From the NCBI RefSeq assembly GCF_016918765.2, contig NZ_CP092104.1, forward strand, positions 1,674,001 through 1,738,000: 64,000 nt of DNA. Reading direction: 5' to 3'. This DNA comes from Flagellatimonas centrodinii. GTDB lineage: Bacteria; Pseudomonadota; Gammaproteobacteria; Nevskiales; Nevskiaceae. Under the pieces are notes generated by a model that was not told where the DNA came from, made no database searches, and saw only the letters and a list, made by a program, of their open reading frames with translations. Below are positions 1 through 64,000 of this stretch, in pieces. How positions within the stretch are numbered: the stretch's first letter is position 1; the number at the start of each line of letters is the position of its first letter. The position numbers and the translations under genes are program-made.

Positions 1-512
1 TGACGGTCGGGGCATAGACGCCCCGGTATTCCGCCGCCAGCGCGAACAGCGCCTCCGCGGTGGGGATGGCCACGCCAACGCCCCGTAGCGGATAGTCGCG
101 GCCCTCGGTCGGCGAGGTGGTCGCCTGACCCGGTGTCCACCAGTGGGCAGCATCGCAGGCCAGAAGGTCGGCGTAGGTCAGATCCGCCACCGCGCCGCTG
201 CAGTCGGTGGTGCGGTCAACCGTATCGTCGTGCATCAGCACGGGCACACCGTCTGCGGTGACCAGCATGTCGGCTTCAAAGTCGTCGACCCCCAGGCGCG
301 CCGCGTTGCGGAACGCCATCAAGGTGTTCTCCGGGGCATAGGCAGCGCCGCCCCGATGGGCGGAGACGAAGGGTCGGGTGCTGAAGGACGCCGGCGGTGA
401 AACCGGGTCGCCGTCAGACCCCGGGCCGCCAATGGGCTCGGTGCTGCCGCAGGCCGCCAGAGAGAGCGCAGGGAGGCAGACAACAAGGGCGTGAAGCAGG
501 CGCGTGCGCATC
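1..512 (-). CDS. Glycerophosphodiester phosphodiesterase, lipoprotein (C-terminus beyond window)
   Basis: Only the first 170 residues are visible, because the gene runs off the left edge. The ATG at 512 opens a lipoprotein signal whose lipobox LAAC places the modified Cys at residue 21. The GDPD fold follows: HRGG at 52-55, then PENT, then the E-A-D stretch and the DG...HD metal and catalytic region (VLMHDD). These are canonical for enzymes hydrolysing glycerophosphodiesters to glycerol 3-phosphate and an alcohol. The protein is probably anchored on the periplasmic face, scavenging head groups of degraded phospholipids. It lies 31 bp downstream of the PHP-type lipoprotein gene on the same strand, so co-transcription is plausible. 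The family call is firm; the exact substrate is unknown. Confidence 0.9.
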
Positions 513-543
513 AGTGGTTTACCAGGTCACAGTCGAGCGGCCG

Positions 544-1842
544 TCAGTGGCCGTGAATCCACACCGGCGCCAGGTAGGCAGCGGAGGTGCCATCAAGGCG
601 GTCGGCGCGCACGAAGTACCAGCGGGTCTCATCCGCGACCACCGGCAGCGCGAAGCCTGCGCCGCCGGCGGCATCGGCCGGCATGCTCGCCAGCGGTTCA
701 CCCGCCCCATGGCCGAACAGTTGCAGGGTGCCGCGGAACGGCGAACCGTCGCGTTCCTGCAGGGCCACCTGCAGTGGAATGGTGCCGGATGCGGTCGGAC
801 AGGTCAGCTGTGCGCCCATTGGCGCCTGGCCATCGGCGATGACGGTCGCGCGTAAATGCTCCCCAGGGCTCAGGGCATAGGTCCGCCGCGCCATCCAGGC
901 CTCGCGGAAGCCCGCCTCGTCGAGCGAGGTCGCCAGGGTTACGGTCTTCGGCCGGTCGTCACTGCCGAAGGCGCGCTCGTGTTCATCTTCGGCGCCCACG
1001 GGCGCCAGCCGCCAGCCGGCATCAAGTGCGCGCATGTAGTCGGACAGATAGCGGTCGCCGCCATTGCCGTCGTTGTAGAGCTCCATGCCGAACATGCGCG
1101 GTACGGCGTCCGGCACCAGCGCGTAGTCATTCCAGTTGCAACCGGGATCGCCGTCCGCCAGGCATTTGTCGGAGGGATGGTTGAAATGCGCCAGGCCATC
1201 GCTGCCGCCGCCCAGCGGCACCGGCGCCAGCAAACTGCCGCCCAAACCGGGTGTTGCCGGGTCACGGGTGAACCACTGCCAGAACGTCTCCATCGTCACC
1301 AGATAGCCGAGATCGGTCTTGGCGTTGCTGAAGTTGCGGCTGAAATAGACGTTGATATGGCCGAAGCGATCCGAGGTCCATTCGTAGCCGCGAATCGCGA
1401 GGAAATTCGCGTCGCTGGCGGCCGTGGCCTGTTCGGCGATGCGCCGCCACTTGACCAATTCATCGGCAGTGGGCGTGAGACAGGTCAGGAGTCCGTCGGG
1501 CGTGGTGAAGCAGTCGTTGCCGAGCGAGAGGAACACCAGCGGGTCCAGTGTGTCGCTGTGCTCGCTGCCTCCGGCGAACGTGTAGCCGGCCTCGCGGATC
1601 TGTCGGTAGTAGTCCGCTGGCACCGTACGGATGTCACCATCGGAATAGCTGCTGTGGGCATGCATCGTGCCCTCGTAGTGCTTCAGCGTCGCCAGTGCCG
1701 GGCCTTCCGTCGGGGCGCAGCGAGGTGCCACGGGTTGCGAAGGCGGCGGTTGCATGCCGGTGTTCAGCGGCGCGCCGCTGCCGCAGGCGACCAGCACGGT
1801 CGACAGCGCCACAGGCAGTAGTGGTGGAAAAGTGGATTTCAT
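544..1842 (-). CDS. PHP-type metal-dependent hydrolase-like lipoprotein
   Basis: This 432-residue protein starts at the ATG that gives a good lipoprotein signal, with lipobox LVAC and Cys20. Just after the signal, HAHSSYSDG at 61-69 matches the first metal-binding motif of PHP-domain phosphoesterases, and SEHSD around residue 95 resembles a second His-containing metal motif. The rest contains a long insert rich in Asp, Gly and Trp, as in large environmental PHP/DUF3604-like proteins. It probably binds metals and hydrolyses a phosphoester or related bond at the cell surface. It lies between a tetR gene upstream (27 bp) and the GDPD gene downstream. The substrate cannot be read from sequence, and DUF3604 membership is an inference. 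Confidence 0.7.
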   Translation of the reverse strand: MKSTFPPLLPVALSTVLVACGSGAPLNTGMQPPPSQPVAPRCAPTEGPALATLKHYEGTMHAHSSYSDGDIRTVPADYYRQIREAGYTFAGGSEHSDTLDPLVFLSLGNDCFTTPDGLLTCLTPTADELVKWRRIAEQATAASDANFLAIRGYEWTSDRFGHINVYFSRNFSNAKTDLGYLVTMETFWQWFTRDPATPGLGGSLLAPVPLGGGSDGLAHFNHPSDKCLADGDPGCNWNDYALVPDAVPRMFGMELYNDGNGGDRYLSDYMRALDAGWRLAPVGAEDEHERAFGSDDRPKTVTLATSLDEAGFREAWMARRTYALSPGEHLRATVIADGQAPMGAQLTCPTASGTIPLQVALQERDGSPFRGTLQLFGHGAGEPLASMPADAAGGAGFALPVVADETRWYFVRADRLDGTSAAYLAPVWIHGH

Positions 1843-1868
1843 GATGATCCCCGAAAGGTGCAGTGTCG

Positions 1869-2570
1869 TCAGGCCCGGTGACGGCCGGGTGTCGGAAGCG
1901 GGCGATTGCCCGAGGGCGCCGGTTGTTGCCGCAGGGTCAGGGCTTCCAGCCCAGCCCAGAGCAGGCGCATGACGCGCTGAACCACCACCGGACGCGGGGT
2001 TGCCGGATTGCTGCGCCACCATTTGGCGACCTGTTCGGCGGCGCCGGAAACGGCATGTGCCAGGACATCCAGCTCGGAAGAGGGGGTATCGGGCAACTCG
2101 CGCTGGAGCAGCTTTGCGATCTGGTCGACGGTCCGGAACCTCAGCTCACGAGCGGTGCGCTCCGCCGATCCCGCAATCGCGGCGCCGCCCCCGAACAGCA
2201 CGTCCCAGGCGTCGGCCTGTTCAGCAACAAACCGGAAGTAGGCATCAATGCCAGCCTCGACACGGCCGTGCGCATCTTCGGCTCCGGCTACCGCCTCGAG
2301 GATGCGCTGCTCGAGCTGCTGCCGCGCCGCTGACAGGCAGGCGAGATAGATGCCGTCCTTGGAGCCGAAACAGTTGTAGACGATCGGTCGCGTCACGCCG
2401 GCCGCAACGGCGATGTCCTCGATGGTGGTGCCCTGATAGCCCTTGCGGGCAAACGAATCCTGGGCGACGTCAATCAGTTGCTGGCGCCGCGCCGCACGCG
2501 GCATTCGTGTGCCGGCCGCGGGGGGCGCGGCGCGCGCCGCAGGGGCCGAAGGGGCGGGCGCGGGCGTCAC
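1869..2570 (-). CDS. TetR/AcrR family transcriptional regulator
   Basis: The protein has 233 residues. A Pro/Ala-rich N-terminal tail of about 20 residues precedes a typical TetR DNA-binding domain: RRQQLIDVAQDSFARKGYQG, then TTIEDIAVAAGVTRPIVYNCF, then GSKDGIYLACL. The C-terminal two thirds is the variable ligand-binding domain. If the start is actually MPRAARR, about 22 residues in, the tail would be lost. It is divergent from the DUF6351 esterase gene, whose sigma70-type promoter (2582-2610) begins only 12 bp from this start codon. Repression of itself and of the esterase gene is therefore likely. The same-strand PHP and GDPD genes follow directly and could be co-transcribed. The ligand is unknown. 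Confidence 0.9.
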   Translation of the reverse strand: MTPAPAPSAPAARAAPPAAGTRMPRAARRQQLIDVAQDSFARKGYQGTTIEDIAVAAGVTRPIVYNCFGSKDGIYLACLSAARQQLEQRILEAVAGAEDAHGRVEAGIDAYFRFVAEQADAWDVLFGGGAAIAGSAERTARELRFRTVDQIAKLLQRELPDTPSSELDVLAHAVSGAAEQVAKWWRSNPATPRPVVVQRVMRLLWAGLEALTLRQQPAPSGNRPLPTPGRHRA

Positions 2571-2581
2571 GATCGACGACT

Positions 2582-2610
2582 TTGGTATTTAAGTTTCATG
2601 AGCGTAAGAT
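2582..2610 (+). promoter_or_regulatory. Sigma70-type promoter of the DUF6351 esterase gene
   Basis: TTGGTA at 2582-2587 and TAAGAT at 2605-2610 are separated by 17 bp, a good match to -35/-10 spacing and sequence. The predicted start is near 2617, leaving an unusually long leader of about 115 nt before the ATG at 2734. A short repeat, ACTT at 2579-2582 against AAGT at 2591-2594, overlaps the -35 element and could belong to a TetR operator. Confidence 0.55.
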
Positions 2611-2646
2611 AGCGGAACCGCACCAGCAGTGACGACGTGCGAACAG

Positions 2647-2678
2647 CGTGAGTCGCCGTGCCTCTGCCCGGACTCACG
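2647..2678. repeat. Inverted repeat in the leader of the esterase gene
   Basis: CGTGAGTC at 2647-2654 is mirrored by GACTCACG at 2671-2678 with a 16-base loop. It lies in the predicted 5' leader of the DUF6351 gene. A separate 12-bp perfect palindrome, CGACCCGGGTCG, sits at 2700-2711. Either could be an mRNA hairpin or a regulator site; nothing in the sequence decides between them. Confidence 0.4.
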
Positions 2679-2733
2679 AACGACAAGACCCGAGCGAATC
2701 GACCCGGGTCGCAGAATGTTGAGGAGAGTGACC

Positions 2734-5079
2734 ATGCGGATTCCCAATTGCGCTGCAGCGCTGGCCGTGCTGTTGAGCTGCGCGATGATCTCGGGCTGTG
2801 GTGACAGCGAGCGACCACTGGTGTCGCCAGCGGGCCATGGCGGCGAAGGCGGCGGTGTTGGGGCGGCTCCGATCATTGAGGTGCTGTCGAACCGTGCCGA
2901 CATGATCAGTGGCGGTGACGCCCTGGTGGCCATCCGCGCGGCCGATGGCGCCTCGCTGCAGGGTCTCCGGGTCGGCCTCAATGGCGAGGACGTGACCGAT
3001 CGCTTCGTGCCCCTCGCCGAGGGTGGGGTGATGGGGCGGGTGGACACCCTCAACATCGGCGACAACACCGTGACCGCCAGTACCGGCGGTGACCAGCGCC
3101 AGGCATTGATCCACAACTACCCCAACCAGGGGCCGATCTTCTCGCGTCCGGAGATCAAGCGGATCCGCTGCCAGGAGGGTGCGGTCGACCTGTTCTGCAA
3201 CAAGCCGGCGGAATATACGTTGCTGTACCGACCCACTGCGCCGCTGGTGGATGTGACCCAGGGAATTCTCGAAGGGCTGCTTGATGAGCCGCCGGTGGTG
3301 CGCCTGGGGGCCGAGCTGCTCCCCTATGACCCGGAGAACCCGCCGGACGACGTGGCGATGACCACCACCCAGAATGGCCAGACCGTGCCCTTCATCGTGC
3401 GTCAGGAGCTGGGCTACCAGGATCGCGACCAGTACAAGATTCTCACCCTGTTCAACCCCGACCAACCGTGGGAGCCCTGGGCACCGCAACCGCAGTGGAA
3501 CGGCAAGCTGCTGATCACCCATGGGGGCAACTGTGGCGCCAAGTACACACCGGGCAGTGCGCCGCTCGATGACTATTCCGGCACCTTCGGCGACATCCCG
3601 CTGATCGAGCCCAGCTACATCTACGCCTTGGGCAAGGGCTACGCGGTGCTGTCGACCGCCCTCGCCAACACCGGGCACAACTGCGACGTCGCGCTCAATG
3701 CCGAGTCGATCATGATGGCCAAGGAACGGTTCGTCGAGCAGTACGGGCCGCTGCGCTACACCATCGGCACCGGCTGCTCCGGCGGCTCGATCGCGCAGGC
3801 CACGATCGCGAACGCCTATCCGGGTCTTTATCAGGGCCTACTGACCATGTGCGCCTATCCGGACTCGCTGTCCGCCGGGCTGCAGTTCGCCGATCTTCAC
3901 CTGATGCGCAAGTATTTCGAGGCGCCCGGTCGTTGGGCGCCCGGGGTGATCTGGAACCCGCTGCTGTGGGGGCCGGTCGAGGGGCACCTGACCCACGTCA
4001 ACGCCGTCGTCGCCGACACCGGCCTGTTCCAGGATGCGACCCGGGTGACCGGCAGTTGCGTTGGCGAGGACACCTACGACCCGGTCACCAATCCCACCGG
4101 CCAGCGCTGCGGCATCATCGAATGGTCTGCGCAGATCTTCGGCCCGCGCAGTCCCGAGGTGTGGTCGGATGTTGAAAAGCAGGTCGGCTTCGGTTTCACC
4201 GGCATCCCGCTGGGCAACACCGGCGTCCAGTACGGCCTCAATGCGCTGCGTACTGGGCTGATCACACCCGCCATGTTCGTCGATCTCAACGTCAAGATCG
4301 GCGGTCTGGATGTCGACATCCAGCCGCAGGAAGGGCGCACTCGCGCTGATCACCCGGCGGTGGGCAATGCCTATCGCAGTGGCATGATCAACATGGCGAA
4401 CAATCTCGACACGGTTGCGATCATCAATTTCGTCGGCCCCGATCCCGGCATCGCCCATGATTCGGTGCACGCCTGGTGGGTGCGTTGGCGCATCGAGCGC
4501 GAGCATGGCAGCGCCCGCAACCACGTCATGTGGGCGGGTCCGATCCCGTTACTTGGGGACCTCAAGTATGTGTATCAGGGGCTGGATGCGATGGATCGTT
4601 GGCTGGCCAATGTCGAGGCGGATCTGTCCGATACGCCGCTGGCCGACAAGATCAGCCAGAACCGGCCGGGAGACGTGCAGGATTCCTGCGCACTGATCGA
4701 CGGCCGGCGCCTGCTCGGGCAGGAGTGCATCGACCTGCTGCAGCCGCTGTACGCCTACGGCACCCCGCGGACAGTGGCTGGCGATACCGACACCGCAGAC
4801 AATTTTGATTGTGTACTGCGGCCCCTGAACCGGGACGATGACTACGGGCTGATCCCCTTCACCGACGGGCAATGGGAGCAGCTCGAAGCCCTGTTCGAGG
4901 AAGGGGTTTGTGACTATCGGGCACCGGGGATCGGCAAGCAGAAGACGGTGTCCTGGCTGACCTATGTCGACAGCAGTGGAAGTCTCATTGTCGGCGGCGA
5001 GCCCTTGCCGCCACCGCCACCCAACTCCGCAGCCGGTACGCAGTCGCCCGCGTTCGTTTACCCGGTGCGGGATCGCTGA
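2734..5079 (+). CDS. DUF6351 family secreted esterase-like lipoprotein
   Basis: The protein has 781 residues. The ATG at 2734 follows GAGGAG at 2721-2726 and gives a lipoprotein signal with lipobox ISGC (Cys22). The N-terminal part resembles the Ig-like start of DUF6351 proteins (VLSNRADMISGGDAL). A large alpha/beta-hydrolase-like region carries the nucleophile motif GTGCSGGS with Ser349. The Cys immediately before the Ser recalls the tannase/feruloyl esterase group. Two later Cys-rich stretches probably form disulfides in the periplasm or outside the cell. It likely hydrolyses an ester, but the substrate is unknown. It is transcribed alone and divergently from tetR, from its own promoter with a long leader. 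Confidence 0.75.
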   Translation: MRIPNCAAALAVLLSCAMISGCGDSERPLVSPAGHGGEGGGVGAAPIIEVLSNRADMISGGDALVAIRAADGASLQGLRVGLNGEDVTDRFVPLAEGGVMGRVDTLNIGDNTVTASTGGDQRQALIHNYPNQGPIFSRPEIKRIRCQEGAVDLFCNKPAEYTLLYRPTAPLVDVTQGILEGLLDEPPVVRLGAELLPYDPENPPDDVAMTTTQNGQTVPFIVRQELGYQDRDQYKILTLFNPDQPWEPWAPQPQWNGKLLITHGGNCGAKYTPGSAPLDDYSGTFGDIPLIEPSYIYALGKGYAVLSTALANTGHNCDVALNAESIMMAKERFVEQYGPLRYTIGTGCSGGSIAQATIANAYPGLYQGLLTMCAYPDSLSAGLQFADLHLMRKYFEAPGRWAPGVIWNPLLWGPVEGHLTHVNAVVADTGLFQDATRVTGSCVGEDTYDPVTNPTGQRCGIIEWSAQIFGPRSPEVWSDVEKQVGFGFTGIPLGNTGVQYGLNALRTGLITPAMFVDLNVKIGGLDVDIQPQEGRTRADHPAVGNAYRSGMINMANNLDTVAIINFVGPDPGIAHDSVHAWWVRWRIEREHGSARNHVMWAGPIPLLGDLKYVYQGLDAMDRWLANVEADLSDTPLADKISQNRPGDVQDSCALIDGRRLLGQECIDLLQPLYAYGTPRTVAGDTDTADNFDCVLRPLNRDDDYGLIPFTDGQWEQLEALFEEGVCDYRAPGIGKQKTVSWLTYVDSSGSLIVGGEPLPPPPPNSAAGTQSPAFVYPVRDR

Positions 5080-5090
5080 GGCCGCAGGTT

Positions 5091-5125
5091 GCCCGGGCCG
5101 CACACGCCAGGTGGCCGGCCCGGGC
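5091..5125. terminator. GC-rich hairpin after the DUF6351 gene
   Basis: GCCCGGGCC at 5091-5099 pairs with GGCCCGGGC at 5117-5125 around a 17-base loop. It begins 12 bases after the stop codon and lies between converging transcripts (the esterase gene and the tRNA). No T-run follows, so it is at best a weak intrinsic terminator. Confidence 0.35.
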
Positions 5126-5183
5126 GGGCTGCATCCGCACCCATGGCATGGTGCAGCGCGCATGTTCGGCCCGGCGATGCGAA

Positions 5184-5260
<77 letters not shown>

Positions 5261-5270
5261 GCGGCGGGCG

Positions 5271-5276
5271 AGTTTA
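5271..5276 (-). promoter_or_regulatory. -10-like element upstream of the CAU tRNA
   Basis: On the minus strand TAAACT ends 10 bases before the mature tRNA 5' end, the usual position for a stable-RNA promoter. No convincing -35 hexamer is visible. Confidence 0.35.
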
Positions 5277-5388
5277 CGCAATCACATCCCTTGGCGGTAT
5301 CGACAGCGGGTGACGGGTGCGCGGCCAGTCCCGGCATTGGTGGCGCAGTGTTATCTTGCCATCAATCAATGACAAGAAAGAGGGTCGC

Positions 5389-6234
5389 ATGAAATCGTTC
5401 CGCAACAAGGTCGCCGCCATCACCGGCGCCGGCTCGGGTATTGGCCGTGCCCTCGCCCTGCAACTGGCCGGTCAGGGGTGTGCGCTGGCGCTGTCGGATG
5501 TCAACGCCGAAGGCTTGGCGGAAACGGTGTCGGCGGCCCGCGCCAAAGGCGTAGCGGTCACTGATGCCGTGGTCGATGTGGCGCAGCGACAGCAGGTCTA
5601 CGATTGGGCCGACGCCAGCGTTCAAGCGCACGGCGGCGTGAATCTGGTCTTCAACAATGCCGGTGTCGCATTGGGTGCGCCGATCTCCGGGATGTCCGAG
5701 GAAGATCTGAAATGGATCATGGACATCAACTTCTGGGGTGTGGTCTACGGCACCCAGGCCTTCCTGCCGCACCTGAAGGCATCGGGCGATGGCCATGTCA
5801 TCAACATCTCCAGTGTATTCGGCATCGCCGCGATTCCCTCGCAGTCGGCCTACAACGCGTCCAAATTCGCCGTGCGCGGGTTTACCGAAGCATTACGGCA
5901 GGAGCTGGAAATCGAAGGCGCGCCAGTGTCCGCCACCACCGTGCACCCCGGCGGCATCAAGACCAACATCGCCCGTTCGGCGCGATTCTCCGGTCAGATG
6001 AAGGATTTCCTCGGCGTCGACGAGGCTGCTGGGAAGACGAGCTTCGAGCGCCTCTTCATCACCACGGCTGACAAGGCAGCATCGGTGATACTCGCGGCAG
6101 TGAAAGGCAACCGACGGCGGGTGCTGATCGGACCCGACGCGCGCGCCATTGACCTGATGGTGCGACTGATGCCGGAGCGTTATCAGCAGGTGGTGAGCTT
6201 CGCCAGCAAGCAGCAGAAGCGGTTGGCACGATAG
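5389..6234 (+). CDS. Short-chain dehydrogenase/reductase
   Basis: A 281-residue classical SDR. TGAGSGIG at 12-19 is the Rossmann dinucleotide motif, NNAG follows in the middle of the fold, and the catalytic Ser (NISS) with YNASK supplies the Tyr and Lys. The start at 5389 follows an AAAGAGGG ribosome site. A C-terminal extension of about 50 residues after the core resembles the acetoin-reductase-like and CmtB-type group. It probably oxidises or reduces a secondary alcohol or ketone with NAD(P); the substrate is unknown. It converges with the merR gene 18 bp downstream. Confidence 0.9.
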   Translation: MKSFRNKVAAITGAGSGIGRALALQLAGQGCALALSDVNAEGLAETVSAARAKGVAVTDAVVDVAQRQQVYDWADASVQAHGGVNLVFNNAGVALGAPISGMSEEDLKWIMDINFWGVVYGTQAFLPHLKASGDGHVINISSVFGIAAIPSQSAYNASKFAVRGFTEALRQELEIEGAPVSATTVHPGGIKTNIARSARFSGQMKDFLGVDEAAGKTSFERLFITTADKAASVILAAVKGNRRRVLIGPDARAIDLMVRLMPERYQQVVSFASKQQKRLAR

Positions 6235-6252
6235 ACCGAAGGCCGGCGCGAA

Positions 6253-7101
6253 TCAGCCGGGATCGTCGACAGGCGTTTCCCGGCGTTCCAGCTCGTCGAG
6301 CACGTGAGCGAGGCGGTCTCCGAGGTGTCGGGTGGCGGCAATCTCCATCGCTCGGGCCACTTCGGCATGGACTGCCATCTCCACCAGTGGGCGCAGTCGC
6401 CAGATCAGTTCCCCTAGCTGCGGCGCCTCATCGCGGGGCGGCAGACCGGTACCGAACTTGTCGAAAACGTGCTGTTCCACCAGCCGTACCATGTCTTCGG
6501 CGGCCTGCTCGACGTTGCCGCGCAGGGCTTTCACCACATCGAGCATCTGGTCGAGTGGAATGCCGGCCTTCACCAGCTCGGCACCGGCTTGCACCATGCG
6601 GGCGCTGGGGGCGAGGAAGCGTGCGCCATCGGGCTTGAGCACGCCGAGCTCGTTGGCCTTGACCATCCAGCGCGGATCGAAGCTGCCACCGAACAGCTTG
6701 ACCAACTCCACCAGCGAGAAGTGTTTTGGCGTCTCATCGGTCCACGGGCTTGAGACGGCCGACTCGAGGCCCAGCAGGGCGCCGATGTCCTGGCCGCCCT
6801 CCCAGGCTTCCAGCAATTCGCCGATGCTCGACAGCGTATAGCCGCGGGTCAGCATCTGGCCGATGATGCGCAATCGGGACAGGTGTTCGGCGCCGTAGAC
6901 GCCAGTACGGCCCCGCCGTTCCGGCGGCGGGATCAGCCCGCGATCCTGATAGGCGCGCACGTTGCGAACAGTGGTTTTGGCTGCCTGCGCCAGTTCATCG
7001 ATGGTGTATTCGCTGGCCGCGCGCGCGCTACCGGCGCCGCCGGTGGAGGCGGCATCGTCGCTGCGACGGCGGGTGCTGCGGCTGCGTCGTGTGAGGGCCA
7101 T
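6253..7101 (-). CDS. MerR family transcriptional regulator
   Basis: A 282-residue protein. An Arg/Ser-rich tail of about 30 residues precedes the MerR winged helix (YTIDELAQAAKTTVRNVRAY, then the QDRGLIPPPERRGRTGVY wing, up to about residue 98). The remaining 180 residues form an Ala/Leu/Glu-rich helical effector domain with no Cys cluster, so this is not a classic metal sensor. It is divergent from the hydroxychromene-carboxylate isomerase-like gene with a 117-bp gap. That gap holds TATCCT at 7186-7191 and an 11-bp palindrome ATCCTCAGGAT at 7187-7197, which could serve this regulator. Its ligand is unknown. Confidence 0.88.
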   Translation of the reverse strand: MALTRRSRSTRRRSDDAASTGGAGSARAASEYTIDELAQAAKTTVRNVRAYQDRGLIPPPERRGRTGVYGAEHLSRLRIIGQMLTRGYTLSSIGELLEAWEGGQDIGALLGLESAVSSPWTDETPKHFSLVELVKLFGGSFDPRWMVKANELGVLKPDGARFLAPSARMVQAGAELVKAGIPLDQMLDVVKALRGNVEQAAEDMVRLVEQHVFDKFGTGLPPRDEAPQLGELIWRLRPLVEMAVHAEVARAMEIAATRHLGDRLAHVLDELERRETPVDDPG

Positions 7102-7218
7102 GGCGGGATCATATCGTGCCGCGTCCGGGGGCGTGATCTCCGGTCGCCAGTGTGGCCGATCCGGCGGTACGGTGGTCGAGCGCGGTATCCTCAGGATCGG
7201 TTCCGCGGGGGAGTGGCA

Positions 7219-7848
7219 GTGCGTCAGGTTGATTGGTGGTTCGATTTCATTTCGCCGTTTTCCTATTTCGCGTTCCGGCAACTCGACCGCCTGCCTGCCG
7301 ATGTGACGATCCGGTATCGTCCGGTCCTGTTTGCCGGGCTGTTGAAGCACTGGGGCCAGAAGGGTCCGGCGGAGATCGTGCCCAAGCGTCGCTGGACCTA
7401 CCGCTGGTGTGTCTGGTGGGCGCAGCAGCAGGGAATCGTTTTCGTGCCGCCCGCCGCACACCCGTTCAATCCCTTGCCCTATCTTCGACTCGCGCTGGCG
7501 GCCGAGCTTGAGCCGCAGGCGATCAGCCGGATTTTCGACGCACTGTGGACCACCGGTGCCGATCCCGCAGACCCGGCGCAGGTGCGCGCCCTCTCGAGCA
7601 CTCTCGGAATCGACCTTGATCGTCTCGACGCGCCCGATATCAAGGCAGCGCTGCGCGCCAACACCGAAGCCGCCGCCACCGCGGGGGTGTTCGGGGTGCC
7701 GACGCTGAGTATCGGCGAGGATCATTTCTGGGGCGCTGACGCCCTGCCGTTCGCGCTCGCCAGTCTTGCGGATCCCTCGCTGCTGCGCTCGCCCGCCATG
7801 CAGCGGGTTGATGCGTTGCCCGTGGCGCAAACCCGCGCCGCACTTTGA
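7219..7848 (+). CDS. 2-hydroxychromene-2-carboxylate isomerase-like protein (DsbA-family fold)
   Basis: A 209-residue protein with a GTG start at 7219 preceded by GGGGAG. The opening VDWWFDFISPFSYFAF matches the N-terminus of kappa-class GST / HCCA isomerases, with the glutathione-facing Ser at residue 12. The late motif AGVFGVPT contains the expected cis-Pro, followed by FWGAD. In naphthalene and related aromatic catabolism the family isomerises 2-hydroxychromene-2-carboxylate with glutathione. No other aromatic-degradation gene is nearby, so the real substrate may differ. The next gene, an alpha/beta hydrolase, begins 23 bp later and is probably co-transcribed; merR is divergent. Confidence 0.85.
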   Translation: MRQVDWWFDFISPFSYFAFRQLDRLPADVTIRYRPVLFAGLLKHWGQKGPAEIVPKRRWTYRWCVWWAQQQGIVFVPPAAHPFNPLPYLRLALAAELEPQAISRIFDALWTTGADPADPAQVRALSSTLGIDLDRLDAPDIKAALRANTEAAATAGVFGVPTLSIGEDHFWGADALPFALASLADPSLLRSPAMQRVDALPVAQTRAAL

Positions 7849-7871
7849 GCGCCACAACAGGACATCCGATC

Positions 7872-8813
7872 ATGTCGAACCTCGGAACCCTGTTGGTGGT
7901 GGTGGCGGCGCTGCTGCTGGGCGCAGCGGCGCTGAGTCTGGCGGGTCGGTGGTGGATCGAGCGCCAAGTGCCGGCCATCGGCCATTTCATTGAAGTCGAT
8001 GGCATCCGCTTGCACTACGTCGAAGCCGGCAGTGGTCCGACGCTGGTGCTGCTGCATGGTGCCAGCTCCAACCTGCGGGATCTCGCCACCAGCTTGCTGC
8101 CGGAACTGGCCGCCGATTTCCGTGTGATCGCCTTCGATCGCCCCGGCTACGGGTATAGCGAACGGCCCGCCGGCGATGAATGGCCGGATCCCGCGCGGAT
8201 CGCGCAGCTGGTGCTGGACGCCAGCGCCCGCCTGGGCGCAGATCGCCCGGTGCTGGTGGGCCATTCCTGGGCCGGCGCGGTGGTCATGGCCGCGCTGGTG
8301 GAGATGCCGGAACGTCTGCGCGGCGGGGTGTTGCTGGGCGGCGTGGCGGGGCACTGGGCCGGCCCCGTCGACTGGACTTACGCCGTCGGTGGCCTGCCGG
8401 TCGTGGGGCCGGTATTTGCCTACACGACAGTGTTTCCGGCAGGCATGATGCTGATGGAGCCGACCGTGCAGCGGGTTGTCGCGCCAAGTGCAGTCCCCCC
8501 GGGATATATCAGCAACATCGGCGCACGTCTGGCGCTGCGACCACGCAGTTTTTTGCGCAACGTGCAGGACATGAACCGCCTGAGTGAGTACCTGCAGGCG
8601 CTCAGCCCTCGCTACGACACCATTCCACTGCCGCTGCTGCTGGTGCATGGCGAGGCCGACGAACTGGTCCCGTTCTGGAACCATGGCCGGCGTCTGCTAC
8701 CGGTAGTCTCCCGGGTGCAGCCGGTGATGATTCCCGGTGCCGGCCATGCGCTGCACCACACCCACACCGACGCGGTGGCCGAGGCGATTCGTGGTTTTGC
8801 CCGCGCTGAGTAG
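7872..8813 (+). CDS. Membrane-anchored alpha/beta hydrolase
   Basis: A 313-residue protein. An N-terminal hydrophobic segment (about residues 4-25, GTLLVVVAALLLGAAALSLA) anchors it in the inner membrane. Then come LLHGASSN as the oxyanion region, GHSWAG with nucleophile Ser132, GEADELVPF with the acid, and GAGHALHHTH with the catalytic His, a complete triad of the alpha/beta hydrolase fold. Its order resembles epoxide hydrolase/esterase-like members. The ATG at 7872 was preferred over a TTG at 7845 that overlaps the previous stop. It follows the HCCA isomerase-like gene in one operon and converges with the PhoX-like gene, leaving only 3 bp between stops. Confidence 0.88.
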   Translation: MSNLGTLLVVVAALLLGAAALSLAGRWWIERQVPAIGHFIEVDGIRLHYVEAGSGPTLVLLHGASSNLRDLATSLLPELAADFRVIAFDRPGYGYSERPAGDEWPDPARIAQLVLDASARLGADRPVLVGHSWAGAVVMAALVEMPERLRGGVLLGGVAGHWAGPVDWTYAVGGLPVVGPVFAYTTVFPAGMMLMEPTVQRVVAPSAVPPGYISNIGARLALRPRSFLRNVQDMNRLSEYLQALSPRYDTIPLPLLLVHGEADELVPFWNHGRRLLPVVSRVQPVMIPGAGHALHHTHTDAVAEAIRGFARAE

Positions 8814-8816
8814 GGC

Positions 8817-10193
8817 TCAGGGCAACTGCAGCTCGTAGAGCATCCCCAGCCCCAGGCCGTAGCCGCCGCCCGGCGCGCGGCCACCCCGGTCGGATGTGAA
8901 GTACATGCGCTTGCCATCCGGGGTGAATGAGATGCCGGCAATCTCGGAGGCATCCTGGCCGACGATCTGCAGCAGCGGTTTCAGCGTGCGATCGGGCAGG
9001 ATGATCACCACCTGCATGTCGCCGCCGTCTTCCGCCACCAGGATGTCGCCCTGTGGCGTGATGGTGATGTTATCGACGCCGGACAGGATGTCGTTGGGGG
9101 CCTCGGCCGTGGCGAGGTCATAGATGACTTCGAGGGTCTGGCCGACGGTGTCGTAACACCAAATGCGTTCGTCGCCCTTGGTCGAGAAATAGACGAAGCC
9201 GTTGAAGAACCACACGCCTTCGCCACCATCGAAGGCGGTGGTGCCCTCGATACGGTGCAGGTCCTGCGGCCGGTCGACATTGATCGCATCCACCCACTCC
9301 ACCGGTTGCGGACGATTCAGGGTGGCCTCGATGCCATCGCCGCGGACCGCCAGCACCTGCAGTCGACCGTTCTGCAGGGCCGGACGGTCAGCGCCTTCCG
9401 GCCAGTCGGAGGCGTCCGGCAACCAGCGCCAGAAGCGGCCGTCGGGCAGGTCTTCGGTCAGATAGAACACCCGGCTGGCGGCGTCGATGGCGATCGCTTC
9501 GTGACTGAAGAAGCCGAGCGTCGGTCGGGCCACTGCGGCGTTCACACCGAAGGGGTCGGTCTCCCATACCTGGCCGTTGGGGAACTCCTCGCACGATAGC
9601 CAGGTGCCCCAGGGCGTGATGCAACCGGCGCAGTTGAACGTGGTGTTGTTGAGGATGCCGTAGGAGTCGACGATGGTGCCGTCGGGATCGAACACCAGCA
9701 CCCCGGCACCGCCGAGACCCGGCGTCAATTGCTCGAGCGTGTTGGTAAGGGGCGCCAGCGGCGGATACAGAAAGCCGATCGAGCCGGCACCCGGCACCTC
9801 GGAGTTGGAGACGTAGATCCAGCCGCCGTTGGGCCGCGGCACAACGCCGCCGCCGTCAGGAAAAAGGTGCCAGGGACGATTGCCGACGCCGCCGCCCATC
9901 GGTCCCGAGATCGACATGCCGTTGGGCTGTGGCCGCTCGCCATTGATGGCGACCACGCGGGTCGAGAACCCCTCGGGTGTCCGCACGCCGTTTTCATCGG
10001 GATCACGCAGCGGGCCAAGGTCGGCGAAGCGACCGCGTCCCATGACCCCGCCGGTGCCGCCCAGCGGCACCGAGTTGCCGCCGCAGGCGGCCAACCACGA
10101 TGCGGAGCCGACGGCGCCGGCAGAAAAGAACATTGCGCGCAAAAAGTCGCGGCGGTCGAGTGAGGCGCGGGTGGGGAGCAGCAGGCGATTCAT
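8817..10193 (-). CDS. PhoX-like (DUF839) protein, Tat-exported lipoprotein
   Basis: A 458-residue protein. The N-terminus has a twin-arginine signal (LDRRDFLRAMFF) ending in lipobox LAAC, so it is folded in the cytoplasm, exported by Tat and probably lipidated. The rest is a beta-propeller-like DUF839 sequence with repeated Asp/Gly motifs (VFDPDGTIVDSYG, TWLSCEEFPNG, VFYLTEDLPDGRFWRW, EDGGDMQVVI). This resembles the PhoX alkaline phosphatase group, in which such acidic residues bind calcium and iron. Phosphatase activity is likely but unproven, since DUF839 also includes proteins of unknown function. It lies 81 bp downstream of the YgjP-like gene and converges with the alpha/beta hydrolase. 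Confidence 0.8.
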   Translation of the reverse strand: MNRLLLPTRASLDRRDFLRAMFFSAGAVGSASWLAACGGNSVPLGGTGGVMGRGRFADLGPLRDPDENGVRTPEGFSTRVVAINGERPQPNGMSISGPMGGGVGNRPWHLFPDGGGVVPRPNGGWIYVSNSEVPGAGSIGFLYPPLAPLTNTLEQLTPGLGGAGVLVFDPDGTIVDSYGILNNTTFNCAGCITPWGTWLSCEEFPNGQVWETDPFGVNAAVARPTLGFFSHEAIAIDAASRVFYLTEDLPDGRFWRWLPDASDWPEGADRPALQNGRLQVLAVRGDGIEATLNRPQPVEWVDAINVDRPQDLHRIEGTTAFDGGEGVWFFNGFVYFSTKGDERIWCYDTVGQTLEVIYDLATAEAPNDILSGVDNITITPQGDILVAEDGGDMQVVIILPDRTLKPLLQIVGQDASEIAGISFTPDGKRMYFTSDRGGRAPGGGYGLGLGMLYELQLP

Positions 10194-10274
10194 GGCCGAT
10201 TCCTGGCAGGGTGACGGAATGATGACCCACTGACCGCGGTCGGCGACAGCCCTGTCATCAAAATTTGATCTTGA

Positions 10275-11039
10275 TCAGCCGGTCGACAACAGTTGGTGCA
10301 GGCGAGCGCCGTGGTCTCGTAGCCAGGCGTAGGGTTGCGAATAATCGGGCATCTGCCGGGTCACCAGCGCCCAGAAGGCGTCCGAGTGATCGGCGTGGAT
10401 CCGGTGACAGAGTTCGTGAATAACCACATAGCGCAGCACCTCGGGGGGCGCCATCACCAGGCGCCACGACAGGTTGATGCCCCCGGCGCTGGTGCAGCTG
10501 CCCCACAGGGATCGCTGATCGCCCAATCGCAAATGCTGGTAGCGCACTCCCAACCGCGCCGCCTCGGCGTCAAGCAGCGCCACCGCATCGCGCTGTGCCT
10601 CGCGCTTGAAGGTCCGGATCATCAGGTTGCGCATGGACACCGGCTGCGCCAGCAGCGCCGAGGGGGCGAAGACCGTGACCTGCTCGGCTTCGATACGAAC
10701 CTGTGCCGGGCGGACCCAGGCCGGTTCCAGGTGCACGATACGGTCGACGCCCCGCAAGGGCAGGCGGTCGCGACCATCCCAGCGCATCGGGCTGGCATCG
10801 ATCGGCGTGCGTGCCTCGGCCCGTTTCATTTCCGCGCACTTCTCGGCGACCCAGGCGCGGCGACTCTGCAGAAAGGCCTCGGCCTCTCGGCGTGAGGCGT
10901 GGCGCGGGATCACCAGCCGCACCTGCGTGGACGATTGCACCTCGATCCGGATGCGCCGCGCGCGCGCGCTCACCACTTCCTCGACGGTATAGCGCTCGTC
11001 AAAGAGGTCGAACTGCAGGGCAGGGTCGGCAGCGGTCAC
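10275..11039 (-). CDS. YgjP-like (DUF45) metallopeptidase
   Basis: A 254-residue protein with no signal peptide. The zinc motif HELCH at 208-212 is followed by His218 in the context HSDAFW, the DUF45/WLM-type arrangement, and LWGSCTSAGGINLSW upstream is typical of the family. These are predicted cytoplasmic zinc-dependent proteases, sometimes called M48-like or linked to SprT-type peptidases. The start at 11039 gives the expected N-terminus with RYTVEEVVSARARRIRIEV. It lies 115 bp downstream of parB on the same strand; that gap contains a perfect DnaA box. Its biological substrate is unknown. Confidence 0.85.
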   Translation of the reverse strand: MTAADPALQFDLFDERYTVEEVVSARARRIRIEVQSSTQVRLVIPRHASRREAEAFLQSRRAWVAEKCAEMKRAEARTPIDASPMRWDGRDRLPLRGVDRIVHLEPAWVRPAQVRIEAEQVTVFAPSALLAQPVSMRNLMIRTFKREAQRDAVALLDAEAARLGVRYQHLRLGDQRSLWGSCTSAGGINLSWRLVMAPPEVLRYVVIHELCHRIHADHSDAFWALVTRQMPDYSQPYAWLRDHGARLHQLLSTG

Positions 11040-11110
11040 GATGGTTACAGAATCGTCATGTATGGAGAAAAGCGCGACAGTGTCGACAATCCGACACCCG
11101 CGGCGGGAGG

Positions 11111-11119
11111 TTATCCACA
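11111..11119 (+). promoter_or_regulatory. Perfect DnaA box
   Basis: TTATCCACA matches the high-affinity DnaA consensus exactly. It lies in the 115-bp gap between parB and the YgjP-like gene. A degenerate second copy (TTATCCCCG on the minus strand, about 11133-11141) lies nearby. No AT-rich unwinding element or cluster of boxes accompanies it, so it is more likely a titration or regulatory site, or chance, than an origin. Confidence 0.4.
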
Positions 11120-11154
11120 GCTTTTTACCGGATGTCGGGGATAAGTTGTCACCC

Positions 11155-11967
11155 TCAGTCGAGCTGCACGCCGATTTTTTCCAGTACGCCGTCGAGGGCC
11201 TCCAGCGAATGGAAGCGGATGCGGATCTCGCCGCGACCGTCGTTGCTCATGGCCACTTCGGCGACGGTACCGAGATGATCGGCGAGGGAGCGTTCCATCC
11301 GCAGCCAGTCGGCTGACTTCGGTGACGATGACGGTGCCACCGGTGTGCCGCGGCGATGCCGCGCGATTTCGCGCTCCAGTTGCCGTACCGACCAGCGCTG
11401 GGCGCGGCAGTTGGCGAGCCAGCCGGCCTGGTCGGCTGCCGAGACCCCGGCCAGTGCCTTGGCATGGCCGGTGGACAGCTCGCCGCGGTCGACCGCCTGC
11501 TGCACCGATGGGGTTAGCGCCAGCAGCCGCAGAAAATTGCTCACGTACTCGCGGGACTTACCGATGCGATGGCCGACGTCCTCGTGTGTCAGCTGATGCA
11601 GATCGGCCAATCGGCGAAGGCCGTGCGCGGTTTCCATCGGCGACAGCGATTCGCGTTGCAGGTTTTCCACCAGACCGAGTACGAAAGCCTCGTCATCGCT
11701 GAGATCGTTGCGCACCACCGCCGGGATATCGTGCAGACCGGCCGCCTGCGCTGCGCGCCAGCGGCGCTCACCAGCCAGCAGTTCGTAGCCGTCCGCCAAC
11801 TGGCGCACCACCACCGGTTGCACCACGCCAGATTCCCGCACGCTCTCTGTGAGCTCGCTCAGCGCCGCGGGGTCGAAGTGACGACGCGCCTGCTGGGCGC
11901 CAGGACGGATCAGGTCGACCGGCACCGTGCGCTGGGCCGCGGGGGTGGGCAGGGTTCGGGGGGGCAT
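11155..11967 (-). CDS. parB: ParB-family chromosome partitioning protein (no adjacent parA)
   Basis: A 270-residue ParB. The N-terminal domain contains [17 protein letters not shown] and the CTP-binding box [27 protein letters not shown] follows, then the parS-recognising helix-turn-helix ([20 protein letters not shown]). The C-terminal dimerisation region ends in a conserved beta strand ([19 protein letters not shown]). The ATG at 11967 gives the correct family N-terminus. It loads on parS and helps segregate the chromosome with ParA, but no parA lies next to it: folE is divergent 48 bp away and YgjP is downstream. No consensus parS was found in the window. The length is slightly below typical chromosomal ParB. 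Confidence 0.92.
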
Positions 11968-12015
11968 GGACGCAACTATGGGACAATATCGGTCGAAACG
12001 GCGGACGAGCACCAG

Positions 12016-12576
12016 ATGGAAGACCAGTTTAGAGCCATCCTGTCGGCGGTTGGCGAAGACCCCGATCGCGAAGGCCTGCAACGGACCCCGCATCGGGCTG
12101 CCAAGGCGATGGCATTTCTGACCCGCGGCTATCAGCAGGACATTGGCGAGATCGTCAACGGTGCCATCTTCGAATCGGCCAACGAAGAGATGGTGATCGT
12201 CCGTGACATCGAGCTCTACTCGCTGTGTGAGCATCACCTGCTGCCCTTTTACGGCCGGGCTCATGTTGCCTATCTGCCGGATGGCAAGGTGATCGGACTC
12301 TCGAAGATTCCGCGGATCGTCGACTGCTTCGCTCGCCGCTTGCAGATTCAGGAAAACCTCACCAAGCAGATCGGCGACTGCATCCAGCAGGTCACCAGTG
12401 CCCGCGGCGTGGCAGTGGTCATCGAAGCGCGACATATGTGCGCGATGATGCGCGGGGTGGAGAAGCAGAATGCAAGCATGATCACCTCGATGATGCTCGG
12501 TGCGTTCCGCGAGGACCCGCGTACGCGACAGGAATTCTTGCAGCTGATTCATGCGCCACGGGGCCAGCTCGCCTAG
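12016..12576 (+). CDS. folE: GTP cyclohydrolase I
   Basis: A 186-residue enzyme making 7,8-dihydroneopterin triphosphate from GTP, the first step of folate synthesis. [20 protein letters not shown] carries the zinc-binding Cys and His, [19 protein letters not shown] is the subunit and substrate region, and [12 protein letters not shown] supplies the second zinc Cys. The N-terminal domain ([20 protein letters not shown]) is complete. The ATG at 12016 leaves a 48-bp divergent gap to parB, which must hold both promoters. Downstream, 66 bp separate it from the desaturase gene. Confidence 0.97.
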
Positions 12577-12642
12577 CATCCGTCGAGGCGTCTGAACCGT
12601 AAGTAATCCCCGGACCGAACAGAACACCCCAGAAGGAGCACG

Positions 12643-13626
12643 ATGACCGGACTCGCCCCCCCCGCCCGTTTCGGCACGCCCGACCAGATCGAAGTTCTGG
12701 TGGCGATGGAGCCGTTCGTGAGGAATCAGATGAAACGCCATGTCGATCGGCGCAAGCTGTGGTTCCCCAACGACCTGATGCCCGCCGATGCCACCCTGTC
12801 GTCTGCCGCCGACGCCGAGCTGGCGCGGCTGCGGGATGCTGCCCGCGGCATCCCCGACGCCGCTCGCGTGGCCCTGGCGCTGAATCTGCTGACCGAGGAA
12901 GGTCTGCCGCATTTCCACCGCCTGATTGCCAGCCACATGGGCAACGAATCGGTCTGGCGGGAATGGAACAACCTCTGGACCGCCGAAGAGGACCGTCACG
13001 GCTGTGCCCTGCGGGATTACGTGCGTGACGCCCGCTTGTTCAACATGGGCGAGCTCGAGCGACAGCAGTACGCCTATATCGAGGCCGGCTTCGATCCCGA
13101 TTGGCAGCGCGATCCCTATCGTCTTCTGGCCTATACCTCGTTGCAGGAAAAAGCCACCCAGGTCAGCCACGCCAACACCGGTCGGCTCTGCGCTGACGTC
13201 GAGCCCACCGCGCAGCGCGTGATGGCCCATTTGGCGGGGGATGAAGGGCGGCACTACGAGTTCTATCGCGCCTGTTTCGGCGAAGTGCTGGCCCGTGACC
13301 CCAATCGCGCCCTGCAGGCACTGCAGAGCGTGACGCTCGGCTTTGCCATGCCCGGGCATGCCATTGACGGTTTCGATGCCATGAGTGACCTGGTGCGGCG
13401 TGCCGGCATCTTTGGCACCCGCCAGTACCAGCGCATCGTTGAAGAGTTGTGGGCGCACTGGAACCTTGCCGGCATGGTCGGCCTGTCCGCCGTGGGCCGC
13501 GCCTGTCTCGACAAGCTCATGGCGGTGCCGGCCCGGCTCGCCAAACTTGCCGATTACAGTGACCGCAAGGAAAAGCCGCGCACCTTCGCCTTCGCCTTTC
13601 TCGATGGTCGAACCGTTACCCTCTAA
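12643..13626 (+). CDS. Acyl-[acyl-carrier-protein] desaturase (soluble diiron)
   Basis: A 327-residue member of the plant-type stearoyl-ACP desaturase family. Ligands of the diiron site appear in order: Glu in LLTEEGLPHF (about 85), EEDRHG at 115-120, and DEGRHYEFY at 200-208. It introduces a cis double bond into an ACP-bound or CoA-bound saturated acyl chain using ferredoxin and oxygen. Bacteria with this family often make unsaturated fatty acids aerobically beside or instead of the FabA route. A GAAGGAG ribosome site precedes the ATG. An SDR gene follows after 23 bp, and the two may act in one lipid pathway (inference). Confidence 0.92.
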   Translation: MTGLAPPARFGTPDQIEVLVAMEPFVRNQMKRHVDRRKLWFPNDLMPADATLSSAADAELARLRDAARGIPDAARVALALNLLTEEGLPHFHRLIASHMGNESVWREWNNLWTAEEDRHGCALRDYVRDARLFNMGELERQQYAYIEAGFDPDWQRDPYRLLAYTSLQEKATQVSHANTGRLCADVEPTAQRVMAHLAGDEGRHYEFYRACFGEVLARDPNRALQALQSVTLGFAMPGHAIDGFDAMSDLVRRAGIFGTRQYQRIVEELWAHWNLAGMVGLSAVGRACLDKLMAVPARLAKLADYSDRKEKPRTFAFAFLDGRTVTL

Positions 13627-13649
13627 CGCCCCCCTTGCGCGAGCGCCCA

Positions 13650-14504
13650 ATGTCCCGACTGTCCCAGCAACGCGTTGCCATCACCGGGGCCGGTAGCGGC
13701 CTCGGTCGCGCCATTGCCCTGGCGTTTGCCGGTCGCGGCTGGCGGGTGGCCGTTACCGACCGCGATCTTGCCGGCGCCAGCGACACGCTGAAGCAGGTCG
13801 AATCTGCTGGTGGCAGTGGCTTCGTCCAGGCAGTGGATGTAACACGCGAAGAGGACTTTGCCGCGCTCGCCGACAGCCTCACGTCGCGCTGGGGCGGTGT
13901 CGATGTGCTGATCAACAATGCCGGCGTTGCCACCGCGGGGACCACCGTCGATGCCAGCCTTGAGCAATGGCGCTGGATCATCGACATCAACCTGCTCGGC
14001 TGCGTCCGTGGGGTTCGCGCGCTGGCGCCGTTGATGACCGCCCAGCGTGACGGCCACATCGTCAACATCGCCTCCTTTGCTGGCGTCGCCAATCCGCCGG
14101 CGATGGCCAGCTACAACGCCACCAAGGCTGCGGTCATTTCGCTATCGGAAACCCTGCGTTTCGAGATGTCTGCCTTCGAAGTCGGTGTCAGCGTCGCCTG
14201 TCCGTCTTTCTTCAAGACGCGCCTGATGGAGACTTCGCAGGCCCAGGCCCGCGAGGCTTCCCCCGCCGAAGCCAGCGATGCGCCGGCACCGCAAATGGGC
14301 AAGATCGTCACCCGCCTGATGGACAAGGCATCGGTCACCGCGGAGGACGTTGCGGACGATATCCTCGGCGCTGTGCTGGACAATCGCTTCCTCGTGATCA
14401 CCCATCCTGACGCGCGGCGTCAGTACCACCTCAAACGGCTGGCCCCGGAGTGGTTCTTCCGTGCCGCGCGGCGATCCACCGCAGCTTTTCTGACCCGACG
14501 CTGA
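13650..14504 (+). CDS. Short-chain dehydrogenase/reductase
   Basis: A 284-residue classical SDR with ITGAGSGLGRA near residue 12, NNAG about residue 91, the catalytic Ser in NIASFAG and Tyr-Lys in YNATK. A C-terminal tail of about 60 residues contains a membrane-facing amphipathic stretch (LAPEWFFRAARRSTAAFLTRR). The ATG at 13650 was preferred over a TTG 15 bases upstream. It sits between the acyl-ACP desaturase and an unknown gene, 7 bp from the latter, so a short operon is likely. Its substrate is unknown; a lipid-derived alcohol or ketone would fit the context. Confidence 0.88.
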   Translation: MSRLSQQRVAITGAGSGLGRAIALAFAGRGWRVAVTDRDLAGASDTLKQVESAGGSGFVQAVDVTREEDFAALADSLTSRWGGVDVLINNAGVATAGTTVDASLEQWRWIIDINLLGCVRGVRALAPLMTAQRDGHIVNIASFAGVANPPAMASYNATKAAVISLSETLRFEMSAFEVGVSVACPSFFKTRLMETSQAQAREASPAEASDAPAPQMGKIVTRLMDKASVTAEDVADDILGAVLDNRFLVITHPDARRQYHLKRLAPEWFFRAARRSTAAFLTRR

Positions 14505-14511
14505 GCCGGTC

Positions 14512-15162
14512 ATGAGGTTGCGCCGACGTCGTCGTCCACTGCTCAGCCCTGATACTGATGCCGCGCAGGGCCGGCGCGACCTGGTGGCCGAATGGCCCGG
14601 CCCCGGCGACGAGCCGCTGCTGCGGGTCGAATGGCAGCAGGAGCACCGGCCCGAGGCCGATGGTGAGCGGGTGCATCTGCGCCTGCGATTGCAGACGCGC
14701 TTCAGCAGCCTGCAGGCGGTGCTGGATGCCCCCGAGCCGGCATCCGTCCCGCGATCATCTTCCGGAGATCAGGCGCTGGTACCAAGCCGGGGTGGAGCAT
14801 TGGCCCGGTCTTGGGCGCATCGGGCCCTGCGAACCTCGCTTGGACGACGCGTGGTGGCGCCGTTGCTGCGCTATGACCTCAATACCCTGATTGATGTTCA
14901 GGCCTCGACCGCCTCGCTGGCTGCTGGCAGCCGCGCCTTGATGCCGGCGCCGGAGCGACTGGCGGCACTCGGCATCCAGCCCGATCTGTCGCCGCAAGCG
15001 CCACCGCTGCAGACCTGGGCCGCAGAGCGACCGCAAGGTCTGCTGCAGGTCTCGCTGCTGCGTATCGACCGTGATCAACTGTCAGCGCGTGTGCAGCAGG
15101 CGCTGGGGTCGGCGCCGTTCGCCCTGACCGCGGCCATCATCCAGACCCTTGACCGCAAGTAG
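14512..15162 (+). CDS. Hypothetical protein
   Basis: A 216-residue protein of unrecognised family. It is Arg/Leu/Ala-rich, with a strongly basic N-terminus (MRLRRRRRPLL) but no signal peptide or clear membrane helix. A central helical region (HRALRTSLGRRVVAPLLRYD, LIDVQAS) precedes a C-terminal part predicted as mixed helix and strand (GLLQVSLLRIDRDQLSARVQ). It starts 7 bp after the SDR stop and ends 15 bp before the MATE transporter, so it is almost certainly part of this transcript. Codon use resembles its neighbours. No function is assigned. Confidence 0.7.
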   Translation: MRLRRRRRPLLSPDTDAAQGRRDLVAEWPGPGDEPLLRVEWQQEHRPEADGERVHLRLRLQTRFSSLQAVLDAPEPASVPRSSSGDQALVPSRGGALARSWAHRALRTSLGRRVVAPLLRYDLNTLIDVQASTASLAAGSRALMPAPERLAALGIQPDLSPQAPPLQTWAAERPQGLLQVSLLRIDRDQLSARVQQALGSAPFALTAAIIQTLDRK

Positions 15163-15177
15163 CCGGACACGGCCGTC

Positions 15178-16500
15178 GTGACGCCCGAGCGGCGTCGCGA
15201 CATCCTGCGCATCAGTCTGCCGATTCTCGGCGGCATGACCTCGCAGAACCTGCTGAACCTGGTCGACGCCTGGATGGTGGGCGGTCTTGGCGCCAACGCG
15301 CTGGCCGCCACTGGCCTGGCGAACTTCCTCAATTTCATGGCGGTGGCCGGGCTGGCCGGATTCGCCTCCGCGGTGCAGGCGCTGACCGCGCGCCGCGCCG
15401 GCGCCGGGCAGGTCGCGACCTTGGCCGAACCTCTCAACGGCGGTTTGTTGTTGTCATTGCTGATGGGCATCCCGCTTGCGCTGTTGGGCATGATGCTGGC
15501 GCCCTGGCTTTTCGCCGTGCTCAATCCCGATCCGGCGGTGGCCGCGGAAGGTGTGCCGTACCTGCAATGGCGTCTGGCAGCGGTGATGGCGGTGGGGATG
15601 AATTTCGCGTTCCGCGGTTACTGGAGCGCCATCAAGCAGACCCGGGTCTACATGTTCACGCTGGTGGGCATGCATCTGCTCAATGTGGTCTTCAGCTATT
15701 GCCTGATTCACGGCCTGTTCGGGCTGCCTCGCATGGGCACTGCCGGTGCTGGCCTGGGGACCTCGTTGGCACTGTACTGCGGCACTGCCTACTACCTGTT
15801 TCACGCCTGGCGGCATGCACGGCCCCACGGGTTTCTGGCGGCGCGGCCACCCCGCATCGGCTTTGTCAGTCTATTGCGGCTGGGGGTGCCGAGTGCGATT
15901 CAGCAGTTGCTGTTCTCGGGAGGGTTTACCGCCCTGTTCTGGATGATCGGCCTGGTTGGCACCACGGAGCTGGCGGTCGCCAACGTGCTGATCACCATCA
16001 CCCTGACACTGGTGCTGCCCAGCGTCGGCTTCGGCATTGCGGCGGCCACTCTCAGCGGCCAGGCGCTCGGACGCGGCGACCCGGACGATGCCTACCGGGC
16101 TGGCTGGGACACCTTTCGCATCGCGGTCTGGCCGTTCATCCTGGTGGGGCTGCCGATGGTGCTGGTGCCCGCCCGTCTCCTCGGCGTCTTCCTTGATGAT
16201 CCGGCGGCCATCGCGATCGGCGTCTTGCCGCTGCAGCTGATCGGCGCGACCATGGCGTTCGATGGTTTGGGCATCATTTTGATGCAGGCCTTACTCGGCG
16301 TCGGGGCTAGCCGTCTGGTCATGGCGGTCTCGACGGTTTTCCAGTGGGGTCTGTTTCTGCCACTGGTGTGGTTGCTGGGGCCGGTATGCGGCCTCGGCCT
16401 GACGGCGATCTGGATCGCCATGGGCGCCTATCGGCTGTTGCAGGCGGGCGTGTTCATCTGGGTCTGGCAGCGGCGTCGCTGGACCGCCATTCAGCTTTGA
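15178..16500 (+). CDS. MATE family efflux transporter
   Basis: A 440-residue inner-membrane protein with a GTG start at 15178. About 12 hydrophobic helices alternate with short polar loops, and both halves of the fold show MATE signatures: [24 protein letters not shown] at the start, and [29 protein letters not shown] opening the second half. Na+- or H+-driven export of drugs or metabolites is the family role. NorM/DinF-like specificity cannot be separated by eye. It begins 15 bp after the unknown gene and is followed 28 bp later by a lipoprotein gene. Confidence 0.92.
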
Positions 16501-16528
16501 GTCACGCAGACGGCGTAAGGTGGTGATC

Positions 16529-17644
16529 ATGAAGGGGACAACTGACATCTGGATTCCGGCCGCGTTGGTGCTGGCACTGAGCGCCTGTGGCGGTGGCGGT
16601 GGTGGCGTGCCCGATGACATGGGCGGACCGGATCCGACCCCGAGTGGGACTCCGGCGCCGACGGTATCGCCGTCTCCAAGCCCAAGCCCAAGCCCAAGCC
16701 CGAGCCCAAGCCCAAGCCCAAGCCCAAGCCCAAGCCCAAGCCCAAGCCCGACGGTGACCCCCACGCCCACCGACACGCCGACGCTGCTGCTGAACAATCG
16801 CAATGTCCTGCCCTCACAGACGGCGAGTGGGCTCCGCAATGACTTCGGCATGCATCGGGTCTACTGGCCGCGGTTGCTGACGCAACCCAACGGTGCGGTG
16901 ATCTTTATGCCAGGCTCCGGCACCACGCCGTCGGACTACATCACCCTGGTCGAGAGTGCTGCCCAGATGGGGCAGGTGGTCATCAGCCTGGCCTATGTCA
17001 ACGACCGCGCGATCAATGACGTATGCACCGACTTCACCACCTCCTGCCATGGTGACCTGCGAGCCGAGATCATCTACGGCGAGGACAGATCCGACCTGGT
17101 CGAGGTCAGTCCGGCCGAATCCGTACAGGGCCGGCTGACCGCACTGCTCGATTACCTGGAAGTCGAGGTTCCGCTGGTGCAGTGGGGCGACCTGCAACTC
17201 GCAGACGGCACGCCCGATTGGGCGCAGATGACCCTCACCGGACACTCCCAGGGCGCCGGACACGCTGCCTATATTGCGCAACAGCAGCCGGTATTCCGCG
17301 TGGTCATGCTGTCGGGCACCGAGCCAGCCTTCTGGACCGCGCCCAACGACATCACCTCCCGCGACGCCTTCTACGGCTTCGCACACTTGCAGGATCCAGG
17401 CTATGCCGGCATTTCGCTGTCCTGGCGATTTCTTGGCATCCCCGGCGAGCCGGCGGAAGTCGACAACGTGTTGCCGCAGGTTCCGGACAGTCAGCGGCTC
17501 TACACGGCGCGTGACGAATGCAACGGTTTCAGCACGCCGCAGGCGTATCACGGGTGCACCGCAGTCGATGTCTTTCTGCCATCGGACGCGCTGAACCGGC
17601 CGGTGTTCCTGCCCTTGTGGCGGGTCTGGTACGCGCCACGCTGA
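16529..17644 (+). CDS. Alpha/beta hydrolase-like lipoprotein with Pro-Ser repeat linker
   Basis: A 371-residue protein. A lipoprotein signal with lipobox LSAC (Cys20) is followed by a Gly-rich patch, then a Pro-Ser dipeptide linker at about residues 43-74 that holds the catalytic domain away from the membrane. The globular part carries [13 protein letters not shown] with nucleophile Ser240, typical of secreted alpha/beta hydrolases and similar to BPSS1187-type proteins. Several Cys pairs ([26 protein letters not shown]) suggest disulfides. An ester substrate outside the inner membrane is likely. The ATG at 16529 was chosen over an upstream GTG because it opens the signal peptide. Confidence 0.8.
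16681..16746 (+). repeat. In-frame hexanucleotide tandem repeat (Pro-Ser linker)
   Basis: Eleven consecutive CCCAAG-type units (the fourth is CCCGAG) encode a Pro-Ser run. A change in copy number would lengthen or shorten the linker by two residues per unit without changing frame. Confidence 0.9.
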
Positions 17645-17694
17645 TCCCGCTTTACTGGCTTTTCCCTATTGATGTGAGACCAAGGAGTACTGTC

Positions 17695-18195
17695 ATGACT
17701 GCGAACAATCGCCGTTGGTTGGCCTGGGTGCCGTTGATGTTCCTGCTCGCCGCGTGCGGCCCAACCGCTGGCCCCGAGGCCGAGGCTGAAGGCGAAGCAG
17801 CAGCCGAGGCCGAAGCACCGAAGCCGGTGGCCGCTGCGCCCAAGCCCACTGCACCGCCGGTTTGCAACGACTGCGGTACCGTCAGCAGCATTGAGCTGGT
17901 CAAGGCCAAGGGCGAAGGCAGTGGCATGGGCGCGTTGGCGGGTGCCGTGATGGGCGGTGTCATTGGCCATCAGTTCGGCGGCGGCAGTGGCAAGGATGCT
18001 GCCACTGCAGCGGGCGCCATTGGCGGTGCTTTCGCCGGCCATGAGGCGGAAAAGCGCGTCAAGGGCAGCCAGTACTACCAGGTGACCGTGCGCATGGACA
18101 CCGGCGGCACGCAGACCGTCAACCTCGCCTCGGCTGACGGCATCAGCGTCGGCACCCCGGTGCGGGTGATCGGCAACGACCTGCGGCTGCGTTAA
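17695..18195 (+). CDS. Glycine-zipper 2TM (SlyB/PCP-like) lipoprotein
   Basis: A 166-residue protein with AAGGAG 8 bases before the ATG. The signal has lipobox LAAC (Cys19). An Ala/Glu/Pro-rich spacer follows, then the Gly-zipper membrane hairpin GALAGAVMGGVIGHQFGGG and AGAIGGAFAGHEAEKR typical of the SlyB/OmpA-like 17-kDa antigen family. The C-terminal strand region (YYQVTVRMDTGG, GTPVRVIGNDLRL) matches this group. These proteins sit in the outer membrane and help envelope stability. A CxxC (VCNDCG) precedes the zipper, which is less common. It converges with the MFS gene. Confidence 0.9.
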   Translation: MTANNRRWLAWVPLMFLLAACGPTAGPEAEAEGEAAAEAEAPKPVAAAPKPTAPPVCNDCGTVSSIELVKAKGEGSGMGALAGAVMGGVIGHQFGGGSGKDAATAAGAIGGAFAGHEAEKRVKGSQYYQVTVRMDTGGTQTVNLASADGISVGTPVRVIGNDLRLR

Positions 18196-18207
18196 GCCGC
18201 GGGCCTT

Positions 18208-19467
18208 TCAGCTGGCGTCGCTGACGCGAATTGCCAGCAGGGCTTTCGAGCGCCGCCACACCTCGCCGGTAATGGCGAGGGTGGCGGCGCCGCCCAGGAT
18301 CACCGAGGGCACGGCACCCATCAGTTTCGCCGCCAGACCCGATTCAAAGGCGCCAATCTCGTTGGAGGCGCTGATGAAGACGCTGTTCACCGCCTGCACC
18401 CGACCGCGCAAGGCATCCGGCGTATACACCTGCAGCAGGGTATTGCGCACCACCACGCTGACCGAATCAAAGGCGCCGGTGGCGAACAGTGCGAAGGCCG
18501 ACAGCCAGAAGTGCGTCGACACCGCGAACACCAGCGTGGCCGCGCCGAAGCCGGCGCAGGCGATCAGCAGATTGCGCCAGGCGTGGTAGGTCGGCGTGAA
18601 GCGCGTGCACACCAGGATCGTCAGGATGGCGCCCACCGCCGGTGCGGCACGAAGAATGCCGAGGCCAGCCGGACCGGTGTCGAGAATCTCCTCGGCAAAC
18701 ATCGGCAGTATCGCCACCACCCCGCCGAACAGCACGCAGAACAGGTCCAGGCTCAGCGCATACAGAATCACCGGTGTCTGCCGCACAAAGCGCAGCCCCT
18801 CGGCGACGCTGCGCAACACCGGCTCCGCCGGTTGGCTGCTGGCCGCGACCGGGCGCGGCTTGAGTTTCCAGGTCATGCCGATGGCCGCCAGCATGAGCAC
18901 GGTGACACCGGCCAGCGTGGCCGTCAGACCGAACCCCGCATAGAGCAGACCGCCCAGAGCCGGCCCCAGCACGGCGCCGCTCTGCCAGGCGGTGCCCGAC
19001 CAGGCCGAGGCATTGGGGTAGAGCGCACGCGGCACCACGAAGGCGCGCAGGGCACTGGCGGCGGGCGAGAACAGACCACGGGCGAACCCGAGAATCATCA
19101 GGCAGCCGTAGATGCCGGTCAGCCACCCGGCCTCGCCCAGCACCGCGTGCATGTCGGGGCGCATCAGCAGTAGCAGCACCACCGATACCGCCACCATCAC
19201 CCAGAGTGCCTGCCGCATCAGGCCGCGCTTGTCGCGCAGGTCGGCCAGGTGCCCCCCGAACAGCGCCAGCGTGATGAAGGGGATCGCTTCAGCCAAGCCG
19301 ACAAGGCCCAGCACCAGCGGGTCACGGGTGATCTGGTACAACGCCCAGCCGACCGCCACGTTCTGGATCTGGATCGCCGAGGTCAGCAGGAACGACAGGC
19401 CGCAGAGCGCGCGAAACTCGCCATGCCGCAGGGCGGCGAAAGCATCCGCGGGCGACGAGGCACTCAC
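18208..19467 (-). CDS. MFS transporter (EntS/MFS_3-like)
   Basis: A 419-residue major-facilitator protein with about 12 transmembrane helices. The motif [16 protein letters not shown] after helix 2 is the MFS loop signature. The overall pattern ([46 protein letters not shown]) resembles the enterobactin exporter EntS group. The GTG start at 19467 overlaps the prfC stop by 4 bases, so translation is probably coupled to prfC. The substrate is unknown and no siderophore genes are nearby. It converges with the glycine-zipper lipoprotein 12 bp away. Confidence 0.9.
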
Positions 19468-21053
19468 GCCGAGAAGTTCTGTTCGCGCGTGTCGGAAAAA
19501 TGAACCTCAGGGAACCGTTCGCGCGCCATGCTCAGATTGACCGACGAGGACGCCAGATAGACCAGGGCGCCGTGGTGGTCCATCGCCAGGCGCTGCTCGT
19601 TTTTGTCCTTGAAGTCGTTCCACTTGCGGGCATCCTGGCAATCGACCCAGCGCGCGCTGTGCACCTGCACCGGCTCAAAGATGCACTCGACGTTGTACTC
19701 GTCGCGCAAGCGGTATTGCACCACCTCAAACTGCAGCACACCGACCGCGCCCAGGATGATGTCGTTGTTGGTCAGCGGGCGATAGACCTGGGTGGCGCCT
19801 TCCTCGCAGAGCTGGTCCAGCCCCTTGTTGAGTGCCTTGGCCTTGAGCGGGTCCTTGAGGATGACCCGGCGGAACAGGTCGGGCGCAAAGTTGGGGATGC
19901 CGGTGAACCGGATGGCCTCGCCCTCGGAAAACGAATCGCCGATCGAGATGGTGCCGTGATTGTGCAGGCCGATGATGTCGCCGGGCCAGGCGGTCTGGAC
20001 CGACTCCCGCTCCGAGGCCATGAAAGTCAGCGCCTGGGAGATGCGCACCGGGCCCTTGAGCCGTACCGAATGCAGACTCATGCCCTCGCGGTAGACCCCT
20101 GAGCAGACGCGCAGGAAAGCCACCCGATCACGGTGCCGTGGGTCCATGTTTGCCTGGATCTTGAACACGAATCCGGAGAAGGTCGATTCGTCCGCGGCCA
20201 CCGGACGTGATTCGGCTTCGCGGCCCTGCGGCGGCGGTGCCCAGTCGGTGAAACCATTGAGTAGTTCGCGCACACCGAAATTGTTGATGCCCGAGCCGAA
20301 GAACACCGGCGTCAATTCGCCGCGACGATACGCCTCAAGATCAAACCCGTCGCCTGCCATCTGTACCAGTTCGATCTCCTCCAGCATTTGCTGATAGGGG
20401 CGGCCGAACCGCTCGGCGAGGCCAGGCGCATGCAGGCCTTCGACGGTCTCGATGTCGGAAACTCTGTGTTTGTCGCCGGTGTACAGGTAGAAGCGATCTT
20501 CCAGCAGGTGGTAGACGCCCTTGAACTCGCGCCCCATGCCGATTGGCCAGGTCACCGGTGTGCAGCGGATGTTCAGTACCTTCTCCACTTCGTCCAGCAG
20601 TTCCAGTGGTGGTCGGCCCTCGCGGTCGAGCTTGTTGACGAAGGTGATGATGGGGGTGGTGCGCAGGCGGCAGACCTCCATCAACTTGATCGTCCGCGCC
20701 TCCACGCCCTTGGCCGCGTCGATCACCATCAGCGCCGAGTCCACCGCCGTCAGCGTGCGATAGGTGTCCTCGGAAAAGTCTTCGTGCCCGGGCGTGTCGA
20801 GCAGATTGACGATCTTGCCGTTGTAGGGAAACTGCATCACCGAGGTGGTGATGGAGATGCCGCGCTGTTGTTCCAGCGCCATCCAGTCGGAGGTGGCGTG
20901 ACGGTCAGCTTTCCGGCCTTTCACTGACCCGGCCAGGCGGATTGCGCCGCCGAACAGCAGCAGTTTCTCGGTCAGCGTGGTCTTGCCGGCGTCGGGGTGC
21001 GAAATGATGGCGAACGTGCGCCGCAACGCCGCCTGGCGGGCAACTTCTGACAT
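19464..21053 (-). CDS. prfC: Peptide chain release factor 3
   Basis: A 529-residue translational GTPase that removes RF1/RF2 from the ribosome after termination. The G1 motif is [15 protein letters not shown]3 is [14 protein letters not shown] and G4 is NKLDRE. The domain order and the RF3-specific stretches ([40 protein letters not shown]) are complete and the length matches the family. The stop overlaps the start of the MFS gene by 4 bases. The VOC gene ends 52 bp upstream on the same strand. Confidence 0.97.
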
Positions 21054-21104
21054 GGGTCGGGTCTCGGGATTAGCCGCCGATTGTAGCGGGTCGGGGTCCG
21101 TTGA

Positions 21105-21527
21105 TCAGTCCGCAGCGGCCCACGCCGGATTCCAGGCCACTTCCCACAGATGTTGGTCGGGGTCCAGAAAGTAGCCGGCATAACCACCCCAGAAGGTCTC
21201 CTGGCCCGGCTTCACCACCGTGCCACCGGCCGCTTCGGCCTGCGCCAGCACGGCATCCACCGTCGCGCGACTGTCGACGTTGTGCGCCAGACTGAAGCCG
21301 GACGGACCCGGCGGCGCCAGCGTCAGCCCCGAATCATGCGCCAGGCTGGCGCGCGGCCAGAGGCCCAGCTTCAGGCCAGGCTGCAGTTCGAAGAACACCA
21401 CCGCGCCCTGGTGGAACTCCTGACCGATGACGCCCTCGGTGGGCAGGCCGAGGCCATCGCGATAGAAGCGGAGGGCCCGTTCCAGGTTATCGACGGCCAG
21501 CGTAATCAGGGACAGATGCGCTTTCAT
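21105..21527 (-). CDS. VOC (glyoxalase/bleomycin-resistance/dioxygenase) family protein
   Basis: A 140-residue single-domain VOC protein. The N-terminal half-module (LSLITLAVDNLERALRFYRD) and the C-terminal FLDPDQHLWEVAWNP are typical of the glyoxalase-like fold, in which paired beta-alpha-beta-beta-beta units form a metal site. A His in the second half (DPDQHLWEV) and a Glu at its end are candidate ligands. It could be a lyase, a dioxygenase-like enzyme or a resistance protein. Only one base separates it from the stop of the halohydrin dehalogenase-like gene upstream, so the two form one operon. A role in handling the epoxide or haloalcohol product is an attractive but unproved inference. 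Confidence 0.85.
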   Translation of the reverse strand: MKAHLSLITLAVDNLERALRFYRDGLGLPTEGVIGQEFHQGAVVFFELQPGLKLGLWPRASLAHDSGLTLAPPGPSGFSLAHNVDSRATVDAVLAQAEAAGGTVVKPGQETFWGGYAGYFLDPDQHLWEVAWNPAWAAAD

Positions 21528-21528
21528 C

Positions 21529-22212
21529 TCAACGCGCCACCCAGCCACCGCACAGGGGGAACACCTGACCGACGAAGCAGTTGGCCGTGGGGCCGCAGAG
21601 ATAGGCGACGAAGGCGGCATCCTCCGCCGCCGTCACCAATCGCCCCAGCGGCACCTCGCGACGCAGTCGGTCCTGAAACCGCGGATTGGATTGCACGTCG
21701 GCCGGGAAATAGGTCGGATTGTCGACGAAATTCTGGGCGATCAGGTTGAACTGGATGTTGTCGGCGGCCAACTCGACGCCCGCTGACTGCACATAGGCCA
21801 GCTGTGCACCGCGGGCGGCGCTGTAGGTGGAGGTGCCCTTCATGCCGCGCAACGCCGAGGCACTGCCCATGACGATGATCTTGCCCCCGCCCTGGGCGCG
21901 CATGGCCGGCACGACCGCCCGTACCAGTCGTGGCAGCGGGTGCACCAACACCTCAAAGACCTGCTGCCACTCGGCTTCGCGCACGTCGGCGGCAGGGGTC
22001 CGCGGTGCCGGCAGGGCCAGGTTGGCGATCAGCACATCCACATCTCCCGCTTCGGCGACGACAGCCGCTGCGGCGGACGGCGCGGCCAACTCGCGGACAT
22101 CGGCGATGACCTCGGCGCCCTGCAGACGGAGGGTGTCGACCAGCGCCGGGCCCATGAAGACATCGGCCTGAGTGACCAGGATGCGGCGGCCTGACAGCGG
22201 GAGAGCGCTCAT
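21529..22212 (-). CDS. Probable halohydrin dehalogenase (SDR-related)
   Basis: A 227-residue protein on an SDR scaffold that lacks the TGxxxGxG cofactor motif. In its place is VTQADVFMG, which fits the halohydrin dehalogenase signature T-X4-F-X-G exactly (T14, F19, G21). The catalytic signature S-X12-Y-X3-R is also exact (S117, Y130, R134); classical SDRs have Lys where this has Arg. The NNAG motif is replaced by IANLALP, as expected where a halide pocket replaces the nicotinamide site. NPTYFP and VGQVFPLCGG resemble HheC-type enzymes. Such enzymes convert vicinal haloalcohols to epoxides and halide without a cofactor. The ATG at 22212 is preferred; another possible start is 24 bases upstream. 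Activity is inferred. Confidence 0.82.
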   Translation of the reverse strand: MSALPLSGRRILVTQADVFMGPALVDTLRLQGAEVIADVRELAAPSAAAAVVAEAGDVDVLIANLALPAPRTPAADVREAEWQQVFEVLVHPLPRLVRAVVPAMRAQGGGKIIVMGSASALRGMKGTSTYSAARGAQLAYVQSAGVELAADNIQFNLIAQNFVDNPTYFPADVQSNPRFQDRLRREVPLGRLVTAAEDAAFVAYLCGPTANCFVGQVFPLCGGWVAR

Positions 22213-22271
22213 GACGAAGACCGGTGTTGGCGACACCCCATGCTACCCAATGCCGCCGCCAACCGGCAGGG

Positions 22272-22886
22272 TCAGGGATTGATGAGCACCACCACGGCGA
22301 TCACCAGCAGCAGTGCGCCGGCGACGCGGTCGAGGCGACGGCGGCCTACGGGATCGTCGAAAAAGGCACGGGCGCGGCCCGCCAGCCAGGCATAGCCAAG
22401 TTTGACCCCCCCAACCACGCCGGTGGCCACCAGCATGATGATGACGGCGTCGCGCAACGTGATCGTTGGAAGATCGACGAAGGCAGGGAACAGACCAAGG
22501 TAGAAGAGGATGGCCTTGGGGTCGCCGAGGGTGAGGGTGAAACCCGCCAGCACGCTACCGCTCTGCGACGCCGGTACCGACGACTCTCGCGCTTCGGACG
22601 TCGCCGGCTGGCGCATCAATGTGAGGCCGAGCCACAGCAGATAGGCGGCACTGCCGTAGCGCACCAGCTCAAACAGCGTGCCCAGCGCCTCGGCCGCCAC
22701 TCGCAGGCTGAGAATCGCCACCACGATGAAGAAGATGTCGGCGGCGATGATGCCCAGGGTCATCAGCGCGCCGTGACGAAACCCGGCGCTGGCGGCGCGG
22801 GCGACCACCGCGATGTCACTGGGGCCGGGAACCACCGCCAGCACCAGCAGTGTTCCGATCAAGGCAAGGAGGCTGTGCGTGGTCAT
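22272..22886 (-). CDS. LysE family translocator
   Basis: A 204-residue inner-membrane protein with about six helices. The N-terminal signature LVLAVVPGPSDIAVVARAASAGFRHGALMTLGI matches the LysE/RhtB amino-acid exporters, and GFTLTLGDPKAILFYLGLFPAFVD in the middle is the second conserved block. It probably exports an amino acid or related small solute; specificity is unknown. The SMR gene lies 5 bp upstream on the same strand, so the pair is co-transcribed. Confidence 0.93.
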   Translation of the reverse strand: MTTHSLLALIGTLLVLAVVPGPSDIAVVARAASAGFRHGALMTLGIIAADIFFIVVAILSLRVAAEALGTLFELVRYGSAAYLLWLGLTLMRQPATSEARESSVPASQSGSVLAGFTLTLGDPKAILFYLGLFPAFVDLPTITLRDAVIIMLVATGVVGGVKLGYAWLAGRARAFFDDPVGRRRLDRVAGALLLVIAVVVLINP

Positions 22887-22891
22887 CAGGA

Positions 22892-23224
22892 TCAGTGCGG
22901 AACGCTGTCGGAAAATACGTTGAGCACGACGACTCCGGCGACGATCAGACCGATCCCGGCGACCGCGGCGGCATCGAGGGCCTGCCCCAGAAACAGCCAG
23001 CCGATGACCGCGATCAACGCCACCCCGGCGCCGGCCCAGATGGCGTAGGCAATGCCCACCGGCACTTCGCGCAGCGCCAGTGACAGGCAGTAGAAGGCCA
23101 CCACATAGCCGCCGATCACGGCCAGAGACGGCCACAGCCGGGTGAAGCCCTCGGAGGCCTTGAGAAAGCTGGTGCCGAACACCTCGGCCACGATGGCGGC
23201 GGACAACAACATCCATTTCGTCAC
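22892..23224 (-). CDS. SMR family multidrug efflux protein (EmrE-like)
   Basis: A 110-residue protein with four transmembrane helices. The key Glu14 lies in the first helix within IVAEVFGTSFLKASEGF, the proton- and substrate-binding residue of EmrE/QacE transporters. The family signature LALREVPVGIAYAIWAGAG follows in helix 2-3. It probably exchanges protons for cationic drugs or quaternary compounds. It is the first gene of the pair with lysE, and 128 bp separate it from hvfC downstream of the next unit. Confidence 0.94.
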   Translation of the reverse strand: MTKWMLLSAAIVAEVFGTSFLKASEGFTRLWPSLAVIGGYVVAFYCLSLALREVPVGIAYAIWAGAGVALIAVIGWLFLGQALDAAAVAGIGLIVAGVVVLNVFSDSVPH

Positions 23225-23318
23225 GTTGGACTCCCGGTCGACCGTACGCCCGGAAAGCGGGGCGCGGTCGAAGCCTATCCCAGTGCGGGTTTGCCGGGGG
23301 ACTCGGGTGTCAGGTCAG

Positions 23319-23338
23319 CCGGCGTCACGCGACGCCGG
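23319..23338. terminator. Hairpin downstream of the hvf operon
   Basis: CCGGCGTC at 23319-23326 pairs perfectly with GACGCCGG at 23331-23338 around a 4-base loop. It starts 15 bases after the hvfC stop on the minus strand. No clear U-tract follows, so termination may be partial or factor-aided. Confidence 0.4.
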
Positions 23339-23352
23339 GTGAGAAGGACCCC

Positions 23353-24111
23353 TCAGCGTCGGGTGCCGAGCAGGATGTCGCGCGCGCGCAACCCGTTGAG
23401 CGTGTCTGCGCCGCTGGCGACCACCGCTGCCGGGTCCGGGTGCTGCAGCTCCAGAGCGATCTGCTGCAGGGCGTCGCGGCCGCAGGGCGGGGTTTCGCTG
23501 CCGAAATATTCAAGCAGACGCAGGGTGACCGGGTTGACCTCCATGAAGCGGACCTCGTCACCGCGGGTTCTGTAGACCACCAGGCAGGTCGGGGCATCGG
23601 GTGGTGTGTCGGGCAGGTGGTCGGGGCTGATGCGGTGGACCGGCCAGCGGTAGGCCAGCGGCCAGGCCAGTGGCGACACGGCAGGAATGCCATCGAGAAG
23701 ATTGCCGTTGGGGTCGGCCAGCTCCGGCGTCAGTTCCGCCGGGTCCACGGCCAGCGCCAGCTCCGCCCACTCGTAGTGCGCCAGTTCAGGCATCCACGGC
23801 GGCAGGCCCGGAATGTCGCCCTGCAACCAGTCGACAAAGGCGCTGGCGACCCCGTGTAGCTGCGGGTCGTGACAGGGGTGCCGGGCATAGAAGGTCCGCA
23901 CCCGGGCGTGCCAGTCGGCGTCGTCGCTCAGCTGACGGATCACCGGGAACGCGTTGGCCAGAAAGCCCTCGATGTTGTTGTAGAACAGATCGCGGTAGAT
24001 CTGCAGGCGCCGATCCTCGATCCCTGCCGGCGCTGGCGTCTGTTGTGGGTCGCGCAGGTGTGCGGCGAAGGCGTACTGCAGCGCCTGGGTGGCGGGCAGG
24101 GTGAGGCTCAT
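23353..24111 (-). CDS. hvfC: HvfC/BufC-type RiPP maturation partner (DUF2063)
   Basis: A 252-residue protein with the DUF2063 putative DNA-binding/partner domain at the N-terminus (LQYAFAAHLRD, RRLQIYRDLFYNNIEGFLANAFPV) and a C-terminal extension (FMEVNPVTLRLLEYFG). In bufferin/HvfA systems this protein pairs with the iron-dependent DUF692 enzyme HvfB and presents the leader of the precursor peptide. Its ATG overlaps the hvfB stop by 4 bases (ATGA), a sign of coupled translation and a stoichiometric complex. It is the last gene of the hvf operon. Confidence 0.92.
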   Translation of the reverse strand: MSLTLPATQALQYAFAAHLRDPQQTPAPAGIEDRRLQIYRDLFYNNIEGFLANAFPVIRQLSDDADWHARVRTFYARHPCHDPQLHGVASAFVDWLQGDIPGLPPWMPELAHYEWAELALAVDPAELTPELADPNGNLLDGIPAVSPLAWPLAYRWPVHRISPDHLPDTPPDAPTCLVVYRTRGDEVRFMEVNPVTLRLLEYFGSETPPCGRDALQQIALELQHPDPAAVVASGADTLNGLRARDILLGTRR

Positions 24112-24980
24112 GCGCGGATCGACGCCGCGGGCTCGACCGCAGCCTGGCGCCGACGGATCTCGCCCAGTTCGATGCGCAGGGCGGCCAGGGGGGGGATGTT
24201 GAAGTCGCGTTCGAGCAGGGTCGGCACCGGGCCGAGTCGGGTGTAAGCGTGGCTCAGCAACGACCACACCGGATCACTGACATCACTGCCGTGGGTGTCA
24301 ACGCGCAGGTCTTCCGCCTCTTCGTAGTGACCGGCCACGTGCAGGTAGCGCACCCGCTCGGCAGGCAGGGCATCAATGAACGTTATCGGGTCATAGCGGT
24401 GGTTGATGCTGTTGACAATGACATTGTTGACGTCGAGCAGCAGATCGCAGTCTGCCCGATCGATGACGGCCCGGATAAATTCGGGCTCACTCAGCTCGGT
24501 GGCGAGTGGCGTGTAATAGCTGGCGTTTTCCAGCGCGATGCGACGTTGCAGGATGTCCTGCACGCGGCGCACACGGTCGGCGACATAGTCGACTGCCGCC
24601 TCGGTGAAGGGAATGGGCATCAGGTCATACAGATGCGCATCATCGGAACACCAGGTGAGATGTTCCGTGTAGTCGGCGATACCGTGGCTATCGAGAAAGC
24701 GGCCGAGGTCGCGGACGAAGGTTTCGTCCAGTGGGGCCGGGCTGCCGATCGATAGCGACAGACCATGGGTGACGAACGGGAATCGCTCGGTGAACGACCG
24801 GAACTGGCGGCCGAGACGCCCGCCGATGTGCATCCAGTTCTCCGGCGCGACTTCCAGAAAGCCGATGTCACCCGGTTGCTGTCCCGGACCCTGGTCGGCG
24901 AGCGGGCCCAGCAGGGCCCGTCGCAGACCGAGGCCGGAACCGCGGACATGGGGCGTGACATGCGTCATGCCGTGCGCCAT
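24108..24980 (-). CDS. hvfB: HvfB/BufB-type MNIO oxidative RiPP maturase (DUF692)
   Basis: A 290-residue TIM-barrel enzyme of the multinuclear non-heme iron oxidative family. FLEVAPENWMHIGG, THGLSLSIGS, YTEHLTWCSD, ALENASYY, LLLDVNNVIVNSINH, HVAGHYEE and DTHGSDVSDPVW supply the His, Asp, Asn and Glu residues expected to bind two or three irons. In characterised relatives it converts Cys residues of the precursor to oxazolone/thioamide groups that bind copper. Start codons at 24980 (MAHGM) or 24968 (MTHV) are both possible. It lies 22 bp downstream of its Cys-rich substrate gene hvfA. Confidence 0.94.
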   Translation of the reverse strand: MAHGMTHVTPHVRGSGLGLRRALLGPLADQGPGQQPGDIGFLEVAPENWMHIGGRLGRQFRSFTERFPFVTHGLSLSIGSPAPLDETFVRDLGRFLDSHGIADYTEHLTWCSDDAHLYDLMPIPFTEAAVDYVADRVRRVQDILQRRIALENASYYTPLATELSEPEFIRAVIDRADCDLLLDVNNVIVNSINHRYDPITFIDALPAERVRYLHVAGHYEEAEDLRVDTHGSDVSDPVWSLLSHAYTRLGPVPTLLERDFNIPPLAALRIELGEIRRRQAAVEPAASIRA

Positions 24981-25002
24981 GTCCGCAGGCTCGGACAGTG
25001 GC

Positions 25003-25314
25003 TTACTTCTTTTCGCCACACTTGGCTTCACCGCACTTGGCTTCACCGGCCTTGTCTTCGCCGCACTTGGCTTCGCCACACTTGGCTTCACCGCACTTGG
25101 CTTCACCGGCCTTGTCTTCACCGCACTTGGCTTCGCCGCATTTTGCTTCGCCGCACTTGTGCTCGCCGGCCTTGTGGTCACCCAATGAGGCGACCATGTA
25201 GCCGCTGCCGAGGTCGGTGGTCTGGAACACGGAGGCCTGTGCGCCCATGGCGCCAAGGGCGAAAGCGGCGCCGAGTGCCAGCGCGATCGGCTTGCGGGAC
25301 GGGGTCTTGTTCAT
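25003..25314 (-). CDS. hvfA: HvfA-like Cys-rich RiPP precursor (copper-binding metallophore type)
   Basis: A 103-residue precursor. A signal peptide (RKPIALALGAAFALGAMGAQA) directs it to the periplasm. After a short spacer (VFQTTDLGSGYMVASLGDH) the core consists of 11 pentapeptide units of the KCGEx type, ending in KK. Eight units contain Cys; units 1, 5 and 9 have Ala instead (KAGEx), giving blocks of 3, 3 and 2 Cys. Related bufferins and HvfA proteins have EGKCG repeats whose Cys are modified by HvfB/HvfC and sequester copper. The order hvfX-hvfA-hvfB-hvfC on one strand supports the call. A modified product is inferred. Confidence 0.93.
   Translation of the reverse strand: MNKTPSRKPIALALGAAFALGAMGAQASVFQTTDLGSGYMVASLGDHKAGEHKCGEAKCGEAKCGEDKAGEAKCGEAKCGEAKCGEDKAGEAKCGEAKCGEKK
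25009..25173 (-). repeat. Coding tandem repeat of hvfA (15-bp units in a 60-bp super-repeat)
   Basis: Eleven 15-bp units encode KCGEx/KAGEx. Every fourth unit, starting with the first, carries Ala instead of Cys, so the DNA repeats with a 60-bp period over about 2.8 copies. The copies are nearly identical, with a few silent changes. Confidence 0.9.
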
Positions 25315-25356
25315 GGTTACATCTCCAGGTTGATGGCCCGGTCGGGCCAGGTTGAA

Positions 25357-25989
25357 TCAGTCATTACTACGGGACATCGGAAGATTTGGACGCGGCGGGG
25401 CGATCCAGCGCCCCAGCCAGTGGTCAAGGCTCAGCCAACGGCCGGCCCCGGTGAAGAACAGTGACAGCAGCATGATGAAATAGGTTGCGGCGAATTCGAT
25501 ACCGTTGTTGAGCATTACCAGATTGCCGTGTTCGGTCAGCCAGCGGTAGTTGCCGTGGTCGCGCAGCAGCTCGCGGGCCACGTCCAGCCGTTCGACAGCA
25601 GCCTGGGTGCGCTCGGTGGCGAACAGCCCCTGGCCTTCCGCGATTGCCAGCCAGCCGTTATCCCAGTGGACTGCAAAGGCGGCCACCAGCATGGTTACCA
25701 TCAACGGAACCGCGATCAGCCGCACCCCCAGACCCAGCAACAACAGCACCGCCCCACCCAGCTCGGCGGCGGTGGCCAGTGCCGCCATCAGCCAGGGCAG
25801 TGGCAGGCCCAGGCCCCAGTCGGGGTTGCCGAACCATTCCACCGTGCTGTCGAAGCTATTGAACTTGTTCATGCCGGCCATCCAGAACACCGGCGCCAGG
25901 TACAGCCGCAACAGCAGCGGAGCCAGAAAATCGATGGCGCGGCTGCGATCGAGCGTGGCGGCGGTGAAGCGGGTAAGGGAGGCGATCAT
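25357..25989 (-). CDS. hvfX: HvfX-type DoxX membrane protein of the RiPP cluster
   Basis: A 210-residue DoxX-family membrane protein. Four hydrophobic segments are visible: LLLRLYLAPVFWMAG, WLMAALATAAELGGAVLLLLGLG, LIAVPLMVTMLVAAFAVHW and FAATYFIMLLSLFFTGAG. GMNKFNSFDSTVEWFGNPDWG after the first is typical of HvfX/DoxX members linked to copper-responsive RiPP operons. It is the first gene of the operon, 42 bp before hvfA. It may handle redox state or export of the modified peptide; its function is not established. The intergenic 86 bp to the divergent araC gene must hold the operon promoter. Confidence 0.88.
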   Translation of the reverse strand: MIASLTRFTAATLDRSRAIDFLAPLLLRLYLAPVFWMAGMNKFNSFDSTVEWFGNPDWGLGLPLPWLMAALATAAELGGAVLLLLGLGVRLIAVPLMVTMLVAAFAVHWDNGWLAIAEGQGLFATERTQAAVERLDVARELLRDHGNYRWLTEHGNLVMLNNGIEFAATYFIMLLSLFFTGAGRWLSLDHWLGRWIAPPRPNLPMSRSND

Positions 25990-26075
25990 GGTTGTCGGTG
26001 TCGGATTCAAGAATTTGATGAGCAGCATGCTAGCCTTGCGCTCGTCTCATTCCTGCGGCCCGGAATCCGGTCTCC

Positions 26076-26954
26076 ATGCCTGAACGTTCGGAAGATGTCC
26101 TGCTCGACGGTGTGTTGTCGGCCTACCAATTACGGGCGCGGATCACCGACAGCATGCGCTACTGCGGGCGTTGGCACGACGGCGACCCCCAGGCGCCGCC
26201 GGGCACCGCCTGGTTTCACTTGCTCGACCAAGGTGCCTGCGACCTGCGTTACGCCGGCAGTACCACGCCCGTGCGGATGCAGACCGGTGACTTCGCCGTC
26301 TTTACCCGGGGTGCCGCCCATGTGCTCGATCATGTGCCCGGCGAACCCGGACCGGATGGCACGACCACCATGCTCTGCGGCGAGTTTCGCTTCGAGAATA
26401 CCTCCGGCATGCGCATTCTCGATGGCCTGCCCGACCTCATCCTGGTGCGCGGCGCCGGCGCCGGCGCCGCATTTCGTCGGGTCACCGAGCTGCTGGTGGC
26501 CGAGGCGGTGCAGGGCGGCTTCGGTAGCCAGGCGGTGATGGACAAGCTGGCAGACGCCTTGTTCGTGATGACCCTGCGCCATCATCTGGCGGAAAGTGCG
26601 GTCGAGCGCGGGCTGTTCGCCGCCTTGGCCGATCCCCGCCTGCGGCGGGCGCTGGATGCGTTGCATGCCCGGCCCGGGCACGCCTGGACCGTGGCCAGTC
26701 TCGCTGAGGTGGCCTGTTGCTCGCGCACCGTGTTTGCCGAGCGCTTCACCGAGATCATGAACGAGACCCCAATCCAGTACCTGACCCGCTGGCGCATGAC
26801 CCAAGCGTTGAAACTGTTGCGCGATCCGCGACTGTCGGTGGCGCAGGTGGGGACGGGACTGGGCTATGCCACCGAGGCGGCGTTCCGTCGCAGTTTCAAG
26901 CGCGTCCTCGGCTACGGACCGGGCGCATTTCGGCGTGGACAGGCCGGCGGCTGA
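26076..26954 (+). CDS. AraC family transcriptional regulator
   Basis: A 292-residue protein. The N-terminal half is a cupin-like sensor (AWFHLLDQGACDLRYAG, MQTGDFAVFTRGAAHVLDH). The C-terminal 100 residues hold two helix-turn-helices (WTVASLAEVACCSRTVFAERF and LSVAQVGTGLGYATEAAFRRSF, then FKRVLGYGPGAFRR). The cupin type is the AraC_binding_2/cupin_6 group, whose ligands are often unknown. It is divergent from the hvf operon with an 86-bp gap, so control of that operon is likely. If so, this differs from hvf systems run by a sigma/anti-sigma pair. His and Cys residues in the cupin could sense metal or oxidant (inference). Confidence 0.9.
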   Translation: MPERSEDVLLDGVLSAYQLRARITDSMRYCGRWHDGDPQAPPGTAWFHLLDQGACDLRYAGSTTPVRMQTGDFAVFTRGAAHVLDHVPGEPGPDGTTTMLCGEFRFENTSGMRILDGLPDLILVRGAGAGAAFRRVTELLVAEAVQGGFGSQAVMDKLADALFVMTLRHHLAESAVERGLFAALADPRLRRALDALHARPGHAWTVASLAEVACCSRTVFAERFTEIMNETPIQYLTRWRMTQALKLLRDPRLSVAQVGTGLGYATEAAFRRSFKRVLGYGPGAFRRGQAGG

Positions 26955-26999
26955 GCCGCCCGTTATCCTATCGGCTGATTTCCCCCCGCCGAACCCCGC

Positions 27000-27683
27000 A
27001 TGGCCGAGCTGCAAGACGACACGCCCAGATACCCGTTCAAGGCCGCCCTCGGTGGCTTCCTGCTGGCGCTGCTGATGCGGTTCATCTTCCTCTCCAGCCG
27101 AAAGCGCTACACCAACGCCGAGGTGCTGCGGCAGCGCTTTGACAGTGGCCAGCCGTTCATCCTGGTGTCGTGGCACAACCGCAATATCCTCGCGCCCTTT
27201 GGCTATCTGGCCCACTGCCGACCGGGGCGGCGCTTCATGCCCCTGGCCAGTGCATCACGGGACGGCACCCTGGCCGCCGCCGCCATGCACTACCTCGGGG
27301 TGAACTGCATTCGGGGTTCGTCCAGCCGCGGCGGCAGCAAGGCCCTGCGGCAGATGTTGCGCGCCGCCAAGGAGGGCAACGACCTCGGCATCACCCCCGA
27401 CGGCCCGCGCGGACCGATCTACGAAGTGCAGCCGGGCGTCATTGCGTCGGCGCGCATGACCGGGTTGCCGATCATCCCCATGGCGTATCAGGCGCGGCGG
27501 AAGACGCTGTTGCGGTCCTGGGACCGGATGATCGTGCCGTGGCCGTTCAACCGGCTGCACTATGTCTACGGCGACCCCATCACGGTTCCGCGCGAGGCCA
27601 CCGAGGCGGAACTGGAAGGCTATCGGCAGGCAGTGCAGGCCGCGCTGATGGATGCGGTGACTCGCGCCGACGCCGGCGTTTGA
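27000..27683 (+). CDS. DUF374 lysophospholipid acyltransferase-family protein
   Basis: A 227-residue protein with one N-terminal hydrophobic helix (FKAALGGFLLALLMRFIFL). The DUF374 pattern follows: ILVSWHNRNILAPFGYL with the family's HN motif, ASASRDGTLAAAAMHYLGV, GSSSRGGSKALRQMLRA and the strong ITPDGPRGP block. These are remote PlsC/LpxL-like acyltransferases thought to act on lipid A precursors or phospholipids. The exact reaction is unknown. TATCCT at 26964-26969 may be its -10. It follows araC on the same strand and precedes the ferritin-like gene by 80 bp. Confidence 0.85.
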   Translation: MAELQDDTPRYPFKAALGGFLLALLMRFIFLSSRKRYTNAEVLRQRFDSGQPFILVSWHNRNILAPFGYLAHCRPGRRFMPLASASRDGTLAAAAMHYLGVNCIRGSSSRGGSKALRQMLRAAKEGNDLGITPDGPRGPIYEVQPGVIASARMTGLPIIPMAYQARRKTLLRSWDRMIVPWPFNRLHYVYGDPITVPREATEAELEGYRQAVQAALMDAVTRADAGV

Positions 27684-27763
27684 GCGCGCGCAAGGTCCGA
27701 TTTACTGTCACGGCCTGGCCGGGACGGGTCTCGCCGCGACCTTGAATCTCTTACACTTCGTTG

Positions 27764-28678
27764 ATGCGCGACGATTTTGAAGCCAGCTTCGACGAGCAGT
27801 TGCAGGCCATCCAGGCCGAGGCTGCACCTATGGTGGTGGCAGCACCGCTGCCCCCCATGCTGGAGGCGGCCCCGGACTTCGCGCCGTTCTGCTTCGGCTA
27901 TCCCGACCCGGACACCCCGTCGCACGGCAATGCGCCTGCGGCGTTGCTGGCCGAGTCCATCTGGGACCCCGCCTCGCGTGAGCGTGCCCGCGCCATCCTG
28001 GTCGACTACGCCGATGCCGAGGCGACCCGTGCCAGCTTTCTATCGGGGGTCGACGATGCCGCCCAGCTGGCGGTGGCGCGTATTCTGGCGGTGCTGGTGT
28101 GCGCCGAAGAGTCCGCTGTCAACATGTTCCATCACGAATGTGGGCGGGTATCGAGCGAGCAGGTTGCTGCCAACCAGCAGGCGCTGCGTGAGATCGAGAC
28201 CGAAGAGCGGGTGCATGCCTGGTTGATCCACAGTGCGCGCAGTTATCTGCCCGAGCCCGACGATATTGGCTCCATCCGCCGCCGCACGCGCCGTCTTTTC
28301 ATGCGGGTGGCCAGCCGCGATGTCGCCACCCATTTCGCCCGTATCACCGGCCTCGATTCGGGGGTCTGCATTTCGCTCAGCGCGCTGCTGGGCTCGGCCA
28401 AGGTCAACCGTGCCAAGGGCTTCGCCCGCCTGATCAAGCAGATTCGCCGCGACGAGGCGACCCACGTCAAGAAGTCACGCGACCATGCGGTCGATCTCGG
28501 CTTCGACGCCAACCTGTTCCACGACTGCTACGACCTGACACGTACCGGCATGGTCGACATGCTGACCCCGATCGCCAGCTCGTTCGACGACCTCGAAGTG
28601 GACCCGGATCGTCTGTTCAAGCGCCTGTTGCGGTTTCAGGGCAACCGCATGCCGGGGTCGGGGGATCTGGAAGACTGA
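27764..28678 (+). CDS. Putative ferritin-like diiron protein, unknown function
   Basis: A 304-residue protein with no signal peptide. Three spaced carboxylate/His clusters on helices resemble a diiron four-helix bundle: EESAVNMFHHE, EIETEERVHAW and RRDEATHVKKSR (ExxH type). Between the second and third lies a helix with FMRVASRDVATHFARITGLDSGVCIS. The first 90 residues are Pro/Ala-rich and variable. It could be an oxygenase or an N-oxygenase-like or ribonucleotide-reductase-related fold; no closer family was recognised. The ATG at 27764 was preferred over a TTG one codon upstream. It is monocistronic and converges with the alcohol dehydrogenase gene. Confidence 0.55.
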   Translation: MRDDFEASFDEQLQAIQAEAAPMVVAAPLPPMLEAAPDFAPFCFGYPDPDTPSHGNAPAALLAESIWDPASRERARAILVDYADAEATRASFLSGVDDAAQLAVARILAVLVCAEESAVNMFHHECGRVSSEQVAANQQALREIETEERVHAWLIHSARSYLPEPDDIGSIRRRTRRLFMRVASRDVATHFARITGLDSGVCISLSALLGSAKVNRAKGFARLIKQIRRDEATHVKKSRDHAVDLGFDANLFHDCYDLTRTGMVDMLTPIASSFDDLEVDPDRLFKRLLRFQGNRMPGSGDLED

Positions 28679-28761
28679 GTCCGGACCCCGGCTCGCGCGC
28701 CTGCCATCGCCGGCATCGCGGTCCCGTCTCGGGGCGGTCGGGTGTGTCGGCCGCCCACTCT

Positions 28762-29772
28762 TTACCGCGTCAAAACCACTCGATACCGCGCCGCGCCCGA
28801 CCGCAACCGGTCCAGGGCCGCGTTGACGTCGGCCATCGGATAGGTCTCGACCTGCGGGCGGATATCGTGACGGGCGCAAAACTCGAGCATGGTGCGGATC
28901 GTCTGCGGGCTGCCCACCGGGGAGCTGGACACCGACTTCTGGCCGCCCATCAGCGAGAACACCGGCACCGCCATCGGTTCCAGCACCGCCCCGACCACGT
29001 GCAGCCGACCTCGCGGGGACAACAGGCTGAGATACAGTGGCCAGTCGAGACTGACGTTCGCGGTGACCAGCAGGAAGTCGAACTGGCCGGCCAGCGGCTT
29101 GAGCGCGTCAGCATCCCGGGAGCTGACCGTCTTGTGGGCCCCCAGGCTGACGGCTTCATCCTGTTTGGAGGCACTGGAAGTGAAAGCGGTGACTTCACAG
29201 CCCCAGGCGTTCAGGAACTGCAGCGCCAGGTGACCGAGGCCGCCAATGCCGACCACGCCTACCCGGTCGGTGGGCTTGACGCCGAACTCGACGATGGGGC
29301 TGAAGACGGTGATGCCGCCACAGAACAGCGGGCCGGCACTGGCCGCGTCGAGTCCTTCCGGCAGCGTGCAGACGAAGGCGGCCTGGGCGCGCACGCGATC
29401 GGCGAAGCCGCCATGGCGGCCGATGATGGTGGGGCGGACACTGCGGCAGAGATTGTGGTGGCCGTCCATGCACTGACCACAATGCAGGCAACTGCCGGCC
29501 TGCCAGCCGAGGCCGACCCGATCGCCGGCCTTGAGATGCTTCACCGCCGGGCCCACCTCGATGATGCGTCCGGTCACTTCGTGGCCGGGCACCAGCGGGA
29601 AGCGGGTGCGGCCCCATTCGGCATCGAGCATCGACAGGTCGGAGTGGCAGATGCCACAGCTCTCGACCGCAATGTCGACATCATCGCCCTCCAGCGGCGG
29701 CAGGCTGTACTCGAAGGGCGTCAGTGGCCCACCGGCCTCGTGGGCAGCGAAGGCGTGAACGGGAATGCTCAT
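28762..29772 (-). CDS. Zinc-dependent alcohol dehydrogenase (YahK/CAD-like)
   Basis: A 336-residue medium-chain dehydrogenase. ESCGICHSDLSMLD holds the catalytic-zinc Cys, PGHEVTGRI the His-Glu pair, and SCLHCGQCMDGHHNLC the four Cys of the structural zinc. VVGIGGLGHLALQFLNAWG is the NADP-binding Rossmann loop. The group reduces aldehydes with NADPH or oxidises alcohols. It is the last gene of the six-gene lipid operon, its start overlapping the DUF2062 stop by 4 bases. Acting on a fatty aldehyde in that pathway would fit but is inference. Confidence 0.93.
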   Translation of the reverse strand: MSIPVHAFAAHEAGGPLTPFEYSLPPLEGDDVDIAVESCGICHSDLSMLDAEWGRTRFPLVPGHEVTGRIIEVGPAVKHLKAGDRVGLGWQAGSCLHCGQCMDGHHNLCRSVRPTIIGRHGGFADRVRAQAAFVCTLPEGLDAASAGPLFCGGITVFSPIVEFGVKPTDRVGVVGIGGLGHLALQFLNAWGCEVTAFTSSASKQDEAVSLGAHKTVSSRDADALKPLAGQFDFLLVTANVSLDWPLYLSLLSPRGRLHVVGAVLEPMAVPVFSLMGGQKSVSSSPVGSPQTIRTMLEFCARHDIRPQVETYPMADVNAALDRLRSGAARYRVVLTR

Positions 29773-30281
29773 GAGTGCGGGCTCCGGGAGGCGGGCGAGG
29801 AAGAACCAGTGTACTGGGCCTGCAGGCGGGACAGCAGGCCCAGGCTGACCCAGTAGATCAGCAGCCCGGCGAGCGGGGCCAGCAGCGCCCACACCACCAA
29901 GCCATAGAGACCGACCGCGCCGTAGTCGAGCAGGAACTGGCCGATGTCGGCCTGGAATCGTGCCGCCAGTTCGCTGATCGACAGCAGCGGTACCGGCTCG
30001 GCGCGGAACAGCCATTCGCCGGCGCGAAACAGCGGAAACATGAGCGTCAGCTGCAGCGGGTAGGCCAGGTAATTCACCAATTGGATCGCCGGCTGGTTCA
30101 GCCGTAGCCACACTGCCAGCGCGCCGCACAGCAGGGTACTCAGGCCGAGAACCGGCATCACCCCGAGCGTGCCGCCGATGGCGAGGGTCAGCGCCAGCTT
30201 CTGTGCCGTGACGCCTTGGCGCAACTGCTGCAGCAGCGGGTCGAGCAGCCAGCGCCGCCACCAGCGCGAAGCGCGGGTCAT
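29769..30281 (-). CDS. DUF2062 domain membrane protein
   Basis: A 170-residue protein with three or four membrane segments (LALTLAIGGTLGVMPVLGLSTLLCG, INLVNYLAYPLQLTLMFPLF-like, YGLVVWALLAPLAGLLIYWVSLG). The start with RWWRRWLLDPLLQQL then KLALTLAIGGTLGVMP matches DUF2062. Its function is unknown; members often sit beside glycosyltransferase or lipid genes. It overlaps its neighbours by 4 bases on both sides, tying it into the operon between DUF1475 and the alcohol dehydrogenase. Confidence 0.85.
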   Translation of the reverse strand: MTRASRWWRRWLLDPLLQQLRQGVTAQKLALTLAIGGTLGVMPVLGLSTLLCGALAVWLRLNQPAIQLVNYLAYPLQLTLMFPLFRAGEWLFRAEPVPLLSISELAARFQADIGQFLLDYGAVGLYGLVVWALLAPLAGLLIYWVSLGLLSRLQAQYTGSSSPASRSPHS

Positions 30282-30628
30282 GGTTGGCGCAGCAGCAGGT
30301 CCTCGGCGCGGGCGTCGGCCGGCAGTCGGCGCAACTGCAGCAGCATGTACACCGCCATCGCCATGTTGCCGGTCAGTAGCACCGCCACCAGCCAGCCGAA
30401 ACGGGCGGTCCAGGCAGGTTCCTTGTAGGCGATCCAGGCATAAAACCAGAGGAAGCCGAAGTAGGCGTCGACCACCGTGGCGAGGGTCCACGGGTTGAAG
30501 CCCGCGGCTGGCGCATCCACCAGAGCAGCGATGGCCGGCACGATCGACACCTGCAGGGTCGCCCAGGTGGAGATGCCGATGAGCCCGAACAGGGCGGCCA
30601 GCGACAGGGCGAACAGGCGGACTTTCAT
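30278..30628 (-). CDS. DUF1475-like small membrane protein
   Basis: A 116-residue protein with three hydrophobic segments (LFALSLAALFGLIGISTWATL, VVDAYFGFLWFYAWIAYKE, GWLVAVLLTGNMAMAVYMLLQL). Length and the conserved TLATVVDAYFGFLWFYAWIAYKE region match DUF1475, which is often encoded beside Cfa-like methyltransferases. Function is unknown. It starts 13 bp after the Cfa-like stop and overlaps DUF2062 by 4 bases. Confidence 0.75.
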   Translation of the reverse strand: MKVRLFALSLAALFGLIGISTWATLQVSIVPAIAALVDAPAAGFNPWTLATVVDAYFGFLWFYAWIAYKEPAWTARFGWLVAVLLTGNMAMAVYMLLQLRRLPADARAEDLLLRQP

Positions 30629-30641
30629 CAGGTGACGGTCT

Positions 30642-31919
30642 TCAGGCAGCGCGTTTCAGGGTGATCTGCATCAGGTCGATGCTGCCCACCCGGAACCCGC
30701 ATTCGCAATAGGCCAGATAGTAGCGCCACATGCGTAGGAAGCGCTGATCGAACTGCTGGACGATCTTGTCACGCACCGACAGCACGTTGCGATCCCAGTG
30801 GGCCAGGGTATCGGCGTAGTCGATGCCGTAGAAGCGGGCATCGACCGGCGTCAGCCCGGCACGGCCGGCGAGGTCCTGGAAATGGCCCGGCGGGCAGAGC
30901 ATGCCGCCGGGAAAGATGTATTTCTGGATGAAGTCGCGCTTGGCCCGGTAGTCGTCGAAGATCGCCGGGTTGATGGTGATGCCCTGGATGGCAGCAATAC
31001 CCCCCGGCTTGAGCGCCCCCTGGATCGCCCGGAAGTAGCCCGGCCAGTACTCCTCGCCCACCGCTTCGTACATCTCGATCGACACCACGCGGTCGAACTG
31101 ACCCTGAATGTCACGGTAGTCGCACAGGTCGAACTGCACCCGGTCGGCCAGCCCGGCCTTCGCCGCGCGCAGCTGCGCTTCGGCCAGCTGTTCCTTCGAC
31201 AGGGTGATGGAGTGCACCCGACAGCCGCTGTGCTGGGCGGCGTAGATGGCAAAGCCACCCCAGCCGGAGCCAATCTCCAGCAGCGTGTGCTCGGGCTTCA
31301 GGTCCAGCCGCTCATACATCAGCCGGAACTTGTTGAGCTGGGCATCCTGCAGGGTCTCGTTGGGCTGGATGAACATGCCCGACGAGTAGGCCATGGTGTC
31401 ATCCAGCCACATTTTGTAGAACTCGTTGCCGAGGTCGTAGTGATATTCGATGTTGGCGCGGCTGCCCTGCTTGGTGTTGGCACGGCGCTTGTGGCCCAGC
31501 CAGGCGATGAAGCGGCCCAGCGGATTCTTCTCGAACGGCCCCTTGTAGTGCGGTTCGTTGAGATACATCACCTGCAGCAGACGGGCCAGGTCGGGCGAAT
31601 CCCAGCAGCCTTCCAGGTAGGCCTCGCCAAATCCGACTTCGCCATTCTTCAACACATGGCTGATCAGGCCATCGTTGTGGAGCCGGAGGACGCCATGCAG
31701 GTCAGGGCGTTCCAGGCCCCCATAGCGCTCGGTCTGGCCATTGGGCCATTGCACGTCGAGGGTCCCGATCCGCACGCCCCGCAGCATGTAGCGCAACAAC
31801 CGCAGGCCGATGCTCAGACCGGGTTGCCGCTTGAGGGCATCGGGGAGTTCCGGGGAGAAGCCATCGCGATCCAGCGCCGGGTGACGGCGGTCGGACTTGT
31901 CGGAAGGGTCGTTGTTCAT
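30642..31919 (-). CDS. cfa: Cyclopropane-fatty-acyl-phospholipid synthase family methyltransferase
   Basis: A 425-residue SAM-dependent methyltransferase acting on unsaturated acyl chains of membrane lipids. The N-terminal lipid-binding domain contains GEAYLEGCWDSPDLARLLQVMY. IEYHYDLGNEFYKMWLDDTMAYSS is the family block before the Rossmann part, LLEIGSGWGGFAIYAAQ binds SAM, SKEQLAEAQ and VSIEMYEAVGEEYW follow, and YIFPGGMLCPPGHF is near the active site. True Cfa makes cyclopropane rings; cluster members beside an FAD oxidoreductase and DUF1365 may instead methylate the chain. The start shares one base with the DUF1365 stop (TGATG). Confidence 0.92.
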   Translation of the reverse strand: MNNDPSDKSDRRHPALDRDGFSPELPDALKRQPGLSIGLRLLRYMLRGVRIGTLDVQWPNGQTERYGGLERPDLHGVLRLHNDGLISHVLKNGEVGFGEAYLEGCWDSPDLARLLQVMYLNEPHYKGPFEKNPLGRFIAWLGHKRRANTKQGSRANIEYHYDLGNEFYKMWLDDTMAYSSGMFIQPNETLQDAQLNKFRLMYERLDLKPEHTLLEIGSGWGGFAIYAAQHSGCRVHSITLSKEQLAEAQLRAAKAGLADRVQFDLCDYRDIQGQFDRVVSIEMYEAVGEEYWPGYFRAIQGALKPGGIAAIQGITINPAIFDDYRAKRDFIQKYIFPGGMLCPPGHFQDLAGRAGLTPVDARFYGIDYADTLAHWDRNVLSVRDKIVQQFDQRFLRMWRYYLAYCECGFRVGSIDLMQITLKRAA

Positions 31920-32689
31920 CAGCTGATCTCGTTGTCCGGCGGCGCCGGCTTGCGGTGAAAGCGTGCCCCGCGCAACCAGAGCTTGAGGGCTTCCCAATGA
32001 ATGCCCGCAATGACTTTCAGCGTCATCCAGGGCATCCGCAAGACGTGCAACAACAAGTTGCTGTTGGTCAGCGACGCGCGCTCGGCTGCGAGCACGGTGT
32101 CGATGATCGGTGTGCCATCCCGGGTCTCGTGGATGGCGACCCTCAGCCGCGTCCCCGGGGGAGACAGTCGGAAGTGGTAGCGGCCCACCAGATCGAAGAA
32201 CGGCGACACATGGAAGCACTTGTCCTTGTCCTGCACCTGGTCATACGCGAACGGCCCCTCGCCGGATGCAAGGAGGTAGCTGTGGCGCTCGCCAAAGGTG
32301 TTGTGGACCTCGGCAATCACGGCCCGGGTGTGGCCGTCGGCGTGGTCGCAGTACCAGACGCTGATGGGGTTGAAGCCGTAGCCGAGGATGCGCGGTAGCA
32401 CCAGCAGGCGGATACGGCCGCCTGCCAGATCGATGCCGGCCGCCGCCAGTTGGCGCTCCGCCCAGCCACGCAGATCGCCGCTGCCGTCGCCAAAGTCGCG
32501 GGTGCGCAGTGACACCAGGTTGAAACGATCAACCGAGAAGCCGCGCAGGCGCCGGTTCAGCGCATCCAGCTGATCGATATCGACCAGCAGATAGAAGATG
32601 CGATAGACGAAGCGGTAGAGCGGCGCTACCCGGCGTCGGTGCACGACGCGCGCCGGGTAGAGCAGGCCGTCGACGGCGTGCGGTGTCAT
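31919..32689 (-). CDS. DUF1365 family protein
   Basis: A 256-residue protein. GLLYPARVVHRRRVAPLYRFVYRIFYLLVDIDQL at the start and LPRILGYGFNPISVWYCDHADG, AEVHNTFGERHSYLL and DKCFHVSPFFDLVGRYHF in the middle are the DUF1365 hallmarks. Its biochemical role is unknown. It is almost always encoded with an FAD-binding oxidoreductase and a Cfa-like enzyme, as here. It abuts both: zero bases after the oxidoreductase stop and one shared base with the Cfa-like ATG. Confidence 0.93.
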   Translation of the reverse strand: MTPHAVDGLLYPARVVHRRRVAPLYRFVYRIFYLLVDIDQLDALNRRLRGFSVDRFNLVSLRTRDFGDGSGDLRGWAERQLAAAGIDLAGGRIRLLVLPRILGYGFNPISVWYCDHADGHTRAVIAEVHNTFGERHSYLLASGEGPFAYDQVQDKDKCFHVSPFFDLVGRYHFRLSPPGTRLRVAIHETRDGTPIIDTVLAAERASLTNSNLLLHVLRMPWMTLKVIAGIHWEALKLWLRGARFHRKPAPPDNEIS

Positions 32690-33970
32690 CTACAGCTCAC
32701 AGGCCCAGTCCGGCAGGCTCTGCGGCGACAGGGCGCGGACCACCCGCAGACCTGACTTCAGGCCATCCTCGTGGAAGCCGTAGCCAGCCCAGGCACCCGC
32801 CCACCAGAGACCGCCACGCCCCTGGATCTCGGCCAGGCGTTGGTGTGTCACCACGCTGTCGGCGCCGTAGTGCGGGTGGTGATAGGTGGTGTCGTACAGC
32901 ACCTTGTCAGCCGCGATCTCGCGCTGCGGGTTGAGCGTGACCACGTAGTTCACCGGCCCCGGAATGTGCTGTAGCGCGTTCATCCAGTAGCTCCCCGAGA
33001 TCGGTTCGTCGTGAATGGCATCGACCGGGTGATGATAGTTCCAGGCGCCCCAGGCCATTTTTCGGCGCGGCAGAAAGCGCTCGTCGGTGTGCAGCACGCA
33101 GCGGCTGGCGTTGTAGGGAATGCCGCCGAGAATGGCGCGTTCATCGTCGGCGCCGTCTTCCAGCAGCCGCAGCGCTTGGTCGGAATGGGTGGCGCAGATC
33201 ACCTGGTCGAAGCGCTCGCAGCCCTCATCGGTGCGCACCTCGACCCCGCCCGCAACACGGCTGAGCCCGCGCACCGGCGTGGCCAGCCGCAGGGTGCCCT
33301 GGAAGTCCGCCATCAGCGCCTTGACGTAGGTCTGGCTGCCGCCGGTCACCACCCGCCACTGCGGCTGATCCACCGTGTTGAACAGGCTGTGGTTGTCGAA
33401 GAAACGCATGAAGTCGTCCACCGGGTACTCGGCGGCGCGCGCCGGCGAGCAGCTCCAGATCAACCCGGCCATCGGCAGCAGGTAGCGGCTCATCAGCGCT
33501 TCAGAGAACCCTTCGGCGCGCAGCCAGTCGCCGAGGCTGCCCTGCGGCAGGGTGCCCGCTGCCAGCAGCTTCTTGGCGCGACGGTTGAGCCGCACCAGAT
33601 CAATCAGCATCCGCAGGTGGGTCAGATTGAACAGGTTGGCGGGCTGGGCGAACACGGTGAACAGCTTGTCCGAGCCCTTCCACTCATAGCGGCCATCGCC
33701 CAGGGAGACGGCAAAGCTCATGCCGGTGGGGCGGGTTTCCACCCCCAGCACCCCAAACAGCGCGGTGAGGTTGGGGTAGTTCTTGCCGTTGTAGACAATC
33801 CAGCCGGTGTCCACCGGCTGCACGCGCCCGTCCGGCAACGGCACGTCGATGGTGTTGGTGTGGCCGCCGATGCGGGTGTCCTGCTCGAACAGGGTGACGC
33901 TGTGATGGCGTGCCAGACACCAGGCGCTGGACAGTCCGGCGATGCCGGATCCGATGACCGCGATATTCAT
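32690..33970 (-). CDS. FAD-dependent oxidoreductase (amine-oxidase fold)
   Basis: A 426-residue flavoprotein. The opening IAVIGSGIAGLSSAWCLARHHSVTLFEQD is the FAD-binding Rossmann motif with the acidic end residue, then RIGGHTNTIDV is the GG motif of the amine oxidase group. ICATHSDQALRLL and WWAGAWAGYGFHEDG near the C-terminus complete the fold. In this neighbourhood such enzymes act on fatty-acyl chains, possibly desaturating a methylated chain; the sequence does not prove it. It is the first gene of the six-gene operon and starts 31 bp after the tesA stop upstream, which is also on this strand. Confidence 0.92.
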   Translation of the reverse strand: MNIAVIGSGIAGLSSAWCLARHHSVTLFEQDTRIGGHTNTIDVPLPDGRVQPVDTGWIVYNGKNYPNLTALFGVLGVETRPTGMSFAVSLGDGRYEWKGSDKLFTVFAQPANLFNLTHLRMLIDLVRLNRRAKKLLAAGTLPQGSLGDWLRAEGFSEALMSRYLLPMAGLIWSCSPARAAEYPVDDFMRFFDNHSLFNTVDQPQWRVVTGGSQTYVKALMADFQGTLRLATPVRGLSRVAGGVEVRTDEGCERFDQVICATHSDQALRLLEDGADDERAILGGIPYNASRCVLHTDERFLPRRKMAWGAWNYHHPVDAIHDEPISGSYWMNALQHIPGPVNYVVTLNPQREIAADKVLYDTTYHHPHYGADSVVTHQRLAEIQGRGGLWWAGAWAGYGFHEDGLKSGLRVVRALSPQSLPDWACEL

Positions 33971-34001
33971 GAAAAGGAGTTCGACCGGTAGAGGCGGACC
34001 A

Positions 34002-34652
34002 CTACGGTGCCGGGCCGGCTTTGGATGCCGGCGCCAGCTGCGGCAGCAGGTGGGGCCAGATGGCGTCCAGCAGTTGTGGCTGCACTGCCGCAGTCGGATG
34101 AATGCCGTCGGCCTGGAAGGCCGCTGCATCGGTCGCAATGCCAGCGAGGAAGAAGGGCACCAGCGGAATGCTGTTGGCTTTCGCCACGGTGTCGAAACTG
34201 GCCTCGAAGGCGCGGGTGTAGGCGGCGCCGTAGTTGCTCGGGATGCGCATGGCAAAAAGCATCGGCTTGGCACCGCCGGCCTGCGCGATGTCCACCATTT
34301 TCTGCAGGTTCTGTTCAAGTTTTGCCGGGGGCAGCGCCCGCAGGCCGTCGTTGCCGCCGAGTTCAATCAGAACCAGTGCCGGCTCGTGCTGTCTCATCAG
34401 CGCCGGTAGTCGTGCGAGGCCGCCAGCGGAAGTCTCACCGCTGATGCTGGCGTTGACCACTTGATGCGGATAGCCTGCGGCATCGAGGCGTTCCTGCAGC
34501 AGGGCCACCCAGCCGGCGGACTTCGGAATGCCATAGGCGGCCGAGAGGCTGTCGCCCACCACCAGAATCACCGGCGTGTCAGCGCGCGCAGGAAGCGTCG
34601 CGCTCCACGCCAGTGCCATCAAGATCAATAAACGTATGACAGCAGCCATCAT
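34002..34652 (-). CDS. tesA: Arylesterase / acyl-CoA thioesterase I (SGNH hydrolase), periplasmic
   Basis: A 216-residue protein. A signal peptide (IRLLILMALAWSATLPARA) ends before DTP. VVGDSLSAAYG is block I with the catalytic Ser, ASISGETSAGGLARL is block II with Gly, LIELGGNDGLR is block III with Asn, and ADGIHPTAAVQP is block V with Asp and His. This is the complete SGNH set of TesA. It hydrolyses acyl thioesters and esters in the periplasm. Two adjacent ATGs (34652 and 34649) are possible. It is divergent from ybbA, as in E. coli, and the two reading frames overlap at their 5' ends by 14-17 bases. The lipid operon follows downstream. Confidence 0.95.
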   Translation of the reverse strand: MMAAVIRLLILMALAWSATLPARADTPVILVVGDSLSAAYGIPKSAGWVALLQERLDAAGYPHQVVNASISGETSAGGLARLPALMRQHEPALVLIELGGNDGLRALPPAKLEQNLQKMVDIAQAGGAKPMLFAMRIPSNYGAAYTRAFEASFDTVAKANSIPLVPFFLAGIATDAAAFQADGIHPTAAVQPQLLDAIWPHLLPQLAPASKAGPAP

Positions 34653-35316
34653 TGCGCGGGGCCTGGGAAAGGATGTGGTCAGCGGCGGGCAGCCGCTCCC
34701 CATTCTGACCGACCTGGCGCTGGAAGTTTCCGCCGGCACCCGATTGGCCATCGTCGGCCGCTCCGGTTCCGGCAAGACCACCCTGCTGTCGCTGCTGGCG
34801 GGGCTCGACCTGCCGACGCGCGGCGAGATCCACATCGACGGCACCCGTATCGACACCCTCGATGAAGACGGCCGCGCCGCGGTGCGGGCCGGTCGTGTCG
34901 GCTTCGTGTTCCAGTCCTTCCAGTTGCTGGCCGGCTTCACTGCCCGCGAGAACGTGATGCTGCCGCTGGAGCTGGCCGGCCAGGCCGACGCCGGCCGCCG
35001 CGCCGAGGCGGCGCTGGGCGAGGTGGGTCTGGGGGCGCGGCTCGACCATTACCCGACACAGTTGTCCGGCGGCGAACAGCAGCGGGTGGCGCTGGCACGC
35101 GCCTTCGCCACCCGGCCGCGCATCCTGTTTGCCGACGAACCCACCGGCAATCTCGACACCCACACCGGCGAGCAGATCATCGAGCAGTTGTTCGCGCTCA
35201 ACCGCGAACACGGCGCCACCCTGGTGCTGGTGACCCACGACGATCAGCTGGCGAGGCGCTGCGACCGGGTGCTGACGCTGCGCGACGGCGGCCTCCACGA
35301 GACCCCTCGTGGCTAG
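34636..35316 (+). CDS. ybbA: ABC transporter ATP-binding protein YbbA
   Basis: A 226-residue ATPase. The Walker A motif is GRSGSGKTT, the Q-loop FVFQSFQLLAGFTARENV, the signature LSGGEQQRVALARAF and Walker B ILFADEPTGNLD, and the switch His is in LVTHDD. The LolD/MacB-like sequence and position beside tesA and a large FtsX-like permease identify it as YbbA. The ATG at 34636 lies inside the divergent tesA 5' end. The permease GTG overlaps its stop by 8 bases. Confidence 0.95.
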   Translation: MTAAIIARGLGKDVVSGGQPLPILTDLALEVSAGTRLAIVGRSGSGKTTLLSLLAGLDLPTRGEIHIDGTRIDTLDEDGRAAVRAGRVGFVFQSFQLLAGFTARENVMLPLELAGQADAGRRAEAALGEVGLGARLDHYPTQLSGGEQQRVALARAFATRPRILFADEPTGNLDTHTGEQIIEQLFALNREHGATLVLVTHDDQLARRCDRVLTLRDGGLHETPRG

Positions 35317-37804
35317 TCCGCGCGCCCTGCCACTCGCCTGGCGGCGGCTGCGGCGTGGCCGCAAGTCCGGCGAACTCGCCATCCTCGCGGTGGCGGTGGC
35401 GATTGCCGTCGCCAGCCACGCCGCGGTGTCCCTGTTCAGCGACCGCATGGCGCGGGCCATTGCCAGCCAGACCGGCGAAACCCTGGGCGCCGATCTGGTG
35501 GTGTCCAGCCGCCAGCCGCTGACACCCGAGGTGGTGGCGGCACTTACCGATACCGGCGCCCGGCTCACCCCGGTGGTGCAGTTCCCGTCCGTGGCCTTCG
35601 CCGGCGAGTCCACTGCGCTGGTGTCGGTCAAGGCGGTGGAAGACGGCTTTCCCCTGCGCGGGCGACTGACCTCGTCACCGCTGCCGTTCGCACCCGTCGA
35701 CCAGCTGGGCGGACTGCCCGCCGCCGGCGAGGCCTGGGCCGATGCCCGGCTGTGGCAGGAACTCGGCCAGCAGCAGGCCGGTGCCCGTCTGCAGGTGGGG
35801 GATGTCGAGCTCACCCTGACCCGCGTGGTGGTGGAAGAGCCCGGCCGTGGCGCCGGCTTCAATGATCTGGCGCCGCGGCTGTTGATCAACACTGCGGACC
35901 TTGAGGGCAGCGGCCTGCTCGGCGAGGGCGCGCGTATTCGCTATGCCCTGCTCGCCGCCGGTGATCCGGCGGTGCAGCAGCGGCTGGCGGCCCTCGATCT
36001 GCCCGACGGCGTCCGCCGCACAGCCCCCGAAGACTCGCGGCCGGAACTGCGCACCGCGCTGAAGCGGGCCGATGCCTTCCTCGCGGTGGCCAGCAGTGCC
36101 GCCAGCCTGTTGGCGGCCGCCGCCATCGCCCTGTGTGCCTGGCAGTTCGGCTTGCGCCTGCGCGATGAGGTGGCGTTGATGAAGTGCCTGGGCGCGCCGG
36201 GCGGCTTCGTGCTGCGGGTTTTGCTGTTGATGCTGCTGATGTTGGGCCTGGCCGGTGGCTTGGTGGGGGTGGCACTGGGGTGGGCCGGGCAGGCGGTGAT
36301 CGTCTCGTTGCTGGGCGAACTGATGCAGATCGACCTGCCGCCGGCCTCGCCGGCCGGCCTGTTCGGCGCCCTGGGCCTCGCCCTGCTGTTGGTGCTGGGT
36401 TTCGCCGCGCCGCCCCTGATGCAGGCGCGGCGGGTGCCGCCGGCGCGGGTGTTCCAGCGCGCGGATGACGGCGACTCGGCACAGGGGCGCTGGCCGCTGC
36501 TGGCTGCGCTGGCTGCCGTGGCCGCGCTGCTGGTGTGGCAGACCGGCGCCGTCGATACCGCCCTGGCGGTGCTGGCCGGCGCCTTGCTGCTGGCCGGCGG
36601 CCTGGCGCTGGTGGGCGCGCTGCTGCTGCGGTTGCTGGCACCGTTGCGGCGGGCCGGCGGCACGGCCTGGCGGTTTGGCCTGGGCAACCTGGTGCGCCGC
36701 CGCGGCGCCACCGTCGCCCAGCTGGTGGCGCTGGGGGTGTCGCTGGTGGCTCTACTGCTGGTTACCGTGGTGCGGCAGGACCTGCTCAACAGCTGGCGCG
36801 ACCGGCTGCCGGCCGACACCCCGAACTACTTCTTCATCAATATCCAGCCAGCGCAGGTGCCCGAGCTGCAGCAGTTCTTCGCCGACCGTGACATCGCCGC
36901 ACCGCGCATGTGGCCGATGGCGCGCGGGCGGCTGGTGGGGCTCAACGGCGAGGCGGTGACGGTTGATTCCTTTGATGACCCGGAAACCCAGCGCTGGATC
37001 AACCGCGACTTCAACCTGTCCTGGGGCGACGAACTCAACCCCGACAACCGCATTACCGATGGTGAATGGTGGGGGCCGGAAGGCGCCGGACAGCCGTGGC
37101 TGTCGGCCGATGAATACGCGGTGGAGCGCCTGGGTCTGCAGCTGGGCGACACCCTCACGCTCGACTTTGCGGGCACCGAGAAGACCCTGACGGTCACCAA
37201 CTTCCGCACCGTGCAGTGGGACAGTTTCCAGCCCAATTTCTTCCTGCTGGCGCCGCCTGGCGTGCTGGATGCCTCGGTGCCGGCACAGTACCTCACCAGC
37301 CTCTACCTGCCACCGGCCGAGCGCGGCGTGCTGCGCGCGCTGGTGGCCGCCTTCCCCAACATCACCGCGCTGGATATCGAATCGGTGATGAACCAGGTGC
37401 GCGGCATCATGGACCGCATCGTCCGCGCCGTGGAGTTCATCTTCCTGTTCACCCTGGCGGCCGGCCTGCTGGTGTTGCTGGCGGCCATCGAGGGGACCCG
37501 CCCGGAGCGGGCGCGCGAGGTGGCGCTGCTGCGCACCCTCGGCGCGCCGCGAACGGTGGTGCGCGCCGGGCTGCTCACCGAATACGCCGTGCTGGGCTTG
37601 CTGGCCGGCTTTACCGCCGCCGTCACCGCCCAGGGCCTGGCCTGGGGGCTGGCGGTGCAGGTGTTCGAGATGCCGTATGGCCCGCGGCCACTGATCTGGT
37701 TGGCCGGCGGGCTCGGGGGGGCGCTGCTGGTGACCGCACTGGGCTGGGCCAGCCTGCGGCGGGTGCTGGCCACCCCGCCTGCCGAAGTGCTTCGCGCCGG
37801 CTGA
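35309..37804 (+). CDS. ybbP: FtsX-like ABC transporter permease YbbP
   Basis: An 831-residue permease with a GTG start. One helix near the N-terminus (LAILAVAVAIAVASHAAVSLF) and a large periplasmic domain lead to the first FtsX repeat (about residues 250-360). A Leu/Ala-rich block of helices (about 390-480), a second periplasmic domain and a second FtsX repeat at the C-terminus follow (AVEFIFLFTLAAGLLVLLAAIEGT to the end). This ten-helix layout is the YbbP type. With YbbA it probably moves lipids or a lipophilic substrate across or out of the inner membrane. It ends 75 bp before rpmH, where dnaA would usually be expected on the other side. Confidence 0.93.
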   Translation: MASPRALPLAWRRLRRGRKSGELAILAVAVAIAVASHAAVSLFSDRMARAIASQTGETLGADLVVSSRQPLTPEVVAALTDTGARLTPVVQFPSVAFAGESTALVSVKAVEDGFPLRGRLTSSPLPFAPVDQLGGLPAAGEAWADARLWQELGQQQAGARLQVGDVELTLTRVVVEEPGRGAGFNDLAPRLLINTADLEGSGLLGEGARIRYALLAAGDPAVQQRLAALDLPDGVRRTAPEDSRPELRTALKRADAFLAVASSAASLLAAAAIALCAWQFGLRLRDEVALMKCLGAPGGFVLRVLLLMLLMLGLAGGLVGVALGWAGQAVIVSLLGELMQIDLPPASPAGLFGALGLALLLVLGFAAPPLMQARRVPPARVFQRADDGDSAQGRWPLLAALAAVAALLVWQTGAVDTALAVLAGALLLAGGLALVGALLLRLLAPLRRAGGTAWRFGLGNLVRRRGATVAQLVALGVSLVALLLVTVVRQDLLNSWRDRLPADTPNYFFINIQPAQVPELQQFFADRDIAAPRMWPMARGRLVGLNGEAVTVDSFDDPETQRWINRDFNLSWGDELNPDNRITDGEWWGPEGAGQPWLSADEYAVERLGLQLGDTLTLDFAGTEKTLTVTNFRTVQWDSFQPNFFLLAPPGVLDASVPAQYLTSLYLPPAERGVLRALVAAFPNITALDIESVMNQVRGIMDRIVRAVEFIFLFTLAAGLLVLLAAIEGTRPERAREVALLRTLGAPRTVVRAGLLTEYAVLGLLAGFTAAVTAQGLAWGLAVQVFEMPYGPRPLIWLAGGLGGALLVTALGWASLRRVLATPPAEVLRAG

Positions 37805-37810
37805 TGTGGC

Positions 37811-37840
37811 TTGCCGCAGGCCGGCCCGCAGTGCTAACCT
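37811..37840 (+). promoter_or_regulatory. Predicted rpmH promoter
   Basis: TTGCCG at 37811-37816 and TAACCT at 37835-37840 are spaced 18 bp, 40 bp upstream of the rpmH ATG. The elements are modest matches to sigma70 but lie in the expected place in a 75-bp gap. Confidence 0.45.
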
Positions 37841-37879
37841 CCGCGCCCTTTTTGCGTCCCTTGCCGTTCAGGTGCAGTC

Positions 37880-38014
37880 ATGAAACGTACGTACCAGCCG
37901 AAGAAACTCCGCCGCGCTCGCACGCACGGCTTCCGTGCCCGTATGCGCACCCCCGGTGGCCGTGCGGTGATCAACCGTCGGCGCGCCAAGGGCCGCAAGC
38001 GCATCGCCCTGTAA
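37880..38014 (+). CDS. rpmH: 50S ribosomal protein L34
   Basis: The 44-residue sequence matches L34 over its whole length: [18 protein letters not shown] at the start, then [22 protein letters not shown]. It is extremely basic, as the family is, and binds 23S rRNA in the large subunit. It lies 29 bp before rnpA, the universal order. A probable promoter is upstream at 37811-37840. Confidence 0.98.
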
Positions 38015-38043
38015 TCGCGATTCCGCGCGACGCAGTCGAGCAC

Positions 38044-38391
38044 ATGATGGTGCGCTTCCCCCGAAGCGCCCGTCTGCTGAACCCCGAGGCCTTTCAGGCC
38101 GTGTTCAAGCAGGGCCGCCGCATTCATTTGCGGGGTCTCACCGCCGTGGTGGCGCCGAACACGCTGGGGCACCCCCGGGTGGGCTTGGCCATCGCCAAGA
38201 AATCGGTCCGCCTCGCCACCGGCCGTAACCGCATCAAGCGGTTGATCCGAGAAGACTTTCGCCAGCACCAGGGCCGCCTCGTGGCGGTTGACATGGTCAT
38301 TCTCGCGCGCCCGGATCTCGCCACTGCCGAAGCTGCGGCAATCCGCGCGACCCTGGCGCAACTGTGGCAACGGCTGGCCGCTGAATCATGA
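38044..38391 (+). CDS. rnpA: Ribonuclease P protein component
   Basis: A 115-residue protein, the normal length. [17 protein letters not shown] opens it, and [29 protein letters not shown] is the conserved RNR-type RNA-binding motif of RnpA. It joins the RNase P RNA to trim tRNA 5' ends. Start at 38044 or 38047 (two adjacent ATGs). Its stop overlaps the yidD start by 4 bases. Confidence 0.97.
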
Positions 38392-38660
38392 TCCGCGCCC
38401 TGTTGATTGCCTGCATCCGGGTCTACCAGCGGCTGATCAGTCCCCTGTTGCCGCCGCGATGCCGGTACTATCCCAGCTGTTCCCACTATGCGGTGCAGGC
38501 CCTGCAGGTGCATGGCCCGTTGCGCGGGAGCGGGCTGGCCCTGCGGCGCATCCTGCGCTGTCACCCGTTGGCCCCCGGCGGTTACGATCCCGTCCCCGGA
38601 ACCGACCCTGAACACCCGGACACCGAGCATCGGTGTACCACTTGCCCTACGGACCGCTGA
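38388..38660 (+). CDS. yidD: Membrane protein insertion efficiency factor YidD
   Basis: A 90-residue protein. [31 protein letters not shown] contains the conserved Cys pair and RCRYYPSCS signature, followed by [17 protein letters not shown]. It is a small membrane-associated helper of YidC. It overlaps rnpA by 4 bases and ends 4 bases before yidC, giving the standard order. Confidence 0.97.
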
Positions 38661-38664
38661 CCGA

Positions 38665-40353
38665 ATGGAAAACCGTCGCTTCATCCTGATTGCCCTGCTG
38701 GGCGTCGTCCTGTTCTTCATGTATCAGGCCTGGCAGAAGGAGTTCGCCACCACTGCACCGGCACCGGTGGCGGCCGATGCCGAAACCCCCGTGCGCAGCA
38801 GCGACCCGGAAGACATCCCGACCGCGGTGACGGTGGCAGACGAGGCCACCCCCACGACCGCTGAAGCGGTCAGTGCCGATGCGGCCCCCGGCGCCCGGGT
38901 GCGGATCGAAACCGATGTGCTGATCGCCGAAGTGGCGCTCGATGGCGGCGACCTGCGGCGGGTCGAGTTCAAGGGCTACGCCGTCTCCAAGGACCGCCCC
39001 GACGAAAACCTGGCCTTGCTGGATGACCGCCAGGGCCGCCTGTTCGTCTTGCAGAGCGGGCTGGCCGGTCCCGAGTCGGCGCTGGTCAGCCACCGCACCC
39101 GCTTCGCCACCGAGGCCCGCCCGGTGCTGGCCCTGGCCGACGGCGCCGATGCGGTGGAGCTGGTGCTCACCGCCACCGTCAACGGCGCCGAGGTGCGCAA
39201 GGTCTACCGCTTCGAGCGCGGCCGGTTCCGGGCCGAACTGCGACATGAGGTGGTCAACACCGGCGCCGACGCGCTCACGGTCAGCCCTTACACCCGGTTC
39301 CTCCGCACCGCCTTCAAGACGGGCGCCGAGCCGCCCTTCGTCGCCACCTTCACCGGCACCGGCTTTTACGAGCAGCGCGAGGGCGGCGACGGCTACCGGT
39401 TCCAGAAAGTCGCGCTCGACGACCTCGCCGACGACGGCTTCGAGAAGAGTCAGCCCGGCGGCTGGATCGGCTTCCTGCAGCACTACTTCGTCACCGCTGT
39501 CATCAACGACGGCGACACCCCCGCCACGTTCTCGTCGCGGCCGGCCAGTGGCCAGGGCTACCTGGCGCAGATGGTGGGGGCGGCACAGACCATCGAGCCC
39601 GGTGCCGAGGCCCGTTTCGTCACCCCGCTGTACGTCGGCCCCAAGCTGCAGAACCGCCTCGGCGATGTCGCCAAGGGGCTGGAGCTGACGGTGGACTACG
39701 GCATTCTCACGCCGATCTCCGAGCCGCTGTTCTGGGTGCTGAACTGGCTGCACAAGCTGACCAGCAACTGGGGCGTGGCCATCATCCTGCTGACGCTGCT
39801 GGTGAAGGGCGCCATGTACAAGCTGTCGGAAGCGCAGTACCGCTCGATGGCGAAGATGAAGAAGTTCGCACCGCGCATCACCGACATCCGCGAGCGCTAC
39901 AGCGACGACCGCGAAAAGCTGCAGAAAGCGATGATGGACCTCTACAAGAAAGAGGGCTTCAACCCGCTGGCCGGCTGTTGGCCGTTGCTGGTGCAGTTCC
40001 CGGTGTTCATCGCCCTGTACTGGGTGCTGCTGGAATCGGTGGAGCTGCGCCAGGCGCCCTTTATCCTCTGGATCCAGGACCTCTCGGTGCCCGACCCCTA
40101 CTACGTGCTGCCGGTGCTGTTCGGCATCAGCATGTGGGCGCAGCAGAAGCTGTCCGGGCAGCAGATGATGGACCCGATGCAGCAACGCATCATGACCATC
40201 ATGCCGATCGTGCTGACCGCCTTCTTCACCTTCTTCCAGAGCGGTCTGGTGCTGTACTGGCTCACCTCCAACCTGGTCGGCATCAGCCAGCAGTGGATCA
40301 TCACCCGCAAGCTGGAGCGCGAGGACACCGCCAAGGCCGCAGTGCGCCGCTGA
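38665..40353 (+). CDS. yidC: Membrane protein insertase YidC
   Basis: A 562-residue insertase. The first helix (RFILIALLGVVLFFMYQAW) is followed by a large periplasmic beta-domain (about residues 80-350). A conserved five-helix core comes next, with LTSNWGVAIILLTLLVKGAMYKLSEAQYRSMAKMKKFAP, CWPLLVQFPVFIALYWVLLES, PVLFGISMWAQQKLS and FFQSGLVLYWLTSNLVGISQQWII. It inserts and folds inner-membrane proteins. The start at 38665 is preferred because it opens the first helix. It ends 10 bp before mnmE. Confidence 0.97.
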   Translation: MENRRFILIALLGVVLFFMYQAWQKEFATTAPAPVAADAETPVRSSDPEDIPTAVTVADEATPTTAEAVSADAAPGARVRIETDVLIAEVALDGGDLRRVEFKGYAVSKDRPDENLALLDDRQGRLFVLQSGLAGPESALVSHRTRFATEARPVLALADGADAVELVLTATVNGAEVRKVYRFERGRFRAELRHEVVNTGADALTVSPYTRFLRTAFKTGAEPPFVATFTGTGFYEQREGGDGYRFQKVALDDLADDGFEKSQPGGWIGFLQHYFVTAVINDGDTPATFSSRPASGQGYLAQMVGAAQTIEPGAEARFVTPLYVGPKLQNRLGDVAKGLELTVDYGILTPISEPLFWVLNWLHKLTSNWGVAIILLTLLVKGAMYKLSEAQYRSMAKMKKFAPRITDIRERYSDDREKLQKAMMDLYKKEGFNPLAGCWPLLVQFPVFIALYWVLLESVELRQAPFILWIQDLSVPDPYYVLPVLFGISMWAQQKLSGQQMMDPMQQRIMTIMPIVLTAFFTFFQSGLVLYWLTSNLVGISQQWIITRKLEREDTAKAAVRR

Positions 40354-40363
40354 CGGTGACGGG

Positions 40364-41713
40364 ATGACGCCGACCGACACCATCGCCGCCGTCGCCACCG
40401 CGCCGGGGCGGGGGGCGGTCGGCATCCTGCGGCTGTCGGGCCCCGAGGCTGCGCGTATCGCCGAAGCCCTCAGCGGCCCGCTGCCCGCTCCGCGCACGGC
40501 TGCCCTGCGTCGCTTCCGCGATGCCCACGGCGAAGCGCTGGACCAGGGGCTGGTGCTGGTCTTCCCCGGCCCCGCCTCGTTCACCGGGGAAGACGTGGTC
40601 GAGCTGCAGGGCCACGGCGGTGTGGCGGTGCTGGATGCCCTGCTGCAGGCGGCCTGCCACCACGGTGCACGGGTGGCCCGCCCCGGTGAATTCTCCGAGC
40701 GCGCCTTCCTCAACGGCCGGCTTGATCTCGCCCAGGCCGAGGCCATCGCCGATCTGGTCGACGCCGGTTCCGCCCGCGCTGCCCGCGCCGCGCTGCGGTC
40801 GCTGGAGGGCGCGCTGTCGCAGCGGGTGGCGGTGCTGTCGGAACAGTTGATCGACGCCCGCGTGTTCATTGAAGGCGCACTGGACTTCTCCGACGAAGAC
40901 GTCGATTGGCTGGCCGATGCCGGCCTCGCCGAACGACTCGCCACCCTGCATCAGGGTCTGGCCGCGCTGCTGCGTGACGCCGAGCGCGGCCGGCGTCTGC
41001 AGAGCGGCCTGCGGGTGGTGCTCACCGGCGCCCCCAACGTCGGCAAGTCCACCCTGCTCAACCGCCTCGCCGGCCACGACGCCGCCATCGTCACCGACAT
41101 CGCCGGCACCACCCGCGACGTGCTGCGCGAGCATCTGCTGCTGGATGGCCTGCCACTGACCTTGATCGACACTGCCGGCCTGCGCGACAGCGACGACGTG
41201 GTGGAACGTGAAGGCATCCGCCGCGCCTGGGCCGCCGTCACCGAGGCCGACCTCGCCCTGTTTCTGGTGGACGGCCGCCACGGCCTCAGCGCCGACGATC
41301 AGGCCCTGCTGGCCCGCATGCCCGACGGCCTTGCCTGCTGGGTGCTGGCCAACAAGTGCGACCTCAGTGGCACCGCCCCCGGCTGGGATGACGCCGCCAC
41401 GCCGCGCCGTCTGGCCCTGTCCGCCACCACCGGCGCCGGCATCGACACGCTCATCGCCGCCCTGCACCGCCATGCCGGCCTCGCCGCCGACGACGAACCC
41501 CCCTTTACCGCCCGCACCCGTCACCTCGACGCCCTGCGCCGCACACAGGGCCACATCGACGCCGCCCAGGCCCGCCTCGCCAACGGCGCCCTCCCCGAAC
41601 TCGCCGCCGAAGAACTGCGCCTCGCCCACGCCTCCCTCAGTGAGATCACGGGGCAGTTCAGCACTGAGGATTTACTGGGGCGGATCTTTGCGGGGTTCTG
41701 CATCGGCAAGTAG
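40364..41713 (+). CDS. mnmE: tRNA modification GTPase MnmE
   Basis: A 449-residue protein with the N-terminal tetrahydrofolate-binding domain (DTIAAVATAPGRGAVGILRLSG), a helical domain (RPGEFSERAFLNGRLDLAQAEAIADLVDA), and an inserted G domain with G1 GAPNVGKSTLL, G2/G3 DIAGTTRDVLRE and DTAGLRDSDD, and G4 NKCD. It ends in FCIGK, whose Cys is required. It works with MnmG to make the 5-carboxymethylaminomethyl group on wobble uridine. MnmG and RsmG, its usual downstream neighbours, are absent here; a Nudix gene follows. Confidence 0.97.
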   Translation: MTPTDTIAAVATAPGRGAVGILRLSGPEAARIAEALSGPLPAPRTAALRRFRDAHGEALDQGLVLVFPGPASFTGEDVVELQGHGGVAVLDALLQAACHHGARVARPGEFSERAFLNGRLDLAQAEAIADLVDAGSARAARAALRSLEGALSQRVAVLSEQLIDARVFIEGALDFSDEDVDWLADAGLAERLATLHQGLAALLRDAERGRRLQSGLRVVLTGAPNVGKSTLLNRLAGHDAAIVTDIAGTTRDVLREHLLLDGLPLTLIDTAGLRDSDDVVEREGIRRAWAAVTEADLALFLVDGRHGLSADDQALLARMPDGLACWVLANKCDLSGTAPGWDDAATPRRLALSATTGAGIDTLIAALHRHAGLAADDEPPFTARTRHLDALRRTQGHIDAAQARLANGALPELAAEELRLAHASLSEITGQFSTEDLLGRIFAGFCIGK

Positions 41714-41753
41714 GGCAGGGTAGAGTCCATGCTCGTTTGCCGCCTGCAACCTC

Positions 41754-42278
41754 ATGTCCCGCCCCTTCCGCTTCTGCCCCCAATGCACCCAGCCCCTCAC
41801 CCACGCCTTCCACGGTGAGCGGGACCGGCTGGCCTGTCCGGATGCGGCCTGCGGCTTCATCCTTTGGGACAACCCGGTGCCGGTGGTGGCGGCGATTGTG
41901 GAGCATGAGGGGCAGGTGATTCTGGCGCGCAATGTGGCGTGGCCGACCAATTTCTATGCCTTGATCACCGGCTTTCTGGAGCGCGGGGAATCGCCGGAGG
42001 AAGGCGTGCAGCGCGAGGTGCAGGAGGAGCTGGGGCTGACGCCGCAGGGCGCAAGCTTTGTCGGGCTCTATGACTTTGCGCGGATGAACCAGTTGATCAT
42101 TGCCTATCACGTACCGGCCACCGGCACGGTGACGCTCAATGAGGAACTGGCGGACTGGAAGCATGTGGCCTTTGACCAGGTGCAGTACTGGCCGGCCGGC
42201 ACCGGCTACGCGTTGCGCGACTGGCTGCGCGGCAAGGGGTTTGATCCGCAGGAGATCGCGCTGCCCGTCCGGCGCTAG
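41754..42278 (+). CDS. Nudix hydrolase with zinc ribbon (NUDT12/NudC-like)
   Basis: A 174-residue protein. A zinc ribbon with C8, C11, C28 and C33 (CPQC and CPDAAC) precedes a Nudix box GFLERGESPEEGVQREVQEELGL that has the full Gx5Ex7REUxEExGU pattern. Zinc-ribbon Nudix proteins hydrolyse NADH-like or nucleoside diphosphate compounds; this one is shorter than NudC and lacks its N-terminal domain. It begins 40 bp after mnmE and converges with lysR, 9 bp apart. Confidence 0.9.
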   Translation: MSRPFRFCPQCTQPLTHAFHGERDRLACPDAACGFILWDNPVPVVAAIVEHEGQVILARNVAWPTNFYALITGFLERGESPEEGVQREVQEELGLTPQGASFVGLYDFARMNQLIIAYHVPATGTVTLNEELADWKHVAFDQVQYWPAGTGYALRDWLRGKGFDPQEIALPVRR

Positions 42279-42287
42279 CCCGCGTGC

Positions 42288-43178
42288 CTAGGCTCGCGCC
42301 CGTTCGCGTGTCAGGTCGATAAACCGTTCCAGTTGCGGCGTGGGCGTGGCAGCGCGGTAGACCACGCTCAGCCGTGCGCTGGGGGCGGGGGCGCGGATCG
42401 GCCGGTAGACCACGCCGTCGGTGTGCACCTGTTGCATCGAGCCGGGCACGATGGAGACGCCGAGGCCGGCGGCCACCAGATTGACGATGGAGGTGACCTG
42501 CGAGGTTTCCTGCACCACCCGCGGGCTGAAGCCGGCCTCCAGGCAACTGCGGATGATGGCGTCGTAGAGCCCGGCGCCGACGGTGCGGGGGAACAGCACG
42601 AAGGGTTCGATCGACAGCGCCAGCAGCGGCACCCGTACGCGCTTGGTCAGCGGGTGGGCGGCGGGCAGGGCCACCACCATGGGTTCGTCCAGCAGGGTTT
42701 CCACCGTCAGGCCGCGGGTATCGCCCAGTAGCGGGCGGACGAAGGCGATGTCCATGCGTTCCTCCCGCACGGCGGCGGCGAGGTCGGGTGTCGGGCCTTC
42801 ATCCAGGGTCAACGCCAGTTGCGGGTTGAGGCGGCGGAACTCGCGGATCACGCCGGGAATCAGCGGGTGAAACGGCGCCGAGTTGATCATCCCCACCCGC
42901 AACCGGCCGCGTTCGCCGCGGGCGACCCGGCGGGTGCGTTCGACGGCGCGCTCGGCTTCCTGCAGCAGGCGGCGGGCATCTTCCAGCAGGCTGTGGCCGG
43001 CGTCGGTGAGCCGCACCCCGCGGGGCAGGCGGTGGAACAGGTCCACCCCCAGCTCGGTCTCCAGCGCGCGGATCTGTTGCGACAGCGGCGGCTGCGCCAT
43101 GCCCAGGGCCTCGGCGGCACGGGTGAAATGCTCGGCCTCGGCAACGGCGACGAAGTAGCGGAGGTGGCGCAACTCCAT
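42288..43178 (-). CDS. LysR family transcriptional regulator
   Basis: A 296-residue protein. The N-terminal winged HTH is ELRHLRYFVAVAEAEHFTRAAEALGMAQPPLSQQIRALE and the substrate-binding domain covers residues 90 to the end. The ATG at 43178 was chosen; a TTG two codons upstream is less likely. It is divergent from aceE with a 108-bp AT-rich gap that holds a 17-bp imperfect palindrome. Control of pyruvate dehydrogenase by LysR would be unusual, because PdhR (GntR) is the common regulator. The inducer is not predictable. Confidence 0.93.
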   Translation of the reverse strand: MELRHLRYFVAVAEAEHFTRAAEALGMAQPPLSQQIRALETELGVDLFHRLPRGVRLTDAGHSLLEDARRLLQEAERAVERTRRVARGERGRLRVGMINSAPFHPLIPGVIREFRRLNPQLALTLDEGPTPDLAAAVREERMDIAFVRPLLGDTRGLTVETLLDEPMVVALPAAHPLTKRVRVPLLALSIEPFVLFPRTVGAGLYDAIIRSCLEAGFSPRVVQETSQVTSIVNLVAAGLGVSIVPGSMQQVHTDGVVYRPIRAPAPSARLSVVYRAATPTPQLERFIDLTRERARA

Positions 43179-43188
43179 GATCAAGACC

Positions 43189-43205
43189 TTATTAGTATCA
43201 AATAA
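43189..43205. promoter_or_regulatory. Inverted repeat in the lysR-aceE intergenic region
   Basis: TTATT at 43189-43193 is mirrored by AATAA at 43201-43205 with a 7-base centre, in an AT-rich stretch within GC-rich DNA, directly upstream of lysR and about 80 bp from aceE. It is a plausible LysR-type operator, though the spacing is not the strict T-N11-A form. Confidence 0.4.
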
Positions 43206-43286
43206 CTACTTTTAATATATTGGACGTATAGCATTTTTCGGGCCTAGAGTGGTCGCACTATTCAGATCCACTTGAGGAGAAGGTCG

Positions 43287-45968
43287 ATGACGGCCTCGGT
43301 TCCCCCGGTTCAGGTGCCCGCAGGGCTGGACCCCGTTGAAACCCGCGAATGGCTGGATGCGCTCGGCGACGTGCTGCGCACCCAGGGCCCCGAAGCCGCG
43401 CACGCGCTGCTGGAAACGCTGATCGAGAAGGCGCGCGGGTCGGGCGCCTTCATCCCGTTTTCGCCCAACACGCCCTACGTCAACACCATCCCCGCCCACC
43501 TGGAGGCGAAGTCGCCGGGTGACCATGCGGTGGAATGGCGGATCCGCAGTCTCACCCGCTGGAATGCCACCGCCATGGTGGTGGCGGCCAACCGCGAACA
43601 TGCCGGCATCGGTGGTCACATTGCCAGCTTCGCGTCGTCGGCCACGCTCTACGACGTCGGCTTCAACCACTTCTGGAAAGGCGCGGATCACCCGGACGGA
43701 CAGGATCTGGTCTACATCCAGGGCCATGTGACCCCCGGTATCTATGCCCGTGCCTTCCTCGAGGGACGGCTCACCGAGGCGCAGTTGCTGCGCTTCCGCA
43801 TGGAGGCGCTGGAACCCGGCCTGCCGAGCTACCCGCACCCCTGGCTGATGCCGGATTTCTGGCAGTTCGCCACCGTCAGCATGGGCCTGGGGCCGATCAT
43901 GGCGATCTACCAAGCGCGGCTGATGAAGTACCTCGCCAACCGTGAGATGGCCAAGAACGACCAGCGCAAGGTCTGGTGTTTCTGTGGTGACGGCGAGATG
44001 GACGAGCCGGAAAGCCTGGGCGCCATCGACATTGCCGCCCGCGAAAAGCTCGACAACCTGATCTTCGTGGTCAACTGCAACCTGCAGCGGCTCGATGGCC
44101 CGGTGCGCGGCAACGGCAAGATCATCCAGGAGCTGGAAGGCAGCTTCCGCGGCGCCGGCTGGAATGTCATCAAGGTGGTCTGGGGCAGCGGCTGGGACGC
44201 GCTGCTGGCGCAGGACACCAGCGGCAAGCTGCTGCAGCTGATGAACGAGACGGTGGACGGCGAATACCAGAACTTCAAGGCCAAGGGCGGCGCCTACACC
44301 CGCGAGAAGTTCTTCGGCAAGTACCCCGAAACCGCGCGCCTGGTCGCTCACATGAGCGACGACGAGATCGCCGCCCTGCAGCGCGGCGGCCATGACCCGC
44401 ACAAGGTGTATGCCGCCTATGCCAGCGCGGTGGCGCACACCGGCACGCCGACGGTGATTCTCGCCAAGACGGTGAAGGGCTATGGCATGGGCGAGGCCGG
44501 CGAGGGCCAGAACATCACCCACCAGCAGAAGAAGATGGGCGAGGAAGCGCTCAAGGCCTTCCGTGACCGTTTCAAGATCCCCATCAGCGATGCGCAGATC
44601 AAGGACACGCCGTTCTATCGCCCGGCGGAGGATTCCGAAGAACTGCGCTATCTCAAGGCGCGCCGCGAGGCGCTGGGCGGGCCGCTGCCGGCGCGGCGGG
44701 TGCGCGCCGAGCCGCTGCCGATTCCGGCGCTGTCCACCTTCGAGCGGCTGCTGGCCAGCACGGGCGAACGCGAGATCAGCACCACCATGGCCTTCGTGCA
44801 GCTGTTGCAGTTGCTGCTGCGCGACAAGCAGGTGGGCCCGCGGGTGGTGCCCATCGTGCCCGACGAGGCCCGCACCTTCGGCATGGAAGGCATGTTCCGC
44901 TCGCTAGGCATCTATTCGGTGGTGGGGCAGAAGTACGAGCCGCAGGATGCCGACCAGCTCGCGTACTACAAGGAAGACGTGAAGGGGCAGATCCTGGAGG
45001 AGGGCATCACCGAGGCCGGTGCGCTGTCGAGCTGGATTGCCGCCGCCACCAGCTACGCCAACCACGGCGTGCCGCTGCTGCCGTTCTACATCTTCTATTC
45101 CATGTTCGGGTTCCAGCGGGTGATGGACCTCTGCTGGGCCGCCGGCGACATGCGCTCACGCGGTTTCCTGCTGGGCGCCACCGCCGGCCGCACCACGCTC
45201 AACGGTGAGGGCCTGCAGCACGAGGACGGCCACAGCATGGTGATGGCCGCACACGTGCCCAACTGCCGCGCCTACGACCCCGCCTTTGCCTACGAGCTGG
45301 CGGTGATCGTGCAGCACGGCCTCAAGCGAATGTATGCCGACGGTGTCGACGAGTACTACTACCTCGGCCTCTACAACGAAAACTACGCCCACCCGGAGAT
45401 GCCGCCCGGCGTCGAGGACGGCATCGTCCGCGGCATGTACCTGCTGCGCTCGGCCGAAGCCGCCAAGCCGCAACTGCACGTGCAACTGTTGGGCTCCGGT
45501 GCGCTGCTGCGCGAGGTGATTGCCGCTGCCGACCTGCTGGCGGAAGAGTGGGGCGTTACCTGTGATCTCTGGAGCGTGCCGAGTTTTTCCGAAGTGGCCC
45601 GCGAGGCCCGCGAGGTGGAACGCTGGAACCTGCTGCACCCCACCGAGACGCCACGCACCGCCTACCTCACCGACTGCCTCAAGGGCATGATGGGCCCGGC
45701 CATCGCCAGCAGCGACTGGGTCCGCGCCCACCCGGACCAGATCCGCGCCTGGGTGCCCATGCCCTATCACGTGCTCGGCACCGATGGCTTCGGCCGCTCC
45801 GACAACCGCCCCGCGCTGCGTGATTTCTTCGAGGTGGACCGCCGCTGGATCGTGGTGAAGAGCCTCTACGCCCTGGCCGAGCAGGGCGCGGTACCGATGG
45901 AACGGGTGCGCCAGGCGGCGCGCATCTACGGACTCAAGGCAGAGCGCATCGCGCCCTGGAAGGTGTAG
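43287..45968 (+). CDS. aceE: Pyruvate dehydrogenase E1 component (homodimeric type)
   Basis: An 893-residue thiamine-diphosphate enzyme that decarboxylates pyruvate and passes the acetyl group to AceF. FIPFSPNTPYVNTIP and the GDGEMDEPESLGAI stretch (ThDP/Mg binding, GDG) mark the first domain, RVVPIVPDEARTFGMEG the second, and EGLQHEDGHS the later conserved block. The length matches homodimeric E1, and the closing KAERIAPWKV is normal. A strong GAGGAGAAGG ribosome site precedes the ATG. It ends 3 bp before aceF. Confidence 0.97.
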   Translation: MTASVPPVQVPAGLDPVETREWLDALGDVLRTQGPEAAHALLETLIEKARGSGAFIPFSPNTPYVNTIPAHLEAKSPGDHAVEWRIRSLTRWNATAMVVAANREHAGIGGHIASFASSATLYDVGFNHFWKGADHPDGQDLVYIQGHVTPGIYARAFLEGRLTEAQLLRFRMEALEPGLPSYPHPWLMPDFWQFATVSMGLGPIMAIYQARLMKYLANREMAKNDQRKVWCFCGDGEMDEPESLGAIDIAAREKLDNLIFVVNCNLQRLDGPVRGNGKIIQELEGSFRGAGWNVIKVVWGSGWDALLAQDTSGKLLQLMNETVDGEYQNFKAKGGAYTREKFFGKYPETARLVAHMSDDEIAALQRGGHDPHKVYAAYASAVAHTGTPTVILAKTVKGYGMGEAGEGQNITHQQKKMGEEALKAFRDRFKIPISDAQIKDTPFYRPAEDSEELRYLKARREALGGPLPARRVRAEPLPIPALSTFERLLASTGEREISTTMAFVQLLQLLLRDKQVGPRVVPIVPDEARTFGMEGMFRSLGIYSVVGQKYEPQDADQLAYYKEDVKGQILEEGITEAGALSSWIAAATSYANHGVPLLPFYIFYSMFGFQRVMDLCWAAGDMRSRGFLLGATAGRTTLNGEGLQHEDGHSMVMAAHVPNCRAYDPAFAYELAVIVQHGLKRMYADGVDEYYYLGLYNENYAHPEMPPGVEDGIVRGMYLLRSAEAAKPQLHVQLLGSGALLREVIAAADLLAEEWGVTCDLWSVPSFSEVAREAREVERWNLLHPTETPRTAYLTDCLKGMMGPAIASSDWVRAHPDQIRAWVPMPYHVLGTDGFGRSDNRPALRDFFEVDRRWIVVKSLYALAEQGAVPMERVRQAARIYGLKAERIAPWKV

Positions 45969-45971
45969 GCC

Positions 45972-47627
45972 ATGGCCAAGACGATGGAGGTGAAGGTTCC
46001 CAACATCGGCGATTTCGACGCCGTGCCGGTGATCGAGGTGCTGGTGGCCGATGGCGATGTTGTAAAGAAGGATCAGCCGCTGCTGGTGCTGGAGTCCGAC
46101 AAGGCGACCATGGAAGTGCCGAGCCCGGCGGCCGGTACCGTCAGCGGTTTGCAGGTGAAGGTGGACGAGAAGGTCGGCGAGGGCAGCGTGGTGTGTCAGC
46201 TCGAACTTGCCGCCGACGCGGCGCCTGCAGCCGAGACGGTGGCGGCGGAACCCGAGCCGGAACCGGCCAGCGCGCCCGCGCCCTCACCATCAGCTGCGCC
46301 AGCCCCATCGCCATCACCATCACCATCACCATCACCATCGTCGAGGTCAACGTCAACGTCCGCGCGCACGGTGACGGTGCCCAACATCGGCGACTTCGAC
46401 GCCGTGCCGGTGATTGAAGTGCTGGTGACTGACGGCGATGTTGTCGAGAAGGACCAGCCGCTGCTGGTGCTGGAATCCGACAAGGCGACGATGGAAGTCC
46501 CGAGCCCGGCAGCCGGTACGGTGTCGGGGCTGAAAGTGAAGGTCGGCGACCAGGTGGGTGAAGGTCATGAGGTCTGCACGCTGACCGGGACCGACGATGC
46601 CGCGCCAGCGGCGGCCCCGGCGCCAGCCCCGGTACCGGCAGACACTGCCGCGACGACTGCCGACGCGCCGGCACCGGCGCCCTCTCCGTCGCCCGCTACA
46701 GCGCCGACCGCGCCCTCGCAGGACCAGCGCGCCTTCTACGCCGGCCCGGCGACGCGCAAGTTTGCCCGCCAGCTTGGCGTCGACTTGTCGCAGGTCTCCG
46801 GCAGCGGGCCGCGCGGGCGGATTCTGGTGGAAGACGTGCAGGGCTTCGTCAAGCAGCGGCTGGCATCGCCGGTGGCCGCGGCGTCTGCCGGCGGCGGGTC
46901 CGGCATTCCGCCGATCCCGGCGCAGGATTTCAGCCAGTTCGGCGAGATCGAAACCCGCGACCTGGCGCGTATCCGCAAGTTGTCGGCGGCGCATCTGTCC
47001 CGGTCCTGGCTCAACGTGCCGCATGTCACCCAGCACGACGATGCCGACATCACCGAGCTGGAGGCCTTCCGAAAACAGGCCTCGGCCGAGAGCGGGGTCA
47101 AGCTGACTCTGCTGGCGTTCCTGATGAAAGCGGTCGGCGGGGTGATGCAGACCTATCCCGAGTTCAACAGTTCGCTGTCACCGGACGGCGCCTCGCTGAT
47201 CCTCAAGCGCTACTGCCACATCGGCTTTGCCGCAGATACGCCCAACGGTCTGGTGGTGCCGGTGGTGCGCGATGTCTGGCAGAAGTCGCTGACCGACATC
47301 GCCACCGAATGCGCGACGCTGGCGAAGACCGCCCGCGACGGCAAGCTGAAGCCGGACGACATGCGCGGCGGATGTTTTTCCATCTCCAGCCTCGGCGGCA
47401 TCGGTGGCGGTTACTTCACGCCCATCGTCAACGCACCGGAGGTCGCCATCCTCGGCGTGTCACGGGCAGTGATGAAGCCGGTGTGGGATGGTCTGGCGTT
47501 CCAGCCGCGGCTGATGGTGCCGCTGTCGCTGTCCTACGATCACCGGGTCATCGATGGGGCGGCGGCGGCGCGTTTCATCGTGCGCCTGGGCGAGCTGCTG
47601 ACCGACGTGCGGCGCATGATGCTTTAA
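45972..47627 (+). CDS. aceF: Pyruvate dehydrogenase E2, dihydrolipoamide acetyltransferase (two lipoyl domains)
   Basis: A 551-residue protein. Lipoyl domain 1 (residues 5-75) has the lipoylated Lys44 in ESDKAT, and domain 2 (131-200) has Lys169 in the same motif. The two are almost identical. A Pro-Ser linker (about 108-121) separates them and a Pro/Ala linker leads to the E1/E3-binding domain (253-290, AGPATRKFARQLGVDLSQV). The catalytic core ends with YDHRVIDGAAA (His524, Asp528). It transfers the acetyl group to CoA and forms the core of the complex. The E3 gene (lpd) does not follow. Confidence 0.97.
   Translation: MAKTMEVKVPNIGDFDAVPVIEVLVADGDVVKKDQPLLVLESDKATMEVPSPAAGTVSGLQVKVDEKVGEGSVVCQLELAADAAPAAETVAAEPEPEPASAPAPSPSAAPAPSPSPSPSPSPSSRSTSTSARTVTVPNIGDFDAVPVIEVLVTDGDVVEKDQPLLVLESDKATMEVPSPAAGTVSGLKVKVGDQVGEGHEVCTLTGTDDAAPAAAPAPAPVPADTAATTADAPAPAPSPSPATAPTAPSQDQRAFYAGPATRKFARQLGVDLSQVSGSGPRGRILVEDVQGFVKQRLASPVAAASAGGGSGIPPIPAQDFSQFGEIETRDLARIRKLSAAHLSRSWLNVPHVTQHDDADITELEAFRKQASAESGVKLTLLAFLMKAVGGVMQTYPEFNSSLSPDGASLILKRYCHIGFAADTPNGLVVPVVRDVWQKSLTDIATECATLAKTARDGKLKPDDMRGGCFSISSLGGIGGGYFTPIVNAPEVAILGVSRAVMKPVWDGLAFQPRLMVPLSLSYDHRVIDGAAAARFIVRLGELLTDVRRMML
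46305..46340 (+). repeat. In-frame hexanucleotide repeat in the aceF interdomain linker
   Basis: Six CCATC[A/G] units encode Pro-Ser in the linker between the two lipoyl domains. Copy-number change would alter linker length by two residues per unit without a frameshift. Confidence 0.85.
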
Positions 47628-47658
47628 GCTCCCGGCATCGATTGTCTGGAGTTTGCCC

Positions 47659-47976
47659 ATGCGCTGGCTGATCGCCCCGCTGGCCGTCGTTGCCACCACG
47701 CTCGGAACCGGAACCGCCTGCATGCCCAAACCCGTGCCGGAACCTCCACCCAAGGTCGTGCCCGCGCTCGACGTGCGCGCCCGGGTGACCGATGTCGAGG
47801 CCTTCGAGGCGTTCATCGCCACCCATCCGACACCGGGGCGGTTTCGCGCCGAGTATCCCGGCATCACCCTGGTGCTGCCGGGCGACATCGCCACCAAGGA
47901 ACTGCGGCTCGATCGCAGCCGCTATTTCGCCGAGCTGGATGAGGAGGGGCGGATCATTGGCGGCCGTTTCAGTTAG
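47659..47976 (+). CDS. Hypothetical secreted protein
   Basis: A 105-residue protein with a hydrophobic signal (RWLIAPLAVVATTLGTGTA) followed by Cys23 in a poor lipobox (GTAC), so either cleavage type is possible. After a Pro-rich spacer (PKPVPEPPPKVV) the rest is a small mixed-strand domain with VEAFEAFIATHP and GITLVLPGDIA. No family was recognised. It starts 31 bp after aceF and is probably read in the same transcript. Its function is unknown. Confidence 0.65.
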   Translation: MRWLIAPLAVVATTLGTGTACMPKPVPEPPPKVVPALDVRARVTDVEAFEAFIATHPTPGRFRAEYPGITLVLPGDIATKELRLDRSRYFAELDEEGRIIGGRFS

Positions 47977-48021
47977 CCCGCCTTCGCTCGCGACGTGGTG
48001 CAGCGGCGCCTTGTTGATGGG

Positions 48022-48375
48022 ATGAAGTCGGCGGCGGACCTGCCAGACCGCGAGCAGGCCCGGCGTCAGGTGCTGGCGGTGGTGGCGCGGATTCCCGCCG
48101 GCTGCGTCGCCAGCTACGGCCAGGTGGCATTCGAGGCCGGCCTGCCGGGGCGGGCGCGCTGGGTCGGCAAGGTGTTGGCGGAAACCCTGGAAGCCGCCGA
48201 AGGCTGGCATCGCGTGCTGCGCAATGACGGCGCCCTCGGCCTGCCCAAGTCCAGCCCGGCGCATGCCGAACAGCGCAGCAGGCTGGTCACCGAAGGCCAT
48301 CGTTTCCACAACGACCGGCTGGACATCGCCGCGCGGCGGTGGCGTCCGCGCAGTGAGCTGCCGTTGATCGACTAG
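48022..48375 (+). CDS. Alkyltransferase-like protein (MGMT family, ATL)
   Basis: A 117-residue protein with the O6-alkylguanine DNA-binding fold: VARIPAGCVASYGQVA then GRARWVGKVLAETLEAAEGWHRVLRNDGAL. Where true MGMT has the acceptor Cys in PCHR, this protein has Trp (GWHRV), the ATL signature. It cannot remove the alkyl group itself; such proteins flip out damaged bases and recruit nucleotide excision repair. ATG 48022 is the most family-like start; a GTG 27 bases upstream is also in frame. Confidence 0.9.
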   Translation: MKSAADLPDREQARRQVLAVVARIPAGCVASYGQVAFEAGLPGRARWVGKVLAETLEAAEGWHRVLRNDGALGLPKSSPAHAEQRSRLVTEGHRFHNDRLDIAARRWRPRSELPLID

Positions 48376-48388
48376 GCGCGCCGCAGCC

Positions 48389-50452
48389 TCACCAGATCCG
48401 CACCCGCTGCTCGGGCGGCAGCCACAGGGCATCGTCCGGCTGCACGTCAAAGGCCTCATACCAGTCCGGGATGTTGCGCACCACGCCGTTGGTGCGGTAT
48501 TCGCTGGGGGCATGCGGGCCGGTCTTGAGGCGGTTGATCATGTCCTCTTCGCGGTGCTGGCGTGCCCACACCTGGGCCCAGCCGATGAAGAAGCGCTGGG
48601 TGCCGGTGTAGCCGTCGATCTCCGGCGAAGGCCTGCCGTCCAGTGAGGCGTGATAGGCCTTGAGCGCGATGGAAACGCCTCCCAGATCACCAATGTTCTC
48701 GCCAATCGACAACGCGCCGTTGACGCAGTGTTCCGGCAGCGGGCAATAGCCGTTGTACTGCTCGATGAGCTGCGCGGTGCGAGTCTCGAAGGCGGCGCGG
48801 TCGGCGTCGGTCCACCAGCTCTTGAGGTTGCCGTCGCCGTCGTACTTGCTGCCCTGGTCATCGAAGCCGTGGCCGATCTCGTGGCCGATCACCGCGCCGA
48901 TGGCACCGAAGTTCACCGCGTCCTCGGCCTTCAGGTCGAAGAACGGCGGTTGCAGGATGGCGGCGGGGAACACGATCTCGTTGAGGCTGGGGTTGTAGTA
49001 GGCGTTGACGGTCTGCGGCGTCATGAACCATTCCTCACGGTCCACCGGCTTGCCCAGCTTGGCCAGTTGGCGGGCATGTTCCAGCGCGTTGCTGCGCATC
49101 ACGTTGCCCACCAGATCATCCTCGCGCACCACCAGTGCCGAGTAGTCCTTCCACTTCGACGGGTAGCCGATCTTGGGGGTGAACTTGCCCATCTTGTCCA
49201 GCGCCCGCTGCTTGGTGGCATCGCCCATCCAGTCCAGCGACTGGATACTGTCGCGGTAGGCGTCGATCAGGTGATCCACCAGCGCCTGCATACGCGCCTT
49301 GGCTTCGGGGGGGAAATGGGCCGCCACATAACGCTTGCCCACCGCCTCGCCGAGTGCGCCTTCCACCAGCGCCACGCCGCGCTTCCAGCGCGCCCGTTGC
49401 TCGTCGATGCCGCGCAGCGCCTTGCCGCTGTAGGCGAAGTCGATGGCCTCGAAGGTGGGCCCCAGGTAGGGCGCGAAACTGCCAAGCAAGCGTGCCTTGA
49501 GCAGCGCCTTGAGCTGCGGCAGCGGCATCGTCGTCAGCGCCTCCGCCATGGCGGTGATCGCCTCCGGTTGCATGACGATAACGGTGTCGACGGTGACGCC
49601 GGTATCGCGGACGAAGGTGGTGAGGTCGAAGCCCGGGGTCAGGGTGTTGAGCGCGCCCACCGCGACCGGGTGGTAGGTCTTTTCATCGTCGCGGGCGTCG
49701 ACTCGGGTCCAGTGTGCGGCCGCCACCGCGGTTTCCATTTTGAGGATCGCCTCGGCTTCGCGGCGGGCCGCCGTGGCCTTGTCGCCGGCGGCCTCCAGCA
49801 GGGCGGCCAGATAGTCGACGTAGGCGCCACGGGCGGCAACGAAGCGCGGATTGTCTTCGAGGTAATAGCTGCGATCAGGCAGGCCGAGTTGGTCGAACTG
49901 GTGGTAGTAGACGGTGTACTGACGGGCGTCCTTGGCATCCTGGCCGATGAAGGCGGCGAACGGTTGGCGCACCCCGATGCGTTCGAGTCGCGCCAACAGC
50001 GCCGGCAGCGTGCTGCGATCCTCCAGGTCGTCGATCTCCGCCAGCCAGCCGGACAGCGGTGCCAGGCCCTGTTCCGCGGCCCGTTGTGCATCCATGAAGC
50101 TGCGGTAGAGCGCGCCGATCTGTTGGGCCTCGCCGTCGACGTCGGTCTGGGCCGCCAGGTCTTCGATGATCGCCCGCAGATCCCGTTCCGCCTGATCGGC
50201 GAGCTGGGTGAAGACGCCGTAGTTGGACTTGTCGGCCGGAATTTCGTTGCGCGACAGCCAGCCGCCATTGACGTGACGGTAGAAGTCGTCAGGCGGCTCA
50301 ACCGAACGATCAAAGTGACTGTGCAGCACGCCCGATGTCAGGGGCGCGACTGGCGCCTCTGCGGCGGCGGCCCCGGCGGCAGGTCTCTCGGGGGAAGTGG
50401 TGCAGCCCGTCACCAATACGACACAGGCAGCCAATGGCCACAGACGTCTCAT
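48389..50452 (-). CDS. M13 family metallopeptidase (neprilysin/PepO-like), lipoprotein
   Basis: A 687-residue zinc protease. A signal with lipobox VTGC places it at the membrane. NAYYNPSLNEIVFPAAILQ leads to IGHEIGHGFDDQGSKYDGDGN, the HExxH zinc motif, and the third ligand is in GENIGDLGGVSIAL. The length matches the family. It trims short peptides in the periplasm or at the cell surface. The start at 50452 is preferred because it opens the signal peptide; a TTG 18 bases upstream is in frame. It converges with the ATL gene. Confidence 0.95.
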   Translation of the reverse strand: MRRLWPLAACVVLVTGCTTSPERPAAGAAAAEAPVAPLTSGVLHSHFDRSVEPPDDFYRHVNGGWLSRNEIPADKSNYGVFTQLADQAERDLRAIIEDLAAQTDVDGEAQQIGALYRSFMDAQRAAEQGLAPLSGWLAEIDDLEDRSTLPALLARLERIGVRQPFAAFIGQDAKDARQYTVYYHQFDQLGLPDRSYYLEDNPRFVAARGAYVDYLAALLEAAGDKATAARREAEAILKMETAVAAAHWTRVDARDDEKTYHPVAVGALNTLTPGFDLTTFVRDTGVTVDTVIVMQPEAITAMAEALTTMPLPQLKALLKARLLGSFAPYLGPTFEAIDFAYSGKALRGIDEQRARWKRGVALVEGALGEAVGKRYVAAHFPPEAKARMQALVDHLIDAYRDSIQSLDWMGDATKQRALDKMGKFTPKIGYPSKWKDYSALVVREDDLVGNVMRSNALEHARQLAKLGKPVDREEWFMTPQTVNAYYNPSLNEIVFPAAILQPPFFDLKAEDAVNFGAIGAVIGHEIGHGFDDQGSKYDGDGNLKSWWTDADRAAFETRTAQLIEQYNGYCPLPEHCVNGALSIGENIGDLGGVSIALKAYHASLDGRPSPEIDGYTGTQRFFIGWAQVWARQHREEDMINRLKTGPHAPSEYRTNGVVRNIPDWYEAFDVQPDDALWLPPEQRVRIW

Positions 50453-50528
50453 CCGGCATCCTCTCGGCAATTCAGAAATAGGGTTGAAGATACCGGATGG
50501 ACCACGCCGAGGCGGCGAAATTCCCGGT

Positions 50529-50885
50529 CTAGTCAGCGAGCAGTTGTAGCAGCGCCCGTTGGCGCAGCCGGCCGAGATTGCGGAAGGCGATCAGCACGGC
50601 CTGCTCCTGCGGGGTCCGTGCCCATCGTGGATGGTCGTCGGCGTAATGTCCCCCGGGCTCTGCGACCGCGTTGTCCACGAGGTCACCGGCGAGCGCGTCC
50701 AGGCTGAAGCCGGGGTCGGCAAACAGCTGCTTGATCCGGATCAGCATCTGCAGATCTGGCGTGCTGTGGCCGCCCTCCCACTTGCTGATCGTGGCCTTCG
50801 ACACCTGCAGCTCCATGCCCAGCTGCTCCTGCGACCAGTCGCGGGACAGACGAAGCGATCGCAGGCGACGACCCAAGAGTTTCAT
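50529..50885 (-). CDS. XRE family helix-turn-helix regulator
   Basis: A 118-residue protein. The N-terminal HTH_3 domain is complete: LRSLRLSRDWSQEQLGMELQVSKATISKWEGGHSTP, about residues 8-45. The C-terminal half is a helical region (DPGFSLDALAGDLV, EQAVLIAFRNLGRLRQRALL), perhaps for dimerisation. It is divergent from an HNH endonuclease gene; the 113-bp gap holds overlapping inverted repeats at 50938-50962. It probably controls that gene or itself. Confidence 0.93.
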   Translation of the reverse strand: MKLLGRRLRSLRLSRDWSQEQLGMELQVSKATISKWEGGHSTPDLQMLIRIKQLFADPGFSLDALAGDLVDNAVAEPGGHYADDHPRWARTPQEQAVLIAFRNLGRLRQRALLQLLAD

Positions 50886-50937
50886 GGGGCAGGAGTGTGA
50901 CCGCGCATCGCATGCTTGTCGTTTCCTTTACGTTGAC

Positions 50938-50962
50938 ACTAAAAGTTTCTTTAGTCGAAACT
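50938..50962. promoter_or_regulatory. Overlapping inverted repeats between the XRE and HNH genes (operator candidate)
   Basis: ACTAAA at 50938-50943 is mirrored by TTTAGT at 50950-50955, and AGTTTC at 50944-50949 by GAAACT at 50957-50962. A TTGACA hexamer at 50933-50938 abuts the left arm, so a bound protein would block a -35 element. This is a typical site for a small XRE repressor. Confidence 0.5.
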
Positions 50963-50998
50963 GCGGCAATCGACGTGCCCGGGACCAGGAGGTGCCAG

Positions 50999-51427
50999 AT
51001 GGGATCAGGAACCAACATGAACGGCGCGCAGCGCTGTCGCAAGCTGGCGAGGCTGATGCGGCGCCACAAGAACTGTTATTACTGCGGCTGTGTGCTCAAC
51101 AAGGCAAACCGCAGCATTGATCACCTGATTCCGCAGGCGCTCGGGGGCCCCAACCACATCGATAATCTGGTGCTCTGCTGCCTCGACTGCAACCAGCGAA
51201 AGGGGGCGGTGCCGGTGCTGCCCGCGCCCTGGGTGCCGCCCAATGGCGTGGCGCGTGAGTGGAGCCGAATGTTTTCGGAGATGGCGCATTTCTGCGACCT
51301 TGCCACCCGACAATTCATCGGCCCCGAGGGCAAGCCCTTGCGATGGCAGCAGCTGGCGCCATTGTCGGATACCCCGGTGACCGGCAGCGTTCGGCCATCG
51401 CGGCCGGGTGTCCGCAAGGACCAATGA
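50999..51427 (+). CDS. HNH endonuclease
   Basis: A 142-residue protein. A CxxC pair (NCYYCGCVL), IDHLIPQALGGPNHIDNLVLCC and CNQRKG form the complete HNH zinc-finger nuclease fold. The ATG at 50999 follows CAGGAGG at 50986-50992 and is preferred over an earlier frame start. The C-terminal 70 residues (EWSRMFSEMAHFCDLATRQFIGPEG) are unrelated to a known partner domain. It may cut DNA in a defence or mobile-element context, but no restriction or methylase gene accompanies it. It is divergent from the XRE regulator. Confidence 0.92.
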   Translation: MGSGTNMNGAQRCRKLARLMRRHKNCYYCGCVLNKANRSIDHLIPQALGGPNHIDNLVLCCLDCNQRKGAVPVLPAPWVPPNGVAREWSRMFSEMAHFCDLATRQFIGPEGKPLRWQQLAPLSDTPVTGSVRPSRPGVRKDQ

Positions 51428-51454
51428 TGCGGATCCGGCCGGAGTCTGCCCGGA

Positions 51455-52087
51455 TCAGGCGAACGAGATCACCAAAATTGTCAGCGCTGCCCAGTAAGTG
51501 GACAGCACGATGGCCTGCGACCCGGGGAACGGCGCGCGGAAGCGGCGCCAGCCGAGCACGCCGTCCGACAGCGCGAACAAGAGGCCGCCCGCGCCGGCCA
51601 GCAGCCCGGCGCTGCCGCCGAGATAGGCGCCGCGGGTGAGGCCGGCGATGGCCAGCGCGGTGAGGGCGACGCTGTAGGCGATCACCGGCAGTTTCAGCAC
51701 GCCGGCATGCGGCAGCAGCCGGCTGAGCATGAACAGGGCGGGCACGGCGACCAGACCGCTGAGCGGGGGCCAGGCCACGCCCTCGAGCGGCAGCAGCAGT
51801 GCCGGGATCAGCAGCAGGTGGCCGAGCAGGAAGCTGGACAGCCCGGCGATGAAGGCGCGGTCACTGTCACCGAGCAGGGCAATATCGCCCAGCAGGCACA
51901 GCCCGAGCCCGGCCAGCAGCCAGGGTGAGGCGGCGGCAGCGGGCAGGCTCAGCGCCAGGCCGATGATGACGATCGTCGTCAGCGGCTTGAGCAGGTAGAA
52001 GGCGCGATGACGACGGCCGTCGCGGTCGCAGAGGATGGCGGCGGTCGCCAGCAGGGCGATGGGCCCACAGAAGTAGAGCGGATTCAT
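51455..52087 (-). CDS. Lysoplasmalogenase (YhhN family)
   Basis: A 210-residue membrane protein with about eight helices and the TMEM86/YhhN pattern: AFYLLKPLTTIVIIGLALSL, LLAGLGLCLLGDIALLGD, SSFLLGHLLLIPALL and GGLLFALSDGVLGWRRF, with the conserved Asp of DIALLGD and SDGVLG. Members hydrolyse the alkenyl ether bond of lysoplasmalogens or related lysolipids. It follows the Pho-type-controlled glycosyltransferase by 47 bp on the same strand, so both may answer phosphate limitation. Confidence 0.88.
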   Translation of the reverse strand: MNPLYFCGPIALLATAAILCDRDGRRHRAFYLLKPLTTIVIIGLALSLPAAAASPWLLAGLGLCLLGDIALLGDSDRAFIAGLSSFLLGHLLLIPALLLPLEGVAWPPLSGLVAVPALFMLSRLLPHAGVLKLPVIAYSVALTALAIAGLTRGAYLGGSAGLLAGAGGLLFALSDGVLGWRRFRAPFPGSQAIVLSTYWAALTILVISFA

Positions 52088-52134
52088 GGGCCGGAGTGTA
52101 CCGCCGGCCGTGGTGGGCGCGCCCCCCGCCGCGG

Positions 52135-53274
52135 TCAGGCGGTGGCGGGGCGCTTGAGACCGACGCTGCGACGCGGTGCTGCCGCGCGGTTCGTCACGCG
52201 ACGCGGCGACGATGTCGGTGCCAGCTCGGCGATGAAGCGCCGCAGGGTGGCAATGGCCTCGGCGCGGCCATCGCCGGCATGCTGCGACATGTTCGAGCAA
52301 TACCAGTCGTGGTGGCCCATGAAACGGTCGATGTCTGACGGCGTCAGCCGGTTGAGATCGGCGCGCATGCCCACCCCCATGCGTTCGATCATGTGCGCGT
52401 TGAGGCGCTGTTCGAAGGCCTCCTCCGGCACCGCCAGGATCGGCTTTCCGAAGTGGATGGCCTCGCCGATCAACTGGTTGCCGGCGGTCGACAACACCGC
52501 CTTGCACTGCGCCAGATCGCGTACGAACCATTCGTTGCTGGGGGCGCGGAAGTCGAGGTTGTCGACCTTGCCGCGGTGTGGCGTGCCGTAGATCACCACC
52601 GGGCAGTCGAGCAGCCGCAGTGCGCGGTCGACATGCGGGCGGTACTGGTGTTCGCCCTTATTGAAATAGCAGAGCAGGTAGTCGCCGTCGCGCGGCTTCA
52701 GCGCCTTGACCTCGTCACGCAGCATCGGGCCCACCACCTTGACGCCGGGATAGGCGCCCTCGGCCGGGTAGAAGCTGGCGATGAGGATGCGCTCGGGGAT
52801 TCCCATCAGGCGGCGGTAGCCGACCGCGTCGCGCATGCCGGTCAGCCACAGGTCGGGCGGGAAGTGCGGTTTGCAGTAGGCAATGATGCCGACATGATCG
52901 AAGCTGATGCGCGGCAGTTTCAAGCGCTGCGCAATGCGGTGGGTCCAGGCTTCGGAATCGGTGATCACCAGCTCGATGTCACGGCTGCGGAACTCGCGTT
53001 CCACCTGTTCCATGCCGTGGCCGCCGAACAGCAGGTCGGCCATCGGTGCGAAGTTTTCGCGCACCGTGCGCGGCAGCGAGTGGCCGCCCTTCTGGTTGTA
53101 GCGATAGCCGATGGTGGGAATGCGCACCGTCGGAAACAGCGGTGCCAACACGTCATAGGCGTCGCCGCCAGCAAAGACGGTGACGTCATGTTCGGCCATC
53201 AGCGCCGGCAACACGCTCATGGTGCGCATGGCATGGCCACGCCCGTACCCCATCACGCCGTAGGCAATCCGCAT
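52135..53274 (-). CDS. MurG-like glycosyltransferase (MJ1255/VC2487 family)
   Basis: A 379-residue protein. MRIAYGVMGYGRGHAMRTMSVLPAL is the GT-B start with its Gly-rich loop, LISFDHVGIIAYC-like and KVVGPMLRDEV follow, and NEWFVRDLAQCKAVLSTAGNQLIGEAIHFGKPILAVPEEAFEQRLNA is the sugar-nucleotide region (GGxxx and E/E motif) of MurG-like enzymes. It likely transfers a sugar to a lipid or envelope acceptor. A four-half-site PHO-type box at 53317-53356 lies 10 bp before a TACCCT -10, suggesting induction in phosphate starvation. A GGAG ribosome site precedes the start. Lysoplasmalogenase follows. Confidence 0.88.
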   Translation of the reverse strand: MRIAYGVMGYGRGHAMRTMSVLPALMAEHDVTVFAGGDAYDVLAPLFPTVRIPTIGYRYNQKGGHSLPRTVRENFAPMADLLFGGHGMEQVEREFRSRDIELVITDSEAWTHRIAQRLKLPRISFDHVGIIAYCKPHFPPDLWLTGMRDAVGYRRLMGIPERILIASFYPAEGAYPGVKVVGPMLRDEVKALKPRDGDYLLCYFNKGEHQYRPHVDRALRLLDCPVVIYGTPHRGKVDNLDFRAPSNEWFVRDLAQCKAVLSTAGNQLIGEAIHFGKPILAVPEEAFEQRLNAHMIERMGVGMRADLNRLTPSDIDRFMGHHDWYCSNMSQHAGDGRAEAIATLRRFIAELAPTSSPRRVTNRAAAPRRSVGLKRPATA

Positions 53275-53300
53275 GTGATCGCTCCTGTTTGGACGGCTGC

Positions 53301-53356
53301 AGGGTAGGGCGGCGGGGTCACAGCGCTGTGACAGACAGGTGTCAGTTTGATGACAG
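53301..53356 (-). promoter_or_regulatory. Predicted PHO box and -10 of the glycosyltransferase gene
   Basis: Read on the minus strand, four 7-bp half-sites repeat every 11 bp: CTGTCAT (53350-53356), CTGACAC (53339-53345), CTGTCAC (53328-53334) and CTGTGAC (53317-53323). After exactly 10 bases comes TACCCT (53301-53306), a plausible -10. The start codon is 27 bp further. This matches the PhoB arrangement (CTGTCAT direct repeats replacing the -35). Confidence 0.75.
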
Positions 53357-53389
53357 TGTCCGGACCGCAGCATGCAAGCGGAGCCCACG

Positions 53390-53417
53390 AAAAAGGGAGG
53401 CCGAAGCCTCCCTTTTT
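53390..53417. terminator. Strong intrinsic terminator
   Basis: GGGAGGC pairs with GCCTCCC around a 4-base loop, flanked by A-run and T-run on each side (53390-53417). It ends the outer-membrane beta-barrel transcript (stop at 53435) and, being symmetric, also works on the other strand. Confidence 0.9.
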
Positions 53418-53434
53418 CAGCCGCAGAGACGGGA

Positions 53435-54022
53435 TCAGAACGCGACGCGGGCGCCGAGACGATAGCCGTCGATGTCGAGGTCAGCGCCACCGTCGGGCTC
53501 CAGCGTCAGCATTCGGTACTCGGCGAAGATGCCGATGATGCCGATGCCGATACGGGCGCCGAGGGTGATGTCGGTGGCGTCCACGTCGACGTTCCCGACG
53601 TCGGATTCCAACCATCCGAGACCGCCGCGACCGTACAGGCTGACCAGCGGCAGACCGGCCTCCAGGCCCACGTAGGCGCCATAGCCGTCGATATCGACTC
53701 CGCCAAAGTCACCGTCGATGTAACGAAGTTCCCCGGTGAACTCCAGAATCGGGGTCAGGTCAGCGCTCATGCCGCCGCCGATGTGGGTCTCGGTGTAGTC
53801 GAACCCCGAGTCGGTCTCCTCATCGAGGTACTCGGCGCGGGCAAAGAAGCCGGTGCCGGGCAGGTTGATGCGACCGCGCAGGCCGAAGCCGTCGCTGTCT
53901 TCTTCCATGCCGCCCGACTCAAACGTGGTGAACGAACCAAACCCCTCGACCGACGCCAGCAGTTCGGCGTTGGCCGCCATCGGCAGCGCGGCCAAGGCCG
54001 CAATCGCCATCACTTTTTTCAT
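53435..54022 (-). CDS. Outer-membrane beta-barrel protein
   Basis: A 195-residue protein. A signal peptide (MAIAALAALPMAANA) precedes alternating strands with aromatic girdles (LLASVEGFGSFTTFE, GFFARAEYLDEETD, GGGMSADLTPILEFTGELRYI, AYVGLEAGLPLVSLYGRGGLGWL). The C-terminus is the barrel signature ending in Phe (YRLGARVAF). About eight strands are predicted, so it is a small barrel of the OmpW/outer-membrane porin-like size. Function is unknown. A palindrome lies in its upstream region (54050-54072), and a strong terminator lies downstream. Confidence 0.85.
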   Translation of the reverse strand: MKKVMAIAALAALPMAANAELLASVEGFGSFTTFESGGMEEDSDGFGLRGRINLPGTGFFARAEYLDEETDSGFDYTETHIGGGMSADLTPILEFTGELRYIDGDFGGVDIDGYGAYVGLEAGLPLVSLYGRGGLGWLESDVGNVDVDATDITLGARIGIGIIGIFAEYRMLTLEPDGGADLDIDGYRLGARVAF

Positions 54023-54049
54023 GTCATCCCTCTCCGTGTTGTGGTGGTG

Positions 54050-54072
54050 CGACGCACCATTACAGTGCGTCG
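54050..54072. repeat. Inverted repeat between rsmB and the beta-barrel gene
   Basis: CGACGCAC pairs with GTGCGTCG around a 7-base loop. It begins 19 bases after the rsmB stop and lies about 28 bases before the beta-barrel start codon. No T-run follows, so it may be an mRNA hairpin, a weak terminator or an operator. Confidence 0.4.
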
Positions 54073-54090
54073 AAGCCTAGCCTACGACAG

Positions 54091-55395
54091 TTACAGCCCG
54101 ATTGCCGCTTTCGCCGGCCGCTTCACCAGGCGGGCGTAGTAGAAGCCGTCATGGTCGCCCCCGGGTGGAATCCGCAGGCCGCAGCGTTCGGCCAGGCCGA
54201 TGTCGATGGGGATGGACGATGGCCGGGCGTCCGGGGTGCGGTCGAGAAAGGCACGCACCACCTCGTCGCCTTCGGCCCGCAGCACCGAGCAGGTGGCATA
54301 GACCAGCACCCCATCCGGTTTCAGCAGGGGCCATAACCGGTCGAGCAGGCGCCGCTGGGTCAGCGCCAGCGGCGGCAGGTCGGTGGCACGCCGCAGCCAT
54401 TTGATGTCGGGGTGGCGGCGGATCACGCCAGTGCCGGAGCAGGGGGCGTCGATCAGGATGCGGTCGAAGGGTTCGCCGTCCCACCACCGTTTGACATCGG
54501 CGGCATCGGCCAGCGCCAGGTGCGCCTCAAGCCCGAGCCGTGTCAGCCCCTGGCGCATGCGGCCCAGCCGCGTCGGGTCGCTGTCGACCGCGGTCAGGTG
54601 GACGTCCGCGTGCTCCAGCACATGGGCGGTCTTGCCGCCGGGGGCGGCGCAGGCATCCAGGACCCGCTGACCGTCCTGCAGGTCGAGCAGGGTCACGACG
54701 CGCTGGGCGCTGGCATCCTGGACCGACACCTCGCCCTCGGCAAAGCCGGGCAACTGATCGACCGGCACCGCCTGCAGCAGCCGCAGGGCATCGGGCGCGC
54801 CCGGCACCGGCGCCGTCTCATGGCCGGCGGCGGCCAGCCGGGCCCGATAGCGGTCGACATCACCATGACGACGGTTGACCCGCAGCGTCATCGGCGCCTG
54901 CAGGTTGCCGGCGGCGAGCACGGCGTCTGCCCGTTTCCCCCAGTCCTGCTGGATGGCGGTGAGTAGCCAGTGGGGATACGACCAGCGCACCAGCGGGTCA
55001 TTCGGTAGTGCCGCCAGCAGCGGTTCGCGTTCGCGCTGTACCCGCCGCAGCAGGGCGTTGACCAGGCCGCGGGCGCGGGGCTGTTCGATCAGCTCGCAGG
55101 CGTTGACGGTCTCGTTGAGCGCGGCGTGGTCGGCCACCGCCATGTCCAGCAGCTGATGCAGGCCGCAGAGCACCAGCGCCTGCAGGTCACTGCCCTTCTT
55201 CAGCGGCCGTTCGGTGAGGCTGTCGAGCAGGGCATCAAGCCGCGTGAGTTGCCGCAGTACGCCATAGGTCAGCGCACGCGACAGGCTGTCCGCGCTCGCG
55301 GGGAGCGCATCGTCGAGGCTGCGGCCCCGGCGCACGGCGGCGACGGCGCGGGCGGCCGTGGCGCGCTGCAGGGCGGGGGAGACGCTGGAAGTCAT
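54091..55395 (-). CDS. rsmB: 16S rRNA (cytosine(967)-C(5))-methyltransferase
   Basis: A 434-residue protein with an N-terminal NusB-like RNA-binding domain (ARAVAAVRRGRSLDDALP, DALLDSLTERPLKKGSDLQALV) and a Rossmann methyltransferase domain. VLDACAAPGGKTAHVLE binds SAM, DAPCSGTGVIRRHPD carries the catalytic PC motif, and YATCSVLRAEGD carries the second Cys. It methylates C967 of 16S rRNA. ATG 55395 gives the family-like N-terminus; an ATG at 55422 is also in frame. In relatives it directly follows fmt; here about 7 kb of other genes intervene. Confidence 0.95.
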   Translation of the reverse strand: MTSSVSPALQRATAARAVAAVRRGRSLDDALPASADSLSRALTYGVLRQLTRLDALLDSLTERPLKKGSDLQALVLCGLHQLLDMAVADHAALNETVNACELIEQPRARGLVNALLRRVQREREPLLAALPNDPLVRWSYPHWLLTAIQQDWGKRADAVLAAGNLQAPMTLRVNRRHGDVDRYRARLAAAGHETAPVPGAPDALRLLQAVPVDQLPGFAEGEVSVQDASAQRVVTLLDLQDGQRVLDACAAPGGKTAHVLEHADVHLTAVDSDPTRLGRMRQGLTRLGLEAHLALADAADVKRWWDGEPFDRILIDAPCSGTGVIRRHPDIKWLRRATDLPPLALTQRRLLDRLWPLLKPDGVLVYATCSVLRAEGDEVVRAFLDRTPDARPSSIPIDIGLAERCGLRIPPGGDHDGFYYARLVKRPAKAAIGL

Positions 55396-55483
55396 GGCAG
55401 GGTCCGGAAGGGGGACGCGCATTCTAGTGAGTCCACCCCGACGGCGGAGCCGGATTTACCACCGCCCCCGCGGCACCACGGCC

Positions 55484-55504
55484 TAAAATGTCCAAAACAG
55501 GACA
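55484..55504 (+). promoter_or_regulatory. -10-like element with adjoining inverted repeat
   Basis: TAAAAT at 55484-55489 is a good -10 (five of six bases), about 80 bp upstream of the first ceramidase-family gene. TGTCC at 55489-55493 is mirrored by GGACA at 55500-55504 across 6 bases, overlapping the transcription start region, as a repressor site would. No clear -35 is visible. Confidence 0.4.
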
Positions 55505-55567
55505 AGGCGAGCCGGCGTCGGAGCCCCCGATGGTCAGGCGTCTCGCCAGTGGATGGAGGAGCAGCGA

Positions 55568-57391
55568 ATGCCGTGGATGGTGACCCGAGCCCTGGGGATG
55601 GGCCTGTTGTGCGTGGGGCTGACGGCCTGTGGCCAGAGTCGCCCCCTGGCCCTGCCCGACGGCGGCACACCGCCACCGGGCACGCCTCGCGCCTGCACCG
55701 CTGACGACCTTTGCGCTGGCGCCGCGCGTATCGCTGTGGCCCCCACCGACGCGCACATCGCCGGCGTCAGCGAGACCCGGCTCGGTCTGGGCACCCGCAC
55801 CCAGCGGTTCAACCTCGGCGGCTTCGGCCTCAACCCGACCCAGAACCTGCCCAATCCGTTCGCCGCGCTCGGCGAGAACCTGACCGAACCGGCGTCGGCG
55901 CCGACGCATTTCAGCGCCGTTCACCAGGAGGAGGAACCGCTGTATCTGCGACTGATGCTGCTCACCCAGGGCGAAACCCGGGTGCTGTTCGTCACGCTGG
56001 ATGCCATCGGTGCCGGCAACCTGATCCAGGAGGGTCTGCGCCAACGGCTGGTGGCGCTGAGCTGTGCGCAGGACCTCTGTATCGACGCCGATGACATCGT
56101 TTTCGGACAGACCCACAGTCACGCCGGTCCGGATCTGCAGGGCTTGTGGGGCGGCGTGCCGCAGGACTGGATCGACAACACCTTCTATGCCGGCGCCGAG
56201 ACGGCGCTGATGCAGGCCCTGCAGGCCCGCGAGCCGGTGAATCTGGCGGTGGCCGAAGGACGCAGCAGCGATTTCAACAACTACCGACGGCCTCGGATCG
56301 ACCCTGAAGATGATGCCGACGATCATCTGGTGGTGTTGCGTGCCCGGGCAGAAGACGGTCGGGTGGTGGTGCAGATCCTGCAGTACGCCGCCCACCCCAC
56401 CAGCATCAACGAAGACCCGCGGGTGCCGCATCCGGACTATGTGCTGGGGGCGGTCAAGCGCCTGGAGCAGGCCGGCGGTGTGGGGCTGTACTTCAACGGC
56501 CCGATTGCCGATGCCTCCGGCGCCGGTGGCGCCTGTGACACCCCTGAGCCCGATGCCTACGAGCGGGTGCGCTGTCGCGGCAACGATCTGGCCGCGCTGG
56601 CCAGCGCCCAGGCATTCAGGCCGCTTGCGGCGAGCCTGGCGATCCGCCACCAGACGGTGACCCTGCCGGTGACCAACCCGGCGTTTCTGGCTGTCGGGGC
56701 CCTCGGATCCTTCAATCGCTACTACAACTTCACACCGCGATTGTTGTTGGACCTGCCGTTGCTGGGCAGCTTGCTGGAAACGGTGACCGGTGAAGTCGCA
56801 CAGGTGGCGCTGACCGCGGAAACCCTGGTGAGCCGGGTCAGCATCGGTGGCCCGGGCGGGCTGGAGATCGCCACCATTCCCGGCGAGGCGACCAACACCT
56901 TTGGCGAATTCATCCGCGGCCTGTCGGCCCAGGCCAACCCGGATGCCACGGTGATGCTGCTGGGGCTGACGCAGAATTCGTTCGGCTACATCCTGCCGGA
57001 GGAAGAGTTCAGCTACATCGATCCGACCGGCGAAGCCGGCTTTCTGGTGCCGTTCACCGGCTACGAGGAATTCGTGTCGCTGGGGCCGCTGTCGGCGCCG
57101 TTGCTGCGTCTGCAAGGCTACATCCCGCTGTTCGATGCACCGCCAGCAGCGGCGGTGCCCGACTATCTGCGGGGCTGTGTCGACCCCGAGGCGGGCAGCT
57201 GCCTGCTGGTCGATATCGCCCTGCGGCTGGAATCCATCCAGGGGGCCTATGCCGACCGCTGCCGCGAGGCGAGCGTGCCGGAGGCCTTCTGCGGGCTGCT
57301 GGACCCCGACACCCCGCTGGCGCCGGTCTGTCTGTCGCTGAACCTGCCGGCGGCCGTCTGTGGCCTGCTCGGCGACCCGCCGGAGGCCTGA
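55568..57391 (+). CDS. Neutral ceramidase-family lipoprotein (first of tandem pair)
   Basis: A 607-residue protein. The ATG at 55568 follows GGAGGAG and opens a lipoprotein signal with lipobox LTAC. GQTHSHAGPDLQG matches the His-containing zinc motif of neutral/alkaline ceramidases (THTHSGP type), and LQYAAHPTSINED resembles the second His ligand region. A long central domain and a Cys-rich C-terminal tail (CVDPEAGSCLLV, CREASVPEAFCGLLD) suggest disulfides. Neutral ceramidases release fatty acid from N-acyl sphingoid lipids; the substrate here is not established. The next homologue starts one base after its stop. Confidence 0.75.
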   Translation: MPWMVTRALGMGLLCVGLTACGQSRPLALPDGGTPPPGTPRACTADDLCAGAARIAVAPTDAHIAGVSETRLGLGTRTQRFNLGGFGLNPTQNLPNPFAALGENLTEPASAPTHFSAVHQEEEPLYLRLMLLTQGETRVLFVTLDAIGAGNLIQEGLRQRLVALSCAQDLCIDADDIVFGQTHSHAGPDLQGLWGGVPQDWIDNTFYAGAETALMQALQAREPVNLAVAEGRSSDFNNYRRPRIDPEDDADDHLVVLRARAEDGRVVVQILQYAAHPTSINEDPRVPHPDYVLGAVKRLEQAGGVGLYFNGPIADASGAGGACDTPEPDAYERVRCRGNDLAALASAQAFRPLAASLAIRHQTVTLPVTNPAFLAVGALGSFNRYYNFTPRLLLDLPLLGSLLETVTGEVAQVALTAETLVSRVSIGGPGGLEIATIPGEATNTFGEFIRGLSAQANPDATVMLLGLTQNSFGYILPEEEFSYIDPTGEAGFLVPFTGYEEFVSLGPLSAPLLRLQGYIPLFDAPPAAAVPDYLRGCVDPEAGSCLLVDIALRLESIQGAYADRCREASVPEAFCGLLDPDTPLAPVCLSLNLPAAVCGLLGDPPEA

Positions 57392-57392
57392 A

Positions 57393-60284
57393 GTGCTGCG
57401 ACAGGCGGCAGTGGTGCTGTCGGCGGCCCTGCTGTTGGTCGCCTGTGGTGGCAGCGACCCGCTGGCGCTGACCGGCCCTGAACCCGCGGCGCCGGCGCCC
57501 GGCGAGGAGATCACAGTGCGTGTCGGTGTCGGCGTGGTCGACATGACGCCCGAGGTGGGCTACTGCGCCGGGCAGTACTGCGACTACGCCACCGACACGC
57601 TGGGCGGGTTGATCAACGGCGACGTCGATCCCTTTCTCACCCATACGCTCAAACACGCCAGCTACGGCATCCAGTCGCGGCTGAGTGCAAGGGCATTGGT
57701 GATCGAGGGCCGCGACGGCCGGCGTGTGGCCCTGCTGAAAACCGACAACTACATCGCCCAGGACATGCTGCTGCGGCGGGTCGGGCAGATTCTCGACGAA
57801 GGGAATTCGGGCATCGGCTACGCGCAGATCCTGCATCACGTCACCCACAATCACAGCAGCGCCTACGCCAGCACCCTGGCGGTCGGGGTCTGGCTGTTCC
57901 AGGACGTGTTCGACGCGCGCTTCTTCGAGCGTCAGGCGCGGCAGATGGCCGCCGCCATCGAGCAGGCCGCCGCCGATCTGCGGCCCGCGCGCATGGGCGC
58001 CACCGAGATCCGACATCGGGTCTACAAGGGCAATGTCGTGCGGCTGGCGACGGCCATCGACGGCTCGCCGGCCGGCTATCCGCTGGAGTACGGCGACCAC
58101 GGGCTGGTGGTCATGCGCTTCGACGACCTCAGCGATCCGGCATCGCCGCAACCGCTGGCGGTGTGGGTGAACTGGGGCGAGCACCCGGAGAGTCTGGACC
58201 CGCATGATCTGCACAGTGCCGATTTCATCGGCCCGCTGGAACGCTTTGTCGAACAGGACCTGGGGGTGCCGCTGGTGTTCAGCCAGGGCGATGTCGGCAG
58301 CGCCGAGAACAGCGGTGACGAGGCCGAATTGCTGGATGACGGGGGTGCTGTCTGTGGCCGTTGGCCCGGCGATGCCGAAGCGCCGGAGCGAGACGACTGT
58401 GCGCCCGGCCAGCGCGTGCTGCGCGATTGGAATCACGAGGGGTATGTGCAGACCGAGCGCAACGTGCGCTATCTCGCCGATGACATCGTGCGCGCCTGGC
58501 AACGCATCGGCGAGGGCGATGCGCGGGTGCCGTTCAGCAGCGATTTCAGCGTCGACATCCGCAATGCCTGGGTACCCGGCCCGCTGTCGCATCCGCTGCC
58601 GACGGTGTCGAATTGCAATACCGAGCTGAGCGTTGGGGGTGACCTCGGGGTGCCGGCGCTGGGCCTGCCCGACTGCGGTCGCTACGGCGTGCCCGGCGAC
58701 AATGCCCTCACCGGCGCCAGTGCCCGGCTGTTTGCGACGCTCAAGGCCGAGGGGATCCCGGTGCCGGATCAGTACGGCGCTCCCGGCGCACCGCTGGTGG
58801 AGGAGAACCTGCGGCTACGGCTGCAGGCGCTGCGGCTGGGCGAGGTGCTGCTGGCCTCCTGTGCCTGCGAGCCGCAGGTCGATCTGGTGCTCAACCTGGA
58901 ATCGCGCCTCGATTCACAGGCCGGCAATCAGTACAACGGCTTCGACTGGGCCTGCCTGATGCCTGAATACGCCGATGACCCGGCATACGCGGCTGCCTGC
59001 GACCTGCAGGCGCAGCACTTCGACCCCGCCGAGCCGGAAAACCGGGCGGGCGAAATCCCCGGTGCCGACGCGCCGGCGACGGCGATCGCGCGCATGCGTG
59101 CCCAGGTCCACAACGATGCCCGCGGCTGGGATGCCGCCGACTACGTGCTGCAGGCGGAAAGCGAGCCGGCCGAGCCGGCGGCGATCAAGGGCAACTTCAC
59201 CCACGAGGAGATCCAGGATCTCGGCGTCCCCGGCTACCCGCTGGTGGTGGCGGTGGGCCACGCCGGCGACTACAACGGCTATACCGTGAGTTACCGCGAG
59301 TACATGAACCGCGATCACTACCGCAAGGCGCTCACCGCCTATGGCCCGCACACCGCCGACTACATGGTCACGCGGCTGGTGCGCATGGGCGCGGCATTAC
59401 GCGGCGGCGCAGAGTTGCAGCCGGAGCCGCTGGACCTGCTGGCGGCGGTGGATGAATTGCGACAGCAGACCCTGGCGCGGACCGTCGGTGTTGCCGCCGC
59501 GGCGGCCGACACACTGTGGCAACAGGGGATCCCCGACGACGTCGGGCCGCCCGCGTTGCTGGAATCACCGACCGACATCACCCGGTTCGACGCGACGCAT
59601 CTACGCTGGCGCGGCGGCTCTACGGCGGTGGACACGCCGGTGGCGCGGGTGGAGCGCGCCGACGCCGAGGGCGGCTGGCAGGTGGTGGCCAGCGGCAGTG
59701 GTGAAGTGCCGGTGCGGGTGCAGTTTCCGCAGGGGCTGCCAGGGGTGCTGCGGACCTACACCGGGATGCACGAGTGGCAGTGGTCGGCGAGCTTCGAGAC
59801 CTACAGCGCCAGCCCGGCCCGCCTCGGGGGCACAGCGCCCGGGCGCTACCGCTTCTGCGTCGACGGACAGGCCCGGCAGTCGGGCGTGACGCAACCCTAT
59901 GCCTTCTGCAGCGAGCCTTTCACCGTTCGGGTCTGGGACGGCATTGCCATCGATCCACCCGCAACGACTGTCGATGGCCTGCAGTTCCGGGTACCGCCCA
60001 TCCGCTATCCCCGCAGTTATGCCGGCAGTCCGTTCCCCTTCGTTGCCGACAATGGCGAGGCGCGAATCTGCGATACCTGCAGTTTCCGCCCCTGGGCGCG
60101 CGAAGGCGTGCTGGCCCGTGCCGGCGGTGAGACCGCTACTGGCGAACGCATCGCAGCGACCTGCATGGCAGACGACGAGGGGGGGCAGTTGTGTCGTCTA
60201 TCCGGCCCGGTCGTGCGGTTATGGGTGGAAGACAGCGACGGCAACCAGGGTCTGCGGGTGCTGGACGACGTCGTGCAACCCTGA
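57393..60284 (+). CDS. Neutral ceramidase-family lipoprotein (second of tandem pair)
   Basis: A 963-residue protein with a GTG start. The signal ends in lipobox LVAC. The N-terminal ceramidase-like domain carries LHHVTHNHSSAYAST, VNWGEHPESLDPHD with a probable zinc His, and FSQGDVGSAENSGDEAE in the region that holds the active Ser of true ceramidases; here Asp takes part of that site. The C-terminal 350 residues contain two strand-rich, Cys-bearing modules. It is much longer than usual family members and has altered active-site residues, so the activity may differ. It shares a transcript with the first homologue and ends at a terminator. Confidence 0.7.
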   Translation: MLRQAAVVLSAALLLVACGGSDPLALTGPEPAAPAPGEEITVRVGVGVVDMTPEVGYCAGQYCDYATDTLGGLINGDVDPFLTHTLKHASYGIQSRLSARALVIEGRDGRRVALLKTDNYIAQDMLLRRVGQILDEGNSGIGYAQILHHVTHNHSSAYASTLAVGVWLFQDVFDARFFERQARQMAAAIEQAAADLRPARMGATEIRHRVYKGNVVRLATAIDGSPAGYPLEYGDHGLVVMRFDDLSDPASPQPLAVWVNWGEHPESLDPHDLHSADFIGPLERFVEQDLGVPLVFSQGDVGSAENSGDEAELLDDGGAVCGRWPGDAEAPERDDCAPGQRVLRDWNHEGYVQTERNVRYLADDIVRAWQRIGEGDARVPFSSDFSVDIRNAWVPGPLSHPLPTVSNCNTELSVGGDLGVPALGLPDCGRYGVPGDNALTGASARLFATLKAEGIPVPDQYGAPGAPLVEENLRLRLQALRLGEVLLASCACEPQVDLVLNLESRLDSQAGNQYNGFDWACLMPEYADDPAYAAACDLQAQHFDPAEPENRAGEIPGADAPATAIARMRAQVHNDARGWDAADYVLQAESEPAEPAAIKGNFTHEEIQDLGVPGYPLVVAVGHAGDYNGYTVSYREYMNRDHYRKALTAYGPHTADYMVTRLVRMGAALRGGAELQPEPLDLLAAVDELRQQTLARTVGVAAAAADTLWQQGIPDDVGPPALLESPTDITRFDATHLRWRGGSTAVDTPVARVERADAEGGWQVVASGSGEVPVRVQFPQGLPGVLRTYTGMHEWQWSASFETYSASPARLGGTAPGRYRFCVDGQARQSGVTQPYAFCSEPFTVRVWDGIAIDPPATTVDGLQFRVPPIRYPRSYAGSPFPFVADNGEARICDTCSFRPWAREGVLARAGGETATGERIAATCMADDEGGQLCRLSGPVVRLWVEDSDGNQGLRVLDDVVQP

Positions 60285-60287
60285 ACG

Positions 60288-60316
60288 CGAAAGGCCCCGC
60301 GGTGCGGGGCCTTTCG
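60288..60316. terminator. Bidirectional terminator between convergent genes
   Basis: A perfect 13-bp stem, CGAAAGGCCCCGC with GCGGGGCCTTTCG around a 3-base loop, sits 3 bp after the stop of the second ceramidase-family gene and 14 bp before the stop of the convergent choice-of-anchor gene. The T-run is short on both sides. Confidence 0.8.
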
Positions 60317-60330
60317 GGACCACCTGTCCC

Positions 60331-62082
60331 TCAGGGGTTGGCGATTTCGACGATGTCGATCTGCCAGATTGCGGTGGTGCCACTGACTTCGTTGCCGACC
60401 AGCAGCAGTGGCTTGCCGTTGGGGCTGTCCGCCGCCGCCACGAAGGCCAGGCCTTCCGGGCCAAGATCGCCGATGCTGGGATCGGTTTCCGGGTCCTTGG
60501 TGAAGTCGCGGAAGTTCACATACTGGATGAAGCGTGGCGCTTGTGGATTGGTGACGTCGTAGACCATGACCCCGCCGATGCGCTCCAGCCCGATGAAGGC
60601 GAAGGTGCGCCCCGCCAGGGTGCCCACGGTCACGCCCTCCGGCTCCGGTCCTTTGGCATCACTGCGGCCCTCGGGGCTGTTGTCGTCGTTGCTGGCGTTG
60701 AAGTTGTTCGGGAAGCGCTGCGCGGTGGTGCGCTCGAAGTCTGACCCGCTGTCAAACACCTGCACCACCCTGCCGGCGGCATCCAGCGTCCAGATCGAGA
60801 ACGAACGGCCGCCCAGGGCATAGAGCTGATCGAAGTCGCCGTCGTTGTCGATATCGCCGATCTGGGTGGTGATCTCCAACCGGCCCAGAGCCGCGTCCTG
60901 CTGCAGTTCGGCGGCGTTGGGGAACCGGGTCGGGTCCAGCGTCAGGTCCTTGATGCGCTCGGTTTCTTCCTGCTGCAGGAAGTCGTTGCGGTCGTCGCCT
61001 TCGTTGGCGGAGATGTAGTAGGTCTTGCCGTTGAACTGATAGCTGGCGATGGCGTCCGGCTGGTACATGCCGAGCACCGGCCAGCTCCGGATGTTGATCT
61101 GGGGAAAGTCGCGCGGGTCGCGATCGCTGGCGTCCATGCCCTCGATGCTGTAGGCCTTGAAGCCCAGCGACTGCACGCTGGTGACCACCGGCGCGGCGCG
61201 GTTGGAGAGATCAACGATGGCGAAGGCGTTGGCTTCCTGCAGCGCCACCCAGGCGCTCTGACCGTCGGCACTTTCGGCGATGAACTCGGGTTCGAAGTCC
61301 TGCGCGGCGCTGGCGCCGGGGCCGTAGATGCGGATGCCCTGCGCGCGCAGCACGGGTTCCTGACCATTGAACGCTTCGAATCCGGCCGTGGCGACGCCGG
61401 GGCTGGCAAAGCCGCTGCTGACGTCGATGACGCTGATCGAGCCGACCGGGTCGACCGAGCCGGGGTTGCCGTAGCCGTTGGATTCCCCTTCATTGGCCAC
61501 CAGCACCGCCTGGCCGTCGCGGGTGAAGGTCAGCATGTCCGGCAGGGCGCCGACGGTGGCTTCGCCGAGCTTGGCGAGGGTGCTGGTGTTGTAGAACACC
61601 ACCTTGCCGTTGCTGACCTTGTCGGCAGCCTCGATGGCGACCGCGGCAACGCCGCCGAAGATCGACACGCTGTTGGCGGCGCCGCCCTCGGCGGTGGCGT
61701 CGATGGTGTTGACCTTCTGCGGGCTGGCCGGGTTGCTGAGATCGAGCACGTCGACCGTGACCGCATTGGCATTGACCACAAAGACTCGGTCGGTGGCGGG
61801 GTCGAAAGCGACGATCTCCGCTGCCGAGGTATCGAAGATGTCGTTTGCGTAGTCGAGCGTGGGGTCCTGGTAGCCGCCGATGCGGGTCAGGTCGAGCAGG
61901 GCGCCGTTGTTGCCGTCAGCGCCTGGGGTACCCGGGGTTCCCGGCGTGCCGGGAGCGCCGACATCGCCCTGCTCGCCCTGCGAACCGGTGGCGCCGGGCA
62001 GTCCGTCGTCCCCCTCACAGGCGCTCAGGCCGAAGCCGAGTACTGCGGCGGCCACCGCCACCGTCCACTTGTTCATCTGCAT
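60331..62082 (-). CDS. Choice-of-anchor I family lipoprotein with collagen-like linker
   Basis: A 583-residue protein. A lipoprotein signal with lipobox LSAC is followed by about 12 Gly-X-Y triplets (GLPGATGSQGEQGDVG, then GTPGTPGTPGADG). The rest is the choice-of-anchor I beta-propeller: VDVLDLSNPASP, GKVVFYNTSTLAKLGE, VLVANEGESNGYGNPGSVDP, AYSIEGMDASDRD, YYISANEGDDRND and GPEPEGVTVGTLAGRTFAFIGLERIGGVMVYDV. Some members are annotated as alkaline phosphatase-like. A four-half-site PHO-type box upstream (62137-62176) with a well-placed -10 implies phosphate-starvation control, supporting a role in phosphorus capture. Confidence 0.88.
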   Translation of the reverse strand: MQMNKWTVAVAAAVLGFGLSACEGDDGLPGATGSQGEQGDVGAPGTPGTPGTPGADGNNGALLDLTRIGGYQDPTLDYANDIFDTSAAEIVAFDPATDRVFVVNANAVTVDVLDLSNPASPQKVNTIDATAEGGAANSVSIFGGVAAVAIEAADKVSNGKVVFYNTSTLAKLGEATVGALPDMLTFTRDGQAVLVANEGESNGYGNPGSVDPVGSISVIDVSSGFASPGVATAGFEAFNGQEPVLRAQGIRIYGPGASAAQDFEPEFIAESADGQSAWVALQEANAFAIVDLSNRAAPVVTSVQSLGFKAYSIEGMDASDRDPRDFPQINIRSWPVLGMYQPDAIASYQFNGKTYYISANEGDDRNDFLQQEETERIKDLTLDPTRFPNAAELQQDAALGRLEITTQIGDIDNDGDFDQLYALGGRSFSIWTLDAAGRVVQVFDSGSDFERTTAQRFPNNFNASNDDNSPEGRSDAKGPEPEGVTVGTLAGRTFAFIGLERIGGVMVYDVTNPQAPRFIQYVNFRDFTKDPETDPSIGDLGPEGLAFVAAADSPNGKPLLLVGNEVSGTTAIWQIDIVEIANP

Positions 62083-62120
62083 CCCCCACTCCTTGATCCG
62101 GTTTGGAAATCGAATCGGAG

Positions 62121-62176
62121 AACCTAGGGGGCGCGTGTGACCGCCGGGTGACGGCCCGGTGACGGTCAGGTGTCAG
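62121..62176 (-). promoter_or_regulatory. Predicted PHO box and -10 of the choice-of-anchor I gene
   Basis: Read on the minus strand, four 7-bp half-sites repeat every 11 bp: CTGACAC (62170-62176), CCGTCAC (62159-62165), CCGTCAC (62148-62154) and CGGTCAC (62137-62143). After exactly 10 bases comes TAGGTT (62121-62126), about 40 bp before the start codon. Layout equals that of the glycosyltransferase promoter at 53301-53356. The first half-site lies within the end of the oxidoreductase-like gene. Confidence 0.7.
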
Positions 62177-62348
62177 CGGATCCGGAATCGGGATAGGCGG
62201 CAGCGTGCTCTGCCTCCAGCCGTGCGCACTCGGCGCGCCAGGCCGCCATCTCGTCGACGTAGTCTTCGAGCACGCAGATGGCGCAGCCGCCGGCACAGCA
62301 GTCGGGACGGTCGGGCGCTGGCGGCAGTACCAGCGGGGGCGGTTTCAT
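62166..62348 (-). CDS. Oxidoreductase-like domain protein (small Cys-rich)
   Basis: A 60-residue protein. PPPLVLPPAPDRPDCC then GGCAICVLEDYVDEMAAW matches the oxidoreductase-like N-terminal motif (Pfam PF09791), with DCC and CxxC that may bind metal or form disulfides. Its function is unknown. The ATG at 62348 overlaps the fmt stop (ATGA). It is read after fmt in the def-fmt transcript, and the next promoter's PHO box begins inside its 3' end. Confidence 0.82.
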   Translation of the reverse strand: MKPPPLVLPPAPDRPDCCAGGCAICVLEDYVDEMAAWRAECARLEAEHAAAYPDSGSADT

Positions 62349-63274
62349 GACCATCGAGCCCCCACCTGAAGCCGTCCCTGAGCAGCGACCCTGGCGCTGT
62401 CCAGCGGGGTGCCGCCCGGCCACTGCAGGTGGGTAACCCGCAGCACGCCGTCGCCGGTCTGGACGCGGATGCCGTCGTCGGCCACGTGCAGCACCTGGCC
62501 GGGCGCGGCGTCGTGATGGTCGGTGCCTGCCTCGGGCTGCGCCAGCCACAGCCGCAGGCGATCTTCACCCTGGGTGGTCCAGGCCACCGGCACCGGGTTG
62601 AAGGCACGGATGCGACGGGCGATGACGGCCGCCGGTGCAGTCCAGTCGATGCGGGCCTCCGCCTTGTCCAGCTTGGCGGCGTAGGTCGCCCCCGGCGGCT
62701 GCGGGACAGCGGTGAGCTGCCCCTGTGCCAGACCGGCGAGGGTATCGACGATCAGCTGTCCGCCCAGCACTGCCAGGCGATCATGGAGATCAGCGGCGGT
62801 GGTGTCGTCGCCGATCGGCACGGCGCCCCGCATGAGCATGGGGCCGGTATCGAGCCCGGCGTCCATCTGCATGATGGTGATGCCGGTCTCGCGGTCGCCC
62901 GCTTCGATGGCGCGCTGGATCGGCGCTGCCCCGCGCCAGCGCGGCAGCAGCGAGGCATGGATGTTGAGGCAGCCGCGAGGCGGAATGACGAGGGCCGCGG
63001 CTGGCAGGATCAACCCGTAGGCCACCACCACCATCAACTCGACGTCGAGCTGCCGCAGCAGCGCCTGCGCCTCGTCCCGGAACCGGTCGGGCTTGTGGCA
63101 GGGCAGGCCATGCCGGTCGGCGCAGTCAGCGACCGGTGACGCACTGAGCTTGCGGCCGCGCCCGGCCGGGCGGTCAGGCTGTGTGAACACGCCGGCGACG
63201 TCGTGGCCGGCGGCGATCAGGGCCTCCAGCGCAACCCCGGCGAATGCCGGCGTTCCGGCAAAGGCGATGCGCAT
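62345..63274 (-). CDS. fmt: Methionyl-tRNA formyltransferase
   Basis: A 309-residue enzyme formylating initiator Met-tRNA. AFAGTPAFAGVALEALIAAGHDVAGVFTQPDRPAGRGRKL opens the catalytic domain, HASLLPRWRGAAPIQRAI carries the SLLP loop with the active His, and VDTLAG and the C-terminal OB-fold (AQPEAGTDHHDAAPGQVLH) follow. Length is normal. It starts on the last base of the def stop codon. In related genomes rsmB follows; here the short oxidoreductase-like gene does. Confidence 0.97.
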   Translation of the reverse strand: MRIAFAGTPAFAGVALEALIAAGHDVAGVFTQPDRPAGRGRKLSASPVADCADRHGLPCHKPDRFRDEAQALLRQLDVELMVVVAYGLILPAAALVIPPRGCLNIHASLLPRWRGAAPIQRAIEAGDRETGITIMQMDAGLDTGPMLMRGAVPIGDDTTAADLHDRLAVLGGQLIVDTLAGLAQGQLTAVPQPPGATYAAKLDKAEARIDWTAPAAVIARRIRAFNPVPVAWTTQGEDRLRLWLAQPEAGTDHHDAAPGQVLHVADDGIRVQTGDGVLRVTHLQWPGGTPLDSARVAAQGRLQVGARWS

Positions 63275-63780
63275 CAGGCGCGCTTTTCCTGCTTGAGCAG
63301 CTTTTTCAGCAGGCGGTCGCGTTTCAGCGAACTGAGGTAGTCGATGTAGAGCTTGCCGTCGAGGTGGTCGATCTCGTGCTGAATCGCCTGCGCCACCAGG
63401 CCCTCGGCGGACAGCGTGAACGGCTGACCATGACGATCGAGCGCGTTCAGTTGCAGCCGGTTGTAGCGGCTGACCTTCTCGGTGAAGCCGGGCACCGACA
63501 GGCAGCCTTCGTCCATCACCTGGCGGTCCTCCGGCTGCATCACCTCGGGGTTGATGATGACCAGCGGCGCCGGTTGGTCGCTGTCTTCGCCGCAGTCCAT
63601 CACCGCGATCCGCAGGTCGACACCGACCTGAGTCGCAGCCAGGCCGACACCCGGGGCGTCGTACATGGTCTCGAACAGATCGTCGATCAAGGTCTGCAGG
63701 GTGTCGTCGAACACGGTGACCGGCTTCGCCTTGATGCGCAGCCGCGGGTCGGGGTGGTGGAGGATGGGGAGAATCGCCAT
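63274..63780 (-). CDS. def: Peptide deformylase
   Basis: A 168-residue metalloenzyme. Motif 1 [10 protein letters not shown] (44-53), motif 2 EGCLSVPG with the metal-binding Cys, and motif 3 QHEIDHLDG with two His ligands and the catalytic Glu. It removes the formyl group from nascent proteins. The stop overlaps the fmt start by one base. It is divergent from a small lipoprotein gene, 115 bp away. Confidence 0.98.
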
Positions 63781-63895
63781 GGGATTTGATCAGCGCCTAC
63801 TAAATCTTGCGAAACAACTGCGGCTTTGGCGTTCAAGTCTTTGCCGCATCAGGGAATCGTGCAAGAATCCGACGACCTTTTCGGGGAGTGCGGAT

Positions 63896-64000
63896 ATGGC
63901 CCAGTATAGCGGTTCGGCCAGCTGGATCGGCGGTGTGGCCGCCATTGCGCTGTTGGCGGCAGGGTGTGCGAGCACGGCGCCGGCACCGGTGACGACCGAG
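63896..64000 (+). CDS. Lipoprotein, start only (often a LysM-domain protein in this position)
   Basis: The first 35 residues are visible. A GGGGAG site precedes the ATG. A hydrophobic signal (SWIGGVAAIALLAAGC) has lipobox LAAGC and leads into an Ala/Pro/Thr spacer. In many gammaproteobacteria the gene divergent from def encodes a LysM peptidoglycan-binding protein followed by dprA; that identity is position-based inference, because the domain lies beyond the window. Confidence 0.7.
   Translation, partial: MAQYSGSASWIGGVAAIALLAAGCASTAPAPVTTE

Follow-up and report, generated by a model that had tools for sequence, protein, structure and literature searches.

A very probable halohydrin dehalogenase gene nearest to the D types, and a neighbouring VOC gene that is not a general partner of the family

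A closely spaced gene pair in the genome of Flagellatimonas centrodinii raises two questions: whether an SDR-like protein of 227 residues (P0001) is a halohydrin dehalogenase (HHDH), and whether the VOC gene beside it (product P0002) tells what such an enzyme is for. The original prediction had answered both in the affirmative, reading the pair as an operon for a halogenated or epoxide metabolite. The window analysed here is the whole stretch of 64,000 nucleotides in which the pair lies. On its minus strand the gene order is SMR, LysE, HHDH, VOC and putative prfC, with the following features:

22892..23224 (minus strand): SMR (small multidrug resistance) transporter gene, by Pfam, 5 bp upstream of the LysE gene; conserved flank of the site
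22272..22886 (minus strand): LysE-type exporter gene, by Pfam, 59 bp upstream of the HHDH gene; absent at this site in two congeners
21529..22212 (minus strand): probable HHDH gene (P0001, 227 aa), nearest to the D types, by translation, PDB sequence matches, identities, tree and fold
22150..22173 (minus strand): motif 1, T14-x4-F19-x-G21, nucleophile pocket replacing the SDR nucleotide-binding motif, as defined in the motif section of PMC4989007
21811..21864 (minus strand): motif 2, S117-x12-Y130-x3-R134, catalytic triad, as defined in the same section of PMC4989007
21105..21527 (minus strand): VOC / glyoxalase-superfamily gene (P0002, 140 aa), by Pfam and translation, downstream of the HHDH gene
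19464..21053 (minus strand): 529-aa gene, read as prfC from its sequence, 94% and 95% identical in two congeners; conserved downstream flank

The strand of the pair had not been given before. The tight spacing described in the original prediction was found as claimed, base 21528 being the sole spacer between the HHDH stop and the VOC ATG, and 51 bp separate the VOC stop from putative prfC. No promoter-like site was found in 20900-23500, and the terminator-like patterns in this interval, 3 against 1.3 expected, carried no weight in the analysis. Elsewhere in the window, genes for a DoxX protein, a 103-aa protein, an MbnB/TglH/ChrH-type RiPP enzyme and a DUF2063 protein stand in a row (23353-26028, minus strand), which we take to be a bufferin-like metal-binding RiPP cluster; the 103-aa protein has no Pfam match and carries repeated AKCGE/DKAGE units.

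The two motifs on which the original prediction relied were both exact on re-checking, and the motif 1 residues agree with the T-x4-F/Y-x-G form given for HHDHs in the relevant parts of two publications (PMC4989007, section 5; PMC11976700). The glycine-rich SDR motif is absent, as had been stated, and NNAG is replaced by A63-N-L-A. Where classical SDRs have T-G/A-x3-G/A-x-G, P0001 has T14-QADVFMG, and in place of Y-x3-K it has Y130-SAA-R134. Both motifs, with F or Y accepted in motif 1, were present in 147 of 149 distinct homologous loci, the window counted; of the two others, L062 is cut by a contig end and L250 is without the stretch that would hold motif 1. Seven SDR paralogues of the same genome were looked at as a control, five of which were in a usable frame (L003 was in the wrong frame and L004 was not recovered). 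Motif 2 occurred in 0 of these 5, and all 5 had a TG- or SG-type motif together with YxxxK. One paralogue, L002, has a chance match to motif 1, which by itself is therefore no specific marker; judged from these sequences, the pair of motifs is in excess of chance.

Searching PDB sequences with P0001 placed HheD2 first (7b73, E 3.7e-86), followed by 8xxb (7.4e-85) and then HheB (1.2e-49), and the first ketoacyl reductase (3e-19) came below further dehalogenase entries. In pairwise comparisons, P0001 was 61% identical to HheD2 (133/219), 60% to HheD8 (135/225) and 42% to HheB (93/219), with the motif and triad residues aligned in all three and F19 corresponding to Y in HheB. Within its own genome, 27 places matched P0001 at E up to 0.001, itself included, and the next by E-value was 29% identical. 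We find it scarcely credible that P0001 is an ordinary SDR oxidoreductase resembling HHDHs by chance. Pfam names it only SDR-like (adh_short_C2, adh_short), and the best 25 of 183 NCBIfam matches lie far below their cut-offs, none of them named dehalogenase; however, there was no HHDH model among the Pfam matches or the listed NCBIfam matches, so that this output could not have named an HHDH. Against an ordinary SDR stand the missing glycine-rich motif, the Y-x3-R in place of Y-x3-K, the 60% identity to two crystallised HHDHs and a clean split in the trees.

Two trees were built, and both separate HHDHs from SDRs, the split being supported at 100/99 in the second (25 HHDH and 10 SDR rows). The second tree contained no enzyme of type E, F or G, and it omitted the SDR row L003, which in the first tree had been an ORF in the wrong frame on a very long branch. 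The order of the D and B rows differs between the two. In the first tree, P0001, HheD2 and 8xxb belong to a D group that excludes HheB (92/72, not starred), and in the second, to which intermediate sequences were added, HheB and the intermediates nest among D-type rows while P0001 lies outside the fork holding HheD2 (91/98, not starred). HheB forms a long branch in these trees. Nine HHDHs of one family (f177, L164-L172) are 47-57% identical to P0001; the seven of them included in a tree group with HheB (99/99) and are possibly D/B intermediates.

The AlphaFold model of P0001 has a mean pLDDT of 85.5 and a pTM of 0.86, with low confidence at residues 221-227. A Foldseek search with this model returned HheD2, HheD8 and HheB in its first nine rows. 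The VIA Z score of the model was 31.2 to HheD2 (221 aligned residues, 2.4 A) and 29.8 to both HheD8 and HheB; no SDR-type entry among the 50 matches listed exceeded 26.3. An enzyme of the A/C side, 6a41, scored 25.7, level with the SDRs, and no HheA or HheC entry was among the best 50 fold matches listed. Because SDR folds are all similar, it is this ranking that counts and not the fold match itself. With motifs, closest solved relatives, trees and predicted fold in agreement, the family assignment of the original prediction is upheld, and P0001 is very probably an HHDH of an already known type, that is, an enzyme for the cofactor-free making and opening of epoxides. Its identities to HheD2 and HheD8 fall within the 57-95% to proven D enzymes that a section of the 2016 review gives for HheD19-38 (PMC4989007). 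We therefore call it D type by identity, with the reservation that the borders of D differ between our two trees. The kind itself is not new, since the D types have been known since 2014 and subtypes A to G have been described; the 2014 date for subtypes D-G is as given in the part of the review on subtypes (PMC4989007).

The surroundings of the gene suggest how it arrived. In both congeners (G001 and G002), SMR matches (71% and 69%) are found near prfC; the sequence separating the two is a different one, and the LysE-HHDH-VOC block is missing. Neither of the 2 congeners had an HHDH gene, and their best LysE matches (48% and 43% identical) are located elsewhere. The block was either gained locally here or lost in both congeners, and we prefer a gain because the distribution of HHDH genes is patchy. 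Acquisition would then have been by transfer. As the GC content of the block (66-68%) is similar to that of its surroundings, the case for transfer comes entirely from gene order and the patchy distribution. A plasmid source found no support: among 72,556 plasmid records searched at the protein level (E up to 1e-25), a single match to the HHDH appeared, of 45.5% identity, on a Novosphingobium plasmid.

Of 60 other relatives, 5 had an HHDH homologue, as did at least 3 of 397 other genomes of a phylum sample and at least 4 of 368 of a class sample, compared with at least 57 of 399 genomes of family f10 and 21 of 36 of family f177. The phylum, class and f10 counts are lower bounds, about seven candidates per genome having been scored. 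The genome-collection scan kept at least 80 loci, of at least 108, encoding relatives at 58-73% identity. Overall, the gene is distributed patchily, and in some families it is common. The rarity in genome surveys asserted by the original prediction is borne out by the phylum and class samples but not by the two families, which corrects the impression of uniform rarity.

In order to assess the VOC neighbour, 163 loci were combined and 14 duplicates removed, leaving the 149 distinct loci with 1496 neighbouring genes. The first neighbourhood run kept only HHDH matches above 150 bits, so SDR paralogues were left out. Gene order was taken from our own codon-bias gene finder and no established caller; gene starts may be wrong, and spacings therefore vary by a few bases between analyses. 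A VOC profile built for this analysis detected 16 VOC genes among the neighbours at E below 1e-3; weaker likely or possible VOCs in L244 (E 0.0044) and L217 (E 0.21), neither of them adjacent, were left uncounted. VOC genes occupied 4 of 289 adjacent slots and 12 of 1207 other slots (Fisher one-sided P 0.37), and with the window left out 3 of 287 adjacent slots (P 0.57). The adjacent frequency is that of the background, and the claim of a fixed, informative partner gene across the family was rejected. Among the 149 loci, this genome is the only one with a P0002-type VOC beside an HHDH; tblastn of P0002 against the 163 loci (E up to 1e-3) found, beyond the window, only partial, weak and non-adjacent matches in L076 and L230. 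Neighbourhoods are very diverse, the widest neighbour cluster within four genes being, at the clustering applied, a mixed SDR group in 11 of 149 loci. The VOC is not a general partner of HHDHs.

The four loci with an adjacent VOC are the window, L010, L011 and L147, and all four VOCs were confirmed by Pfam. They differ in kind: P0002 lies downstream of its HHDH, L010 has a 123-aa VOC upstream, and L011 and L147 have one common arrangement with a GloA-like VOC upstream. All four belong to one FastTree clade of nine loci that includes the window (support 93; the window, L009, L010, L011, L025, L031, L062, L147 and L202); for L025 and L062, truncated at contig ends, no gene is visible upstream. 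With 4 of 9 loci inside this clade and none of the 140 outside it, Fisher P is 6e-6, or 1e-4 without the window, in a post hoc test that counts loci and not events. Because related loci were counted as independent and the VOC kinds are mixed, we treat the pattern in this clade as a lead. It might mean that different kinds of VOC were repeatedly placed beside an HHDH, as a recurrent pair converting a halohydrin to an epoxide and then opening it; we regard this as improbable, and if it were true it would supply a natural role for that HHDH branch.

For the window itself, the corresponding idea is a dedicated two-step pathway, in which the HHDH would convert a haloalcohol to an epoxide and the VOC protein would open the epoxide or conjugate it with a thiol, as FosA does. 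FosA-type VOC enzymes conjugate the epoxide of fosfomycin with a thiol, and both GloA and FosA have a metal ligand near the start of the first strand. Pfam finds a Glyoxalase domain in P0002, whose best solved relative, 3bqx ('glyoxalase-related enzyme', E 4.8e-20), is only a distant one. The one-base spacing speaks for such a pathway, as do the matches of P0002 to FosA models, weak as they are (best 28.4 bits, cut-off 300), the adjacent VOCs of the clade in their three arrangements, and the first tree, which joined the window to L009, L010 and L097 (the L147 gene) at 99/98. Against it, there is no enrichment across the family, the clade test is post hoc and its VOCs are of three different kinds, with L011 and L147 amounting to one arrangement, and the second tree has no starred branch joining the window to L009-L011/L147. 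At the position where the first strand begins, P0002 and four homologues have no histidine in common (H4 is found in P0002 alone, and one homologue row has an unread residue at that position), and homologues of P0002 occur in both congeners without an HHDH, the best matches there being 66% and 40% identical with no HHDH nearby. Eight HHDH genomes were searched for P0002-like VOCs; three had one (one match being partial), again with no HHDH in the surrounding stretches. We consider the two-step pathway rather unlikely. The VOC gene may be co-transcribed with the HHDH gene, yet need not share its pathway.

Other HHDH loci have neighbours of quite different kinds. In L014, L027, L034 and L059, the HHDH gene is directly followed by an HMG-CoA-lyase-like gene and preceded by one for a methylcrotonyl-CoA-carboxylase-like biotin subunit, a setting of leucine degradation (Pfam scan in L059 only). 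A small ORF lies between carboxylase and HHDH in L014, L027 and L034, and in L059 (Dechloromonas sp. SSD3, 3985-6684, plus strand) the two form one ORF of 899 aa, joined at the carboxylase C-terminus. In L166 (8359-9620, plus strand) and L169 (7778-9100, plus strand), genes for nitrile hydratase beta, its N and C parts encoded separately, and alpha (CTLCSC) come after a D/B-intermediate HHDH, and a class III aminotransferase gene lies upstream; the Pfam scan covered all four genes in L166 and alpha in L169, and the sister locus L165 has no nitrile hydratase. Epoxide opening by cyanide followed by nitrile hydration would fit these two loci, and among the papers listed by a search of the open-access literature we recognised none describing an HHDH-nitrile hydratase cluster. 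An alpha/beta hydrolase gene, epoxide-hydrolase-like by reading, lies 14-29 bp upstream of the HHDH gene in Halopseudomonas aestusnigri, Pseudomonas abyssi, Halopseudomonas oceani and Pseudomonas neustonica (L060, L075, L077 and L080; Pfam Abhydrolase_1 in L077, the sole one scanned). A luciferase-like monooxygenase gene adjoins the HHDH gene in L167, L168, L172 and L152 (67% identity to P0001), with Pfam scans in L152 and L167.

Such settings raise the thought that relatives of P0001 share a normal metabolic task that is not xenobiotic, for example in acyl-CoA or nitrile metabolism. The four carboxylase and HMG-CoA-lyase loci and the two nitrile hydratase loci favour it, but at the clustering applied no neighbour family within four genes goes beyond 11 of 149 loci and the window's own setting has none of these genes, and for P0001 we hold it very unlikely. 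That HHDHs have no common gene partner across the 149 loci argues against reading the role from any single neighbour, and the role of HHDHs may be better approached from the carboxylase fusion and the nitrile hydratase neighbours than from the VOC pair.

The reading we prefer, and consider highly likely, is that of a D-nearest HHDH with cofactor-free catalysis by homology, gained locally together with the LysE exporter and VOC genes between the conserved SMR transporter gene and prfC, and most likely serving to detoxify haloalcohols and epoxides or to use them. In the mechanism expected from homology, Ser117 would hold a vicinal haloalcohol and Tyr130, whose pKa Arg134 would lower, would deprotonate it; the resulting alkoxide would displace the neighbouring halide to form the epoxide, and the halide would leave through the pocket lined by T14, F19 and G21, with no NAD(P) used. 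In the reverse direction, halide, azide, cyanide or nitrite could open the epoxide. This catalysis, which we infer for P0001, follows the Ser-Tyr-Arg mechanism set out with the two motifs and subtypes A to G in parts of the 2016 review (PMC4989007). A detoxification role is probable and agrees with the exporter genes nearby and with a patchy block that was apparently gained. The presumed role of HHDHs is given as haloalcohol detoxification and degradation in a passage of PMC11536340. The review notes, in its passage on the matter, that only two of the HHDH genes then known shared an operon with an epoxide hydrolase, which leaves room for other physiological functions (PMC4989007). Being of a known type and with a VOC that is no general partner, P0001 adds one member to the family and not a clear clue to its natural role.

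Among characterised systems, most of the 26 further HHDH sequences then identified were of A or D type, according to the same part of the review (PMC4989007), and the closest to P0001 is HheD2 (7b73), from another gammaproteobacterium as stated in a section of PMC5892878: it shares 61% of 219 residues, including the six of the motifs, and is the best predicted-fold match. HheD8 (8xxb, a triple mutant with chloride) is 60% identical over 225 residues, again with six of six motif residues the same. It is nearly identical to the protein of locus L082 in Thauera aminoaromatica S2, whose neighbours differ from those in the window and include no adjacent VOC; that genome has a P0002-like VOC with no HHDH in the surrounding stretch. 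HheB of Corynebacterium sp. N-1074 (4zd6) shares the catalytic triad and the length of 227 residues with P0001 at 42% identity, has Tyr for Phe19 in motif 1, and forms a long separate branch that lies outside the D rows in the first tree and among them in the second.
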